From Bacteriovorax stolpii (GTDB taxonomy: Bacteria > Bdellovibrionota > Bacteriovoracia > Bacteriovoracales > Bacteriovoracaceae): a DNA stretch of 64,000 nucleotides. The stretch is taken from assembly GCA_945860895.1 (NCBI GenBank), contig CAMASK010000001.1:1-64000 (forward strand). The letters are read 5' to 3'. The notes under the pieces are model-generated. The model saw only the letters and a list, made by a program, of their open reading frames with translations. It did not search any database and was not told the DNA's origin. Both the position numbers and the translations under genes were made by a program. This document shows positions 1 through 64,000 of this stretch, piece after piece. Each line of letters starts with the position of its first letter. Positions within the stretch are counted from its first letter, which is position 1.

Positions 1-346
1 CGTAAGATGTAACACCCACAAATATATCATTAGCAGCAACTACTGTGGGCATATTAACTCTTACTTGGACCATTGATCTTTGTAAATTTCCCATTTGTCC
101 CCACTGAGCACCTAGAATACATGGATTTTCCTGCTGAACTCTAACTAAACCAATACCATTTGCTGCATAAGGTGAACTATATGGCATAGTATTTTGGTAC
201 TGTGAACACTGACCATTTGCTGAGTAGCTCACACATGTTCCATATCCGCTGCCATAAAGATTACTCCTACCTGATTCATTTCCCTTTCCGCAACCACCGA
301 GTGAGAGCATTGCTAGCAAAGAGATTAATAAAGGTGCCGCTTTCAT
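1..346 (-). CDS. Putative lipoprotein, 3' end truncated by window edge (not in ORF track)
   Basis: Reverse strand from ATG (CAT at 344-346) is open to the window edge: MKAAPLLISLLAMLSLGGCGKGNESGRSNLYGSGYGTCVSYSANGQCSQ...; signal peptide plus lipobox LGGC. Confidence 0.75.
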   Translation of the reverse strand, partial: MKAAPLLISLLAMLSLGGCGKGNESGRSNLYGSGYGTCVSYSANGQCSQYQNTMPYSSPYAANGIGLVRVQQENPCILGAQWGQMGNLQRSMVQVRVNMPTVVAANDIFVGVTSY

Positions 347-512
347 GTAAACTTCTCCTTCGTCTTAAGACGATTACTTTGAGCCTATCGGATGAAACCC
401 TCCTTGAACTTTAGTAAATATTTTTTGATGGACTTAATTGATAGATCTTGTCGGTATTAGTTGACTTTTTCTGCCTAGTTTTAACCCTTTAGCGAACTGT
501 TATGATGGAAAG

Positions 513-1460
513 ATGAACAATATTTTTATTCGCCCTCGAGAAGAGTTGAAGAGAGTCTTCAAAACAGAGGATACCCGTTTTTTGATTTACACCGGTTTAA
601 AGGTCTCCGGCATCTCTTTTATTATCAATCTTTTTATCTACTCCGCTCTCTTTCAAGTGATGCGTTTGAATTATGCATTTTTTAAGGCCCATGGTTTTCC
701 CGATATGCAGGATGAATCTGTTTTCTATAATTACTTATTATCTGAAGCAGCTGATAACTTAACGATTTTTTTTCTCTTTCACATCTTTCTCTTCTTCATT
801 GGTACTTACGTCGGATGGTTAATTTTAAGACCTTTCCGAATGATGGGGGAGTACTGTGTAGAGGCTTTGGAAAATCCCAATGCTGTTTTTAAAGTGGATG
901 AATTCAGCACTTATAAGTTACTTATTCGTTTTTCTGAATTCTTTTTTGAATATTTACGCGAATCACGCCTAAAAGGAGCTATTTCCACTAATAGCATTCC
1001 TCCACAGTATTCACGGATTCATAAACCAATTGCTGACAAGATCTTCATGTTACACTTTGGACTTTTACTTATCATCATTGCGATCTGCTCCAATGTCTTT
1101 TTAATTGAAAATGCCAGTGCGATTTATCAGAACATGATTGAGCTGGCGACAAAGACTCTCACTAGTTCGAAAGAGGCCAATCGTTTTTTTGGCCATCAGA
1201 TGTTTATTATGGATGATATTGTGACTCTTTCCATTGTGTTGATCACTTTTAGTTATCTCGCATTAGGATTCCATCTTTATGAAAAAGTTTCTGGCGCTGC
1301 GTTTGGAATTTTTTCTACTATGCGATCATTCATGAAGGGTAACTACTTCAGTCGGGTACATCTACTGGGTTATGCTTATCTAAGGGACTATACGCGCAAG
1401 CTTAACAAATATCTCGACTACATTGAGAATAATTTGGTGAAAGAGAAACCGAAAGGTTGA
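513..1460 (+). CDS. Multi-pass membrane protein of unknown function
   Basis: 315-aa ORF with about 4 hydrophobic segments. Confidence 0.7.
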   Translation: MNNIFIRPREELKRVFKTEDTRFLIYTGLKVSGISFIINLFIYSALFQVMRLNYAFFKAHGFPDMQDESVFYNYLLSEAADNLTIFFLFHIFLFFIGTYVGWLILRPFRMMGEYCVEALENPNAVFKVDEFSTYKLLIRFSEFFFEYLRESRLKGAISTNSIPPQYSRIHKPIADKIFMLHFGLLLIIIAICSNVFLIENASAIYQNMIELATKTLTSSKEANRFFGHQMFIMDDIVTLSIVLITFSYLALGFHLYEKVSGAAFGIFSTMRSFMKGNYFSRVHLLGYAYLRDYTRKLNKYLDYIENNLVKEKPKG

Positions 1461-1533
1461 AATAAAATCGTAGTTTCATTAACATAGTGGGAATAAAACA
1501 ATAATTGTTCTCAAAAGATAGAAAAGGAAGTTT

Positions 1534-2313
1534 ATGAAAAGTCGTTTCATTATGGTTTTGGCCTTGGTTTTGGCCAGTGCCTGTACATCAAAAGATGATC
1601 TTAAAAAAATGATCAAAGAAAATCCTGAAATCATAACTGAAGCCATTGAGGCTAATCCTGAAAAATTCATAGAGGCACTTAACAATGCAGTGAAAGCTTC
1701 TCAGGAAGGTCAGGGTAAAAAGCGTGAAGAAGAAGAGAAGAAAGTACTTGAAGAAAGTTTCAACAAGCCACTTTTAGCGGAAATTCGTTCTGATGAAAGT
1801 TTCCGTGGTAATGCTGATGCTCCTATTACGCTAATTGAATATTCAGATTTCGAATGTCCATTTTGTTCGCGTGGATTCAATACTGTTATGGAATTAATGG
1901 AAAAATATAAAGGCAAAATCCGTTTTGCTTATAAGCATCTCCCACTTAGCTTCCACCCTCAGGCAATGCCAGCTGCTCAGTATTACGAGGCCATTCGTCT
2001 TCAGTCTCCTGAAAAAGCATGGGCTTTTCATGATGCTATCTATAAAAATCAGCGCGCTCTTCAAAACGGTGAAAAATTCCTGAAAGAAGAAGCAAATAAA
2101 CTGAAAGTTGATATGGCGAAATTAGCTAAAGATGTTAAGTCTGATGCAGTTCAGGCACGCATTGATGCTGACATTGCTGAGGCTGGTAAATTTGGATTTC
2201 AAGGAACTCCAGGGTTCTTGTTAAATGGTATTCCAGTTAAAGGTGCTTACCCAGCTTCTCACTTTGATTCTCTTATCGCTGAACTTAAAAAGCGTGGAAA
2301 AATCTCTCTTTAA
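1534..2313 (+). CDS. DsbA-like thioredoxin-fold lipoprotein
   Basis: Lipobox-like LASAC; FECPFC active-site motif and DsbA-type C-terminus (GFQGTPGFLLNG). Confidence 0.85.
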   Translation: MKSRFIMVLALVLASACTSKDDLKKMIKENPEIITEAIEANPEKFIEALNNAVKASQEGQGKKREEEEKKVLEESFNKPLLAEIRSDESFRGNADAPITLIEYSDFECPFCSRGFNTVMELMEKYKGKIRFAYKHLPLSFHPQAMPAAQYYEAIRLQSPEKAWAFHDAIYKNQRALQNGEKFLKEEANKLKVDMAKLAKDVKSDAVQARIDADIAEAGKFGFQGTPGFLLNGIPVKGAYPASHFDSLIAELKKRGKISL

Positions 2314-2338
2314 TCTTTTTGATAAAAGTCTTTTAGAT

Positions 2339-2367
2339 AATAAACCCCGGCCAGTCCGGGGTTTATT
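2339..2367. terminator. Bidirectional hairpin terminator
   Basis: AATAAACCCCGG-CCAGT-CCGGGGTTTATT perfect 12-bp stem just after the dsbA-like gene. Confidence 0.7.
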
Positions 2368-2538
2368 ATTGAATATATTGCTTGGCAATATGTCAGAAAA
2401 TAACTGGCAAAATTTGCCTCCCGCCCTAAACAAGGCAATTTATTCCCCGGCCAAATGGTCATCCTTGCTTCAAACTCAAGTGAAAGTTATAATTTTGACA
2501 GAGACTCCCACGGACTGGGAAATGCTATAAAGGTACAA

Positions 2539-3069
2539 ATGGCAGATGAAAAATCAAGACAGGTTGCAACCTCGTCAAAAAATCCGTTACTCACTTTGCT
2601 TATGGCAATCAATATTATTGCTATGGGAACCGTTGCTTATTTTCAATATCGTTTTATGGATATGGAAGCTAAACGTCCGGATCTCAGTCAACTCCTAAAA
2701 GAAAAAGATGCTCCAAGTGAAGGGGAAGCAGATGGTGAAGCAAAAACAGTAGAAGTAGTGAAGAAAGAAAATCTTCTTCCGCTAGATAGCTTCACAGTAA
2801 ATCTTGCACAAGGTGAAGGTCCTCGACGTTACGTTCGCCTCGATGCTGTACTTAAAATGAGTGATGATGCTAAAGCTCCTGAGTTTGAAGCTAGAAAGCC
2901 ACAAATCAGAGATTCCATCATCAGTATTTTAAATACTAAGCGAGCTGATGATTTGCTTAAGAAAGAAGGCAAAAGCTTTTTGAAAGAAGAGATTAAAGCT
3001 TCTATCAATTCATTTTTAATTGATGGAAGAGTGGAAGATATTTATTACATAAGCTTCCAGATTAACTAG
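2539..3069 (+). CDS. fliL: Flagellar basal body-associated protein FliL
   Basis: Single TM, 'PLDSFTVNLA...RRYVRLDAVLKM' FliL motif, directly upstream of fliM; start ATG at 2539 preferred over 2455. Confidence 0.85.
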   Translation: MADEKSRQVATSSKNPLLTLLMAINIIAMGTVAYFQYRFMDMEAKRPDLSQLLKEKDAPSEGEADGEAKTVEVVKKENLLPLDSFTVNLAQGEGPRRYVRLDAVLKMSDDAKAPEFEARKPQIRDSIISILNTKRADDLLKKEGKSFLKEEIKASINSFLIDGRVEDIYYISFQIN

Positions 3070-3110
3070 TAGCAGGATGCCACTAGTTTAAACTCCCAGG
3101 AGGGGAACCC

Positions 3111-4106
3111 ATGGCCCAAGTATTGAGCCAAGAAGAAGTAGATGCATTACTAAGCGCTGTGAATGATGGCACAGACGGTGACGGTAATGATGAAAGAGGT
3201 GGAGTTTCCGGACTAGGTTCGTCTGATGAAACCAATATCCAGCCTTATGATCTAACTAATCAAGACCGAGTTATTCGGGGGCGAATGCCGATCCTCGAGA
3301 TTATCTACGAGAGATTCATTCGTCAATTTCGTGTTTCACTCTCAAACTCACTAAGAAAAATTTCTACTATTTCAATGATCTCAACTGATCTTTTGAAATT
3401 TGGTGAGTTCGTAAATACGCTTCCGATTCCATCTTGTATGTGTATCATGCGTTTCAACGAACTTCGCGGTCCTGCTTTAATTGTGTTTGAATCAAAACTG
3501 GCCTACGCCATCATCGATTCATATTTTGGTGGAACAGATCGCCCTTTCACAAAAATTGAAGGGAAAGAATTTACCTCAATCGAACTTTCTTTCATGAGAC
3601 GTGTGATGGATATGGCCATCAGTGATTTAGAAGAAGCCTGGGCACCGGTACATAGAATTGATGCTCAATATTCAAGAACTGAAATTAATCCTCAGTTTGT
3701 GGGTGTGGTTCCACCTTCTGATGTAATCATCACCACCACTTTCGAAGTAGAATTTGAATCGGCTTCGGGAACGATCATGGTAGTGATTCCTTACTCAACG
3801 ATTGAACCGATTAAACAAAAACTTTCCTCCAGCTTCCAGGCCGATAATGATGTTGTTGATACACTCTGGAACCGTTCGATGCAGGAACATGTTCATCATT
3901 CTGAAGCCTCAGCGGTTGTTAAATTAGGTGAAACAGACATGACTATCGGTGATTTAATCAGTCTTCAAGTAGGAGATGTTATTCCTCTTTCTCAGGAAGT
4001 TTCAGGTGAACTTGATTTAGAAATTGAAGATTCAAAAAAATTAAAATGTTTAATTGGTGTCTATAAGGGCAACCGCGCTGTTCAAATTACAAGAAGAATT
4101 AGATAA
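3111..4106 (+). CDS. fliM: Flagellar motor switch protein FliM
   Basis: 'LSQEEVDALL' N-terminus, FliM core, RBS GGAGGGG upstream. Confidence 0.95.
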   Translation: MAQVLSQEEVDALLSAVNDGTDGDGNDERGGVSGLGSSDETNIQPYDLTNQDRVIRGRMPILEIIYERFIRQFRVSLSNSLRKISTISMISTDLLKFGEFVNTLPIPSCMCIMRFNELRGPALIVFESKLAYAIIDSYFGGTDRPFTKIEGKEFTSIELSFMRRVMDMAISDLEEAWAPVHRIDAQYSRTEINPQFVGVVPPSDVIITTTFEVEFESASGTIMVVIPYSTIEPIKQKLSSSFQADNDVVDTLWNRSMQEHVHHSEASAVVKLGETDMTIGDLISLQVGDVIPLSQEVSGELDLEIEDSKKLKCLIGVYKGNRAVQITRRIR

Positions 4107-4118
4107 AAGGAAGAAACC

Positions 4119-4475
4119 ATGGCAACTCAAGAAATGTCAGAAAATAACAAAGATGCGATTCGTGAACTTGCTGATGGAATCAAAGCAGGTGATGATGCCC
4201 TCAATAAACTCAAAGTACAGAACCTCGACTTTATTCTGGATATCCCGCTTAAAGTAAGTGTGGAACTAGGTAGAGCTAAAGTGATTATTAAAGATCTTCT
4301 TCAGCTGGGTCAGGGTTCAGTTGTTGAGTTAGATAAGCTTGCAGGTGAACCATTAGAGGTTCTTGTTAATGGCAAACTGGTTGCAAGAGGTGAAGTTGTA
4401 GTGGTAAATGAAAAATTTGGGATTCGTCTTACCGATATTATAAGTCCATTAGAACGTATTGAATCTCTGAAGTAA
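4119..4475 (+). CDS. fliN: Flagellar motor switch protein FliN
   Basis: '[68 protein letters not shown]' SpoA domain. Confidence 0.95.
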
Positions 4476-4504
4476 GTCGCTGAAATTTACGTCAACCAGG
4501 AAGG

Positions 4505-5689
4505 ATGACCGTTATGAATAAGATGTTCGCAATTACAATTTTCTCTCTTTTATTGTCGGGCCTGGCTCTAGCGGGTGTCAAAGTGACTTCACTAGATCTA
4601 ACTACCAATGGCGATAATGGCTATGTCAATATCACTCTGGATGGGCGATCAAATGATCTGCCTGATTTAAAGGTTTACGGTAAAGTGATTGAACTTACTC
4701 TTTCCAATGCTGATGGCTTTGAATCCATTTCAAAAAATATTAAAGGTGCTCAACTTTCTGCCAATAGCCTTAATGGAAAGGCGATTGTAAAAGCAATTCT
4801 TCCCTATGATGTGAAATCTTCATCTGTGGACGTAGGATGGAAAAATTCAAAAATTGAAGTGGTTTTTCCGCGTGGAAAAGTGGCTCCGAGTAAAACAGCT
4901 TATGAAGGTTCTGGTATTGGTCCGAAAGAAACTCAGGATGCTAAACCTGTAGCTCCAACAATTGATAAAAAAACAGAAAATAAGGTTTCTAAAGATCTTC
5001 TTAATGAAGATTATCTGAATAAACTTATTAAAGAAGAAGCGACTGTCGCCAAAGAGCCAGAGAATACTGCCATCGTAAAAAATGATGAAGTTAACACGAA
5101 ACAAGCTGCCATTGCTAAAGTTAATACTAAGGTGATTGGAACAAATAATGAAGTTCCAAAGGCAGTTGGCTCGAGTGATAATTTTTCTTTTGCTGGCTAT
5201 GCTGCCAAATTCACAATTTTCCTCGCTCTTGTGCTTGGTCTTTTTTACGGCGTAGTTCAGTTGCTGAAAAAAGGTGTTTTTAATCGTGGAAAACTTGGCT
5301 TTTTAAATAACACTCAATTGATTGAAGTTCTGAGTACAACTTATGTTGCGCCTAAACGCTCTCTCATGGTGATTAAGGCCCACAAACAAATCTTTCTGGT
5401 TTCAAACTCTGAAGCTGGGTTAACTTTTCTTTCTGAGATGACTGATACTACTGGTCTCATCAAAGAAGGCGAAAAATTCATGACCGGAACAAACTTTGAC
5501 TTAAATCTTGCTGCTGAAAATAACTCTGATTATGAATCAATGATTAAACTTAAAGACAACATCAATGAATCTACTCCTGTCAATGAAGATAAGGGGCTTT
5601 CAAAGATTGCCATCGCTAAAGACATTGTGAAATTTTCAGATGAATTAAAGAAGAAGGCCAAGAAACTTAAGCCGATTGAGTTTAATTAG
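4505..5689 (+). CDS. fliO: FliO-like flagellar biosynthesis protein with long periplasmic AMIN-like N-terminal region
   Basis: Position between fliN and fliP; single TM then FliO-like 'LIEVLSTTYVAPKRSLMVIKAHKQIFLVS'. Confidence 0.75.
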   Translation: MTVMNKMFAITIFSLLLSGLALAGVKVTSLDLTTNGDNGYVNITLDGRSNDLPDLKVYGKVIELTLSNADGFESISKNIKGAQLSANSLNGKAIVKAILPYDVKSSSVDVGWKNSKIEVVFPRGKVAPSKTAYEGSGIGPKETQDAKPVAPTIDKKTENKVSKDLLNEDYLNKLIKEEATVAKEPENTAIVKNDEVNTKQAAIAKVNTKVIGTNNEVPKAVGSSDNFSFAGYAAKFTIFLALVLGLFYGVVQLLKKGVFNRGKLGFLNNTQLIEVLSTTYVAPKRSLMVIKAHKQIFLVSNSEAGLTFLSEMTDTTGLIKEGEKFMTGTNFDLNLAAENNSDYESMIKLKDNINESTPVNEDKGLSKIAIAKDIVKFSDELKKKAKKLKPIEFN

Positions 5690-5708
5690 TCTTTAACCAA
5701 GGTCTGGC

Positions 5709-6455
5709 ATGAAGTTTTTTTTCCGAGCTGCTCTTGCTGTCTGGTCAATTTTTTTGACCAATGTTGCATTTGCTCAATCAACGACTAATCTTCCCGGTGT
5801 AGCTTTGAATTTTGGACAAGGAACGAATCTCGTCGATACGATGGAAGTCCTTTTATTGTTCACTGTTTTGACTCTGGCCCCGGCGATTATCATTTTATGT
5901 ACCTCTTTTACCCGTATTGTCGTTGTTTTGTCTTTCATGAGACAAGCCTTGGGGACACAAAACATGCCACCCAATCAGTTGTTGATTGGCTTTGCTATGT
6001 TTCTTTCGGTCTTTGTGATGATGCCAACTGGACAGTCTATTTATAAAAATTCCATCCAGCCTTATCAGGCAAAACAAATTGATGCCACTCAGGCGATCAA
6101 GGGACTTGAGACTGATTTGCGCGCTTTTATGCAAAAGCATGTGAGAAAAGCAGATATAGGATTATTTTATGATGTCACTAATGCTGCGGCTCCGGCAGAT
6201 ATCAATGCCGTACCAACTCATTACTTAATTCCAGCATTCATTATTTCAGAACTTAAAACTGCATTTCAGATTGGATTTTTACTTTATATCCCTTTCATTG
6301 TTTTAGATATGGTGGTGGCCTCTGTTTTGATGGCAATGGGAATGATGATGCTTCCTCCAATGCTGGTCTCAATGCCTTTTAAACTTCTGCTTTTCGTCTT
6401 AGTTGATGGATGGCAATTGGTGACCGGAGCGATTTTAAGATCGTTTAACACCTAA
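5709..6455 (+). CDS. fliP: Flagellar export protein FliP
   Basis: 'FTRIVVVLSFMRQALGTQNMPPNQLLIGFAMFLSVFVM' and 'MMMLPPMLVSMPFKLLLFVLVDGW' motifs. Confidence 0.95.
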   Translation: MKFFFRAALAVWSIFLTNVAFAQSTTNLPGVALNFGQGTNLVDTMEVLLLFTVLTLAPAIIILCTSFTRIVVVLSFMRQALGTQNMPPNQLLIGFAMFLSVFVMMPTGQSIYKNSIQPYQAKQIDATQAIKGLETDLRAFMQKHVRKADIGLFYDVTNAAAPADINAVPTHYLIPAFIISELKTAFQIGFLLYIPFIVLDMVVASVLMAMGMMMLPPMLVSMPFKLLLFVLVDGWQLVTGAILRSFNT

Positions 6456-6464
6456 GGAAGACCT

Positions 6465-6737
6465 ATGGAAAATGATTTTGTAATTGAAGTTGTGAATCAA
6501 GCCATTCGAGTCACTTTAATGCTTGCAGCACCAATGTTAATCGGCGCACTGGTAGTAGGTGTGGTGGTTTCGATTTTTCAGGCAGTGACCCAAATTAATG
6601 AACAAACTCTTTCTTTTATTCCTAAAATACTTGTGATTATCGCGGCGCTGGTTATCTTCAGTCCATGGATGATGGAGACGATGGTTACCTACACGCGTGA
6701 ACTCTTCATTAGTATTCCGGAATTGATCAGGCGTTAA
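6465..6737 (+). CDS. fliQ: Flagellar export protein FliQ
   Basis: 90 aa, two TMs, 'SIFQAVTQINEQTLSFIPKI'. Confidence 0.95.
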   Translation: MENDFVIEVVNQAIRVTLMLAAPMLIGALVVGVVVSIFQAVTQINEQTLSFIPKILVIIAALVIFSPWMMETMVTYTRELFISIPELIRR

Positions 6738-7516
6738 TGAATTTTACCATTGCCGATCAGCAAGTTTTCCTGGCTTTCTGGATAGGCTTCTCCCGTTGGA
6801 TTGCAGTCCTTTTTCAATTACCTTTATTTGATAACGTCTCAGTTCCTATGACTGTGAAAGTTCTGACTAGCTTTCTGATTGCTTATGCATTTTTTCCGGG
6901 ACTTGAGGGCACACTACTTGCAGAGGTGAATACAGTAGGAGTGGACAACATCTGGGTCTTGATGATGTTTCATACGACTACAGGCTTAATTATTGGATTT
7001 TTGGTGAAATGTATTATGAGTTTATTTGTAGCAACCGGTAGCATACTGACCCAACAGATTGGATTCTCCTCTGTTAGCTATTTTGATCCCACTCAGGGCC
7101 AGCAGGTGGGACCGTTTGAGCGTCTGATTGAATGGACCATGGTTATCTTAATACTTTCCTCCGGTGCCCTGGTTCCCATGTTCAAAGGGGTCTATGAATC
7201 CTTTTTTTCTGTCAATTTCTTAAATGCCGATAAAATGCTCAAATCGCCTGAGTATTTTGTGTTATTCTTTAAGTCAGCTTTCAGTGCTTCTATCCTTTTG
7301 GCGGGACCATTGATTTTTGCAAATCTTCTGATGAATTTAGTAATGGGGATTGTGGCCCGGACTGTTCCTCAAATGAATGTTTTGCAAGTTAGTTTCGTAT
7401 TGAATATTGGTTTTGGACTGCTTCTCTTCTTAGGAATAGGAGAGGAGTTTTTCCAGGTAAGTTTTGATTTGTATGTTGAAAAGTTAGGTGATTGGTTTCA
7501 ATTTATCACTAATTAA
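6737..7516 (+). CDS. fliR: Flagellar export protein FliR
   Basis: 259 aa, operon position, FliR-type 'VARTVPQMNVLQVSFVLNIGFGLLL'. Confidence 0.93.
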   Translation: MNFTIADQQVFLAFWIGFSRWIAVLFQLPLFDNVSVPMTVKVLTSFLIAYAFFPGLEGTLLAEVNTVGVDNIWVLMMFHTTTGLIIGFLVKCIMSLFVATGSILTQQIGFSSVSYFDPTQGQQVGPFERLIEWTMVILILSSGALVPMFKGVYESFFSVNFLNADKMLKSPEYFVLFFKSAFSASILLAGPLIFANLLMNLVMGIVARTVPQMNVLQVSFVLNIGFGLLLFLGIGEEFFQVSFDLYVEKLGDWFQFITN

Positions 7517-7541
7517 TCAGCACAAAATATAGAGGCACAGG

Positions 7542-8618
7542 ATGGCCGACGAAAACGACGACGAAAAAACCGAAGAACCCTCCCAATATAGGCTCGAAGA
7601 GTCTCGTAAAAAGGGTGAGGTTGCAGTATCTAAAGAGCTTACTAGTGTGCTCCTCCTTTCCGGCTCACTTCTCACTCTCATTGTTTGTAGTGTATTCGTT
7701 TATGAGCAATTCACTCATTACATTGAATGGATTTATCGTCTTGATTTCAAAACAATTTATACGGCTGAAAAATTTAGTGATGTAATCAGTCAGACGGCCT
7801 GGACTTTGGTGAAATGTGCCGGGCCATTTTTTGCAGCTTCAATTTGCTTAGGCGTATTTGCAACTTTCATTCAAATTGGTTTTCTTTATTCTCCAGAAAT
7901 TATGGAAGTAAAATTTGAAAGATTGAATCCAGTACAGGGGATTCAGCGACTCTTCAGCAAAAAAGCTTTGGTTGAAGCCATCAAGGGTGTTTTTAAATTT
8001 GCGGTCGTCATAGTCATCACTTACAACGTGATGAAAGAGAATATTGTTTCATTTTTAGGTTTTCTCCATGCCGACGTTGCCTCCAGCCTGGGTTTTGGTA
8101 AATACCTGATGATTAAGCTTGGATTTTCAGTATTGCTAGGATTGGGAGTTATTGCTCTGGCCGACTTTGCTTGGGAAAAGTGGAGTTATCGCAAAAAGAT
8201 GATGATGACCAAACAAGAGGCAAAAGAAGAATCCAAAGAGAAAGATGGTAATCCTGAAATCAAAAACCGTATCCGCCAGATTCAAAAGCAAATGGCCCAA
8301 AAGCGCATGATGAGTGATGTGAAGAAGGCCGATGTAATTGTTACCAATCCAACTCATATTAGTGTAGCATTGAAGTATGATGGAGACGCGATGGTAGCCC
8401 CATCCGTTATGGCAAAAGGTGCCGATCATTTGGCCCTTCGGATCCGAGAGATTGCAAAGGAAAATGATATTCCAATCGTTGAAAATATCATGTTGGCGCG
8501 AACGTTATATAAAACAGTGAAAGTGGGACATGGAGTTCCTCGCACATTGTACAAAGCGGTCGCAGAAATTTTGGCTTTCGTTTATAAATTAAGACGTAAA
8601 GAGAAAGCCCTAAAATAA
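7542..8618 (+). CDS. flhB: Flagellar export switch protein FlhB
   Basis: NPTH autocleavage motif in 'DVIVTNPTHISVALKYD'. Confidence 0.95.
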   Translation: MADENDDEKTEEPSQYRLEESRKKGEVAVSKELTSVLLLSGSLLTLIVCSVFVYEQFTHYIEWIYRLDFKTIYTAEKFSDVISQTAWTLVKCAGPFFAASICLGVFATFIQIGFLYSPEIMEVKFERLNPVQGIQRLFSKKALVEAIKGVFKFAVVIVITYNVMKENIVSFLGFLHADVASSLGFGKYLMIKLGFSVLLGLGVIALADFAWEKWSYRKKMMMTKQEAKEESKEKDGNPEIKNRIRQIQKQMAQKRMMSDVKKADVIVTNPTHISVALKYDGDAMVAPSVMAKGADHLALRIREIAKENDIPIVENIMLARTLYKTVKVGHGVPRTLYKAVAEILAFVYKLRRKEKALK

Positions 8619-8661
8619 ATTTTTAATGCTCAGGATGAGCACTTCTTAGTAAGAGGTAACC

Positions 8662-10737
8662 ATGGAAGGATTCGTTTCAAAATTCAAATCCTTAACGCAA
8701 AATTCGGATGTGGTCATTGCCATCGGATTAATGATTGTCCTTGGGGTAATGGTTGTTCCTATTCCACCATTTCTGCTGGATTTGTTTCTTACGCTTTCTA
8801 TTGGAATTTCAGTCGCAGTTTTATTAACTGCAGTTTATTCTAAGAAGCCCCTGGATTTTTCAACTTTTCCAACTGTGCTTTTAATCACAACGTTATTTCG
8901 TCTATCACTTAACGTTGCATCAACCCGAAATATTTTGCTTCACGGCTCCAGTGACGGAACAGGAGCTGCCGGGGAAATCATCAAAGCTTTTGGTGATTTC
9001 GTCGTTGGTGGTAATTATGCCGTAGGTATTGTTATTTTTATCATCCTTGTGGTGATTAACTTTATGGTAATCACTAAAGGTGCTGGTCGAGTAGCCGAGG
9101 TTTCTGCACGATTCACTTTAGATGCAATGCCAGGTAAACAAATGGCCATTGATGCTGATTTGAATGCCGGATTAATTGATGAAAAAGAAGCTAAACGTCG
9201 TCGTACTGAAGTTGCACAAGAAGCAGACTTTTACGGGTCTATGGATGGTGCTTCGAAATTTGTACGAGGAGAAGCCATTGCGGGGATTTTAATTACTGCC
9301 ATTAACATGATCGGTGGGATTATTATTGGAGTTGCTCAGCAGGATATGAGTTTTTCTGATGCTGCTCAAGTTTTCACACTTTTAACTGTTGGTGATGGTT
9401 TAATCGCTCAGATTCCTGCTCTGATTATCTCAACTGCTGCTGGTATTATCGCCACTAGAAATTCCAACACTGATTCTCTGGGGACACAGGTAGGAAATGA
9501 ATTTAGTGCCAATCCAAAATCATTTTATATTACCGCCGCTTCACTTACCATTTTCGGCTTGATTCCAGGTTTTCCAGGACTTCCGTTCATAATGATGGGG
9601 GGACTGGTTGCCTTCACTGGTTTTAAGATTGAAAAGAATAAAGAACTTGCGAAAAGTGCCGCCAGTTCAAGTGCTGTGGAAGAGACAAAAGCTAAAGTCG
9701 AAACGCTTGAATCTCTACTACCTGTTGAATTAGTTCAACTTGAAGTTGGTTACGGAATTGTGAGTATAGTTGATGCTAAACAAAATGGTGACCTGCTTGA
9801 ACGTATCTCTCATATCAGAAAACAGTTTGCTGTGGATTGGGGAGTCATCATTCCTTCGGTACGCATTAAAGACAATCTGGAATTAAAGCCAGGTGGTTAT
9901 TCAGTTAAATTAAAAGGTGTTGAGATTGCTAAAGGTGAACTCATGCCAGATCACTTAATGGCCATGGACCCTGGGACTGTGATTGAGCAGATGGACGGAA
10001 TTGAAACGAAAGAGCCTGTTTTTGGTTTACCGGCGATATGGGTGACAGATGATCGCAAAGATGAAGCTCAATATAATGGTTATACCGTTGTGGATCTTTC
10101 AACAATTGTTGCGACTCATTTAACAGAAGTCTTAAAGACTAACTTAAGCGAACTTTTTGGACGTCAGGAGTTAGTGAAGGTTTTAGATAACTTTAAAGAA
10201 GAAAATCCTAAGATCGTAGCGGACCTAGTCCCTGATATAATGACTCTTGGGTCCGTTCTGAAAGTCCTTCAAAATCTTCTAAGAGAAGGTGTTTCAGTAC
10301 GCGATCTTCGGTCTATTTTAGAAACACTCGCTGAATTTGGAACATCCACTAAAGATACCGAAGCACTAACTGAATACGTTCGACAGTCCCTATACCGTTC
10401 TATTACAGAAAAAATTAAGAGCTCGGCCGGGGATGTTCCTTTGTTCACCCTTGATCGTGCTTTAGAAGAAACCGTCGCCAGATCGATTATCCATACCGAT
10501 CATGGAACACAATTAAACCTTGATCCAAAAGTGACTCAAACTATTTTGGCATCTTTAAATGAAAAGATTGAAGAAGCTACCTCTCAGGGGGAAAAGATGG
10601 TTGTACTATGTTCACCAGTCATTCGACGCCATTTCAAGAGGTTGACTGAAAAATTCATTCCCAACATGATTGTGGTGAGTCATAATGAATTAAGCCCCGA
10701 AGTTAATATTAGATCCCTCGGTACGGTGAGGTTATAA
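8662..10737 (+). CDS. flhA: Flagellar export gate protein FlhA
   Basis: 'FVVGGNYAVGIVIFIILVVINFMVITKGAGRVAEVSARFTLDAMPGKQMAIDADLNAGLI' FHIPEP motif. Confidence 0.97.
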   Translation: MEGFVSKFKSLTQNSDVVIAIGLMIVLGVMVVPIPPFLLDLFLTLSIGISVAVLLTAVYSKKPLDFSTFPTVLLITTLFRLSLNVASTRNILLHGSSDGTGAAGEIIKAFGDFVVGGNYAVGIVIFIILVVINFMVITKGAGRVAEVSARFTLDAMPGKQMAIDADLNAGLIDEKEAKRRRTEVAQEADFYGSMDGASKFVRGEAIAGILITAINMIGGIIIGVAQQDMSFSDAAQVFTLLTVGDGLIAQIPALIISTAAGIIATRNSNTDSLGTQVGNEFSANPKSFYITAASLTIFGLIPGFPGLPFIMMGGLVAFTGFKIEKNKELAKSAASSSAVEETKAKVETLESLLPVELVQLEVGYGIVSIVDAKQNGDLLERISHIRKQFAVDWGVIIPSVRIKDNLELKPGGYSVKLKGVEIAKGELMPDHLMAMDPGTVIEQMDGIETKEPVFGLPAIWVTDDRKDEAQYNGYTVVDLSTIVATHLTEVLKTNLSELFGRQELVKVLDNFKEENPKIVADLVPDIMTLGSVLKVLQNLLREGVSVRDLRSILETLAEFGTSTKDTEALTEYVRQSLYRSITEKIKSSAGDVPLFTLDRALEETVARSIIHTDHGTQLNLDPKVTQTILASLNEKIEEATSQGEKMVVLCSPVIRRHFKRLTEKFIPNMIVVSHNELSPEVNIRSLGTVRL

Positions 10738-10740
10738 AGA

Positions 10741-12279
10741 ATGTTCGTTAAGAAATTCGAAGCCGATACATTAGAGGAAGCACTCAAAGCAGTTAAATTT
10801 GAGCTGGGTCCTGATGCAATTATTCTTAAGACTATTACTAACAATGGTCTAAAAGGTGCGTTCAAGAAAAAGCGCATCGAGATTACGGCAGCAATCTCGG
10901 AAAAAAGTTTCGAGAAAAAAGCCAAGGTGGACAAAGTGCTAAACAATGACCAAAAAGAATCCCTTTATCAAAAACCAGCTTCTTCCATTAAGGAAACGAT
11001 TACCAAATATAATGGTCAGCCTGGCCAGAATTCAAATTCAGCTGGTTATGGAAGTATGGGCCTGAACAAAGTTGTTAATACTTTGGCAAAAGGTACTGCG
11101 AGTCTAGGTGATATCACTACTAAAACTTCATCTTTAATTAAAAATAGTCTGGATGATTTTTTAACAGATGGGGAAGAAACATCTGGATTTGATCTTGATT
11201 CAAGTGATGATGAGCCAATTACTTATTCTCGCTCGCAAAATCGTGGAAAATATTCTGAGCCCCCTCAGGAAAAACCGGCTCCACGAGCGTCGCCTTCCAG
11301 ACAGATGTCAGACGAGCAGGTTGAGTTCAATCAACGTCAGGCCCGGCCTCAAGCTGAAGCTCAACCAGTAAATACAGTGAGCCGTGATGCTTATAATGAG
11401 CTCAGGTCTGAACTAAGAACTCAACAACATAAAGTGGAACTTCTTGAACAAAAGATCATGGAGCTTTCTCAGAATTACCATTTCAATCAGAAGCATCTCA
11501 ATGAAGCCAAAGGTGTTTACCAGTTAAGAACTACGCTTAAAACTTTGGATGTTGATGAATCTCATATTCTTGATTTAATTAAAAAAGCCAATTATGAGCT
11601 ATCGAAAGAAGATCTGGAAAATCCAGATGTGATCTTTGAATTTGCACTTAAAGAAATGGCTGTATCCATCAATACAGCTATTCCATTATTTGCCAAAGTT
11701 GTTAACGGTGAGCCTGTAATTACTGTTTTAGTATCTGAGGCTGCTTCCGGTCAAAGCACCATGGGTATGAAAATTGCCGTGCTTAAAAAAGATGTGGTAG
11801 TGATTCAATACTTTCATGATGCTCAAAATAACGCCTCAACCGACTTTGCCGCTCAGGTTTTCGGGATTAAAGTCGAAAAAGTGCAAAACTTCTCAGAAGT
11901 GGTAGGTCTTTGTCGAAAAGCGACGGAAGCTGGCAAATCTGTTCTGGTGGATGTTCGCCTGAATAGCAAATTTAGCGATGAAACAAAAAAATTCGTTGAG
12001 ACGCTTAAGCGTGGTTTCCAATATGTAGAAGTCCTAGGCACACTTTCGGCAATTCATTCTGAACTTTATAATCGAAAAATTATTGCCCGATATAAGGACG
12101 TCGTAGACGGTGTTATAATTTCTCATGTGGATCTTTGCATGAATTTTGGGGCCCTTTTCAATATTCATAAAACCCATAACAAGTTACCTCTTAAATTCTT
12201 TGGAACAGGCCCGGTAGTTCCAGATGATATCGAAGGTGCGACGGCTGAAAGATTGATGTCAGGTCTCTTTCAGTTCTAA
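10741..12279 (+). CDS. flhF: FlhF-like SRP-type GTPase homologue, G motifs apparently degraded
   Basis: FlhF N-terminus 'FEADTLEEALKAVKFELGPDAIILKT', C-terminal 'FFGTGPVVPDDIEGATAERLMSGLF', operon position between flhA and flhG. Confidence 0.85.
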   Translation: MFVKKFEADTLEEALKAVKFELGPDAIILKTITNNGLKGAFKKKRIEITAAISEKSFEKKAKVDKVLNNDQKESLYQKPASSIKETITKYNGQPGQNSNSAGYGSMGLNKVVNTLAKGTASLGDITTKTSSLIKNSLDDFLTDGEETSGFDLDSSDDEPITYSRSQNRGKYSEPPQEKPAPRASPSRQMSDEQVEFNQRQARPQAEAQPVNTVSRDAYNELRSELRTQQHKVELLEQKIMELSQNYHFNQKHLNEAKGVYQLRTTLKTLDVDESHILDLIKKANYELSKEDLENPDVIFEFALKEMAVSINTAIPLFAKVVNGEPVITVLVSEAASGQSTMGMKIAVLKKDVVVIQYFHDAQNNASTDFAAQVFGIKVEKVQNFSEVVGLCRKATEAGKSVLVDVRLNSKFSDETKKFVETLKRGFQYVEVLGTLSAIHSELYNRKIIARYKDVVDGVIISHVDLCMNFGALFNIHKTHNKLPLKFFGTGPVVPDDIEGATAERLMSGLFQF

Positions 12280-12344
12280 AAATGTTTGTTCCTTGATTCT
12301 TTAAGGCCCGACAGGATGTCAGGCCGTGCGGTTACAGGAGTTAT

Positions 12345-13226
12345 ATGCACAAGACCAGTGAGTGGTTGCTTTCTTTTAGTTCAAATCAGAATATTAAGTC
12401 TAATTCCAGATCTCTTATCAAAAATGGCTTCAGGCGATGTTCAAAAATTTCCATTACAGGTGGAAAGGGTGGAGTTGGAAAGACCTCAATTGCACTTAAA
12501 ACGGCAATGGAGCTGGCAAAATCAGGCTTTCGCACTCTTCTGATTGATTGTGATTCTAATCTTTCCAATACTGCTATTAAATTAGGTCTTCCTCTTGAAA
12601 ATAAGTTTGAAAAACTTCTTTCTGCAGAAGCAACCTTTGAAGAGATCATCATTCAACTTGGTAACTTTCATTTACTTCCCGCCTGTAACGGCTCGATTGA
12701 AGTTTTTGAATCAAGACTAAATTTTGATGAAATCATCATCGATATTATTAATTCACATGAGCACGAATATGATTATATTCTGCTTGATTGCCCTGCTGGT
12801 GTCTCCCGTGAAGCTCTGACTTTAAATGCTTTTTGTGATTATCGCTGGGTGATTGTAACCCCAGATAAATCTTCTATTACTGATTCTTATTCACTCGTTA
12901 AATTGCTCGCAAATCGCTTTGGCATTAAAGAAAACCATTTGATGGTTAATATGTATCAAAATGATAAACAATATCAAAAAGTAGTCTCTACCTTGAGTGA
13001 AACAATCGAGAATTTTCTTGGTTTAAGTACAAAAGTGCTTGGTGGAATCCAAAAATTGGAAGTTTCTGCCGAAGGATTTGATACTTTTTTCCTATCTGAA
13101 ACAAAAACTGAATGGCAGAAAAACTTCGTTAAACTTTTATATGGGTTCACCGAAAAAGATGGTGGACCGACGGCACTCCATAAAAACGGAAGTAGCCTGA
13201 TGGCCAATGAACAAGACGTTCACTAA
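12345..13226 (+). CDS. flhG: FlhG/FleN-type MinD-family ATPase
   Basis: Deviant Walker A 'KISITGGKGGVGKTSIALKTAMEL'; operon position. Confidence 0.92.
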   Translation: MHKTSEWLLSFSSNQNIKSNSRSLIKNGFRRCSKISITGGKGGVGKTSIALKTAMELAKSGFRTLLIDCDSNLSNTAIKLGLPLENKFEKLLSAEATFEEIIIQLGNFHLLPACNGSIEVFESRLNFDEIIIDIINSHEHEYDYILLDCPAGVSREALTLNAFCDYRWVIVTPDKSSITDSYSLVKLLANRFGIKENHLMVNMYQNDKQYQKVVSTLSETIENFLGLSTKVLGGIQKLEVSAEGFDTFFLSETKTEWQKNFVKLLYGFTEKDGGPTALHKNGSSLMANEQDVH

Positions 13227-13248
13227 ACGGTAAGCACAGGAGAGCTCA

Positions 13249-14034
13249 ATGTCATCACTTACGGCCAAACTCAAGAACCTTAAAGATTACCGTTCAACCG
13301 TTGAACCAAAAGTAAAAGAAGAAATCATTCTTGAATACGCACCACTGGTACGTTACATCGCCCAGAAGATTGCTTCAAGACTTCCACCAAATATTGAACT
13401 CGATGATATGATTTCGTGTGGGGTCATCGGATTGATGGATGCGATCGAAAAATTCGATCCTACTCGTGATAATAAATTTAAAACATATGCTGAGTTCCGT
13501 ATTCGCGGTGCCATCCTGGATGAACTTCGCTCTCAAGACTGGGTTCCACGTTCAGTACGTGAAAAAGCTAAAGTTGTTGAGAAAGGTTATGCGAAACTTG
13601 AAAAAGATTTCGGTCGTCCGGCAACGGATGAAGAGATGTGTGTTCACCTTCAGTGCTCAATGGATGAGTTCCATGAACTTATCAATAAATCAAAATCAGT
13701 TTCTTTAATGAACATCGATGATGCAGCTGCCATGAGTAAAGGCGATAAGCGTTTGATGGTTTCTCTTATGGAAACTTCACGTTCGGCTAACCCTCAATCA
13801 GCTGTTGGATACAAGCATGCACAGGAAATCATCAAAGATGGAATTAAGTCATTGCCTGAAAAGCAGCGTCTGGTCCTTTCACTTTATTACTTCGAAGATC
13901 TGAACCTTAAAGAAATTGGCCAGGTTTTGGATGTCACTGAATCACGTGTCTCTCAGCTTCACACTCAGGCGATTTTAAAGCTTAAAGCGAAGCTCCGTAA
14001 TCAGTTCGAGTCTCATGAAGACATCGCCAGTTAA
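13249..14034 (+). CDS. fliA: RNA polymerase sigma-28 factor FliA
   Basis: Sigma-70 region 2 'VRYIAQKIASRLPPNIELDDMISCGVIGLMDAIEKFDP' and region 4 'LPEKQRLVLSLYYFEDLNLKEIGQVLDVTESRVSQLH'. Confidence 0.95.
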   Translation: MSSLTAKLKNLKDYRSTVEPKVKEEIILEYAPLVRYIAQKIASRLPPNIELDDMISCGVIGLMDAIEKFDPTRDNKFKTYAEFRIRGAILDELRSQDWVPRSVREKAKVVEKGYAKLEKDFGRPATDEEMCVHLQCSMDEFHELINKSKSVSLMNIDDAAAMSKGDKRLMVSLMETSRSANPQSAVGYKHAQEIIKDGIKSLPEKQRLVLSLYYFEDLNLKEIGQVLDVTESRVSQLHTQAILKLKAKLRNQFESHEDIAS

Positions 14035-14056
14035 TTAAAAATAAAATTAATCGCTT

Positions 14057-14085
14057 AAAAAGCCCTCGTATGAGGGTTTTTTTTT
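14057..14085 (+). terminator. Rho-independent terminator after fliA
   Basis: CCCTC-GTAT-GAGGG stem followed by T9. Confidence 0.85.
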
Positions 14086-14195
14086 GATAAGAATTGCTAA
14101 ACTGCCCCTACGGCTTGCTTGAAATAATCCCTTCCCAATCCCTGCATTTTTGTCGGAAAATTAACTATTGAATATCACAAAGTAAAAGGCTCATC

Positions 14196-16493
14196 ATGGA
14201 CTGGAAGAAGACCTTTAATCAAGGGCAGTGGGTAATCCACGGAATCTTTATTATTTCTGTATTAGTTGCAATTGGTTCTACACTCTTTGCATTCAGACTA
14301 AATCACTTACAGAGTACTGAAGAAGAGCAAATCATCAAGATCAATTCTGTAATCAAAGATCTTAAACAAGACAATAGTTTCGAGAAGATTGGTAAATATC
14401 TTTCATGGGCTCAGCCAGATAAGGCCAATGATAAAATGCGTGAACTGACTCAAAAAATTGCTGAAACTGAAGAAATGCTTGAAATAAAGGCAAGTAAAGA
14501 AGTGGGCCTAGGCCTCAGGACTTTCAATAAATTGATTAATAATAATACCGGCATGAGTAATCCAACAGATGCCCTAAAAGTTTTGAATCAGAAAATCAAA
14601 GCTCTTCATGCTGTGAGTGAATCGCAAAAATATAGAACGATCATTACTATCACTGAAAACATGCTGGAACGTACTGGCAGTTTAAACTCTAAAAACGTAG
14701 GCGGCTCAATTCAAGTAAGTTATTTGAAAACTGATCTTAAGCGACTAGAGCAATTGATTGAGGGTTCAACTCTGGATGAAAATGCTAAAAATGCATTGAA
14801 TAACCGTTTTCAATCCATGAAGTACGAAATGGATCTTTTAGAGAGTCTCAATTCTCAATCAAGAAATTTAAAAGTTCATATTAATCAATCTGCCCTGGCC
14901 CTTGGTCAATGGTTATTAGATGTAGAGAAAAAGGCAACTGAGATCAAAGGCATGCGGGCAGGAAAGCAAAATCAATTGATTATTATGCTAACTGGACTCG
15001 TAGCCTTCCTTATTTTGTCTTGGATTGGCCTTGCGTATTTGTTTAGATGGCAAAAGAATAAAATTTCCCTTCAAATGGAAATGGAAGTCAAAACGGTAAT
15101 TGAAAAAGGCATTATTAGCGATCAAAGGTATATGATTGATCATTATTCTGATAACACCCGTGATGAAATCGTAAGACTCCTTGATGAATTAAAAATTAAG
15201 TTAAATCTTGGAACCTTATTGCATGAGGGGTTACCGTTTGCAGGATGCATGATTGATTATAACTTTAAGCTTACCTGGTACAACAATCTCTTCCTTGATC
15301 AACTCTATTTGAGTGATGAAGAAGTAAGAAGTGATGCTTTTAATTGGGATTATGTTCGTGATTATTTAAATCTTGAAGAAGATCCAATTTATCAGGCCAT
15401 GGTCAACAAAATCGCCGGGATTTACCCTGTTAAAGTAAAGCAGGATGAGCTTACACCTGCTCAGCCTTACGAAATGTATGTAACACCTGTTTTAGAAAAT
15501 CGTGAAAGCAGAGTGATGGTATTCTTCTACCCATTAATTTCTGTTAAGGAAGCCATTAAAGAACAGGTTAATTTGACTGAAGCATTTATTCATAAATTTA
15601 TTAATCTTTGGGACCAAAATCTTTTGGATGAGGATGAACTCAGATTGATGGAGAAGAATTTTAAAAGCAATGACATGGATAAGCTATATCTTGACCTGCA
15701 TTCAATTCATGAGCGAGTTATTGCAGAGAAGTCAGAATGCATCTCGGCGATCCGCTCATTGGAAAAAGAAAATGAAGATTATTCTCATGCTCTTCAGCAC
15801 ATGCAAGAAATTGAGATTGAGAGAAAGTTGATTATTAAAGAAGAAATTAAAACGGCTAATGATCTGAGAAACTCATTTATTACTTCAATTGAGAAAAGTG
15901 AAAGTCTTCTTCACATCAATAAGACTATTATGCAACAGAATGATGATTACAAGAATGAAGCTCATCGTTTGCACATGGTTTCATTAGAAGCTTTGAAAAA
16001 AGGAAAGGAGTCCATGGAAATTCTCAATCAACTTGATAGTGTTAAAACAGATTACAAGAAACTTAAATTCGAATTAATGGAAGTTAAGGCAAAACTGATT
16101 TCTATGAATAACTCTCTTTTAGCTCAATTACCCCCTCTGGATGAGAACCAACAAAAAATTGCAACCAGATACAAAGATGAACTTGCCCGACTTGATTTCA
16201 ATGTAGCCACTCTTGATAAAAAGCTTACTCAATTGGATGTGCTATTATCCAAACTAAACATGATTCATGAAAAGCAGCCGGTAGAACAGACCGCTTTTAG
16301 TTTTCAAACTTCACAAAAAGATCATGAACTTCGTGAAGCTTTACTCGAGATTCAAAAAATTCTTAACCTAGAGGAGAATAAAATTCTCGATCATTTTCAA
16401 ACTTTGCATGGTCTTATAAAGAAAGAGATTAAACCCATTACGAATACTAATGCCTTTTCTCCTTCGATTGAAGGGGAAAATGTTCTCTCTTAA
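14196..16493 (+). CDS. Membrane protein with extracytoplasmic coiled-coil region, PAS-like segment and long C-terminal coiled coil
   Basis: 765 aa; two TM segments (about aa 16-35 and 260-285); 'GLPFAGCMIDYNFKLTWYNNLFLDQL' PAS-like; long heptad-rich tail. Confidence 0.7.
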   Translation: MDWKKTFNQGQWVIHGIFIISVLVAIGSTLFAFRLNHLQSTEEEQIIKINSVIKDLKQDNSFEKIGKYLSWAQPDKANDKMRELTQKIAETEEMLEIKASKEVGLGLRTFNKLINNNTGMSNPTDALKVLNQKIKALHAVSESQKYRTIITITENMLERTGSLNSKNVGGSIQVSYLKTDLKRLEQLIEGSTLDENAKNALNNRFQSMKYEMDLLESLNSQSRNLKVHINQSALALGQWLLDVEKKATEIKGMRAGKQNQLIIMLTGLVAFLILSWIGLAYLFRWQKNKISLQMEMEVKTVIEKGIISDQRYMIDHYSDNTRDEIVRLLDELKIKLNLGTLLHEGLPFAGCMIDYNFKLTWYNNLFLDQLYLSDEEVRSDAFNWDYVRDYLNLEEDPIYQAMVNKIAGIYPVKVKQDELTPAQPYEMYVTPVLENRESRVMVFFYPLISVKEAIKEQVNLTEAFIHKFINLWDQNLLDEDELRLMEKNFKSNDMDKLYLDLHSIHERVIAEKSECISAIRSLEKENEDYSHALQHMQEIEIERKLIIKEEIKTANDLRNSFITSIEKSESLLHINKTIMQQNDDYKNEAHRLHMVSLEALKKGKESMEILNQLDSVKTDYKKLKFELMEVKAKLISMNNSLLAQLPPLDENQQKIATRYKDELARLDFNVATLDKKLTQLDVLLSKLNMIHEKQPVEQTAFSFQTSQKDHELREALLEIQKILNLEENKILDHFQTLHGLIKKEIKPITNTNAFSPSIEGENVLS

Positions 16494-17321
16494 ATGCGTT
16501 CTTTTAATATAAATGTTTCAAAGTACTTCACGGCTAAAATAAAACTCGGTGAAGTACTTCATAAAGTAACATCTCTTGACCCATCTATTCTATCAGATGC
16601 TGCCCAAAAGGGTGCTGTCTGGATCCAGAAGGGTGGTAAGGGTAAAATTCTTAAGCTACGATCAACTGATGCGATAGTTGATCCTGATGACAAAGTTAAT
16701 TTCTATTACGATCCACGTGTCCTCTCTTATCCTGAATTGACTAATGCTGAATGTGTGCTAGAAACGCAAGATTATGGCATCTGGATAAAACCGGCCGGTG
16801 TTCTTCCACAAGGAACGCAAACTGGAGATCATACTGCGCTTCTAAGAATTATTGAAAAACTCAAAAAAAAAGAAGTTTACCTGATTCATCGTCTGGACCG
16901 TGAAACTGAAGGCTTAATGGTCGTTGGTTATACCTCGGATGCAGCATCTCGATTAAGCGATTTATTTGCAAAAAATAAAATCATTAAGACTTACCAAGCT
17001 ATCGTTAAAGGTGAGCTAGAAAGAGGACTTCGAAAAACAATTACAGATTCACTTGATGGAAAAGAGGCGATTACCCATTTTGAAGTATTGGAAAATGCGA
17101 ATGGAAAAAGTCTCTTAGAAATTAGGATCGATACAGGTCGCCTTCATCAGATCCGCCGTCACCTCGATGGAATTGGGTATCCAATAATGGGGGATCCAAA
17201 ATATGGTAAGGGTAATAAGAATCGCGAGGGGCTGAAGCTATTGGCAAAATCCTTAGCCTTTAAAGATCCATGGACAGGCCAAAAAGTGGAAGTGGCGCTG
17301 GGGTCTCAACTTGTAATCTGA
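16494..17321 (+). CDS. RluA-family pseudouridine synthase
   Basis: 'YLIHRLDRETEGLMVVGYTSDAASRLSDLF' catalytic motif and 'TGRLHQIRRHLDGIGYPIMGDPKYG'. Confidence 0.9.
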   Translation: MRSFNINVSKYFTAKIKLGEVLHKVTSLDPSILSDAAQKGAVWIQKGGKGKILKLRSTDAIVDPDDKVNFYYDPRVLSYPELTNAECVLETQDYGIWIKPAGVLPQGTQTGDHTALLRIIEKLKKKEVYLIHRLDRETEGLMVVGYTSDAASRLSDLFAKNKIIKTYQAIVKGELERGLRKTITDSLDGKEAITHFEVLENANGKSLLEIRIDTGRLHQIRRHLDGIGYPIMGDPKYGKGNKNREGLKLLAKSLAFKDPWTGQKVEVALGSQLVI

Positions 17322-17466
17322 TCAAGTTATTGATTTTAATAGCTTATTTGTGCCTCTCCAATATTTTTACACCTTTGTAAAAACTTCATTTCTTCGATCA
17401 TTCCTACCAATAAAGTCGCTGAACCCATAAGATAGCGCCAAGCGTTATCTTCTTTTTGGAGCCAGT

Positions 17467-19017
17467 ATGTTCAATTCAAGTTGGTTAGTATTAGCAGTAC
17501 TTGTTTCGACTTCCAGTTTTGCTGGAATCAGTTTCAAGCAAAAACAATTGAGAGTTAACTCTCTTATGAAACTGCAAAAACATGCTCCTGCCATTGCCTT
17601 AGAGGCCTATCAAAGAGAATTAGATTATGAACAAAGAGGGTTGTCAGTTGAAAGCCGTGCAAAAATTGAAACAAATCTCTTAGCAGATAAAATACGCCAA
17701 CAAATTCACGTCGCTTATAGGGCTGCCTTAGATCAGCATCAGGATTCAGATTCTGCTCGTGAAGAAGTCAGAGCAGGAATTGAAAAGGATCTGGAACTTG
17801 CAGCACCTGAATTGAAAGAAGAATTACTTACTCTCGCAATGAATACTCTTGATTCAATTGACCAAGGTGGAGTCAGTCAGAATGTTGAATTGGCCACCTT
17901 AGAGCAATCCATTAAAGAAGAAGTCATTGTTAGAAAGAAATTTTTAAACGCCGAAGTTCCAGACGCAATGATATTTATTCCTGAAACACAAATTTCTGAT
18001 CCTAATAAGAAAGAATATGCTTCCAAAGCAGAGCTGATGGAGTCTCTGGTTTCAAATCAGGAGAGTAGCGGTTGGGTATCTACCAGTAACCAAACTGTAA
18101 ATACTGCCGTTATAACAAAGGTGGATTCGAAAATTTCTCTACAAGTGAAATTCTCTTTCCTGGGGGTTGCAGTTGAGGCTGGACCCAGTATCATTTTTAA
18201 GCGTGAATACATCACTAACGCCACAATTATCGCCGAAGGTTTAAGCCCTGTTCTGATGAGGGATGGAAATTTTGATTATTGGAAGCGTGACAGTAATAAC
18301 AAAATTGTTCTTAAAAATGGGGTACAACAAAAAAGATTCATTTCTTTTACTTGTGATACTCAACTCCAATTTGGAACGGAATATGAAGGGGCTGGTGGAT
18401 TTAAATTCTTAGGTCTTGGTGGGACCAGCTCGGTTTCACAAAAATTTGTTAATACAGTAATTATGACCTCTCGTCGTATTGCCTTGCCTGAATATGTTGA
18501 GGGTAAAAGCATGACCATCAAATATCTTTCCGAACTTTGCCATAATAATTTTCTTTCAGCTCACTATAACAATACGATGACAGTAGCGGATTCATTAAAT
18601 GCCATGATGAGAAATGTGGTAGCTGGTCTTGAATTTTCTCACCCCAAAACAAAATGTGCCGTGGATACCCAGTGTTACAACTGGTTCAATAAAGAAGTTA
18701 TCGCATTGGTTAAATATAACAACTTTCCACGTTGTGCAGAGGAAAATAGCCGTGAAAAATTCCGTTCTTGTCAGCTGCGAGGTCTTAAAGGACAGAATTG
18801 CCCCGTTTATGAGAAAGGACAGCACACCTCTGATGGACAATGGGAATACACTTGTGATGTTGGATTAAAATGCGTGAAATCTGAAGGGAGAACTTATTTC
18901 TTAGGCGCAGTATGGTCTTATTCTAAAGGAAGCTGCCAGGTAATTAAACCTAAGACTTATAAGAGTCCTTTTGAAAAGAAAGTTCCTCAATATATTGAAC
19001 TAGATTTATCCCCTTAA
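17467..19017 (+). CDS. Secreted protein with Cys-rich C-terminus, unknown function
   Basis: Signal peptide; about 10 Cys in the last 130 residues. Confidence 0.7.
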   Translation: MFNSSWLVLAVLVSTSSFAGISFKQKQLRVNSLMKLQKHAPAIALEAYQRELDYEQRGLSVESRAKIETNLLADKIRQQIHVAYRAALDQHQDSDSAREEVRAGIEKDLELAAPELKEELLTLAMNTLDSIDQGGVSQNVELATLEQSIKEEVIVRKKFLNAEVPDAMIFIPETQISDPNKKEYASKAELMESLVSNQESSGWVSTSNQTVNTAVITKVDSKISLQVKFSFLGVAVEAGPSIIFKREYITNATIIAEGLSPVLMRDGNFDYWKRDSNNKIVLKNGVQQKRFISFTCDTQLQFGTEYEGAGGFKFLGLGGTSSVSQKFVNTVIMTSRRIALPEYVEGKSMTIKYLSELCHNNFLSAHYNNTMTVADSLNAMMRNVVAGLEFSHPKTKCAVDTQCYNWFNKEVIALVKYNNFPRCAEENSREKFRSCQLRGLKGQNCPVYEKGQHTSDGQWEYTCDVGLKCVKSEGRTYFLGAVWSYSKGSCQVIKPKTYKSPFEKKVPQYIELDLSP

Positions 19018-19655
19018 TTATCAAATATCTGGCGGAGGAATTGATTAATCTCTTCTGCCATTTCTTCCTCTGTCAGAGAATTATTGATAATAAATTCTGC
19101 TTTTAATTTTTTATCTTCGATATCCATCTGTTGATTTAAAATGTTCTCTGCCATTTCTTCAAGAAGACCATCTCGTTTCATGAGACGAGTCCTTTGAATT
19201 TTTCTTGGAGCATAAACCAAAACGTTCAAATCAAATAATCTTTCCAGATTTTTCTCAAATAACAGAGGCACATCATAAATCACAAATTCAGGATTAGTGA
19301 GTTTTAAAAAAGCGGCTTCAAAGGCTTTGGGCAATCGCTGGTAGATAAAATTTTCGACCTTCGTCTTAACTCCTGTATTTAAAAAAACTTTTTCTCTTAA
19401 AGTTGGAAAATGGATGGTTCCATCTTTTATTGCTTCAGGGATTTCTTTAGAAATAAAAGAAAAAGTTTCAGGCAGTGTATAGATCTCCTTAACCAGATGA
19501 TCAGCGTTGATTATAGGAATTCCATGTTTTTTGAAAGCTTCTGCGACTGTCGTTTTTCCGGAAGCTATTCCACCTGTTAAACCGATAACTGGAACTTTTA
19601 ATCCATACAAACGGTGATCTGGTGTTAAGCGCTGGTACTTTGCCTTAAGTTTCAT
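19014..19655 (-). CDS. coaE: Dephospho-CoA kinase
   Basis: 'VIGLTGGIASGKTTVAEAFKKHGIPIINADHLVKEIY'. Confidence 0.93.
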   Translation of the reverse strand: MKLKAKYQRLTPDHRLYGLKVPVIGLTGGIASGKTTVAEAFKKHGIPIINADHLVKEIYTLPETFSFISKEIPEAIKDGTIHFPTLREKVFLNTGVKTKVENFIYQRLPKAFEAAFLKLTNPEFVIYDVPLLFEKNLERLFDLNVLVYAPRKIQRTRLMKRDGLLEEMAENILNQQMDIEDKKLKAEFIINNSLTEEEMAEEINQFLRQIFDN

Positions 19656-20437
19656 TTCTTTTTAACCTCAATCCATAATTTTTCCAGCTCCTCCTGAGGG
19701 GTTTGTTCAAGAGTGGCACCCATTGATTTCACTATGTCTTCTACTTTTTGAAAGCGTTTAATAAATTTTTTATTGGCATCCTTCAAGCATTCTTCAGGGT
19801 TTAAATTTAAATGCCGAGCCAGTTGGGCTACCGAAAATAATAAATCCCCAATCTCTTCTTTTACTCTGTCTGAATTAAATTTCCCACCTGGTGGAAGTTC
19901 TTCTTTTACCTCTTGCCACTCTTCCTCAACTTTGGAAATGACTTGATAATAATCTTGCCAGTCAAAATTAACAGTCGTGGATTTTGTTCCTATTTTAAAG
20001 GCTGCCTCAAGGGCGGGAGCATGAAGAAACTTAGTATCAATAGAGTATTTTTTTTCACCTTTTTCTTTAGTCTTAATCTCCTTCCAATTTGCCACCACCT
20101 CATCGCTTGAAAGATTATTCGATTCGTTTCCAAAGACATGGGGATGGCGGCGAATAATTTTATCCGCCAGAGTCTTTGCCACTGATTCCAGTGAAAATTT
20201 ATTTGTTTCCTGGGCAATTGTAGAGTGGAGCAGAATTTGTAACAAAACATCTCCTAGTTCCTCCTCCATGAGCTTGGGATCTTTTAATTCAGTGGCTTCA
20301 ATAAACTCATAAGTCTCTTCAATAAGATATTTCAGTAAGGATTCATGAGTTTGCTCTAAATCCCAAGGACAACCTTTGATGGGATCTCGAAGTTTCTCGA
20401 TAACTTCTATACATCTAAGCAGTTCTGAGTGACTCAA
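19652..20437 (-). CDS. mazG: Nucleoside triphosphate pyrophosphohydrolase MazG
   Basis: '[35 protein letters not shown]-like...[18 protein letters not shown]'; overlaps coaE start by 4 nt. Confidence 0.93.
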   Translation of the reverse strand: [261 protein letters not shown]

Positions 20438-20480
20438 ACTTGGCTCCTTCTTATTGCCTGGTATTCAAGAAAAGGATAAC

Positions 20481-21032
20481 ATGGCCATTATGAAGAAACA
20501 CGCTTTCATCCAGGTTGATTTTCAATCCTCAGTTAGGCTGAGTGCCTCCGAAAAGCATAAAATTGCTAATTGGCTTAAGATGGCTTCTGGGGTCATAGAA
20601 ATATTGATTAAGAATCATAAAATTATTCACTCTAGTTGGCTTAAAGATACTTCATGCATAAAAGTTTCGGTTCTTCTTTGCGGAGAAGCTAAAATAAAAC
20701 AGCTAAATTCTGAGTATCGTAATAAAAATAAAGTGACTGATGTCCTCTCATTTCCCTCTTTTAATTCTTTACGCAGGGCCAAAGAGAAAGGTGATTTTAC
20801 TACTGAAGAGCTATATCTTGGAGACCTGGCCATTTGTCATTCAAGGACAAAGCAGCAAGCACGAGACTTTAAAATTTCGTATTGGGACGAATTTATTCAC
20901 TTGTTCATGCATGGAATAATTCATCTTTTAGGTTATGATCACGAGCTTTCTCAAAAAGAAGAGAAAGTGATGCAGAATTTCGAAAATTTAAGTCTTGATA
21001 TGTTCTCAAAAGCAAAAAAAAAGGGTCCATAA
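20481..21032 (+). CDS. ybeY: Endoribonuclease YbeY
   Basis: Zn motif 'HLFMHGIIHLLGYDHE'; 'NSEYRNKNKVTDVLSFP'; ATG at 20481 preferred. Confidence 0.9.
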   Translation: MAIMKKHAFIQVDFQSSVRLSASEKHKIANWLKMASGVIEILIKNHKIIHSSWLKDTSCIKVSVLLCGEAKIKQLNSEYRNKNKVTDVLSFPSFNSLRRAKEKGDFTTEELYLGDLAICHSRTKQQARDFKISYWDEFIHLFMHGIIHLLGYDHELSQKEEKVMQNFENLSLDMFSKAKKKGP

Positions 21033-21059
21033 TTAGACTGTACCCTTAAAAAAGTACAT

Positions 21060-21929
21060 TTAAAAAAAACAGCTCAAAAGCCCCCGGCACTCTGCCGGGG
21101 GCTTTTTGTTTAAACCCTTTTGTGGACGTTCGTTATTGTAATATTCAATTGTCCTTCTGACTTCATCGCTCACTTCTTCATATGTTTTACATTGTTTTAC
21201 CTCAGCTAAGTCCTTAAATGTTCCAAAAAAGTTTTCAATGGGAGCATTATCTAAACAATTGCCTCTCCTGGACATAGATTGCGTTACACCAGATTGTTCT
21301 AACAGATTTACATAATGAGGATGGGTATATTGGAATCCTTGGTCGGAATGAATTAGCAAGTTTGATTTTTTATGCTCTGGAAGTTTAGACAATAATTTTT
21401 TAAATTCCTCGATGAATTGGCTAACTGCCGGTGTCTTCATCAAATTGTAGGAAACAATTTCATTAGTTCCGAGATCCTTGGTGGCTGATAGATAAGCTTT
21501 TTCGCATTTTCCATAATAAAGGTAAGTCATGTCAGTTGAGTAGGCTTGGTCTGGCAGTGGCTGAACAAAGTTTCTGTTTAAGATGTTCGGGATTAAATCA
21601 TGCACTTTGGCACTTGTGCTCATTCCTCTGTATGGGTTGCGCCTTCTAATTTTTGTGTGAAGACCATACTGGCTTTTAATTCTGGCTATCTTCTTGTGGT
21701 TAAATATGTGCCCATTCCTCCTTAGAATCATGTCTAGAGTTACGATTCCGGCCTTTCTTCGACTTTTCTCAAAATGATGACGAATGACTCTAAGAGAATT
21801 AAAGTCTCGAGTTTTTCTAGGTTCTTCGTTCTTCAAAAAGGCGTAATAACCACTCCTGCTCACCTCAGCGTAACGACACATCATGGACAAACAGAGTGAT
21901 GAATCTTTCTTGAGGGCCTCACGAATCAT
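21060..21929 (-). CDS. IS3-family transposase OrfB (DDE integrase core)
   Basis: 'YSTDMTYLYYGK...HSDQGFQYTHPHYVNLLEQSGVTQSMSRRGNCLDNAPIENFFGTFKDL'. Confidence 0.95.
   Translation of the reverse strand: MIREALKKDSSLCLSMMCRYAEVSRSGYYAFLKNEEPRKTRDFNSLRVIRHHFEKSRRKAGIVTLDMILRRNGHIFNHKKIARIKSQYGLHTKIRRRNPYRGMSTSAKVHDLIPNILNRNFVQPLPDQAYSTDMTYLYYGKCEKAYLSATKDLGTNEIVSYNLMKTPAVSQFIEEFKKLLSKLPEHKKSNLLIHSDQGFQYTHPHYVNLLEQSGVTQSMSRRGNCLDNAPIENFFGTFKDLAEVKQCKTYEEVSDEVRRTIEYYNNERPQKGLNKKPPAECRGLLSCFF
21076..21107. terminator. Strong bidirectional hairpin terminator inside the IS, overlapping the orfB 3' end
   Basis: AAAAGCCCCCGGCA-CTC-TGCCGGGGGCTTTT(T), perfect 14-bp stem. Confidence 0.8.
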
Positions 21930-21937
21930 CTCGAACT

Positions 21938-22312
21938 TTAAAGTTCGTCGTCCGAAAGGCCCCGGAGCTTTTTTAGATGAGCGATGACCTCTTTCTGGTA
22001 AGCATTTTCAGCTTTTAGCTCCTCAATGCTCATTTTGTGTATGGATTTATTTTTTCCACGCCTGTCGAGATAGGAAGGCATCTTACTTTGGGATCTCCAA
22101 CGAGTGAGGCAAGAATCTATGTAATGTTTATCGAAACAGGAAACACCAAGCAAATGATTAAAAAACTCTACTCTCGTAAACCCATCGGTTGGCCCAGCCA
22201 GGATTAACTCTTTGAAAGCTTCAGTGAATTGTACTTGATTCTTAGGGGTAACTTTCGCAACGTAGGGGCTACTAACTAGCTTTTTCCGCTCTGAGATTGA
22301 TAGGGCCTTCAT
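21938..22312 (-). CDS. IS3-family OrfA (HTH-type transposase subunit)
   Basis: Upstream of OrfB; ends HLKKLRGLSDDEL* over A_AAA_AAG. Confidence 0.85.
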   Translation of the reverse strand: MKALSISERKKLVSSPYVAKVTPKNQVQFTEAFKELILAGPTDGFTRVEFFNHLLGVSCFDKHYIDSCLTRWRSQSKMPSYLDRRGKNKSIHKMSIEELKAENAYQKEVIAHLKKLRGLSDDEL

Positions 22313-22427
22313 GATCTGCTCCTTTTAAGGATTTTAACCCGTTTTTCAGGCAAGCAGTTTTATTTGCTTGTCTAAAAAACGGGGTACAGATCATAATGGA
22401 CCCTTTTTTTAAGTATAATTAATTATC

Positions 22428-23780
22428 TTAGAGCTTGATAGCTTTCTGATCTTTTGAAAGAGCAGTCTTCAAATTCACTCGTCCACCAGAAACAATTTTT
22501 CCTTTAAATTCAGGAACAGCAACTGATGATTTCATAAGCACTGCTTTAAGCTGAACAGCTGTTAATTCTGGATAATATCCTAGAACCATAGCAGCTACGC
22601 CTGAAGTATTTGGAGATGCCATTGAAGTTCCTGAGGCCATTCCGTACTTGTTACCAACAATTGTTGAATAAATGTTCGAGCCAGGAGCAGCTAAATCCAC
22701 GGTGTTTTTACCAATATTTGAAAAACTAGAAAGTGAGCCTGAGCTAGTTGTAGAAGCGATAACCAATAAGTTTTCGCTATCGAATGCTGCCGGATATTTT
22801 GGTTCAACATCATTGTCGTGCCAAGCAAACGGACCAGAAGAATCGTTACCAGCTGAAGCTATAACCAGAACGTTGTACTGTTCGCCAATTTCATTGATTA
22901 CATCACGAACAACCATTCCGCCTTCATTAACTGATTTACCGAAAGAACAGTTGATAACTTTAGCTCCATTCTTGGCAGCATATTTGTAAGCTTCAACAAT
23001 ATTTGAATCAAGTTCATCTGAATCGTCAGGCACAGTTCTGATCGCCATAATTTTCACGTTATTAGCTACACCAGCAATACCTAGACCGTTGTTTTGAGTT
23101 GCTGCAATTGTTCCAGCAACGTGAGTTCCGTGCCAGTGAGAAGCCATCGTATTCATAGTTGCGCGGCCTTGAGCATCTCTGACCAGGGTATTGATTCCGT
23201 GAATATCATCAATGTAACCATTGTTGTCATCATCGATTCCGTTCGCAGGAATTTCATCTTCATTTGTCCACATGATATCTTTTAAGTCTTCATGATTGTG
23301 ATCAACTCCGGTATCAACAACTGCCACGATAACTTCCTGGGCATCTTTATTTGGAAGGGAATCATAAGCTGAACTTACATCCATACCAGTACGAGTTGTG
23401 AAGGCCCAAAGCTTTGAAGCATCTGGATCATTGAAAGACACAAAGTTGAAATCCGTAAAGCTCTTAATGGCCAAGGAAACATGGTCCAATACTTCAAGCT
23501 TAGGCATCATTCTTTTTTCGCCGTAGAAATCTTTTTGAGAATATTCAACAGAGTCATTGATCGAAAGCTCTTGAGTTAAATCCGAAAGATGATTGGTTTT
23601 AACTAAATAAAGATTACCGATAACTTTTTTTGCGCTCTTAATTAGGGGAGATTTCACCAAGTTCTGACCTGCTTTCATTTTGATAAACAAATGCTTAGGG
23701 TGAAAACGGCCACCAGAAGCCTGGGCAGACAGGGAAATTGCCGTAAAAATCATTAAAATTCCAATACTTAGCTTGTTCAT
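22428..23780 (-). CDS. Secreted subtilisin-like serine protease (S8 family)
   Basis: Asp 'VAVVDTGVDHNHEDL', His 'HWHGTHVAGTIAA', Ser 'ASGTSMASPNTSGVAAM'; signal peptide from M at 23780. Confidence 0.95.
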   Translation of the reverse strand: MNKLSIGILMIFTAISLSAQASGGRFHPKHLFIKMKAGQNLVKSPLIKSAKKVIGNLYLVKTNHLSDLTQELSINDSVEYSQKDFYGEKRMMPKLEVLDHVSLAIKSFTDFNFVSFNDPDASKLWAFTTRTGMDVSSAYDSLPNKDAQEVIVAVVDTGVDHNHEDLKDIMWTNEDEIPANGIDDDNNGYIDDIHGINTLVRDAQGRATMNTMASHWHGTHVAGTIAATQNNGLGIAGVANNVKIMAIRTVPDDSDELDSNIVEAYKYAAKNGAKVINCSFGKSVNEGGMVVRDVINEIGEQYNVLVIASAGNDSSGPFAWHDNDVEPKYPAAFDSENLLVIASTTSSGSLSSFSNIGKNTVDLAAPGSNIYSTIVGNKYGMASGTSMASPNTSGVAAMVLGYYPELTAVQLKAVLMKSSVAVPEFKGKIVSGGRVNLKTALSKDQKAIKL

Positions 23781-23999
23781 TAAACGCATCCTTTCTATGC
23801 AGGTAAAAGTCATCCAAACGATACAAGGAAAAGACTAATCAGCGCAACTTAAAGGTTCTGACTTCTGACAGGTAAGGAAACATTTACATTGTGCGTTATC
23901 TTGGTCCGTTTGCCTTGATACAATGGGTCAAGGAAAGGGTTGGTTTTTCTAGGATAATGTTTAAATCACCCATTCTAAAAACAAAAGGTTTGAACCTTC

Positions 24000-25349
24000 A
24001 TGGCTTCTTTAACAAACAAACAAGTTTTCTCCTTATGCCTCACCATGATGATGAGTTCTGCCCATGCACTCAATGACACGATTCAAGGTTCTCTTGGTGG
24101 TATGAGTAATCAGGTTAATCGAGATATTGGTGACGTTCCAGGTAACCGTTACAATGGTGATTTCAATTTTAATTATCACAGAGATTCTTCTTTTGAGGTT
24201 GAGCGTAAGTTTAACCTTTCTGCACAAATTAATGATCAGAGTTTGACCATGTATTCTTTGCAAGAAGCTTACGTTGGATATAAAGGCATTTTTAGAGGTT
24301 GGAATTCAGTCACTAAAACGGGTGATCAGGTCAAATTCGGCAGACAAATTCTTCCTTGGTCAGAATTGGATAAAGCATGGGGTTTAGGTAAATTAAATAA
24401 CCGCAAGAATTTTGATTTCTTTGATCCAGGTCAGGAAGGTTTGATTGGATTAAATTATGAAAATAAATCAAGTTCAGGTTTTTTTTGGAAAGCTTTTGCT
24501 TCCGGCCTGTACGCGCCTGAGATGAACCCGGGCCTTGATGTCAATAAATCAGACAACACAATTACTTCTCGAAACCCTTGGGCCAATCCACCTGCTGCAA
24601 CTACGGTGATTGATGGGAATGTAACTCCCATTCAATATATTGTTCAATATCCTTCTATTTCGGATGTTGTTTATCGCTATTCTTTGGGTGCCAATGTTGG
24701 CTGGGAAAATAAGCATTGGGCAGCTGATGGTTTCTTTATTCGTAAACCAGAAAACAATATTTCAACCAATGTAGAAGTTGCCCTCGCTCAAGATGCAGCT
24801 TCGGTTAAAGCTTTCATTAAACCTGAAGTTTATTATCATGATGTTTTTGGTGGTGCTTTGAAATATAGAAATGCAGATGTGGAAATGAATGTGAGTGGTC
24901 TGGCGGTTTATCCAAACACTTTTCCAGATGGTAACCAGGACGCTACTACCTATACTGAAATCAAAACCGAGAAGCGTCGTGAAGCTTACTTAGGTGGCGG
25001 TATTTCTAAAATCAATGACAAATATGGAATGGGTTTTAACTATGTGGCCCGCGTAAGTCCATTTGACCGTCAACGAGACTCACTAGCTCAAGATCCTCGT
25101 TGGAACCAGGCAGTACATGGATTTTTGTCCCGAAATTTAGGTCGTAAGTATCGTCTTTCTGGGGACCTGAAATACGACATGCTCACCACTGATCGTTTAG
25201 TGATGTTGCGCGCTGGTTATAAAGTATCGAAAGAGTTGCTTATGAGTTTGGGAGTGAATATGATCGGGACCCCAAATAGCGGCAAGTCGTATTGGTCACC
25301 ATTTACTAATAACGATGCTGTGTTTGCAGGACTTCGCTATATTTTTTAG
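24000..25349 (+). CDS. Outer-membrane beta-barrel protein, putative
   Basis: Signal peptide, alternating-strand composition, C-terminal aromatic 'GLRYIF'. Confidence 0.75.
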   Translation: MASLTNKQVFSLCLTMMMSSAHALNDTIQGSLGGMSNQVNRDIGDVPGNRYNGDFNFNYHRDSSFEVERKFNLSAQINDQSLTMYSLQEAYVGYKGIFRGWNSVTKTGDQVKFGRQILPWSELDKAWGLGKLNNRKNFDFFDPGQEGLIGLNYENKSSSGFFWKAFASGLYAPEMNPGLDVNKSDNTITSRNPWANPPAATTVIDGNVTPIQYIVQYPSISDVVYRYSLGANVGWENKHWAADGFFIRKPENNISTNVEVALAQDAASVKAFIKPEVYYHDVFGGALKYRNADVEMNVSGLAVYPNTFPDGNQDATTYTEIKTEKRREAYLGGGISKINDKYGMGFNYVARVSPFDRQRDSLAQDPRWNQAVHGFLSRNLGRKYRLSGDLKYDMLTTDRLVMLRAGYKVSKELLMSLGVNMIGTPNSGKSYWSPFTNNDAVFAGLRYIF

Positions 25350-25356
25350 GGAATGT

Positions 25357-27876
25357 ATGAATTTTTTTAGAACATGTTTAACTTCGCTATTTCTAGCTTC
25401 GATGATTCTCATCGGCGGCTGTAATGACATGTTCCAAAAAGAGATCAAAGATAAATCTTTAGAATCGAATCGTTTTAAAGCAAATTGTGAATTAAATGTT
25501 GATGAATTTGCGCTGATTCTTGAAGAGCCAATTGAAGAAGCCATCGATTGCCTTGGAAAAAACTTAAAATTATTTATTAAAGCCGTTGAATCGAATAAAC
25601 CCGGTTATTTATCCCGTAAAGCGCTTGAAAGCTATATCAAGAGAAACCGTAAAGATATTAAGCCGGAAGTTCTAAGAGTTCTTAAGAGTGTTTTTGACAT
25701 TAATTTTCTGGTCTACGGTGAAGATCCTGACTACATGTCAGATGCCAATGTTGATGCTCTTATTAATTTTACAAAAATCTTCAATGAGCAAGCTTCAAAA
25801 AATTTCAAGCCAGTGTTTATGGACGAAGATCCAATTGAATATGAAACTTATAGATTCAGAAGAGACCAGCGAATCAAACCAGCTGCCCTGATAATTTCAT
25901 CAGGTCTAAGAAACATTTTTAATGCCAATCGTAATGGTAAAATCCATACACTTGATCTGAATTCACTTTTGGATGCATTCACAACTGAGAACAATGAAGA
26001 TTCATTGGGGAAAATTAAAAAATTACTTTTTCTCAAGAAAGTTGCTCTTGGTGGTTCTAAAGACGAAATAACTCATTTAGAATTGAGCCGTTTAATTGAA
26101 AACTTCAGCTCATATGTGCTACTTGCCCTTGATGCTATGAGATCTAAAGACATTCGTCTTGATCAAGAATCTACAATACATTTATTGAATTCTGACCTTG
26201 AAATGCTCAACAGCCTAGTTTTTTCAGGCAGTATGGGTGATCGTGAGAACGAGAAACTTTTCTCACTTCGTGAAGCTATTCATGCTATTAATATTTTTGA
26301 TAAAGATCAAAAGTTAAACTTAGACAAATATTATGATCTTCTGAAAGAAGCCAAAATGATTGTGATGGAAGGAGCTGCTGAATCGATTACCGGTGGTGAT
26401 CTTCGTCGTTTGTTCACTCATGGTCTAACTTTGCTTAAAACAGGAACTTTTTATCACCGTTTCTGGTCAACAGAAAGAGTCCTTTTGGAGTCTCGTCCAG
26501 GACGTCCTATTACTTATGATTTCAAAAATTTATATGCTCTATTTAGAAGTGAAAAAAACCGAGTAGATTCATTTGTCCGTATTCTTAAGTCTTACCGCTT
26601 TATGAAAGGGGAGAATCTTTCTGCTTTCTATACTGAGGAGTACCGCCGAAACGCCAATGCCACATTTGAGATTGCCATCTACGAATATGCCATGACTCTG
26701 CTTATGAAAAAGTATGGTTGTCCAAATAACACTTTAGACGGAAAAGTGCTTTGTGATGCTGTTGCCAAGCTCAATGGTGTTTATCTAAAAACTGATCATG
26801 TAATCAATATTGTGAACAAATTTCGTAAGGTCTTGATCGATAATGAATTAATCTATCCGGGTCGCGAAGAAAAAACCGCTGAGACTATTACTCTTCTTGG
26901 TTCTCTCTTTCAGTATCAGTCAGACGAAAATAAAGTCTTTGACGTAAATGAGGCAACCGAATTTGCCGTCAGTTTGTTTACTGCCATTGATATTTCTAAA
27001 GACATTAATGAGCATTTCTTAAAGCTGCAAAAAGAAAATAAATGTGAAATGGACAAGTTCGCAAGAGTTTCTCCAAAATGTTTTAAGGAAAATTTCTTTG
27101 AGGCTGTTTGTTTCAATTACCCCGATCAGTTTCCAAAATTATTTGATTCATTGGGTGCTACTGTTTATGAAAATAAGAAACTCGTTTGTCGCATACCTCA
27201 AGCTGCTACCAATGTAAGACAGAATGCCGCAAACCTGGCATATTTAAATCGGTCCATCATAGCTGCCCGTACTTGCAATATATATCCTAATACAGATGAA
27301 GAAATTTATTATTCCAAGAGCGATATGATGTCGATCTTCCTGGCGATGATGCATATTGAAACAACCATTATTCGTTGGGATAATCGTACTCATAATAACG
27401 TAATGGATCCGGCAGAAGTTATGGATGCTTATAGTATCTATTCTCCCGCCCTGGATGGATTTTTAGAGAAAATGCCTGGAGTCGTGAAAAAACTCAAAAA
27501 ACAAATCTATCAATTCATGGTGAAATATGAGCAAGTTCCAGACATAAAAGATTTTGGTTCAATTTGGAAGTTTGCAAAATTTTTAATGACTTTCAATAAG
27601 GATGCCACTGCAAATCGTAAAACTATTGCATCTCTTCTAGTGACCATTGGAGAACAAGGAGCACCTTCAACTTTTGACTGTGCACTTTTAAGAGATCCCG
27701 ATCATATCCCTGATAATACTTCGACTACGAGAACATCGCTCGCCAAACGGAACGAAGAATTTGGGCCAATTGCTTTAATGCATGACGACATGGATATATA
27801 TTTGGATGTTGAAAGAGAATCGGATAGCTGGATCAAGATCTTCCTGAATACATCCTGGCCGAATTTGTTCCCTTAA
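25357..27876 (+). CDS. Large lipoprotein with EF-hand-like loops, paralogue 1
   Basis: Lipobox 'LIGGC'; start at ATG 25357 preferred; shares motifs throughout with 27961-30294. Confidence 0.8.
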   Translation: MNFFRTCLTSLFLASMILIGGCNDMFQKEIKDKSLESNRFKANCELNVDEFALILEEPIEEAIDCLGKNLKLFIKAVESNKPGYLSRKALESYIKRNRKDIKPEVLRVLKSVFDINFLVYGEDPDYMSDANVDALINFTKIFNEQASKNFKPVFMDEDPIEYETYRFRRDQRIKPAALIISSGLRNIFNANRNGKIHTLDLNSLLDAFTTENNEDSLGKIKKLLFLKKVALGGSKDEITHLELSRLIENFSSYVLLALDAMRSKDIRLDQESTIHLLNSDLEMLNSLVFSGSMGDRENEKLFSLREAIHAINIFDKDQKLNLDKYYDLLKEAKMIVMEGAAESITGGDLRRLFTHGLTLLKTGTFYHRFWSTERVLLESRPGRPITYDFKNLYALFRSEKNRVDSFVRILKSYRFMKGENLSAFYTEEYRRNANATFEIAIYEYAMTLLMKKYGCPNNTLDGKVLCDAVAKLNGVYLKTDHVINIVNKFRKVLIDNELIYPGREEKTAETITLLGSLFQYQSDENKVFDVNEATEFAVSLFTAIDISKDINEHFLKLQKENKCEMDKFARVSPKCFKENFFEAVCFNYPDQFPKLFDSLGATVYENKKLVCRIPQAATNVRQNAANLAYLNRSIIAARTCNIYPNTDEEIYYSKSDMMSIFLAMMHIETTIIRWDNRTHNNVMDPAEVMDAYSIYSPALDGFLEKMPGVVKKLKKQIYQFMVKYEQVPDIKDFGSIWKFAKFLMTFNKDATANRKTIASLLVTIGEQGAPSTFDCALLRDPDHIPDNTSTTRTSLAKRNEEFGPIALMHDDMDIYLDVERESDSWIKIFLNTSWPNLFP

Positions 27877-27960
27877 TAGCTATTAACTTGTTGATATTTA
27901 AAGTTTTCGGCGTTTTTGCCGGGGCTTTACCTGCCTTCGTAATCCCCTGAAAATTATAGA

Positions 27961-30294
27961 ATGAAATTTAACTATGGCTTATTGATACTCATTCTTCTGC
28001 AACTCTCTCTTGCCGGCTGTGGTGATCTTATAGGTAAAAAGCTAATTGATAGCAGCCTTGAATCAAGTCGGACTCGAGCTAATTGCGAATTGAATATGGA
28101 TGAAATTTCAGACATCCTTACCAAGAAAATTACCGGTACTATTGATTGCCTTGAAAAGAATTTAGAAATATTCATTGATATGTCTGAACTTGGAAGAGGT
28201 GAAGTTCTATCACGAACTTCACTAATAAATTATCTCAAGAGAAATCGTCCAGATATTAAACCTAAGACTTTTGAAGTTATTGATGTCATATTTGCTTTAT
28301 CGCATTTGATAACCGGTGAAGATAAAGACTTCATCTCTAGAAGACACGTTAATCAAATTATCAATTTAGTTCGTATTTTTAACATCCATGCTTATCGTCA
28401 TTACTCCCGTACATTTGGTTCAGATCAGCCTGCTACATTGGCCATTCATGAATCCCACCGAAAGCGTGTAGAGGATGCTGCTACAGAAATTAAAGCAGAG
28501 CTTGATGAAATTTTTGTAGCTGATAGAAATGGCGAAATTCATTTTCAGGATCTAATGACTTTAATTAAGGCATTTGTAGATAATGATGAAGACCTGGCAA
28601 AAATAGAAGGCATTTTGTTTGTAAAAAAAATAATCGCCGGTGGTGATACCATAACAATTAATCACAAAGAATTAGGTTTTATCTTTTCCCATTTACCAAA
28701 ACTTCTTTCTTTGGCTTTAGATGGAATTCGTTACAAGTATTTACTACTAGAACAAAAAGATACTTTCCAATTTATTAAAGAAGATGTTGAGGATCTGGCG
28801 AATATTCTTTTTCATCCTGTCCGAGGTGATCGACGTTTTGAGCCAATGTTTGAGATGGACATGGCAATTGATGGAATGGACCGTTTCATAAAAGATGATA
28901 AGAAAAAGATTGGTAAATATCGCGTTTTGATCAAAGAAGTAAAAAAGATTTTAACTAAAACCAGGAATGAAGGTTTTACGCCCGAGGAAGAAGAATGGGT
29001 TACGGGTAAGGATCTAGAAAAAATGTTCTCGCATATCTACAACGTTACTGCCAAGGGACTCATATTTCATAAGATATACAATACTCCGAAGATTAAGGCT
29101 CTGCTTGATTTACCCCAATCTGTTTATCTTGATCCTAAAATATATGAATTAGATTTCCCTTTAAATAAGACCGAATTGAATGAATTTTGCCGAATCATTA
29201 ATACTTACCGTTATATGAGAGGCAGTTTTGATATTGCCTACTATTCATTAGATCACAAACGTAATCCCAATGGGCCAGCGGAAATTGCAACTTTCGAATA
29301 CTTAATTAAAACGACATTTGGATACTACGGAAGTTCACTCTCAATGGGAGATCAACAGCTTCGTGATATTATGAAAAAATTTGAGAATGAATTGATTGAA
29401 ATGAATATCATTCTTCCACGTCGTTCCAGAAATACGGCAGAAACGATTGCACTTTTGGGATCATTGTTCCAAGCCCAATCAGATGATAATAAAGTGTTAG
29501 ATGTGGATGAAGCGACTGAATTTGCGATCAGTTTAATGACAGCAATGGATGCTCAGAAAACTCTATTCAAATTTTATGAACAGAAAGTTGTCGAAGATGC
29601 TTCAACTTGCCATCTTGATGAATTTGATCGAATCAACCCTGAATGCTTTAATAAATATTTTTACAACGGTGTTTGTACTCATTATCGTCAATATTTCCCA
29701 AGATTATTTGAATACCTTGGAATAAGTGATGAGGCGAGCTGTGATGCTAACTTTAATTCGGAACACAACTTTAACTACTTAGTGGCTTCCGCTAAGGCCG
29801 CTAGATTTTGTCACCAATACCCAGATGATCTGAGCGAAATTCCTTATACAGAAGGTGACATCATGTCGATTCTTCTGGCGATGATGCACATTGAAACAAC
29901 CATTACTCGATGGGATTCAAACTTAAATAATTTTATGGATGCAAATGAAGTTATGGATGCTTACAGTATCTATAAACCTGCCATCAATTCAATGTTACCA
30001 AAACTCCCAAGTGTTCTTGATACTCCTAAAATTCGCGAAACTCTGGCCAAACAAGTGTTCCTTTATTTGGTAAAATTTGAAGAAGTACCTAAAACTCAAA
30101 AAGGTCAGGATATTTGGAAGCTGGTTAAATTCCTTTTGTCATTTAACGCTAAAAAAGCTCCCGCAGAACGTAAAACTATCGCTTCAATTCTTAGAATAGT
30201 CTCTGAAGAAGGTAAAAAGAAAGCCGATGCCCAAGGTGAACTGTCATTTGACTGTAATTGGTTAAGAGACCCCGATAATATCCCTCGAGAATAG
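27961..30294 (+). CDS. Large lipoprotein with EF-hand-like loops, paralogue 2
   Basis: Lipobox 'LAGC'; shared 'SxLESxRxxANCELNxDE' and 'MMHIETTIxRWDxN...MDxxEVMDAYSIY'. Confidence 0.8.
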   Translation: MKFNYGLLILILLQLSLAGCGDLIGKKLIDSSLESSRTRANCELNMDEISDILTKKITGTIDCLEKNLEIFIDMSELGRGEVLSRTSLINYLKRNRPDIKPKTFEVIDVIFALSHLITGEDKDFISRRHVNQIINLVRIFNIHAYRHYSRTFGSDQPATLAIHESHRKRVEDAATEIKAELDEIFVADRNGEIHFQDLMTLIKAFVDNDEDLAKIEGILFVKKIIAGGDTITINHKELGFIFSHLPKLLSLALDGIRYKYLLLEQKDTFQFIKEDVEDLANILFHPVRGDRRFEPMFEMDMAIDGMDRFIKDDKKKIGKYRVLIKEVKKILTKTRNEGFTPEEEEWVTGKDLEKMFSHIYNVTAKGLIFHKIYNTPKIKALLDLPQSVYLDPKIYELDFPLNKTELNEFCRIINTYRYMRGSFDIAYYSLDHKRNPNGPAEIATFEYLIKTTFGYYGSSLSMGDQQLRDIMKKFENELIEMNIILPRRSRNTAETIALLGSLFQAQSDDNKVLDVDEATEFAISLMTAMDAQKTLFKFYEQKVVEDASTCHLDEFDRINPECFNKYFYNGVCTHYRQYFPRLFEYLGISDEASCDANFNSEHNFNYLVASAKAARFCHQYPDDLSEIPYTEGDIMSILLAMMHIETTITRWDSNLNNFMDANEVMDAYSIYKPAINSMLPKLPSVLDTPKIRETLAKQVFLYLVKFEEVPKTQKGQDIWKLVKFLLSFNAKKAPAERKTIASILRIVSEEGKKKADAQGELSFDCNWLRDPDNIPRE

Positions 30295-30360
30295 TGAGTC
30301 ATCTCTTTTCAAAAGACCTTTCTCTTTGTTAAAGTGAAGAACACTTTTGGAAGGTTCTAA

Positions 30361-31513
30361 ATGGATGATTCGCTGCAACTAAAACTGGCTGATTATAAAT
30401 CACAGTTCTCTCAAGTAAAAGAAACTCTCGAAACCATTCGGAGGTCGCTTTGACGTCGAACGTAAAAAAAACCGCATCAAAGAAATTTCGGAACTAGAGG
30501 CACTTGAAGGCTTTTGGAACGACACTAAAAATGCTTCTAAGATTCAAAAAGAAAAATCAATTTTAGAAAGTACTGTTAAAGGTTATGCCGCCGTGAAGTC
30601 ATTAGCGGATGACTTCGAAGTATTGCTTGAAATGGGAGAGTCCGGAGACGATTCATCTGTAAATGAAGCGCTGGAACTATTTCCGAAACTTCAAACAGCA
30701 CTGAACGAGGCTGAACAAAAAGCCCTGTTGTCGGGCGAGACTGATCCCAATAATGCAATTGTTACCATCAACGCCGGAGCTGGTGGAACTGAAAGTTGTG
30801 ATTGGGCAAATATGCTCATGAGAATGGTAACTCGCTGGTGTGAGCGCAAAGGCTTTAAAGTTACTGTTACTGATTTTCAATATGGGGATTCAGCTGGAAT
30901 TAAATCTGCCACCCTGCTAGTCCAAGGTCCATTTGCTTACGGGCTTTTAAAATCAGAAAGCGGAGTTCACCGTTTAGTGAGAATTTCCCCTTTTGATTCC
31001 AATGCCCGAAGACACACTTCATTTTCTTCAATTTATGTCACAGCAGAAGTCGATGACACCATTGAAGTTGAAGTTTTAGACAAAGATCTAAGAATTGATA
31101 TTTACCGCTCTGGTGGTGCTGGTGGACAATCAGTGAATACGGCTGATTCTGCTGTCAGATTCACTCACTTTCCTACTGGAATTGTGGTGGCATGTCAGAA
31201 TGAACGCTCTCAGCTCCAAAACCGTGCTATGGGTATGAAGATTTTAAAATCTCGGATTTATGAGTACATGCTAGAGCAGCGTAGAAAAGAGCAGGATAAG
31301 ATTGAGGCAGGCAAGAAAGATATTGCATGGGGATCTCAAATCCGTTCTTATGTTCTTCACCCTTACAAATTGGTGAAGGATCATCGTAATGGATTCCACT
31401 CCTCTCAAGCCGAAACGGTACTGGATGGAGATTTGGATGATTTTATGAAAGCTTATCTCCAGTGGCAGAGTCTCGGGGGAGTAGTTCAAGATACAGGAAT
31501 GGATGATTTATGA
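30361..31513 (+). CDS. prfB: Peptide chain release factor 2 with programmed +1 frameshift at 30448-30454
   Basis: ATG at 30361; in-frame CTT TGA C at 30448-30454 preceded by SD-like GGAGG; +1 frame continues to 31513 with 'GGAGGQSVNTADSAVRFTHFPTGIVV' GGQ motif. Confidence 0.95.
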
Positions 31514-33078
31514 GTGATATGAATTTAACGACATCGGGGAAAATCATGAAAGACAAACACATCAGAAGATGGACAGAACTATTTTCAGAACAAATGGATG
31601 TTCGTTTAGATAAAAGAAAGAAGCTTGAATCATCTGGTTCAAATCCCTATAAGAATGGTTTCAAACCAGACACAAAGTTTAATACTTTGACCGAAAAATA
31701 TCATCACATGACCAAAGAAGAAATTGGGGAGACTCCCCGTTATAAGGTCGCTGGTCGGGTGATGATGGTAAGAGATTTCGGTAAAGCTGCCTTTCTTCAG
31801 TGTGATGATGGTTCAAGTCGTTTTCAGCTTTATGTGAATAAACAAATCACTTCAGAGAAAGGCATGGAAGAATATAAATATCTTGATTTCGGAGATATCG
31901 TATATGCTGAAGGCGATGTGTTTAAAACCATGAAGGGTGATCTTGCTCTGAACGTACGTGAATTTGTTATTTTAACGAAATCCATTCGTCCACTACCTGA
32001 AAAATTCCATGGATTAACCGATACTGAACTTCGTTATCGCATGCGCTACGTAGATATGATCATGAGTCAAGAAACTCGTGAGAAGCTACGTCGTCGTTCT
32101 GAAATCATTCGCTATATCAGAGAGTATTTTTATAAAAATGATTTTTTGGAAGTTGAAACTCCCATGATGCATTCAGTGGCCGGTGGTGCTGCTGCTAAAC
32201 CTTTCAAGACCCATCATAATGCTCTTGATATGGAACTCTTTATGCGTATTGCTCCAGAGCTTCACTTGAAGCGTCTGATCGTGGGTGGATACAACAAAGT
32301 TTTTGAGATTAATCGTTGTTTTAGAAATGAAGGTTTGTCACTAAAACACAATCCAGAATTTACTTCGATTGAGTTCTACTGGGCTTACGCTGATTATTAC
32401 GATCTGATGGATTTTACTGAAGCCTTAATCACAGGTCTTGCTCATGATGTTATCAAGTCTGATACTGTAACTTTCGGTGAAAATGAAATTAACCTAAAGG
32501 GTCCATACGCTCGTTTCACTATGAGAGAAGCTGTGGCGAAATTTACGAACTCCACCATGGAGCAAGTGAATGATCGCATCCATTTATTATCTCTCTTAAA
32601 AAATACTAATGCTGATCTTAAAAAAGCTCAAAGCTTGTCATGGGGCAAGTTACTGGTACTTTGCTTTGAGGAACTAGTTGAAGCCAAACTTATTCAACCA
32701 ACATTTATCACAGAATATCCAACTGAAGTTTCTCCGCTTTCTCGTCGTAATGATGAAAATCCGGAATTCGTAGATCGTTTTGAATTCTTCATGAATGGCT
32801 GGGAAGTAGGCAATGCCTTCTCTGAGTTAAATAATCCAACTGATCAACTTGATCGTTTTGCCGATCAGGCCATGGCCAAAGAAGCTGGTGATGATGAAGC
32901 TTCAGACATGGACTATGATTTTGTTCGTGCCCTTGAATACGGAATGCCTCCAACAGCAGGGCAGGGTATTGGTATCGATCGTTTAGTCATGATCTTAACT
33001 AATTCACACACAATTCGTGATGTGATCCTTTTTCCGCTTCTTAAGAAAGAACATTTCTTTTCTGAAGAAGATGCTTAA
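31510..33078 (+). CDS. lysS: Lysyl-tRNA synthetase, class II
   Basis: Class II motifs 'FLEVETPMMHSVAGGAAAKPFKTHHNAL', 'RCFRNEGLSLKHNPEFTSIEFYWAY', 'MPPTAGQGIGIDRLVMILTN'. Confidence 0.95.
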   Translation: MSDMNLTTSGKIMKDKHIRRWTELFSEQMDVRLDKRKKLESSGSNPYKNGFKPDTKFNTLTEKYHHMTKEEIGETPRYKVAGRVMMVRDFGKAAFLQCDDGSSRFQLYVNKQITSEKGMEEYKYLDFGDIVYAEGDVFKTMKGDLALNVREFVILTKSIRPLPEKFHGLTDTELRYRMRYVDMIMSQETREKLRRRSEIIRYIREYFYKNDFLEVETPMMHSVAGGAAAKPFKTHHNALDMELFMRIAPELHLKRLIVGGYNKVFEINRCFRNEGLSLKHNPEFTSIEFYWAYADYYDLMDFTEALITGLAHDVIKSDTVTFGENEINLKGPYARFTMREAVAKFTNSTMEQVNDRIHLLSLLKNTNADLKKAQSLSWGKLLVLCFEELVEAKLIQPTFITEYPTEVSPLSRRNDENPEFVDRFEFFMNGWEVGNAFSELNNPTDQLDRFADQAMAKEAGDDEASDMDYDFVRALEYGMPPTAGQGIGIDRLVMILTNSHTIRDVILFPLLKKEHFFSEEDA

Positions 33079-34270
33079 TTCTTACCTTAGTATCTTAAAA
33101 ATTGTTCTTCATGGGCGCTCAGCGGGTAAAATCCTGCTAGCGACCATATTTAGTTTTACATTTTCCATTTCAGTTATTCTTTGTACTTTTGGCCTGATGG
33201 ATGGCTTTGATCATTTATTAAAGTCTGGTCTCAGGCATTCATCCGGTGATTTACTGATTACCTCTAAAAAAGGTTTCTTTCCCCTCACTTCAGAACTAAA
33301 AAAAAATCTCGAATCGATCCATCCTCTGGCGATGGCTCCGGTCATCCAGACGGAAGCATTTGCGATTCATGAAGGAATTAGTAAGGGAGTACTCGTACGA
33401 GGCATTGAGGGAGAGAATTTTTCACAAGCAACTGGTCTTAAGCTTCATGTTGAAAATACTGGACTGATCATCGGAATCGAACTGGCCCACGCTTTAAAAG
33501 TGAAAGTAGGTGATGAAATTGCACTTACTTTTGGCAGAGGAAATGCCTCATCTGAATCATTGCCTACAGTCAGGCAATTTAAAATTACTGCCCTTGTTAC
33601 TCATGGGATTTATCAAAAAGATTTACGGCTAATTTATCTTCCTCGTGAGGTACTGGCCGAGGTTTTAGGAGTCAGAGACTGGGTTAATCTTGTGATTCTT
33701 TCAACTCAGGATCCGGCAAAGCCACTTGAATCTTTGGATTTAATTCAGATTGATCAGCAAAAACTTCGCCGTGAATTATCTATCGATTTTTTTGTTCGTC
33801 CTTTCTGGAGCGAATATTCATTCCTTATTGAAGCTGTGAAGGTTGAGAAAATTTCAATTTCTTTAATTTTACAATTAATTGTAGTTGTTGCTGTTTTCAA
33901 CATTATCGCTTTCGTCATTTATATTATGGAAAAGAAAGCACAGGATTTTTTCTTTCTGAGGGCAGTGGGTATGTCCCTTCACCAGATCATGAAATTCTGG
34001 TTCATTTCGATTTTTATCGTGTGGGCACTTGCTTGCGGTGGAGCTTATCTTCTGTCGTTATTATTTAATTGGAGTCTGGCAAATCTTTCATTTTTTCAGA
34101 TACCGGGAGAGATTTATGTTCTCTCCTCGTTACAAATCCGATTAGATAGTAAGGCATATGTTATTGTTTATCTGGTTTCCTTGTTATGGGTTCTGCTGGC
34201 AGGACTTTTTGGATACTGGAGATTAAAAAATAGACCAATCGTGCAGGGTCTTCGTCAGGAGTTCGCATGA
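33071..34270 (+). CDS. LolC/E-type lipoprotein-release ABC transporter permease
   Basis: FtsX-like 4-TM topology, next to LolD-like ATPase. Confidence 0.85.
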   Translation: MLNSYLSILKIVLHGRSAGKILLATIFSFTFSISVILCTFGLMDGFDHLLKSGLRHSSGDLLITSKKGFFPLTSELKKNLESIHPLAMAPVIQTEAFAIHEGISKGVLVRGIEGENFSQATGLKLHVENTGLIIGIELAHALKVKVGDEIALTFGRGNASSESLPTVRQFKITALVTHGIYQKDLRLIYLPREVLAEVLGVRDWVNLVILSTQDPAKPLESLDLIQIDQQKLRRELSIDFFVRPFWSEYSFLIEAVKVEKISISLILQLIVVVAVFNIIAFVIYIMEKKAQDFFFLRAVGMSLHQIMKFWFISIFIVWALACGGAYLLSLLFNWSLANLSFFQIPGEIYVLSSLQIRLDSKAYVIVYLVSLLWVLLAGLFGYWRLKNRPIVQGLRQEFA

Positions 34271-34926
34271 CTTTTATTCGCCTCGAACAGGTGGAAAAAT
34301 CGTTTGGAAAAACACGCGTTCTACGTGGTCTGAATGTTAGTATTGCTGAAAAAGAACAAGTGGCCATTCGTGGAGCCTCGGGGTCTGGAAAATCGACTCT
34401 ACTTTATTTATTGGGTGGGCTAGACCAGCCAACCTCCGGAAAAGTGATTATTAATAATAAAAATATTTCCGCCATGGGTGATGAGGATCTGGCCCGTTTT
34501 CGTAACGAGTCAGTTGGATTTGTTTTTCAGTTTCACTTTTTACTTCCTTCTATGACTTGTCGGGACAATATTTTACTTCCGGCTAGAATTGGGGGAAGAA
34601 ATTTAGCTCAAGTAGAAAAAGATATTAGTAAGCTTTCGGAATACTTAGGCGTTAATCACTGTTTAGAGAAGTATCCTTTTGAAATTTCTGGCGGTGAGCA
34701 GCAGAGAATAAATATTATTCGTGCTTTAAGTTTACGTCCTAAGATACTTTTGTGTGATGAGCCAACTGGTAATCTAGATTCAAAAAATTCGGAAAAAGTG
34801 ACTACACTTCTCAAAAATCTAACGACTGATTTTAATGCTACCTTATTAGTGGTGACTCATGATGATAAGGTGGCTTCGCACTTTCCTCGGAAAATAGTCA
34901 TTGAAGATGGTCAGATAATTGGCTAG
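34267..34926 (+). CDS. lolD: LolD-type ABC transporter ATP-binding protein
   Basis: Walker A 'GASGSGKSTLLYLLGGLD', signature 'ISGGEQQR', Walker B 'ILLCDEPTGNLD'. Confidence 0.9.
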   Translation: MTFIRLEQVEKSFGKTRVLRGLNVSIAEKEQVAIRGASGSGKSTLLYLLGGLDQPTSGKVIINNKNISAMGDEDLARFRNESVGFVFQFHFLLPSMTCRDNILLPARIGGRNLAQVEKDISKLSEYLGVNHCLEKYPFEISGGEQQRINIIRALSLRPKILLCDEPTGNLDSKNSEKVTTLLKNLTTDFNATLLVVTHDDKVASHFPRKIVIEDGQIIG

Positions 34927-34983
34927 TATTCTCAACTGCAAATAAAATTAATAGGATAGCGTTTCGCGCCAAGGACTCCGCAG

Positions 34984-37299
34984 TTGAAAAAAGCCCTGCT
35001 TTTGACATTCATTTTTATGTTAACTTTTGGATCGTCCGCCGTTTTCGCTCAGGAAATCATTGGCCCCATCCGAGAATTTTTTCGTGTCGATTCGGTTGAA
35101 ATTGAAGGCAATAAAAAAGTTGAGTCTGAAGCAATCACTGAGAAATTAAGCATCCGTCCAGATATGATGCTGGATAACTATCTACTCAGAAAAGATCTCT
35201 CCCGCATTTATGACATGAAATATTTTGAGGAAGTTGAAGCCTATCACAAGATAAAAGATGGAAAAAATATTCTTCTTTTTAGACTTAAAGAGAAACCAAT
35301 CATAAGTAAGATAACTTTTGATGGTAACGATGAAATCAACGATGACGATTTAAAAGAACAAGTTAAGACTAAAGAATTTAATATTCTTGATATTTCCACC
35401 CTTAAAAATGACGTTCTCCTTCTTCAAAAACACTATGAAGAGAAAGGTTATTTTCTAGCTCAAGCCACTTACAAGCTGATTGATAACAAGAACGGCTCCG
35501 TAGAGGTTAAGTTTAAAATTAAAGAATGGGACAAGGTAAGAGTTAAGAAAATTACTTTCCTGGGAAATAAAGCTTTAGCTGATGAAGAATTAAAAAGCTT
35601 CATGCAGACTCACGAAGAGTCCTATTTTTCCTTTTTGTCTGGCTCTGGAAACTTCAAAGAGATTAATTTTCAAACGGATGTGGAAAGACTTAAATATTTC
35701 TATAAAACTCGCGGTTACTTGCAGATTAATATACAAAATCCTGAAGTCACGGCTTCTGAAGATAAAAAGTGGATTTTTATCACCGTCAGACTAACTGAAG
35801 GTCCACAGTTTTCAATCAACAATGTTTCTTTCAATGGCGAACTTCTTTTCACTGAAAAAGAGATGATGGAGAAATTAAAGATTAAGTCTGGTGACATCTA
35901 TAACGAAGAGAACCTTCGACTTGATATTCAGACCTTAACTGAGATGTATCAAGACAAAGGTTATGCTTTTGCCAACGTACTCAGGACTTTAGAAATTGTT
36001 CCAGGTGAAAATAAAGTCGATGTAATTTTTTCTTTCGAGAAAGGGGTCATCGCTTACTTTGGTAAAATCATCATGAAAGGCAACACCAAGACCAGGGATA
36101 AAGTTATCCGTCGAGAGTTGCGAATTCATGAGGGTGAAATGTACTCCGGCTCCAAGCTCAGGTTGTCTAAGGACAATGTTAACCGACTCGGATTTTTTCA
36201 GCCTGAAAGTGTTATTTTCAATACCATTACCCGAAAGGGGACTGATAATATTCTTGATCTTGAAATCTCAATTAAAGAGCGCCCAACTGGGCAGATCTCT
36301 TTAGGTGCAGGTTACTCAACGGCTACGAAAGGATTTATCCAAGCTTCTGTGGCTCAGAATAACTTCCGTGGACTTGGTCAGAATATTAACCTCAACCTTT
36401 CTTATTCTAATCGCCAACAGATCTATAACGTGGGTTTCACTGAGCCTTATCTTTTTGATACGAAGTGGACAGCTGGAGCAGATTATTATCAAACGGTTTC
36501 ATATTTTATTCGTTCTTTTGGTTATCGTAAGCATGGTGCTGATCTTCGCGTTGGTCACCCCATTTTTGAATACACTCGCTTATTCTTGACTTACCGATAC
36601 GAAGACAACATGGTTACGAATGTTATTAATCAGGGAATTAAGAAAGAAATAGAAAATGGCTCGGCTTCATCTCTACAAGCTTCAATAATCCGAGATAAGC
36701 GTAATAATATTTTTGAACCCAGCAATGGTTACTATGGCAGTTCATCCCTGGAATATACTGGTCTAGGCGGTACTATGCGTTGGATAAAAGCCGATGTTGA
36801 GGGCCGTTACTATAAACCTCTTATAGGCGAACTGGTGATGCGTACCCGTCTTAATGCTACCCAGTTATTTAAAACGACACCGAGAGAAATACCTCGCGTT
36901 GAAAAATTCTCAATGGGTGGCGCTCGTAACATGCGAGGCTTTAACCTGGAGGATATTGGGCCAAGAAGATTCGCGTTGAACACTGAGACTAATAAGCAGG
37001 AAGTGTTTAACTTTGGTGGTCTTTTTAGTCTTTTAGCAACCTTGGAATTTGAACATCCTTTGATAAAGGAAGCTGGACTAAAATGGGTCGTATTCTACGA
37101 TGCTGGTAACGTTTTTGAACAACGCATCGGCGAAAATAATGATTTTGCATTAAGAAGTGATTACGGTTTTGGATTCCGTTGGTTTTCACCAATTGGTGTT
37201 CTTAGATTTGAATTTGGTTTTCCTATCAATCCCAAGGACGATAAACTCCATCAGGAATCAGGGAATCAGTTCCATTTTGACATAGGACAATTGTTCTAA
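34984..37299 (+). CDS. bamA: Outer-membrane protein assembly factor BamA (TTG start)
   Basis: POTRA repeats plus C-terminal Omp85 barrel; '(R)NMRGF' motif. Confidence 0.95.
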   Translation: MKKALLLTFIFMLTFGSSAVFAQEIIGPIREFFRVDSVEIEGNKKVESEAITEKLSIRPDMMLDNYLLRKDLSRIYDMKYFEEVEAYHKIKDGKNILLFRLKEKPIISKITFDGNDEINDDDLKEQVKTKEFNILDISTLKNDVLLLQKHYEEKGYFLAQATYKLIDNKNGSVEVKFKIKEWDKVRVKKITFLGNKALADEELKSFMQTHEESYFSFLSGSGNFKEINFQTDVERLKYFYKTRGYLQINIQNPEVTASEDKKWIFITVRLTEGPQFSINNVSFNGELLFTEKEMMEKLKIKSGDIYNEENLRLDIQTLTEMYQDKGYAFANVLRTLEIVPGENKVDVIFSFEKGVIAYFGKIIMKGNTKTRDKVIRRELRIHEGEMYSGSKLRLSKDNVNRLGFFQPESVIFNTITRKGTDNILDLEISIKERPTGQISLGAGYSTATKGFIQASVAQNNFRGLGQNINLNLSYSNRQQIYNVGFTEPYLFDTKWTAGADYYQTVSYFIRSFGYRKHGADLRVGHPIFEYTRLFLTYRYEDNMVTNVINQGIKKEIENGSASSLQASIIRDKRNNIFEPSNGYYGSSSLEYTGLGGTMRWIKADVEGRYYKPLIGELVMRTRLNATQLFKTTPREIPRVEKFSMGGARNMRGFNLEDIGPRRFALNTETNKQEVFNFGGLFSLLATLEFEHPLIKEAGLKWVVFYDAGNVFEQRIGENNDFALRSDYGFGFRWFSPIGVLRFEFGFPINPKDDKLHQESGNQFHFDIGQLF

Positions 37300-37334
37300 T
37301 CAGTGATAAAGTTTGGCTACTTTAAGGAGAAAAT

Positions 37335-37844
37335 ATGAAGTTTTTATTAGCATTATTGATCACTACATTTAGCATTACTGCTCAGTCAGCTGTTCTTGTT
37401 GGTTTGGTTGATATCCAAAAAATCATAACTACAATTAAAGAAGGTAAAAGCGTTCAAAAGCAACTTGAGAAGGCTTTTACTGATAAAAAGGTCATTCTTA
37501 AGAAGGATGAGGATAAAATTAAAAAAGCTCAGGAAGATTATAAAAAACAAAGCATGGTTTTGGCGGAAGCTGCTCGCATGAATAAAGAGCGCGAAATTCA
37601 GGAATCAATGATGAAGCTTCAAAGTAAGACTATGGAGTTTCAAAAAGACATCCAGAAAATGGAGCAAGACATGAAAAAACCAATTCTTGAAAAGCTTCGT
37701 CCAATCATTGATGAAATTTCCAAAGCGAATGCTGTTGCTATGACTTTTGAGCTTTCAGCTGCTCCGATTATTTATGCTGAATCTAAAAAAGATATCACTG
37801 ATGAAGTGATTAAAGCTTACGACAAGAAATATCTTGGAAAATAA
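37335..37844 (+). CDS. skp: OmpH/Skp-family periplasmic chaperone
   Basis: Signal peptide plus Lys-rich coiled coil; between bamA and lpxD. Confidence 0.85.
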   Translation: MKFLLALLITTFSITAQSAVLVGLVDIQKIITTIKEGKSVQKQLEKAFTDKKVILKKDEDKIKKAQEDYKKQSMVLAEAARMNKEREIQESMMKLQSKTMEFQKDIQKMEQDMKKPILEKLRPIIDEISKANAVAMTFELSAAPIIYAESKKDITDEVIKAYDKKYLGK

Positions 37845-38888
37845 ATGAAACTAAGCGATCTTCTAAAGTTTGATACAACTTTAAAAATTGTTAAAAACCC
37901 TGAATGGCCAGAAGAAATTCTGGCCATTTCTGCATTAGACGCCATCCTTCTTCAGAGCTTTATTTTCATCAGGAATGCTAAGTTTTTGGCCAAGATGATT
38001 CCTAAGCTACAAGAATTACATTCTTCGAAAGTAGGGCTGATCATTGATGAGAAATTTTTTAATCTCATGAATGCTGAGACTAAAGTCGAAATTGAAAAAA
38101 TGAGCTGGATTGCAACGACTCCGAACGTTGCCCTTTCACTTACACTTTTATCAAAACCATTTTACGATATGAAAATGAAGTTCCTCAACACTCAGGTTGA
38201 TGGACGTCAGATGGGTACGACTGAAATTGATCCAACTGCTCGCATTTCTCAGAATGTATTTATCGGAGAAAATGTAAAAATTGGCGCCAACGTTGAAATC
38301 ATGAGTGGTTGTGTGATCAATCCTTACGTTACGATTGACGATGACACTAAACTTTATCCAAATGTTACGATTTATTCTTATTCAACCATTGGCAAAAATT
38401 GTCGCTTCCATTCTGGAGTGGTGATTGGGTCGGATGGTTTCGGATATACCTTTCATCAGGGCAAGCACCAAAAAATCTGGCACATGGGTGGAGTGAATAT
38501 TCATGATGATGTTGAAATTGGTGCAAATTCTTGCGTAGATATGGGAACTTTTTCTCCGACAATCATTGGTTCAGGAACAAGGATCGATAACCTCGTTCAG
38601 ATTGCTCATAATTGTAAAATTGGAAAAGGTTGCATCCTTTGTGGTCAATCAGGCATTGCTGGAAGTGCAGTGCTGGAAGATTACGTTGTTCTTGGAGGAC
38701 GTGCGGCCATTGGGCCTGATTGTCATATTGGTATGGGAACTCAAGTGGCAGGTGGAGCAAAAGTTAATGAGGGTGCCATCTGGCCTGCTGGTTCTAAATT
38801 AGGCGGTCATCCTGCTAAAGATTTAAAAGAATGGATGAAAGGCGTGGCGTATTTAAGAAATATGTCACTCAAATCAAACAAAGAATAA
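37845..38888 (+). CDS. lpxD: UDP-3-O-acylglucosamine N-acyltransferase
   Basis: Hexapeptide repeats; 'RIDNLVQIAHNCKIGKGCILCGQSGIAGS'. Confidence 0.95.
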   Translation: MKLSDLLKFDTTLKIVKNPEWPEEILAISALDAILLQSFIFIRNAKFLAKMIPKLQELHSSKVGLIIDEKFFNLMNAETKVEIEKMSWIATTPNVALSLTLLSKPFYDMKMKFLNTQVDGRQMGTTEIDPTARISQNVFIGENVKIGANVEIMSGCVINPYVTIDDDTKLYPNVTIYSYSTIGKNCRFHSGVVIGSDGFGYTFHQGKHQKIWHMGGVNIHDDVEIGANSCVDMGTFSPTIIGSGTRIDNLVQIAHNCKIGKGCILCGQSGIAGSAVLEDYVVLGGRAAIGPDCHIGMGTQVAGGAKVNEGAIWPAGSKLGGHPAKDLKEWMKGVAYLRNMSLKSNKE

Positions 38889-38897
38889 GGAGTTTTT

Positions 38898-39398
38898 ATG
38901 TTGATGGATAAGAAGCAGGTGATGAACTTTCTTCCTCACAGAGATCCCTTTCTCTTTATAGATTCTGTTGAAGCTATAATTATGCCGCAAGAGCTTAAGG
39001 ACAAAAAAGGTCCTTTTACTCCTCAGCAATTAATTGGTGGAAAAACTATTTGTAAATTCAAAGTCGATAATACAGTTAAAGTTCTTGAAGGACATTTTCC
39101 CGGTAATCCAATTCTGCCGGGTGTAGTTCAGATTGAAATGATGGCCCAGGGGGCTTCGTTTCTGGCGGTTAACTGTCTTGAAAAATCTTTTGAAGATTCC
39201 AAGTTAGAAGTGGCTCTTTTGGGTGTGGATTCAGCCCGATTCAGAAAACCAGTTAACCCGCCAATGGATCTGGAGATACATTCCACTTTGACTAAAGTTC
39301 GTGGCGCAATTCAAATGTATGATTGTGAAATTTATGCTAATGGTGAATTAATGAGTCAGTCCACCATCATGGCTTCTTTAAAAATAACTTATAAATAA
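38898..39398 (+). CDS. fabZ: 3-hydroxyacyl-ACP dehydratase
   Basis: 'FLPHRDPFLFIDSVE', 'EGHFPGNPILPGVVQIEMMAQ'. Confidence 0.95.
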   Translation: MLMDKKQVMNFLPHRDPFLFIDSVEAIIMPQELKDKKGPFTPQQLIGGKTICKFKVDNTVKVLEGHFPGNPILPGVVQIEMMAQGASFLAVNCLEKSFEDSKLEVALLGVDSARFRKPVNPPMDLEIHSTLTKVRGAIQMYDCEIYANGELMSQSTIMASLKITYK

Positions 39399-39415
39399 TT
39401 AAGAGAGAGTCTTTT

Positions 39416-40219
39416 ATGTCAAAAAATTACGAAGCTCATCCAATGTCTTTTGTTCATCCTGAAGCGAAAATCGGTAACAATGTAAAGATTGGACCTTTTT
39501 GTGTCATTGGCGCCAATTCAGTTATTGGTGATGATTGTATTTTTCACTCAAATGTTGTGGTCGATGGTCATACGACCATCGGTAAAAATAATAAGTTTTT
39601 TCAATTTGGATAAATTGGTGCCCCTCCTCAGGATAATTCTTATATAGGCGAGCCAACTGAAACGATCATTGGAGATAACAATACATTTCGTGAATATGTC
39701 TCTATTCACCGTGGAACACTAAAGCAGGATAAAAAAACCATTATCGGTTCAAATTCACTATTCATGGCCTATTGTCACATAGCCCATGATTGTACTTTGG
39801 GTAACAATTTAACTTTCGCCAACTCAGTGAATCTTGCGGGTCATGTGAATATCGGTGATAGAGTTATCATTGGTGGTAATACCGGTATTTCGCAATTTGT
39901 GACAATTGGTAGAGGGGCTTATATTGGGGGCGGTTCTGGAATTGATCGTGATGTACCCCATTTTTGTACTGCTTACGGAAACCGCATTCGTTTAAAAGGT
40001 ATCAATATAATTGGACTTAAACGTCAGGGACATTCAAAAGAAATCGTTTCTGAAGTGGTAGACTTCTATCGGACTATGGAAGCTTCCGCACTTGCTCCAA
40101 GGGCCTTTGTCTCTCATGCTGAACTTATGGAAGATTACAAAGCAAATGAAGTGATTCAGGAAATCGCTTCATTCATTAAAAAATCTGAAATTGGTATTGC
40201 GCCGTTCATGGCAAGCTAG
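39416..40219 (+). pseudogene. lpxA: UDP-GlcNAc acyltransferase lpxA interrupted by a single in-frame TAA at 39611-39613
   Basis: Both halves are in one frame: ...[33 protein letters not shown]...IHRGT...AHIAHDC-type; colinear with LpxA. Confidence 0.85.
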
Positions 40220-40226
40220 GTAGAAA

Positions 40227-41189
40227 ATGAAAAAAGTTCGTGTTGCAGTATTAGGTTATGGGCACTTGGGTAAATGGCATTGTCAGAAAGTAGAGGCCCA
40301 TAAAGATATGGCAGAGTTTGTCGCCATCGTAGAAAAATTTCCCGCGGGACAAGAGTCGGCTAGAATAAATCATCCTCAGGTAAAAGTTGTAAGCGACATA
40401 AAAGAGATTATCAATGATATTGATGCCGCTTTTGTTGTGACTCCCACCTCCACTCACTTTGAGCTGGTTAAATATTTATTAGAAAATAATAAGCATGTTT
40501 TTTGTGAGAAACCGATTTGTTCCAACGATGAAGAAGGTAAGGCGTTGGCCAGAATTGCCGCTGATAAAAAGGTTGTTCTACAAGTAGGTCATAGTGAGCG
40601 TTTTCATGAAGCTTGGGAAAAACTGAAAGATAAATTTGCCAAACTTACTCCACCTTACACAGTTCGCATGAACCGTGTAGCACCCTTTAAAGGACGTGCG
40701 ACTGATGTAGATGTTGTTCAGGATCTAGCGATTCATGATCTTGATCTCGTGCTGCATTTATTCAAACAAAAGCCTCTTCGAATCACAGCTCAAGGGCAAA
40801 AAATCAGAACTAATAATTGGGACCATGCCAATATTCATTTGGCCCTCGAAGATGAATGCCATGTTTTTCTGGTTGTTGGAAGAAATGCCGTAAAAGAAAT
40901 GAGAGACGTCGAAGTGATTTCTAAAGATGGTATGATGATGGTTGATTTGTTTACGAATAAAATCTTTGAAGCTACAAATACTAAATACGAAGATGGTACT
41001 TTTGTAAAAGATCAGGATTACAGCAAGCGTGACCACCTTCTGCTTGAGCACAAATATTTTTACGATTCAGTTTTAAAATCAAATCCTGCCATAATTGGAC
41101 TTCGGGATGGATTGAATGCAGTTCACTTAGTCGATTGCACATTAAAATCCATGGAAACCCAGAAAACAATCCAGGTGAACCTTGGCTAG
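40227..41189 (+). CDS. Gfo/Idh/MocA-family oxidoreductase (candidate GnnA-like)
   Basis: N-terminal Rossmann 'VAVLGYGHLGKWH', 'HVFCEKPICSN'; lies between lpxA and lpxB. Confidence 0.88.
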   Translation: MKKVRVAVLGYGHLGKWHCQKVEAHKDMAEFVAIVEKFPAGQESARINHPQVKVVSDIKEIINDIDAAFVVTPTSTHFELVKYLLENNKHVFCEKPICSNDEEGKALARIAADKKVVLQVGHSERFHEAWEKLKDKFAKLTPPYTVRMNRVAPFKGRATDVDVVQDLAIHDLDLVLHLFKQKPLRITAQGQKIRTNNWDHANIHLALEDECHVFLVVGRNAVKEMRDVEVISKDGMMMVDLFTNKIFEATNTKYEDGTFVKDQDYSKRDHLLLEHKYFYDSVLKSNPAIIGLRDGLNAVHLVDCTLKSMETQKTIQVNLG

Positions 41190-42303
41190 TTGTCTGCTCA
41201 TCGCCGGAGAAAAATCCGGTGAAGAGCATGCCCTGAGTTTTTTTCCTGAACTTAAAGCTCTTACTCCTGGAGTAGAGTATTTTGGTGTTGGTGGAGAAGA
41301 ATTAAAAGAACATGGTTTAGATCTGCTTTATCACTTAAAGGATTTCTCGAGCATGGGATTTTCTGAAGTCATTAGTAAAATTCCTTTTTATTTCAAAGCC
41401 ATGAAAAATATTGAAAATCAGGTAAGAATGAGGGGAACTAAAGTTGCCATCCTTATAGATTTTCAAGATTTTAATATGAGACTGGCCAAGAGGCTCTCAA
41501 AGCAAGGTGTAAAAGTACTTTATTATGTAGCACCTCAAGCCTGGGCCTGGAAGCCACATCGGGCACAAGTCTTGGCGAAAACCGTTCATACCTTATTCAC
41601 AATTTTACCTTTTGAAAAAGCCTGGTTTAATGAAAGAGGAGTGAAGCAAGTGATGGGCATACCTCATCCTTTAATGCTTACCTACAAAAAATTTTTAGAC
41701 CTAATTCCCCCAAAGCCTTTCGCCTCATTGAAGCCAAAGATTAAAATTTTAATTTTACCTGGTAGTCGTAAATTTGAAATTTATTCTTTATTACCAAAAT
41801 TCATAGAAACGATCCGGATTTTAAAAAAAACCTTTGCTATCGAAGTTCATTTGGTAAAAGTCAGTCATATCAAAAAGGATATCTACGAATATTATCAAAA
41901 TGATGTTGATATATTTTACGAATCTACTGATCTGACCACGGCTATGAAAGAATGTCATTTTAGTCTGGCTGCCAGTGGTACTGTCACGCTTAGTACAGGT
42001 CTTTTTGAACTCCCCACCGTTGTTTGCTATAAGGCTGCACTTTTAAATGAATTTGTTTTTAATAATTTTATAAAATACAAAGGTCCCATCTCTCTCACTA
42101 ATATCATCCATGGTAAAATGCTTTTTCCAGAATTTACGCAAGACCAAGTTAACCCTCATCAACTTGCTCAGGTAATTAGCACTTGGTTAGAAAATGAAAC
42201 AGTTTATAATGAATTAAAGGCAGAATTAAAGAAGACCAAGACTCTTCTTGCGGGCGATCATTTTTCGGTTCCAGAATTCATGTCGCAGGTAATTCATGAT
42301 TGA
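41182..42303 (+). CDS. lpxB: Lipid-A-disaccharide synthase
   Basis: 'IAGEKSGEEHA', 'YYVAPQAWAWKPHRAQVL', 'AASGTVTLSTGLFELPTVVCYK'. Confidence 0.95.
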   Translation: MASCLLIAGEKSGEEHALSFFPELKALTPGVEYFGVGGEELKEHGLDLLYHLKDFSSMGFSEVISKIPFYFKAMKNIENQVRMRGTKVAILIDFQDFNMRLAKRLSKQGVKVLYYVAPQAWAWKPHRAQVLAKTVHTLFTILPFEKAWFNERGVKQVMGIPHPLMLTYKKFLDLIPPKPFASLKPKIKILILPGSRKFEIYSLLPKFIETIRILKKTFAIEVHLVKVSHIKKDIYEYYQNDVDIFYESTDLTTAMKECHFSLAASGTVTLSTGLFELPTVVCYKAALLNEFVFNNFIKYKGPISLTNIIHGKMLFPEFTQDQVNPHQLAQVISTWLENETVYNELKAELKKTKTLLAGDHFSVPEFMSQVIHD

Positions 42304-43399
42304 AGTTGAACAAGTTAAAACTAGAATTAAAATAAAGTCATTACTGAAGAACACTGCCTTCACTCCCTTGAGCTTTGTCTGGGAGTGGGTTTATCGTATT
42401 CGCCGCTCGTTTTTTGAATATGGAGTTTTAAAAAAAACCACTTTCAAGGTTCCGGTTATTTCGGTGGGTAACTTATCATTTGGCGGGACCGGAAAAACAC
42501 CTACCATTATCTGGCTTGCTGAATGGATGATTTCTAAAGGTCTCACCCCTGTGGTGCTAACCCGAGGTTATAAAGGCCAGCTCGAGCATTCTTCTGGACT
42601 TTTAAAATCTGGTCAGAAATTTCGCTTGAATCCCTTTGATTATGGTGATGAACCACTCATGATTTCCAATAAGATGAGCCGGGGAGCAGTGATTGTCGGA
42701 AAGAAGCGCGCTGAAAATTTACTGAAGTATTTTTCGGAAGTTAAACCGGATGCAGTTTTACTTGATGATGGATTTCAACATCTTCAAATTTATCGTAGTT
42801 TTAATATCGTCCTTTTTGATGCCTTGATGCCGCTTAATCTTTATAAGGTTGCCCCCTTGGGCTATTTAAGAGAAGGACTGACTGCACTCAAAGATGCTGA
42901 TGCTATTATTATTTCTCGGGCCGATATGGTAACAGCAGAAAAATTACAAAAATTGAAAAAAAAACTGAGTCAGTATTTTCACCATAAACCACCAATTGCA
43001 CTGACCAGTTACCATTCGGTTGGGGTTTTTGATGTTCATGATAAATATATTTTTTCCATTCATGATTTAAAAGGAATGAAGGCTATTGCAGTTACGGCCA
43101 TAGCTTCACCTGACTCATTTTATAAATATCTCGAAAATTTCGGGATCGAAATCTCTGAAAGGGTGAGTTTTCCAGACCACTATTTCTTTTCGCCTGAAGA
43201 TGTTAATGACTTGCTAATTAAGGCCTCTCAGCACTCTGCTATTATTATCTGCAGTGAAAAAGACATGGTTAAGATGAAACGAGTTTCCCAAGATCCGCGC
43301 ATACTTTCAACCAAAATTAAAGTTGAGTTTATTAGTGGAGAACAAGAGCTGGTTCAGGGCTTAAGCAAAGTTCTCCAGCTTGATTCACTAACTCAATAA
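42296..43399 (+). CDS. lpxK: Tetraacyldisaccharide 4'-kinase
   Basis: 'VISVGNLSFGGTGKTPTIIWLAE', 'VLLDDGFQHLQIYRSFNIVLFDA'. Confidence 0.95.
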   Translation: MIEVEQVKTRIKIKSLLKNTAFTPLSFVWEWVYRIRRSFFEYGVLKKTTFKVPVISVGNLSFGGTGKTPTIIWLAEWMISKGLTPVVLTRGYKGQLEHSSGLLKSGQKFRLNPFDYGDEPLMISNKMSRGAVIVGKKRAENLLKYFSEVKPDAVLLDDGFQHLQIYRSFNIVLFDALMPLNLYKVAPLGYLREGLTALKDADAIIISRADMVTAEKLQKLKKKLSQYFHHKPPIALTSYHSVGVFDVHDKYIFSIHDLKGMKAIAVTAIASPDSFYKYLENFGIEISERVSFPDHYFFSPEDVNDLLIKASQHSAIIICSEKDMVKMKRVSQDPRILSTKIKVEFISGEQELVQGLSKVLQLDSLTQ

Positions 43400-43440
43400 A
43401 CTACAATAAAGTAAATAGTTAAACTTAAAGGAAAATAAGC

Positions 43441-44502
43441 GTGAAAATTTGGCTTATAGCTCTCTTTATTCTCAGCGGTTGCTCCTCAAATAAGAAAGAA
43501 AAGGATTTTCAGGCATCGCTGGATAAGCCAGGAGAGCTTACACCTGAAGCTCAGGTGGAAGCTCCAGAAAAGTTATTGGAAAAATTTGAAGTCGAAAAAA
43601 TAGAAACGGTTACTGGAACTGAAAAAAAAACTCTCGAACAAAAAATTTCTCCAGCAAAAGATACCAATAAGTCAGTCGTCGTAAAACACAAAGCAATTAA
43701 GCCGGCACTTCCTTTAACTCAGGACGTTCCAGTGAATAAGTTACCAAAGGACTATCCAGCTCCATTGGTTTCTGTGAATGCAAAAGCTGAAAAAGTCTGG
43801 AGTAAATATAAACCTAATCACATCGTGGATCAAAAAGTCTTTTTAGATATTCATTACCTTGGAATGACCGTGGGAAAAATCATGGTCACAAATCGTGGCA
43901 AGAAAATGATCAACGGAAAAGAGGTTTGGCATTTTCACTCACGATTTAAATCTGCCCCTTTTTATAGCAACATATATGAACTAGACGATACAGTTGATAC
44001 TTATGTCACAACTGATCAATTTCTTTCGAGCCGATATAGCCTGATTCAGAGAGAAACTAAGCAGAATGTAGATGATCTTCAATTGCATGATCGTGAACAG
44101 ATGAAGACTTTTTGGTTTTATAAACAAAAAAAATCAAACGGTGACATTAAAAATAAAGAAAAAAAAGAATATATTCCTTACTTCAGCATAGATCCCTTTT
44201 CTGTTCTATTCCTCTTTCAGGGCTTACCTATGAAAAACGGTGATATCTATGAAATTCCAATTATCAATAAAGGCAAAATATTGATCTTAAGAAGTGAAGT
44301 TGAAGGCCGTGAAGAAATTCAGACAGAGTTAGGTGATAAGAAAAGCATCAGGATCCATGCAACAACCAAATACACTGGAGAAACTCTTAAGGATGGGGAT
44401 CTTTATTTCTGGTTTAGTGATAATGCCTCTCGTACTTTGCTAAAGGCTCAGGCAAAAATAAAAATTGGTTCAGTAACTGCAGATATTGTGGATGGTAAAT
44501 GA
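43441..44502 (+). CDS. DUF3108-like lipoprotein
   Basis: GTG start, lipobox 'LSGC'; 'LGMTVGKIMVTNRG...VWHFHSRFKSAPFYSNIYELDDTVDTYV'. Confidence 0.75.
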   Translation: MKIWLIALFILSGCSSNKKEKDFQASLDKPGELTPEAQVEAPEKLLEKFEVEKIETVTGTEKKTLEQKISPAKDTNKSVVVKHKAIKPALPLTQDVPVNKLPKDYPAPLVSVNAKAEKVWSKYKPNHIVDQKVFLDIHYLGMTVGKIMVTNRGKKMINGKEVWHFHSRFKSAPFYSNIYELDDTVDTYVTTDQFLSSRYSLIQRETKQNVDDLQLHDREQMKTFWFYKQKKSNGDIKNKEKKEYIPYFSIDPFSVLFLFQGLPMKNGDIYEIPIINKGKILILRSEVEGREEIQTELGDKKSIRIHATTKYTGETLKDGDLYFWFSDNASRTLLKAQAKIKIGSVTADIVDGK

Positions 44503-45674
44503 GAGAAAGACTTCGCTTATCTGATTTAAGCGTCCTTTATATTTGTCTATCAGAAGAATGGAGTAGCATTGAGAGACGTTGCATTGCAGATGCCACATAC
44601 TTCAGAAATATTGGTGGATCAGCCTACATCCTATGCCATGAAAAATCTCTGATTGATAAAGAAGCTGAAAAAGAATCTATTCCTCGCATTTATTTTTTGA
44701 CCGGTCTTTCGACATTGAGAAGTAAGCTCAATTTTTATTTTCAAATCCAGCATATTCTTCAAAAGCAGCAAATCGATTTAATTCATTCTTATAATTATGA
44801 TTCACTATTGCCCCTGGGGATGATTTTGAAAGGGATGCCACAGATTCCTATGGTCTTTACATTCAATGAAAATATCACGTGGAAAAGAAGTTCATTCTTT
44901 GACAAATGGTTCTTATCTCGAACAGACTCTATTTTTACTTTTTCATCTAATATACGCGAACTGGCTATTGAATCTTTCCCCGTTAATTCTCGCAAAATTC
45001 ATGTCACAGGTGCGGGGATTGATTTTCCGGCAAAAATAAATCGTGCTGCCCATCCTGTAGAAAAAAAGAAAATCATGACCTTCATTTCGCGGACCGAAGA
45101 AGATCTTAATTGCATCAGAATTTTTGTGGATGCCATTCAGCCACTTCTCTATAACTTGGAACAAATGGATTTTAAGCAGCATCTTGTGTTTATATTTCTG
45201 ACTGATATCTCCTGGTATGATCATCCACTTTACGATTCCTTGAAACGCATGATTCTTGAGCGCCATCTGGAAATGAATATCAGTTTTGAGACCCGCCCTT
45301 TGAATAGTACTAGTTTCCAGGACTGCGATGTTTTTGTGGGACTGCCTATGAATGAGCTTTTTTCGGATCTTGATCTCTTCGCTTTAGTGACCCAGACCCC
45401 TGTCCTTTTGCCTCGGACATCCACACGGCAGCAGGTAGTAAAGCAGGGAAAATTTGGGGAAACCTACTATCCGGAAGATGGAAGAGAGCTGCGAGACAAA
45501 TTAATCAAGATTCTTACTAATTATCCTAAGTACTTAGAGGAGCTCAATGGAGTGGAATTAGAACTTCAGGAGCAACATCACTTTGAGCGCTATGCCGAAG
45601 AACTCTATGCTCATTACGAGACGCTTTATGCGCAGCGACGTAGGTACACTCAAAAGAAGAAAAAACTCGCTTAA
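44499..45674 (+). CDS. Glycosyltransferase-like (GT4-type) protein
   Basis: N-terminal GT-B-like 'DLIHSYNYDSLLPLGMIL...PMVFTFNENITWK...FTFSSNIRELAIESF'; family assignment weak. Confidence 0.6.
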   Translation: MRERLRLSDLSVLYICLSEEWSSIERRCIADATYFRNIGGSAYILCHEKSLIDKEAEKESIPRIYFLTGLSTLRSKLNFYFQIQHILQKQQIDLIHSYNYDSLLPLGMILKGMPQIPMVFTFNENITWKRSSFFDKWFLSRTDSIFTFSSNIRELAIESFPVNSRKIHVTGAGIDFPAKINRAAHPVEKKKIMTFISRTEEDLNCIRIFVDAIQPLLYNLEQMDFKQHLVFIFLTDISWYDHPLYDSLKRMILERHLEMNISFETRPLNSTSFQDCDVFVGLPMNELFSDLDLFALVTQTPVLLPRTSTRQQVVKQGKFGETYYPEDGRELRDKLIKILTNYPKYLEELNGVELELQEQHHFERYAEELYAHYETLYAQRRRYTQKKKKLA

Positions 45675-45749
45675 TCCCCCACAATCATTTATATTTTTCG
45701 CTCTTCAGTAGAAGAATTAATGTCTAGTAAAAAGGGGGGCTATATTATG

Positions 45750-47495
45750 GCCACCACAAAAACTGCAACTGCATCTGCATCTAAAAACTTTGTAATCCCG
45801 TCTTGGATCAAAGGGTTCGACTTCGAAATGGGCGAAGCAACTGAAACAAAGGCAAAAACTGAATTCGGAGATTTGATCAACTCTGCATCCGCAAAGAATT
45901 TCGCTGAAGGCGAAGTTTTCATGGGTAAAGTCGTTGCTATGAATGATGAATTCGTAACGGTAGATATCGGTTATAAGCAAGAGGGTCTTGTACTCGCTCG
46001 CGAATTCCGTAACTACGACGGCACGATGAAAATCAAAGTCGGCGAAGAAATCCAAGTTTATCTAGAAAAGCTTGAGTCTGCTATGGGGAACTTAGTTCTT
46101 TCTAAAGACAAAGCTGAAATCTTGAAAGCATGGGACAAGATCTCTGAAGCTTGTGAAAAAGGTGAGCCTGTTGAAGGTACCGTTATCGCAAAAGTTAAGG
46201 GCGGTCTTTCTGTTGATATCGGTGTTAAAGCTTTCCTTCCAGGATCGCAAATTGACATCCGTCCAGTTAAGAACCTTGATAAGTACATTGGTAAAACAAT
46301 GGAATTCAAAGTTATTAAATTTAACAAGAAACGTGGAAACATTGTTCTTTCTCGTCGTGCAATCCTCGCTGAAGAGCGCGGTAAGATGAGAGATGAAACA
46401 TTGACTCAAATTCAAGAAGGTATGATCGTTAAAGGTATTGTTAAAAACATTACTGATTACGGTGCATTCATCGATCTTGGTGGTGTTGATGGTCTTCTAC
46501 ACATTACAGATATGTCTTGGGGTCGCGTTAAGCATCCTTCGAACCTTCTTGGTGTTGGTGATGAAGTTGATGTTAAAATCCTTAAATACGATGCTTCGAA
46601 AGAGCGCGTATCTTTGGGTCTTAAGCAAGTTCAAGCTAATCCTTGGGAATCTGCTAAAGATAAATATATGCCAGGTTCAAAAGTTTCTGGAGAAATCGTA
46701 TCTGTTAAAGATTACGGAATCTTCGTTGAGCTTTCTGACGGTATCGAAGGTTTGATCCACGTTTCAGAAATGAGCTGGACAAACAAAAAGTCTGCTAACA
46801 AAACTTACAACGTAGGCGATAAGATCGAAGCTGTAGTTCTTGAAGTAGATGTTGAGAACAAGAGAATCTCTCTTGGTCTTAAACAGTTGATGCCAAATCC
46901 TTGGGATGATTTAGCTGCTAAATTCAACCCAGGTAAAATGGTTGAAGGTACAATTAAAGCAATCGTTGATTTCGGTCTGTTCATTGACCTTGGCGAAGAA
47001 GTTGATGCTCTCATTCACGTTTCAGATATTTCTTGGACTAAGAAAGCTGTTACATTGACTGAAGAGTACAAAGTTGGCCAAAAAATCAAAGCTGTAGTTG
47101 TTACAGTTGATAAAGAAAACCAAAAATTCTGCTTAGGCCTTAAACAGCTTGAGGAAGATCCTTGGAAGAGAATCGAAGAGCGTATGCCAGTTGGTTCACC
47201 TGTTGAAGGTGAAGCAGTTCGTATTACTGAATTCGGTGTATTCGTTGAACTTGAAACTGGAATTGAAGGTCTAGTTCATATCTCTGAAATCTCTGAAGAG
47301 CGCGTAGAGAAACCATCGGATAAAGTTAACAAAGGCGATAAAGTTAAAGCCATCGTTATCTCTATCGATAAACAAGCCAAGAAGATTGCTCTTTCTATGA
47401 AAGCAATTGCAACTGGTGAGTACAAGTCGAACTACAAAGCTGAAACAGCACAACCGTCTACTCTTGCTGACAAACTGAAAGGTTTCAAAGTTTAA
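45750..47495 (+). CDS. rpsA: 30S ribosomal protein S1
   Basis: Six S1 repeats; 'DYGAFIDLGGVDGLLHITDMSWGRVKHPSNLLGVGDEVDVKIL'. Confidence 0.95.
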   Translation, partial: ATTKTATASASKNFVIPSWIKGFDFEMGEATETKAKTEFGDLINSASAKNFAEGEVFMGKVVAMNDEFVTVDIGYKQEGLVLAREFRNYDGTMKIKVGEEIQVYLEKLESAMGNLVLSKDKAEILKAWDKISEACEKGEPVEGTVIAKVKGGLSVDIGVKAFLPGSQIDIRPVKNLDKYIGKTMEFKVIKFNKKRGNIVLSRRAILAEERGKMRDETLTQIQEGMIVKGIVKNITDYGAFIDLGGVDGLLHITDMSWGRVKHPSNLLGVGDEVDVKILKYDASKERVSLGLKQVQANPWESAKDKYMPGSKVSGEIVSVKDYGIFVELSDGIEGLIHVSEMSWTNKKSANKTYNVGDKIEAVVLEVDVENKRISLGLKQLMPNPWDDLAAKFNPGKMVEGTIKAIVDFGLFIDLGEEVDALIHVSDISWTKKAVTLTEEYKVGQKIKAVVVTVDKENQKFCLGLKQLEEDPWKRIEERMPVGSPVEGEAVRITEFGVFVELETGIEGLVHISEISEERVEKPSDKVNKGDKVKAIVISIDKQAKKIALSMKAIATGEYKSNYKAETAQPSTLADKLKGFKV

Positions 47496-47530
47496 GTTTA
47501 GTTATTTCCATCCCGCTATTTGGATGAATG

Positions 47531-47557
47531 AGGGCCCGCAGAAATGCGGGCCTTTTT
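47531..47557 (+). terminator. Rho-independent terminator after rpsA
   Basis: GGCCCGCA-GAAA-TGCGGGCC followed by TTTTT. Confidence 0.88.
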
Positions 47558-48764
47558 ATTTCGAAAAGTCTGTTATCCAGTCATAAGATCCTAATTTCCT
47601 ATCTTCCAAGCTTAGATCTATTTGCTTAATCATCTCTCGACTAGATTGACCATTCAGGCTCACAAAAGAGCTGGCATAGATCTTTAGGCCAGGGAACATA
47701 TTCTTCAAAAAATGAGCAAATTCAAGAATTGAATCCGGCTTTCCAATAATTTCTCGATATTGTTTTTTTGTCAGATACTTTTGCGGAAAAATCATCTGCA
47801 TGTTTTTAATAGATGGATCCAAAATATAGTAAACTACACGTCCGGTCTTGGTTCTTAATTTCATTCTCCATGAGAATTGATGACCATCCTCAGTCCATGA
47901 AACTTTTCCTGGATATAGATGATGTCTCAAGGGAATGAGTACTTGGAGAACCACATATAAAGATAAACAAAGCACCAAGAGTCTATTAGGCCGAATAAAT
48001 CTATAATCAGTTTTTGGAAAAAAATCATCAAACCAGGTTAATTTTCTGGGCCAGCTTGGGCCAAAAAATAAAGCCGTCATCATTAAGGCAAACCAGGGAA
48101 AGGTTGCTAAACCAAAATGATAAACATTATTTAAGTGAAAGAATATTGTCGCTGTGAAGGCTAGTATTCTCGAACGTCTCCAACAGAGAAAGGGAACAAC
48201 AAATAGATCAAACAACAGACCACCATATACATAGAAATTTTGGAATTTTTCTAAACCCATCGTTTTAATGGTATTGCCTGATAACCATTCAGAATCAAGT
48301 TTTGCAATTCCCGCAAAAAAATAGACTACTGAAATTTGGAATATCATCAGATAAAAATACCAAGCTGGTAGAGCAAGTTTTTTATTTTTTATGACTGGCA
48401 TCCAGATAAGCCAAAAAGCGATCAGACAATACAGATACAAATGGTTAATATATTCAGATTTCTCCATGAGAAAGAGAAGAGAGTATCCAAGAAACAAAAT
48501 CACTGCTGAAAGGCGCTGATGAATTCCAAAAGCAAATGTAAATCCTGCCAGAATAGTTATTGAATAATGAATAACTAGTCCCCAGAAAGGCCATGGGCTG
48601 AGCCATTCAAAATACAAATAAGTAAAATGAAAAGGTGCTAAGTATTCCTGAAAGTCTCCTAGAAACAAACTATTGATCAACTCCCACGAGAGTAATGTTC
48701 CTGCGAAAAAGCGCAGATAAATTAAAATTGCAGAATCTAAGGGTTTAAAGAGCTGCTTAAGCAT
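47556..48764 (-). CDS. HTTM-domain (vitamin K-dependent gamma-carboxylase-like) membrane protein
   Basis: Multiple TMs, 'YFFAGIAKLDSEWLSG' and 'WTEDGHQFSWRMKLRTKTG' HTTM/VKGC-type motifs. Confidence 0.75.
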   Translation of the reverse strand: MLKQLFKPLDSAILIYLRFFAGTLLSWELINSLFLGDFQEYLAPFHFTYLYFEWLSPWPFWGLVIHYSITILAGFTFAFGIHQRLSAVILFLGYSLLFLMEKSEYINHLYLYCLIAFWLIWMPVIKNKKLALPAWYFYLMIFQISVVYFFAGIAKLDSEWLSGNTIKTMGLEKFQNFYVYGGLLFDLFVVPFLCWRRSRILAFTATIFFHLNNVYHFGLATFPWFALMMTALFFGPSWPRKLTWFDDFFPKTDYRFIRPNRLLVLCLSLYVVLQVLIPLRHHLYPGKVSWTEDGHQFSWRMKLRTKTGRVVYYILDPSIKNMQMIFPQKYLTKKQYREIIGKPDSILEFAHFLKNMFPGLKIYASSFVSLNGQSSREMIKQIDLSLEDRKLGSYDWITDFSK

Positions 48765-48854
48765 CGGCGCAAGATTAGTCCACTGGCTGAATTAAGCCAC
48801 TATAAGAAATCATCAAGATCTTCATAATGGATCAATTGGCGGTCTGCGAAAATT

Positions 48855-48880
48855 AAATGGCCCACCGAAGTGGGCTATTT
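48855..48880 (-). terminator. Hairpin terminator downstream of 48883-49530
   Basis: AAATAGCCCAC-TTCG-GTGGGCCATTT (reverse strand). Confidence 0.7.
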
Positions 48881-48882
48881 AT

Positions 48883-49530
48883 TTAGTTTGAAAAAATTTT
48901 CAATCCACCGTTACCCGAAATGTGAACGGTATCATTTCTTTCGAAAGCCGTTCTCCAGGAATTCATGGAGTACTTAATAGTTAAAATGGCACCAACTACT
49001 GGTTGAGCTTTTGTTCCGTGATTTGTGATCCCTTGAAGTTTCATGCTGGCATTGAAATCCCATCCATATCCAGTTTTAACTGATACCGGCTGAACAATAG
49101 CATTTTGAATATATTTTCCTGTGCCATTATAAGAACAGTTATATGTGTAAAGAACCATATATTCAAAACGAACAACTTCTACTCCACCAGTCATCATTTT
49201 AGTGGCAAATTTTTTCTGAACAGGGAAAGAACAATTTTCCATATCAAGAGGATCCACAATTTCTTTTGAAATTGGGTCCTTGGGTACGATGTTAATTGGA
49301 GTAAAACTAGTAGTGTTAGAAGGCTTACCTTTTTGAACTAAAGTATAAACCTGTTCTCCAAGGGCAACGATTTCTTTTGCGATAGCTATGACTTCTCCTG
49401 CATCACCTTCAATTGCTGACTGAGAGTCAAAATTTTCAACTTCAATTGTTTCAATATAAAGTGTTTCCACTTTTGCATAAGAAACTGTCGTCATGAGTGC
49501 GAGACACAGACTCATTATCAAATTTTTCAT
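48883..49530 (-). CDS. Secreted protein of unknown function
   Basis: 215 aa with signal peptide MKNLIMSLCLALMTTVSYA. Confidence 0.7.
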   Translation of the reverse strand: MKNLIMSLCLALMTTVSYAKVETLYIETIEVENFDSQSAIEGDAGEVIAIAKEIVALGEQVYTLVQKGKPSNTTSFTPINIVPKDPISKEIVDPLDMENCSFPVQKKFATKMMTGGVEVVRFEYMVLYTYNCSYNGTGKYIQNAIVQPVSVKTGYGWDFNASMKLQGITNHGTKAQPVVGAILTIKYSMNSWRTAFERNDTVHISGNGGLKIFSN

Positions 49531-49745
49531 TATTTCCCCCAGTTAAATTCCCATGGAGAGCTTCTATCAAGCGTTAAAGCGATTGGTCAAGAGCGAAGTA
49601 GTTTTAGTATTTTTTACTGCGGCACCAAGTTAAAGTTAGTAAAAACAATAGCTTCGCTTCTTTGCTGATTTTGCGGAACGTAAACAAGTAGAAGTTTGTC
49701 TAATGATAATTTAAAGTTTTCCTAATATATCAAAAGTTAGGCACC

Positions 49746-50699
49746 CTAAAGAGCGGCCTTTCGACGAATAGTGAATGCCCGATGGATGTCTGTATGATGA
49801 AAATCCTGAGGAATTGTCCATTGGGAGATTTCTTTAACTTCATATTGAGAGGTAATAATATGATGAAGTTCAAACTTACGTTTATTGGTAGAGAAGAAGA
49901 GAGTTCCCTCAGGGTTTAACATCTTCATGCAATCTCTGATCATGATTGGATGATCTCTTTCAATATCTAAATCTTCTTCCATTCTCTTAGAATTTGAGAA
50001 GCTTGGTGGATCCAAAAGGATTAAATCGAATTTTACATTTGCCTCTATCATTAGTGTTAATTCTTTTAAAACGTCTGCCTGAATAAATTTATGTTCTGAC
50101 GGATCCAAATCGTTCAGCACAAAGTTTTCCATTCCCCAATCAAGATAAGTCCGGGACATATCGATTGAAGTAACCAGTGCACCGCCCTTGGCTGCGGCCA
50201 CACTCAAAGAAGCTGTATAACAAAAAAGATTAAGTACTTTTTTCTGAGCACAATTATTAAGCAAGAATTGTCGTAATGGACGGTGATCTAAAAATAATCC
50301 AGTATCAAGATAGCGTTCAAGATTTACCCAAAATTTAAAAGGGGTCTCATTTACAGTAAAATAATCCACCGATCCTGGTGCTAGTGGCTTGTACTGCTCA
50401 TTGCCTTTTTGTCTTTGTCTTATTTTGAAATGCTGATGCTCTTTAGGGATATTGAATACTTCTTTGATAGCCTCTTCTATATTTTGCTGATGCACGGCCC
50501 TGATTGGCTCATCCTCTTCAGACAATCTTTTCCCTTGCTCATAAATTACAGCTTCAAGACCGTAAATATCAATCAAGTAGGGGTATTCAGGTATATCCTT
50601 GTTATAAATTCTGTAGGCTTCTATGCCATTTTTTTGGCGGTAAGACTTGAGCTTTTTAAGATTCTTTTGCAGTCTATTTTTAATGGCTAGTGAGTCCAT
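49746..50699 (-). CDS. Class I SAM-dependent methyltransferase (RlmI/RlmK-like)
   Basis: 'VLNLFCYTASLSVAAAKGGALVTSIDMSRTYLDWGMENF', 'DLILLDPPSFSNSKRM'. Confidence 0.88.
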   Translation of the reverse strand: MDSLAIKNRLQKNLKKLKSYRQKNGIEAYRIYNKDIPEYPYLIDIYGLEAVIYEQGKRLSEEDEPIRAVHQQNIEEAIKEVFNIPKEHQHFKIRQRQKGNEQYKPLAPGSVDYFTVNETPFKFWVNLERYLDTGLFLDHRPLRQFLLNNCAQKKVLNLFCYTASLSVAAAKGGALVTSIDMSRTYLDWGMENFVLNDLDPSEHKFIQADVLKELTLMIEANVKFDLILLDPPSFSNSKRMEEDLDIERDHPIMIRDCMKMLNPEGTLFFSTNKRKFELHHIITSQYEVKEISQWTIPQDFHHTDIHRAFTIRRKAAL

Positions 50700-50763
50700 G
50701 AGGAGTTATTGCCTTTCATTTGGAATTGGTGCATCCTCAATACTATACCAATGTGAAAAAAAT

Positions 50764-51084
50764 ATGTCTTCAGAAACTGATAGAGATGAACAATCTGGCA
50801 CTGCTACAGTCAACAAAAAAAAGTTGCAGCCCCCTCGTATGCACAAAGTCCTTATGCATAATGATGACTATACAACTATGGAATTTGTTGTCCTAGTTCT
50901 ACAGAAATTTTTCAATAAAAATTATAATGAAGCGCAGTCAATTATGCTTGATGTCCATAGTAGTGGTTATGGGGTGTGTGGCATCTATACTTATGAAGTT
51001 GCTGAATCTAAAGTGGCTAAAGTCATTAAATTTGCTCGAGACAATGGTCACCCATTACGCTGTAGTACTGAGCCCTCCGAATAA
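50764..51084 (+). CDS. clpS: ATP-dependent Clp protease adaptor ClpS
   Basis: 'PPRMHKVLMHNDDYTTMEFVVLVLQKFF'; ATG at 50764; upstream of clpA. Confidence 0.93.
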   Translation: MSSETDRDEQSGTATVNKKKLQPPRMHKVLMHNDDYTTMEFVVLVLQKFFNKNYNEAQSIMLDVHSSGYGVCGIYTYEVAESKVAKVIKFARDNGHPLRCSTEPSE

Positions 51085-51159
51085 ATAAACTTCTGTCTAA
51101 CCTTGCCTTTTTTCTTTTCGGTAACATCTTCTGTATAATGAAGATGTGAGGGAATTACT

Positions 51160-53502
51160 ATGATTAGCCAAAAATTAGAACAAATATTAAATCGGGCCAT
51201 CAAACGTGCGAACGAAAAACGCCATGAATTTTTGACTTTAGAAAACGTTCTTCTTTCTATGCTGGAGGATGAAACAGTGACTGAAGTTCTGACAGACTGT
51301 GGGGCGAATCTTCCTGATTTAAAAAAAGATTTACAGATTTTCATCAATGAGGAGAAGAATTACTCTCTTTTAAGTGAAGATGAAATTCAGGATTTAAACC
51401 GCAAGCAATTTGGAAATGACCAATTGAGGGAAATTGCCCGTGAAAATGGGATTTTCTATCAGCCTGAAATTTCCCTCAGTCTTCAGCGAGTGATTCAAAG
51501 AGCTGCCATTCATATTCAGAGTTCTGGCAAAAAATCAATTAATGCCATTAACATCCTGGTGGCCATGTTTAGTGAAAAGGAGTCCCATGCGACCTACTTT
51601 TTAGAGCGTCAGGGAATCAATCGAATTGATATTGTAGAAAAAATATCTCATTCAATTGACCGTCCTATTAAGGGCTCTGAGTCCGAAGAATCCAGCACTG
51701 AAGGTGGACAAGAAACTTTCCGTCGTGAAGAAAAGTTTGAAAAAGCCTTATCCGAATACACTACCAATTTAAATAATCTTGCCCGTCAGGGTAAAATTGA
51801 TCCCATTATCGGCCGAGAAGATGAAATTCAGCGAATCATTCAAATTCTTTGTCGTCGCCGCAAAAATAATCCCATTTTGGTGGGTGATGCTGGCGTAGGT
51901 AAGACTGCAATTGCTGAAGGCTTGGCCAAGGCGATTGTGGAACACAAGGTTCCAAGTGTTCTCGCTAATACAACTGTCTATAGTCTGGATATGGCTTCAC
52001 TTCTTGCCGGAACTAAATTTCGTGGTGACTTTGAAGAAAGATTAAAATTAGTTCTTCAGGCACTGGAAAAACAAAATGAGAAACAAGGGTCCATCCTCTT
52101 CATTGATGAAATTCATACCATCATCGGAGCTGGTGCGACTTCTGGCGGAAGTATGGATGCCTCCAATCTTTTAAAGCCTGCACTTTCAAAAGGTCAGCTT
52201 CGTTGTATGGGTTCCACTACTTTTGATGAATATCGTAAATATTTTGAGAAAGATCAGGCCCTGACCCGCCGTTTTCAAAAAATTGACGTTCTGGAGCCAA
52301 CCGTCGAGGATTCAGTCAAAATTCTCGCGGGTCTTAAATCAAAATTTGAGGATCACCATCAGGTAAAATATCCCGATGCTATTATCCGCGCCGCCGTTGA
52401 ATTGTCACAGAAACATGTGACTGATAGAAAATTGCCAGATAAGGCCATTGATGTGATCGATGAGGTGGGTTCATACCTGAGACTAAAGCCAGAAAGTATG
52501 AAAGATGCTGAAGTCAGCATGGAAGATATTGAGCACATTGTTTCAAAAATTGCCCGAATTCCGCAAAAATCAATCTCAATGAATGAGAAAGATAAACTCC
52601 GTTACCTTGATCGTGACTTGAAGATGATGATTTATGGACAAGATGAAGCCATCGATAAGGTTTCCAACGCCCTTATTCTTTCAAGGTCTGGATTGGGTCA
52701 TACCAACCGTCCCATCGCAAGCTTCATGTTCACGGGACCAACCGGGGTTGGTAAAACAGAATTGGCCAAACAATTGGCCCATTTAATGGGCATTAATTTC
52801 ATTCGCATCGACATGTCTGAGTTCATGGAAAAGCATACAGTTTCTAAATTAATCGGAGCTCCTCCGGGATATGTGGGTTTTGATCAAGGTGGTGTCTTAA
52901 CTGATGCTATTAACAAAACTCCTTACTCAGTTCTGTTGATGGATGAGATTGAGAAGGCCCATCCGGATGTTTTCAACATTCTTTTACAGGTCATGGACCA
53001 TGGATCACTTACAGATTCAAACGGCAGGACCTCAGATTTTAGAAATGTCATCGTTATTTTGACCTCAAATGCGGGGGCAAAAGAGATGGAGGCCGGATCA
53101 ATTGGCCTTTCTGGGGCCCGTGGAGGGGAAATAAATTCCACCAAGCGAGATCAGGCCGTAAAAAATTTCTTTACCCCAGAATTTCGAAATCGACTGGATG
53201 CCATCATCAGTTTTAACAAACTGGCACCCAAAAATATTGAAATGGTGGTGGATAAATTTCTCATGGAGCTGGAAAACCAGCTTGCGGATAAGAAAGTTGA
53301 GCTTGAAGTCTCTGAAGCCGCTAAAGCATGGCTTAGCTTGAATGGCTATGATGATAAACTTGGTGCGAGACCTATTTCTCGTCTGATAAATGATAAAATT
53401 AAGAAACCACTTGCCCACGAAATCCTTTTTGGAAAGCTTGAAAGTGGAGGAAAAGTTGTGGTCGATATCAAAAATGATGATCTTGTTTTCACTTTTTCCT
53501 AA
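51160..53502 (+). CDS. clpA: ATP-dependent Clp protease ATP-binding subunit ClpA
   Basis: Two AAA+ modules: '[15 protein letters not shown]', '[15 protein letters not shown]'; ClpA N-domain. Confidence 0.96.
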
Positions 53503-53525
53503 ATATCTTTAACGATCTTACCGAT

Positions 53526-53568
53526 CCTCATGCATACGATGTTTGAAAAACAAAATGTGTGCATGAGG
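53526..53568. repeat. Inverted repeat/hairpin in clpA 3' intergenic region
   Basis: CCTCATGCATAC ... GTGTGCATGAGG (11/12 complementary), inner TTTG/CAAA stem. Confidence 0.7.
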
Positions 53569-53722
53569 ACCTCAAAAAAAACTCCTCAAACACCGAATTG
53601 ATAAAAAAAACATCATATTGAAATAAAATATGTATTTTTTATTTGCGTTAGATTGAATTTGTGATTAAGCTTTAAATAAGAAAGGTCAATTACTTGTACC
53701 AACTATTTCCTGGGAGGAAATC

Positions 53723-53824
53723 ATGGCTAAGAAAGCAGCAAAAAAAGCTACTAAAAAAGTAGCAAAGAAAGCAACAAAGAAAGTTGCAAAGAAAGCTACT
53801 AAGAAAGCTTCTAAGAAGAAGTAG
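53723..53824 (+). CDS. 33-aa Lys/Ala-rich repeat peptide, histone-H1-tail-like (not in ORF track)
   Basis: RBS GGGAGGAAATC then ATG: MAKKAAKKATKKVAKKATKKVAKKATKKASKKK*; terminator immediately follows. Confidence 0.8.
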   Translation: MAKKAAKKATKKVAKKATKKVAKKATKKASKKK

Positions 53825-53830
53825 TCAGCT

Positions 53831-53864
53831 AAAAAAAAAGCCACCTTCGGGTGGCTTTTTTTTT
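53831..53864. terminator. Bidirectional terminator with TTCG tetraloop
   Basis: AAAAAAAAAGCCACC-TTCG-GGTGGCTTTTTTTTT. Confidence 0.92.
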
Positions 53865-53893
53865 GTCTTTTTTCTCGATTTTCCCTATGAAAA

Positions 53894-55237
53894 CTACTTT
53901 TTCTCTTCTTGGGACTTCTTCTTCTCTTTGCCTAGGTAGAGTCTTGTAATTGAATTAAAAGAATTGAAAATTTCAGGTGCTCTGGTGAAGTTTAAAATCT
54001 TTGGAATGCGACCTATAAAATTCACATGAGGGGCGAAAATAATCACCATGATTCTTAAGAATGTTGATGTCGCAAAGAGGATCAAATAGTGATCCCATGA
54101 GGCCGGGAGGTTTTTCATGAACCATGCTCCAAGCAATGACCCAGTTACCATTCCGGTAGTATTGAGGAAGGTAATGTAGGTAATAATGCTGGTTCGTTCT
54201 CGATCGTCAATTTTTTGAAAGTATAAAAGAATGGTTGAAAGCTCAAAACCGGCCCAATAACATCCCGAAAGGAACTCAATCGTTACAATTAGCCAGAAAT
54301 TTTGGGTAAGTGACCACCATAAGGGGCTTGTAGCGATACCAATGGTGGATAAAATTAAAATTTTGTTGATATGCCGAGATTTTGCCCGTTTCTGGAGAAT
54401 TCTAAACGCGAAGACCCTGCCAAAATAAGCGATAGAGGTCACAATCATGTACTCAAGGTAATTAAATTTTAATTTTCCGAGCATATAGGGATTAAAGTAA
54501 GGGGCAGAAAAATGCACGGTAATGTAAAAGAAAAAAAGAAACAAGATAAGTTTACCCTGATCCGTTTTACTAATATTTTTGATGAATTCCCGAAAAGGGA
54601 CGCGATGCTCTGATCCGGGTGCCAGATCATAATCATTATGATTTCGTTTAACTTCGTACCACGAAAAGCATTTAAGAATAAATCCCGCGATGAAAATTCC
54701 TACAAAAACCTGAAGCTCTTGTCCCTTATCCTTTGCCCAATATAATAGAAGGCCACTTGTGATGAGGCCCAAAAACACTGATGATTGCCCGAATTGGCTT
54801 CTAATTGAAAAGAATCTGATGCGAAATTTTTGAGGTACTGTATGTCCTATCAATCGATTCCATGGAGGATTAAGAGAAAGCAAGCTTGCCCAATAAATTC
54901 CCAGGACTCCAATCACGATAATGGCGGAATTAATTTTAAACCAGCCAATCAAAATAAGTGGAATCATGGACAACGCCTGGACTGTTAGAAAAAGCAAAAG
55001 ACGATTTTTAAGGGAATATCTTCTAAAAAAAGAGCGAATCGAAAATAACTGGAAGAGAACGCCTATAAATTGAGGAATCACGGTGCCAAGGCCCGAAATC
55101 ACTTCAGAAATTCCCAATGCCAGCATAAACGCACAAAAGTAACTTTCCGCCATCCCAATGTTCAGGCTGGTATAGGTGGCATCTCTAAAAGATGCACGAA
55201 TATGTTGTTTAGTTGAAACAGGAGCTATTTTGCTCAT
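53894..55237 (-). CDS. MFS-type transporter
   Basis: 447 aa, about 12 TM segments. Confidence 0.75.
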   Translation of the reverse strand: MSKIAPVSTKQHIRASFRDATYTSLNIGMAESYFCAFMLALGISEVISGLGTVIPQFIGVLFQLFSIRSFFRRYSLKNRLLLFLTVQALSMIPLILIGWFKINSAIIVIGVLGIYWASLLSLNPPWNRLIGHTVPQKFRIRFFSIRSQFGQSSVFLGLITSGLLLYWAKDKGQELQVFVGIFIAGFILKCFSWYEVKRNHNDYDLAPGSEHRVPFREFIKNISKTDQGKLILFLFFFYITVHFSAPYFNPYMLGKLKFNYLEYMIVTSIAYFGRVFAFRILQKRAKSRHINKILILSTIGIATSPLWWSLTQNFWLIVTIEFLSGCYWAGFELSTILLYFQKIDDRERTSIITYITFLNTTGMVTGSLLGAWFMKNLPASWDHYLILFATSTFLRIMVIIFAPHVNFIGRIPKILNFTRAPEIFNSFNSITRLYLGKEKKKSQEEKK

Positions 55238-55324
55238 CTGATCGGCCTATGCTATTCTCAGGGAAGTTCTAAAACAGAATATCTTACTCTATTAAAAACT
55301 ACACAATAAAATGCGGCAAAAAAC

Positions 55325-55918
55325 ATGAAGTATCTGAACCAAATTTTTTTTAAAGGCTTAATTGTCGTCCTTCCAATCACCCTAACTTTTTATTTGCTCT
55401 TCTGGGCAAGTATGAATATTGAGTCCCTTTTTGCTTCTGGACTTAGATACGTATTAGGACAGGAATTTTACATTCCTGGTTTAGGCATATTGCTCACCTT
55501 CGTTTTTATCTTTTTAGTTGGTTTGTTGGTTAATAATTATGTAACGGGCAAATTTTTTGGCTGGCTTACTCAGTCTTTAGAAAAAATTCCTCTGATCAAA
55601 GTCATTTATAATCCACTAAAAGATCTTATGGCCTTGATTCCAGGTCGTAGTAACTCTAAAGATAAACCACAAAAGGTGGTTTTAATTCAGCTTGAGCATT
55701 TAGGTGTGGAAGTAATGGGATTAGTAACACGTGAAGAATTAGATGAAATACAGGATAATACTAAGGTCACAGTTTATGTTCCTTTCAGTTACATGTTAGG
55801 TGGCGTAACTCTCATTGTAGGAAAAGACAAAGTGAAAAAAGTAGATATGCAAGTAGATCAAGCCCTAAAACTTTCAGTCACCGCCTGGATCAAGGCAAAT
55901 GAGGAGCCTCGTGGATAA
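55325..55918 (+). CDS. DUF502-family membrane protein
   Basis: 'FFKGLIVVLPITLTFYLLFWASMNIESLF', 'IPLIKVIYNPLKDLMALI'. Confidence 0.82.
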   Translation: MKYLNQIFFKGLIVVLPITLTFYLLFWASMNIESLFASGLRYVLGQEFYIPGLGILLTFVFIFLVGLLVNNYVTGKFFGWLTQSLEKIPLIKVIYNPLKDLMALIPGRSNSKDKPQKVVLIQLEHLGVEVMGLVTREELDEIQDNTKVTVYVPFSYMLGGVTLIVGKDKVKKVDMQVDQALKLSVTAWIKANEEPRG

Positions 55919-56552
55919 ATGTCCTGTTTGTCATGGCTATGACAACCACGAGTTTTCCCGGGATAAGAAGCGAATTTATTACTTATGTAATGACTGCTCC
56001 TTACTTTTTGTTCCTCGTAATCTATTAATCGGAATAGATGAAGAAAAACAACGATATCAAGCCCATAATAACGATTTTGAAAATGCGGATTATCGAGCTT
56101 ATTTATCCAAAATAATCGACTCATTAGAGCCTTTTTTATTAAAAGGAACTCAGGGGTTAGATTTCGGATCTGGCAAAACCACTTTATTTGCCGATTTAGT
56201 TAAAGAGCGGGGATTTGCAATGATCTCTTATGATCTTTATTTTCATCCCGATGAAGAAATTTGGTTTAAAAAATTTGATTTTATAGTTCTTTCCGAAGTT
56301 ATAGAGCATTTAAGAGAACCTCGTCATTGCCTGGAAAGAGTGAAGTCACTTTTAAATTCGAGTGGACAACTATTTATTAAAACTAAATTCTATCCTTCTG
56401 ATAAAAAGTTATTTGATAATTGGTTTTACAAACGCGACATGACTCATGTGCAGTTTTTTAATCGCAATTCTCTCAATCAACTTGCAAAGTCAGTTGGTTT
56501 CTCAGGAAGTTTTAAAATGATAGGTGAAGATCTTTATCGAATAGTTTTATAA
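55911..56552 (+). CDS. Zn-ribbon plus SAM-dependent methyltransferase (probable GTG start at 55911)
   Basis: 'CPVCHGYDNHEF...YYLCNDC', 'LDFGSGKTTLFADLV', 'VLSEVIEHLREPRHCLERV'. Confidence 0.82.
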   Translation: MDKCPVCHGYDNHEFSRDKKRIYYLCNDCSLLFVPRNLLIGIDEEKQRYQAHNNDFENADYRAYLSKIIDSLEPFLLKGTQGLDFGSGKTTLFADLVKERGFAMISYDLYFHPDEEIWFKKFDFIVLSEVIEHLREPRHCLERVKSLLNSSGQLFIKTKFYPSDKKLFDNWFYKRDMTHVQFFNRNSLNQLAKSVGFSGSFKMIGEDLYRIVL

Positions 56553-56554
56553 AA

Positions 56555-57079
56555 TTATTGCATCGATTGAAAATACTGAGACATATTATTAATGAGTTCA
56601 TTTCTGATTTTTAATTCGCGATATTTAATATCAGACATATCAAAGATTTTTTTGGCAATCGAGTTTTCTACGGTGCCATTGTATTTGTCTGATAAAAAGA
56701 TCACTTCTTTTATTTTAACAGTTGCCAGCATTTTAGCACACTCGTGACAGGGGAAAAGAGTCACATAACAACGTGAATTTTCCAAAGAAGTTTTGGCATG
56801 AAGGACTGCATTGGCTTCAGAATGAACAACGTAAGCGTATTTCTGCTGGTCTAAAGGAACTGATTTGTTATTTCCCCACGGAATTTTAGCTTCATTAATT
56901 CCCGCTATAAAACCATTGTACCCCATGGATAATTGGTGATTATTATTGTCCACAAAGACGCACCCAACTTTAGTATTCGGGTCTTTACTCTTGAATGAAG
57001 CCATCATGGCCTGAAGCATGAAGTACTCATCCCAATTTAGGTAGGATGTGACGGGCATGAAGTTAACATTTTCGGACAT
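56555..57079 (-). CDS. dCMP deaminase family protein
   Basis: Zn motifs 'VHSEANAVLHA' and 'LFPCHECAKMLA'. Confidence 0.9.
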   Translation of the reverse strand: MSENVNFMPVTSYLNWDEYFMLQAMMASFKSKDPNTKVGCVFVDNNNHQLSMGYNGFIAGINEAKIPWGNNKSVPLDQQKYAYVVHSEANAVLHAKTSLENSRCYVTLFPCHECAKMLATVKIKEVIFLSDKYNGTVENSIAKKIFDMSDIKYRELKIRNELINNMSQYFQSMQ

Positions 57080-57149
57080 TTTTATCTCAACATTTATGAT
57101 ATTTCGAAGTATCTTTTAAGGGTCAATAACTGTCAATCAAGGTGCAATC

Positions 57150-57470
57150 ATGAAATACGAAATTCCTCGCGAAATGTTCAAACAACGTTTAGAAGATCGA
57201 TTAAACTTTGTATTCGTAGATCTTTTGCCTGCTGAGAGCACTCCAGTTAAATTCGAAAACGTAGAAAATATTATTTATAGTTCTCAATTTAAGACTGATT
57301 TTTCAGCTAAGTTCCCCAATAAAACTCAGAATGTTCTGCTTTATAGTCTTCAAAAAGGCGATGAAGCACCGGCTAAAGCAGCTAATGATTTAGCAGAGTT
57401 GGGCTACCATTTTGTTTATTTTTATAATGGATCAGCAGCCGATGTGGTTCTGGATAAAGGTTTGAATTAA
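57150..57470 (+). CDS. Rhodanese-like domain protein, putative
   Basis: 106 aa; 'NVLLYSLQKGDEAPAKAANDLAELGYHFVYFYNGSAADV' rhodanese-like layout with Ser in place of catalytic Cys. Confidence 0.55.
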   Translation: MKYEIPREMFKQRLEDRLNFVFVDLLPAESTPVKFENVENIIYSSQFKTDFSAKFPNKTQNVLLYSLQKGDEAPAKAANDLAELGYHFVYFYNGSAADVVLDKGLN

Positions 57471-57474
57471 TTAT

Positions 57475-57506
57475 TAAAAAAAGCCCTCTAACGAGGGCTT
57501 TTTTTT
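57475..57506. terminator. Bidirectional terminator
   Basis: AAGCCCTC-TAAC-GAGGGCTT with flanking A/T runs between convergent genes. Confidence 0.9.
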
Positions 57507-57516
57507 GTCTTTTTTC

Positions 57517-57846
57517 TTAAAATCTAGCAAATCGACATTGAATGTTCGACCATCCATTCACGAAGGGATTAAATCCATTCGTATAAACAACCGCATATCT
57601 ATAGGAGCCGGCCGGCATAAACTGTTGAGCAAAGAATGCATTGAAGAGTGGTCCACCAGCTGTTTGTCCAAAGACCTGGCCATTACAAATGATCGGTTCA
57701 TAGTAAGGATTGAAAACTTCAGCGGTAACTTGTCCTGGATTAACAGTTACATAAACTCTTGCTGGAAAAAATTGGGCAAAAGCACTAGAAACCAATGTTA
57801 GAGCGAAAACAACAAAAAGCACTTTAAGTTTCATGGAAACCTCCAA
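57517..57846 (-). CDS. Small secreted protein, unknown function
   Basis: Signal peptide 'MKLKVLFVVFALTLVSSAFA'. Confidence 0.7.
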   Translation of the reverse strand: MEVSMKLKVLFVVFALTLVSSAFAQFFPARVYVTVNPGQVTAEVFNPYYEPIICNGQVFGQTAGGPLFNAFFAQQFMPAGSYRYAVVYTNGFNPFVNGWSNIQCRFARF

Positions 57847-57973
57847 ATTTTAATCAGAATATATTTTTCCTTATAGAAAGCCTTTGGGCAGCCTGTCAAT
57901 AACCCCTTGCTGACAATCTCATTGAACAAGGGTAAAACGCTTGAAAATTCACAAGTTAGCTCTCGAGGTAAAA

Positions 57974-59425
57974 ATGCATATTCCTACCCATTTTCCTACT
58001 CAACCCCAGAAAGTATGGGGATATTTTCATGCTATCAATCAAATTCCCCGTCCTTCAAAGAAAGAAGACAAATTTCGCGAGTTCATTCTTAAAGAAGCCG
58101 AGAATCTTAAATTAAAAACCCATACTGACGAAGTGGGGAACGTGATTGTTTATGTTCCTGCCTCAACTGGTTATGAAACCCACGAAGCAGTAATCATTCA
58201 AAACCACATGGACATGGTGACTGATGCCACTCCAGATAGAAATATAAATTTTAGCACTGATCCAATTGTTACTTTTCGCGAGGGAGATTGGATAAAAGCA
58301 GATCGCACGACTCTTGGTGCGGATAACGGAATCGGTTGCGCTGCTGCTTTGGCATTGATGCATGATTATTCTATTGCACATCCGGCACTGGAACTTCTAT
58401 TCACCATAGATGAAGAGACTGGTTTAAAAGGGGCTTGGGGAGTAAATGCTGATTTCCTCAAAGGTAAAAAGATGCTTAATCTTGATACTGAAGAATGGGG
58501 TAGTCTTTATATTGGATGCGCTGGTGGAATTGATTACGAATTTAAAAAAATAATTGAAATGGTGCCAGCTAAAGTTAAAAGAACAGGGGCCAGGCTTCTG
58601 GTGGGAGGCTTTCTTGGTGGCCACTCCGGTGTAGATATTCATGAGCAGAGAGGCAATGCCATTAAATTTTTAATGGATTGGATCAACTCTATGCCTGAAG
58701 GTTCTTTTGAATTGAATGAATGGAGAGGCGGTAAGGCCCACAATATTATTCCCCGAGACGCGTTCGCTTTAGTGAATTTAAATGATATTGCTGTCGCAGA
58801 AGAGACATTAAAAACAGTGGTTGCTCGTTGGAAGTCCTTCATGCCTGAAGGAGACAGACAATTTTTCGGGAAAATTGAAAAGCAAGATTCTCCATATGCG
58901 CAAGTCGTTTCTATTAAAGATCAAAAATCACTGACTGGCTTTTTAATGGCGTTTCCACATGGGGCCCACGCTTACGATTTGGCCAGTAACAAAGAGCTCG
59001 TCTCATTGAGTAACAACCTCGCTATTTCACTGCTCGTGAGAGGTCAGTTTTATCTCGAAAGCTCGCTGCGCTTTTTTGATCGCCAAGAATGTGTCGGTCT
59101 AGAAAATCAAGTTACGGCCTTGGGTCATGGATTTGGTATGGAGCTCACGAAAAATGGTGAATACCCAAGCTGGAAACCACTCCGAGACAATAAATTATTG
59201 GATCTTGTTTCGGATAAATATCAGGAGCTTTTTAATAAAAAGGCGAAGGTCACAGCGATACATGCTGGTCTTGAATGTGGTATACTTAGGGACAAAATTG
59301 GTCCCATTGATGTGGTTTCGTTTGGGCCAACCATCATGGGGGCACATTCACCTCAAGAAAGAGTACTTGTTCCAACAGTTGAGCACTTTTGGGATTTATT
59401 AAAAGCTGTGCTTAAAGCACTTTAA
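57974..59425 (+). CDS. pepD: M20-family aminoacyl-histidine dipeptidase (PepD-like)
   Basis: '[12 protein letters not shown]', '[18 protein letters not shown]', '[13 protein letters not shown]', 'HAGLECGIL'. Confidence 0.92.
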
Positions 59426-59430
59426 AGGAA

Positions 59431-59787
59431 TTGATCATGATCTCTTACGAAAATTATAAAATTATCCACCTCTTTTCCATTGTGGTTTTACTAACAGGTT
59501 TGGCCATCAGTTTTTATGGAAGCCAGGTAAAGCACATAAAAATTCTCACTGGTATTGCGACTCTAATGACTCTTGTGGGAGGCATGGGACTTATGGCACG
59601 TCTGGGAATTGGCCATGTAGGTGGGTGGCCTCTTTGGATTCAGCTAAAGATGGCGATCTGGTTTATCATTGGTATTGGTGGAGCTATTGTTGCCAAAAGA
59701 TTTCCAAAATTCGGAAAACCTGCATACTTTGCATCCCTTTTTCTTTTTGGGATTGCCAGCATGTTGGCGAACTATAAGTTCGAATAA
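59431..59787 (+). CDS. Small integral membrane protein
   Basis: 118 aa, 4 TM segments. Confidence 0.75.
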
Positions 59788-59829
59788 TTTTTCTTTTCAA
59801 TTCTTGTATTAAGGCCGACAATTTAATCA

Positions 59830-60051
59830 ATGATTGATTGGATCCTCCAAATCTTTATTTATATCACAATTGCTGACGTTCTATTGAGCTGGGTTCCTGA
59901 TATGCGTAGCCAGTCATGGGCCCAAAAACTGCATGAGTTTGCGAATGTGCCTCAGAAACCAATCAGAGATTTGTTTCCGAAGGATATTCCTATAGATCCT
60001 GCACCAATGATTGTGATCATACTGTGCCAAATTTTAATGTATATCATTTGA
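59830..60051 (+). CDS. YGGT-family membrane protein
   Basis: 73 aa; 'DVLLSWVPDMRSQSWAQKLHEFANVPQKPIRDLFP'. Confidence 0.75.
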   Translation: MIDWILQIFIYITIADVLLSWVPDMRSQSWAQKLHEFANVPQKPIRDLFPKDIPIDPAPMIVIILCQILMYII

Positions 60052-60059
60052 GGGGATTC

Positions 60060-60872
60060 ATGGACGAAATCGAACTCATGGTCTCTGAGACCTATAAACA
60101 TCTTCATGAAAATTACAGCCAGGAACCTATCTCAGCTCCTTGCTTTATGACTGTTAAAGAAGATGAAGAAAGTGAATATCCTGATAGTCCTGGAATTATT
60201 TATCACTTACAAAAATCCACTTCACTATTTGTTATCAGAACTCTCGTTTCTCATAATCTGAGACAAGACTTCAAGGATATTCTGGCCCATCCAGAAGAAT
60301 ACCCAAGTTTGAGGCTCCTTGAAGGCGGATTAGAAGATCTTAATCAGAAGTTACGTTTTTTTATGCTGGATAATCATCTTCAAGCCGAAATTATTCATGA
60401 TCAGATTTCTAATCGTCGTTTCCCAATCCATGAAGAAGTAATGTGTAATTTATCAGACCCTGGCTTTAGCTGGTGGTTGACGAAAAAGAATAATGGATTC
60501 CAAATAGCATTTACACTTTCAGTGACTGCAGAAGACACCACAGTAAAACTTGGTCCTATAGGTGATCAACAGCTGGCCCATAAAAGTTTTCGTCACATGC
60601 AAAGTCTTATGCAGGAAGCAGGACTTAACTTGAATATTCAAAATGAAACTAATCGCGTTCAGTTTAATGAGGGCGAAGAATTTCTACTGGAAGAATTAAA
60701 AGATCTTTTTGAATTTGGTGTGATTGGAGAGGGAATGGTTAATCTTTTCAAGCTGCTTGCGCGCAGAATTCATGATCACTCCCAGCTTGAAACGTTATGG
60801 CTATATCTCCAGGAGATAGCGGCCATGAGAAGATTCTGGATTCAAGTTCAGTATGACTTGCTAAAGACTTAA
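60060..60872 (+). CDS. Hypothetical protein
   Basis: ATG at 60060 after GGGG-like RBS; uninterrupted ORF. Confidence 0.65.
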   Translation: MDEIELMVSETYKHLHENYSQEPISAPCFMTVKEDEESEYPDSPGIIYHLQKSTSLFVIRTLVSHNLRQDFKDILAHPEEYPSLRLLEGGLEDLNQKLRFFMLDNHLQAEIIHDQISNRRFPIHEEVMCNLSDPGFSWWLTKKNNGFQIAFTLSVTAEDTTVKLGPIGDQQLAHKSFRHMQSLMQEAGLNLNIQNETNRVQFNEGEEFLLEELKDLFEFGVIGEGMVNLFKLLARRIHDHSQLETLWLYLQEIAAMRRFWIQVQYDLLKT

Positions 60873-61114
60873 TGTTTGCTCGTTTTTAGGCTTTCTTCAT
60901 GCTTGGCAGCAAGGTATCCGGTCACCATTAATTGCGCCAGCATTCCAAGCTCTTCATCATCAGTAATTCCATAAAAGTTTTCAATATGCTGAACAAAAAT
61001 CTCAACATCATCATCTTTTAAATGTTTTTCAACCATCGACATCATGTCCTCAGATTCCATTTTTTCGAGTGAGGTAAAGAATGAAGTAAGAATTTGTTGT
61101 TTTTCGCTGCTCAT
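60869..61114 (-). CDS. Small acidic hypothetical protein
   Basis: 81-aa ORF, convergent with previous gene. Confidence 0.6.
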   Translation of the reverse strand: MSSEKQQILTSFFTSLEKMESEDMMSMVEKHLKDDDVEIFVQHIENFYGITDDEELGMLAQLMVTGYLAAKHEESLKTSKH

Positions 61115-61272
61115 TTTTTTATCCTTTGGTGCCAGTTTTGCACCACGTAATTTTAAATTTGTCTTTTAATCGTGTCCATGAGAACAATCGAATAATTCTT
61201 TTAATCTAAGTAACTATTGCTTAGTATTAAGGCTAAATTCAATTTAATGATTGTAAGGAAGGCGACATCAGT

Positions 61273-62262
61273 ATGAAAAGTTCTTTTCTATTCTTCTTAA
61301 TCTTAGGTGCCTTCTTGGCAACTCAAGCTTCAGCCCAAACTAAAATTAAAACAAAAAAAATAATCAAGACGACCACTGTTACAACTATTGCTAAAGCAGC
61401 TGCTCCTGTTGCCGAAGCCCCGAAGTCTTCTTTTGATAAGTTTTATGAGCGTTTAAGTATTGGATACTTTGGTGCTGTAACAGCGCCGACTCTTCAAAAT
61501 TGGAACTCTGACTATGCTGCAACCTCTCCTGAAACTTCAGGAAATTGTAAAAATTGTGATTCATACGCTTTCAATATCTGGAGTCAGGTGAACTTCGGTT
61601 ACAATTTTGGCGCTAAATTTAAATTTAACATTATTCCACGTTTTACTGTGTTTTTTGATAGTCCCAAAACTCAGGAACCAGGCGAGCGCGGAAATGTTTT
61701 AATTGAGGATGCCTTAGTGGGTTTTTCCGGTGTTCTTTATACTTCAGAAAATAAAAAATTTAACTGGTGGATGCGTCCTGGAATGCGTCTTCCGACATCT
61801 CATGCTTCAAGACATTACAATAATAAGGATTCTAAAGAAAATGGTCCGGGTTTTGGCCGCCTGACTTATAATTTGGAAATTACGAATTCATTCACCTATG
61901 ATTTCAATCCAAAATTCCAATTGGGTCTTTCCTATCAGAACCGTTATTGGATATTTGAAAATCGTTATAATGCTTCTAGAAATCGTCATTATATTGCACC
62001 TAACTTTACCTATACAATCAATGAAACGACTAAGCTCATTGGTTACTATGAAAACATGCTTGAAAATAATAAGCGTTGGAAGTCGATCAACGGCAAAAAT
62101 CCATCTTATAGAAACATCTGGCAGAACGCTTACATAGGGGTAGGAAAAGATCTGACTTCAAAGCTTAATGTGTATCCATACATCTCAGCTTACGTGAATG
62201 ATGTACCTTTTTCTTTGAGGTCATTCTGGATTGGAGCTTGGATCTCTTACACGATTAAGTAA
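61273..62262 (+). CDS. Putative outer-membrane protein
   Basis: Signal peptide ending ASAQT; beta-rich, aromatic-rich sequence with about 10 predicted strands. Confidence 0.7.
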   Translation: MKSSFLFFLILGAFLATQASAQTKIKTKKIIKTTTVTTIAKAAAPVAEAPKSSFDKFYERLSIGYFGAVTAPTLQNWNSDYAATSPETSGNCKNCDSYAFNIWSQVNFGYNFGAKFKFNIIPRFTVFFDSPKTQEPGERGNVLIEDALVGFSGVLYTSENKKFNWWMRPGMRLPTSHASRHYNNKDSKENGPGFGRLTYNLEITNSFTYDFNPKFQLGLSYQNRYWIFENRYNASRNRHYIAPNFTYTINETTKLIGYYENMLENNKRWKSINGKNPSYRNIWQNAYIGVGKDLTSKLNVYPYISAYVNDVPFSLRSFWIGAWISYTIK

Positions 62263-62519
62263 TTAATATTAAACTGATTTTGTTCGCTACCGTGTAATTA
62301 CTAACGCAGTATTTACAAAGCTATATCATTCGTGGTACACACAGGCCCAGTCGTAAATTTTGTTTGCCTTGTTCTCCACCCGGATCTTTCCATGTCTTAA
62401 GGTCTAAGTGGTTCCCAAGGTCATAGAGACCTTAGGTTCGCTCAAAAGTGACCCGCTGACTGTCTCTTAATTTTCAAATTTTGCATTTTATTTATGTTTA
62501 TTTCTCTAAAGGAGAAACT

Positions 62520-64000
62520 ATGTCTTTTATCGATCTTGGACTAAAAGAGTCCTCTCTCAAAGCTATTCAGAAAATGGGTTATGAAACTCCGTCTGAAATT
62601 CAAGTTAATGCCATTCCAGCATTGATCAAAGGTGATATCGATTTTATCGGCCAAGCTCAAACTGGTTCAGGAAAAACGGCAGCTTTCGTTCTTCCACTTC
62701 TTGAAAAACTAGATTTCAAAAATCCTGCTCTTCAGGCTTTGATCCTTGCTCCTACACGTGAACTTGCAAACCAGATTCACGAAGAAATTCAAAAACTATC
62801 TTCATTTGAACCAATTCGTTCAATGTCTGTATATGGTGGTACTTCTACCGGTCTTCAAATCAAAGATTTTAAAGCTAAGAAGCCACAGATCGTTGTTGGT
62901 ACTCCTGGACGAGTGACTGATCTTATCGAGCGCGGAGTGCTTAAATTTGAACACACTAAATTTGTGATTTTAGATGAAGCTGATGAAATGCTTGATATGG
63001 GATTCTTTGATGATGTTACTGACATCATTGCCAAAATTCCTGAAAAGAAAATCTGGATGTTCTCTGCAACTATGCCGGGACCTATTGCAAGCTTAGTTGC
63101 TCGTGAATTCAATAATCCAGTTATTGTTAAAGTAACCAAGAAAGTTTTAACAGCTGATTCTGTTGATCAACAAGCTGTTGTCGTACGTCGTGAAAACGGT
63201 ATCGAAGCTCTTTGTCGTTATATGGATTTCTCTGATGGTATGTATGCCATCATTTTCACCAGAACTAAAATTGGCGCGAAAGAACTTACTGATGAATTGA
63301 ATGCTCGTGGATATCCAACTGATGCACTTCATGGAGACATGGATCAAGCCGCTCGTGATATGACGATGAGAAAATTCAAAGAAAAGAAAATTAACCTTCT
63401 GGTTTGTACTGATGTTGCTGCCCGTGGGATTGATGTAAACAATCTTACTCACGTTATTAACTTCGGTCTTCCACAAGATAACGAATCATACGTTCATCGT
63501 ATTGGTCGTACTGGTCGCGGTGGTTCGAAAGGGATTTCTCTTTCAATCATCGAGCCTTCTGAGCAGTCACGTGTTGGTCAGATTGAAAGACTTACGAAAG
63601 CACAAATTCAGCGCGTAGAGCTTCCAACTGTTAATCAAATTCGTGAGAAGATCCTTGAGAAATCAATGGTTCGCTTCACTGATCATGTGACAAATTTCAA
63701 AGCTGAAGAAGCTCAGCATTTTGATTCTTTCACGGCTAAATTCAACGATCTTAGTAAAGAAGATTTAATCAAAGGCATTTATGGTTTCATGTTTGAGAAC
63801 ACTCTCAAGCGTTACCAGAAAGCTCAAGAGATTGGTGTTGCTCCTCGTGGATCAGCTCCTCAAGGTGACAGAGGTGTTCGCGTATCTTCTGGTATGCAAA
63901 GATTTTTCATCAACCTTGGTACAATGGATGGAGTTAACTCAGGTGAACTTCTTAAATTTGTTGCTCAGGCCGCAGGAATTAATGGCCGTGATATTGGTCG
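62520..64000 (+). CDS. DEAD-box RNA helicase with DbpA-like C-terminal domain starting; truncated by window edge (not in ORF track)
   Basis: MSFIDLGLKESSLKAIQKMGYETPSEIQ; AQTGSGKT; DEAD; 'RIGRTGRG'; RBS GGAGA; open to position 64000. Confidence 0.95.
   Translation, partial: MSFIDLGLKESSLKAIQKMGYETPSEIQVNAIPALIKGDIDFIGQAQTGSGKTAAFVLPLLEKLDFKNPALQALILAPTRELANQIHEEIQKLSSFEPIRSMSVYGGTSTGLQIKDFKAKKPQIVVGTPGRVTDLIERGVLKFEHTKFVILDEADEMLDMGFFDDVTDIIAKIPEKKIWMFSATMPGPIASLVAREFNNPVIVKVTKKVLTADSVDQQAVVVRRENGIEALCRYMDFSDGMYAIIFTRTKIGAKELTDELNARGYPTDALHGDMDQAARDMTMRKFKEKKINLLVCTDVAARGIDVNNLTHVINFGLPQDNESYVHRIGRTGRGGSKGISLSIIEPSEQSRVGQIERLTKAQIQRVELPTVNQIREKILEKSMVRFTDHVTNFKAEEAQHFDSFTAKFNDLSKEDLIKGIYGFMFENTLKRYQKAQEIGVAPRGSAPQGDRGVRVSSGMQRFFINLGTMDGVNSGELLKFVAQAAGINGRDIG

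Follow-up and report, generated by a model that had tools for sequence, protein, structure and literature searches.

Targeting of hairpin loops is already known for several mobile elements, including IS1397, ISKpn1, and ISPsy8 in REPs, IS1272 in terminator hairpins, and the group IIC introns. In all five of five copies of ISPsy8, a member of the IS3 family, the insertion point is the symmetry axis of a predicted hairpin and the duplication is 3 bp (PMC1525189). IS1272 and TnSha1, of the IS1182 family, target DNA hairpins without a sequence consensus, transcriptional terminators among them (PMC4923244, PMC5678879), and for group IIC introns a rho-independent terminator stem-loop or an attC site serves as a generic target (PMC7923331). 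The IS1447 group, IS3-family elements enriched in Firmicutes, has ends starting with TA, duplications of 3 to 4 bp, and +1 transcriptional slippage on A9, with no terminator targeting reported for it (PMC6211511). Terminator targeting by IS3 or IS150 elements was not found in the literature searched, whose coverage is partial, most subscription papers and ISfinder notes lying outside it; the multiphylum IS3 clade aimed at intrinsic terminators that is described here is likewise absent from that literature, which is weak evidence that it is new.

The window analyzed here, a 64,000-nucleotide stretch of Bacteriovorax stolpii DNA, contains a 1,360-bp IS3-family element (21034-22393) with its transposase genes on the minus strand, lying between two convergent genes. 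ybeY, coding for an rRNA maturation RNase, extends from its ATG on the plus strand (20484-21032; TIGR00043, 116.5 bits against a cut-off of 45; Pfam PF02130), and an S8 peptidase gene is on the minus strand (22428-23813; PF00082, 181.1 bits). To the left of the element is a terminator arm (21014-21029) composed of A9 (21014-21022) and GGGTCCA (21023-21029), followed by the left copy of a TAAT target duplication (21030-21033); to the right are the second TAAT copy (22394-22397) and the other arm (22398-22410), composed of GGACCC (22398-22403) and T7 (22404-22410). Excision of the element with one TAAT rejoins the flanks as AAAAAAAAAGGGTCCATAATGGACCCTTTTTTT, and a 56-nt segment of this folds at -19.0 kcal/mol, with 14 bp in the stem and 3 nt in the loop. 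The loop TAA is the ybeY stop codon (21030-21032), so the YbeY protein is unchanged by the insertion, and TAAT is this loop plus one stem base. Because ybeY and the peptidase gene converge on the terminator, it serves both genes, and the peptidase gene now reads into the element in the sense of the transposase. The original prediction, of an IS3-family element in the loop of a near-perfect bidirectional terminator whose 3-nt loop is the ybeY stop codon, with the duplication formed from that loop and one stem base, is thus borne out by the sequence, the NF033516 match, and refolding.

The element has ends TAGACTGTACCC...GGGGTACAGATCA, and comparison with the ends of relatives defines imperfect terminal repeats TAGACTGTACCC (21034-21045, plus strand) and TGATCTGTACCCC (22381-22393, minus strand); together with a duplication within 3 to 5 bp these are traits of the IS3 family, and the duplications in relatives, as judged from their ends and refolded sites, are mostly 3 to 4 bp. 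The right boundary is independently confirmed by a 76-bp fragment elsewhere in the window genome that matches IS positions 1285-1360 with 100% identity and has the same end point within different flanking DNA. Unlike IS1272 and TnSha1, which have a transposase of another family, delete the stem-loop, and leave no duplication, the window element has left both arms and a duplication in place. Group IIC introns differ in being retroelements, with the stem-loop upstream of the IBS1 recognition sequence and not split in its loop.

The coding content is that of an IS3 element. orfB (21060-21929, minus strand) codes for a DDE transposase of 289 aa matching the IS3 model NF033516 at 237.8 bits (cut-off 160), with invariant D133, D196, and E232, the latter two separated by 35 residues. 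orfA (21938-22312, minus strand) codes for a clade-specific, helix-turn-helix (HTH)-like protein of 124 aa with a C-terminal helix, as judged from sequence and profile comparison and a predicted model; it appears to resemble HTH transposase domains, with PF20310 matching 23 of 26 members at E<=1, and the model, for which the alignment rows were genome loci only, is mostly helical (pLDDT 79), with no match at E<=0.001 in a fold search against the PDB. orfB is in the -1 frame relative to orfA, and a putative -1 frameshift site, the slippery heptamer A AAA AAG, is read in the orfA frame (21968-21974, minus strand), which is the usual IS3 layout. By published description the IS1447 group differs here, with +1 slippage on A9. 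In two Bacilli genomes (G432 and G656; L215, L216, L246-L258) the OrfA match falls within open frames 452 to 642 aa long, which suggests a fusion of OrfA with OrfB that needs no frameshift.

Searching the complete assembly at the DNA level finds one full relative, 65% identical, and two right-end fragments. With the window element, this IS type occupies four places in the window genome, and every one is a terminator, with differing arm sequences. The site of the full relative reads AAAAAAGGCTCC-GTA-IS-GTA-AGGAGCCTTTTTTT, and the arms flanking the two remnants are GGCTCC/GGAGCC and AAAAAAAGGC/GAGCCTTTTTTT. The other arms of the relative (GGCTCC/GGAGCC), together with the fragment boundary, show that the arms come from the target rather than the IS. 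The remnants, which have only right ends between terminator arms (L003, 1501-1576, 76 bp; L004, 1501-1594, 94 bp), look like deletions at short matches between a target arm and the IS (GCTCC and AAAGGC).

Unoccupied versions of the ybeY site are present in congeners of the window genome. The ybeY ends of 25 of these were read: by inspection, about 19 have a terminator-like hairpin with the stop codon inside its loop or adjacent to it, four more have a later stop, shortly downstream of the hairpin, and two have no hairpin. The stems differ in their letters and keep their pairing (GGGAGC/GCTCCC, GGGGCC/GGCCCC, GGGCCC, and others), and since these hairpins are unoccupied and paired despite the letter changes, the hairpin predates the arrival of the IS. 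The last codons of ybeY (KKKGP/KKKGA) are themselves part of the terminator (window 21014-21033; L034-L058).

Copies from the window's phylum were collected by protein and profile searches in 14 genomes, of which two single-contig genomes, G016 and G171, have seven copies each, all at different stems. In most cases the refolded flanks form an A-tract/GC-stem/T-tract hairpin with the IS in its loop. Scored with a strict fold test, the 23 two-sided sites include 20 at which a strong hairpin encloses the insertion, which counters a condition that the original prediction named for its own refutation, that other copies sit in nonpalindromic sites; 19 of the 23 pass as terminators. The background is low, with 27/12,000 random positions passing the terminator test in G016, 27/12,000 in G171, and 35/12,000 in the window (about 0.2 to 0.3%), and 99/12,000, 125/12,000, and 53/5,808 noncoding positions, respectively (about 0.8 to 1.0%). 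With terminator loops making up some 0.2 to 0.3% of positions in the two reference genomes and the window, chance is excluded for the window site. A gap-free palindrome score of at least 15 is reached at 17/23 sites versus 0.08 to 0.16% of random positions, and the centers of these palindromes are mostly within 0.5 nt, or about 1 nt, of the duplication, so that insertion is at the hairpin symmetry axis, as for ISPsy8. A small control sample comprises four insertions of IS3 elements from other clades in these hosts or related ones, three of them copies of a single element in G171 and the fourth in G100; none is in a strong hairpin.

There are three exceptions among the 23 sites: L025 and L082, in which the arms do not match, and L084, which has a weak hairpin and passes only a looser terminator test; the one-sided L064 is a further exception. 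The two flanks of L025 and of L082 are halves of different hairpins, possibly from recombination between IS copies or from misassembly. A duplex-energy score was dropped as too loose, with 12 to 19% of background positions passing, and was superseded by the fold-based and palindrome-center tests. Loci for which automatic end-finding failed or was unreliable are excluded from the counts (L010, L011, L013-L016, L164, L165, L168, L175, L176, L178, L180, and some single copies).

Relatives at about 35 to 45% identity in Bacillota, Mycoplasmatota, and elsewhere also split terminators. In Bacilli, where OrfA-profile matches gave multicopy sets with IS ends set by comparison of copies, 26/37 insertions pass the looser terminator test, against a background of 4.3% of flanking positions and 5.5% of flanking noncoding positions; only 17/37 pass the strict hairpin test, as do 9/14 further single copies, the ends of which were chosen from terminal repeats and duplication only. 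The exceptions are L230, L237, L252, and L259, together with L184 and probably L167. Judged by these sites, terminator insertion outside the window's phylum appears to be the same habit in a less clean form. The Bacilli relatives are like the IS1447 group, compared by its published description, in having TA-starting ends and duplications of 3 to 4 bp. In one Clostridia metagenome-assembled genome (L012), two right-end repeats are 48 bp apart upstream of the transposase. Similar terminator arms precede both repeats, which gives the appearance of a duplicated end; a probe around this locus gave few matches.

An OrfB tree unites the window's OrfA-type clade and its Bacillota sister in one branch with 100/100 support (31 rows). 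IS150, another IS3-family element, is on the adjoining branch and has a longer orfA of another type; the one copy examined interrupts the 3' arm, not the loop, of a hairpin that neighbors a hok gene. IS150 and ISKpn8 copies on two plasmids (L172 and L173) occupy the same place in the 3' arm of such a hairpin. In several cases elements outside the clade, on the branch with IS150, also split hairpins, and elements from Paenibacillus, Priestia, Enterococcus, and Secundilactobacillus outside the clade split terminator-like ones, which makes the trait broader than this OrfA type and not exclusive to the clade. The suggestion in the original prediction of hairpin-loop target choice in this lineage is therefore supported, although the choice is not confined to the lineage and extends through a large IS3 clade across phyla. 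The proposed likeness to IS1397 and ISKpn1 holds in part: these elements and ISPsy8 share with the window element IS3-family membership and a hairpin target, but they use one repeated REP family per genome, whereas the targets of the window clade are ordinary terminators with A/T tracts and unrelated stems.

We consider it likely that members of the IS3-family clade to which the window element belongs insert into the loops of intrinsic terminators, duplicating 3 to 4 loop bases. The terminator sites in many genomes, their centering within about 1 nt, the duplication of loop bases, and the variety of stems are all directly seen. The transposase would recognize the symmetric A-tract/GC-stem/loop/GC-stem/T-tract DNA, probably as an extruded hairpin (cruciform), and the cruciform loop would take a staggered strand transfer, with the IS ends joined across it at a stagger of 3 to 4 nt. 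The pathway would be the usual IS3 copy-out/paste-in, with a -1 frameshift making OrfAB.

Of the alternatives, the one that survives best, although we think it unlikely, is sequence-specific binding, in which the A-tract and G/C-rich half-sites are read as a symmetric linear motif and the hairpin is incidental. It draws on the A-tract-GG... arms in nearly all in-phylum targets, the A/T tracts on 16/17 strong palindromes, which is above the background share, and the GGGCC- or GGCC-type arms at 7/7 G016 sites, but identical IS copies in G171 occupy varied stems (GGGTACC, GGCGGTT, GGCCGGTT, GGGCAGA, GGGCTC, and GCCCTCTT). As the stems of identical copies differ in sequence, no fixed motif explains the choice of site, and the sites point to a structure, not a motif, as the target. 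Strong centered palindromes in the reference genomes frequently carry A/T tracts already (22/46 in G016 and 66/97 in G171), so reading of hairpins and reading of terminators are not cleanly separable. That the targets are specifically terminators (19 of the 20 hairpin sites) would also suit recruitment of the transposase by paused RNA polymerase or by the unpaired bubble at active terminators; DNA symmetry accounts equally well for strand transfer at the palindrome center, and we regard this coupling to transcription as somewhat less probable again. It is highly improbable that the IS inserts widely and that only harmless intergenic insertions, such as those in terminators, persist: selection does act against insertions in genes and terminators do sit between genes, but about 0.8 to 1.0% of noncoding positions pass the terminator test versus 19/23 insertions, the insertions are centered on the symmetry axis, and other IS3 elements from the same hosts lack the bias. 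Nearly every copy is flanked by arms, but that these belong to the IS ends is refuted by the different arms of identical copies in G016 and G171, the position of the duplications between arms and IS, and the empty hairpins at orthologous ybeY genes.

The window element carries a terminator hairpin of its own near its left end (21076-21106), with 14 pairs and a loop of 3 nt. It is embedded in the final orfB codons, is T-rich on both sides, lies about 45 nt past the ybeY stop, and could end ybeY transcripts. Most in-phylum members examined have a terminator-like hairpin inside the left or right IS end. The hairpin near the IS 3' end recurs in the window, L027, L031, L065, L066, L074, and L077, in L065 also within the last orfB codons, and in L022-L025 and L064 a hairpin is inside the other IS end instead. 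Terminators may be a safe harbor, because coding frames stay intact, here even to the stop codon, and because the IS-borne terminator could replace the split one. For the broader proposal, that a large multiphylum IS3 lineage takes intrinsic terminators, by their DNA structure and whatever the stem sequence, as general safe-harbor attachment sites, duplicating only the loop, with many members carrying replacement terminators near their ends such that insertion is nearly transcriptionally neutral, we put the chances at about even. Hairpin-loop targeting, so far a matter of REP repeats and isolated IS1272 cases, would then take in intrinsic terminators generally, in several phyla, and explain how such elements can accumulate with little harm. 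These elements make a clear test case for the reading of DNA hairpins by a DDE transposase, and their insertion into terminator loops beyond the ends of genes, with the coding sequence left unbroken, could make such a transposon a useful tool. For annotation, a terminator in these genomes may be split by about 1.4 kb.

A further feature is the leader (22295-22393, minus strand), in which RNA folding pairs the right terminal repeat with the orfA start region at -36.7 kcal/mol (z -6.55; z -0.72 without the outer 23 nt). The predicted fold would form over the orfA start only in transcripts entering from outside. Protection of the transposase genes from outside read-through is known for other IS elements, and by analogy the leader fold could shield the transposase from S8 peptidase gene read-through. 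The right terminal repeat recurs inverted at the orfA start (CAGATCATG; window 22295-22393), and the distant L065 (1-70) has the same inverted arrangement.
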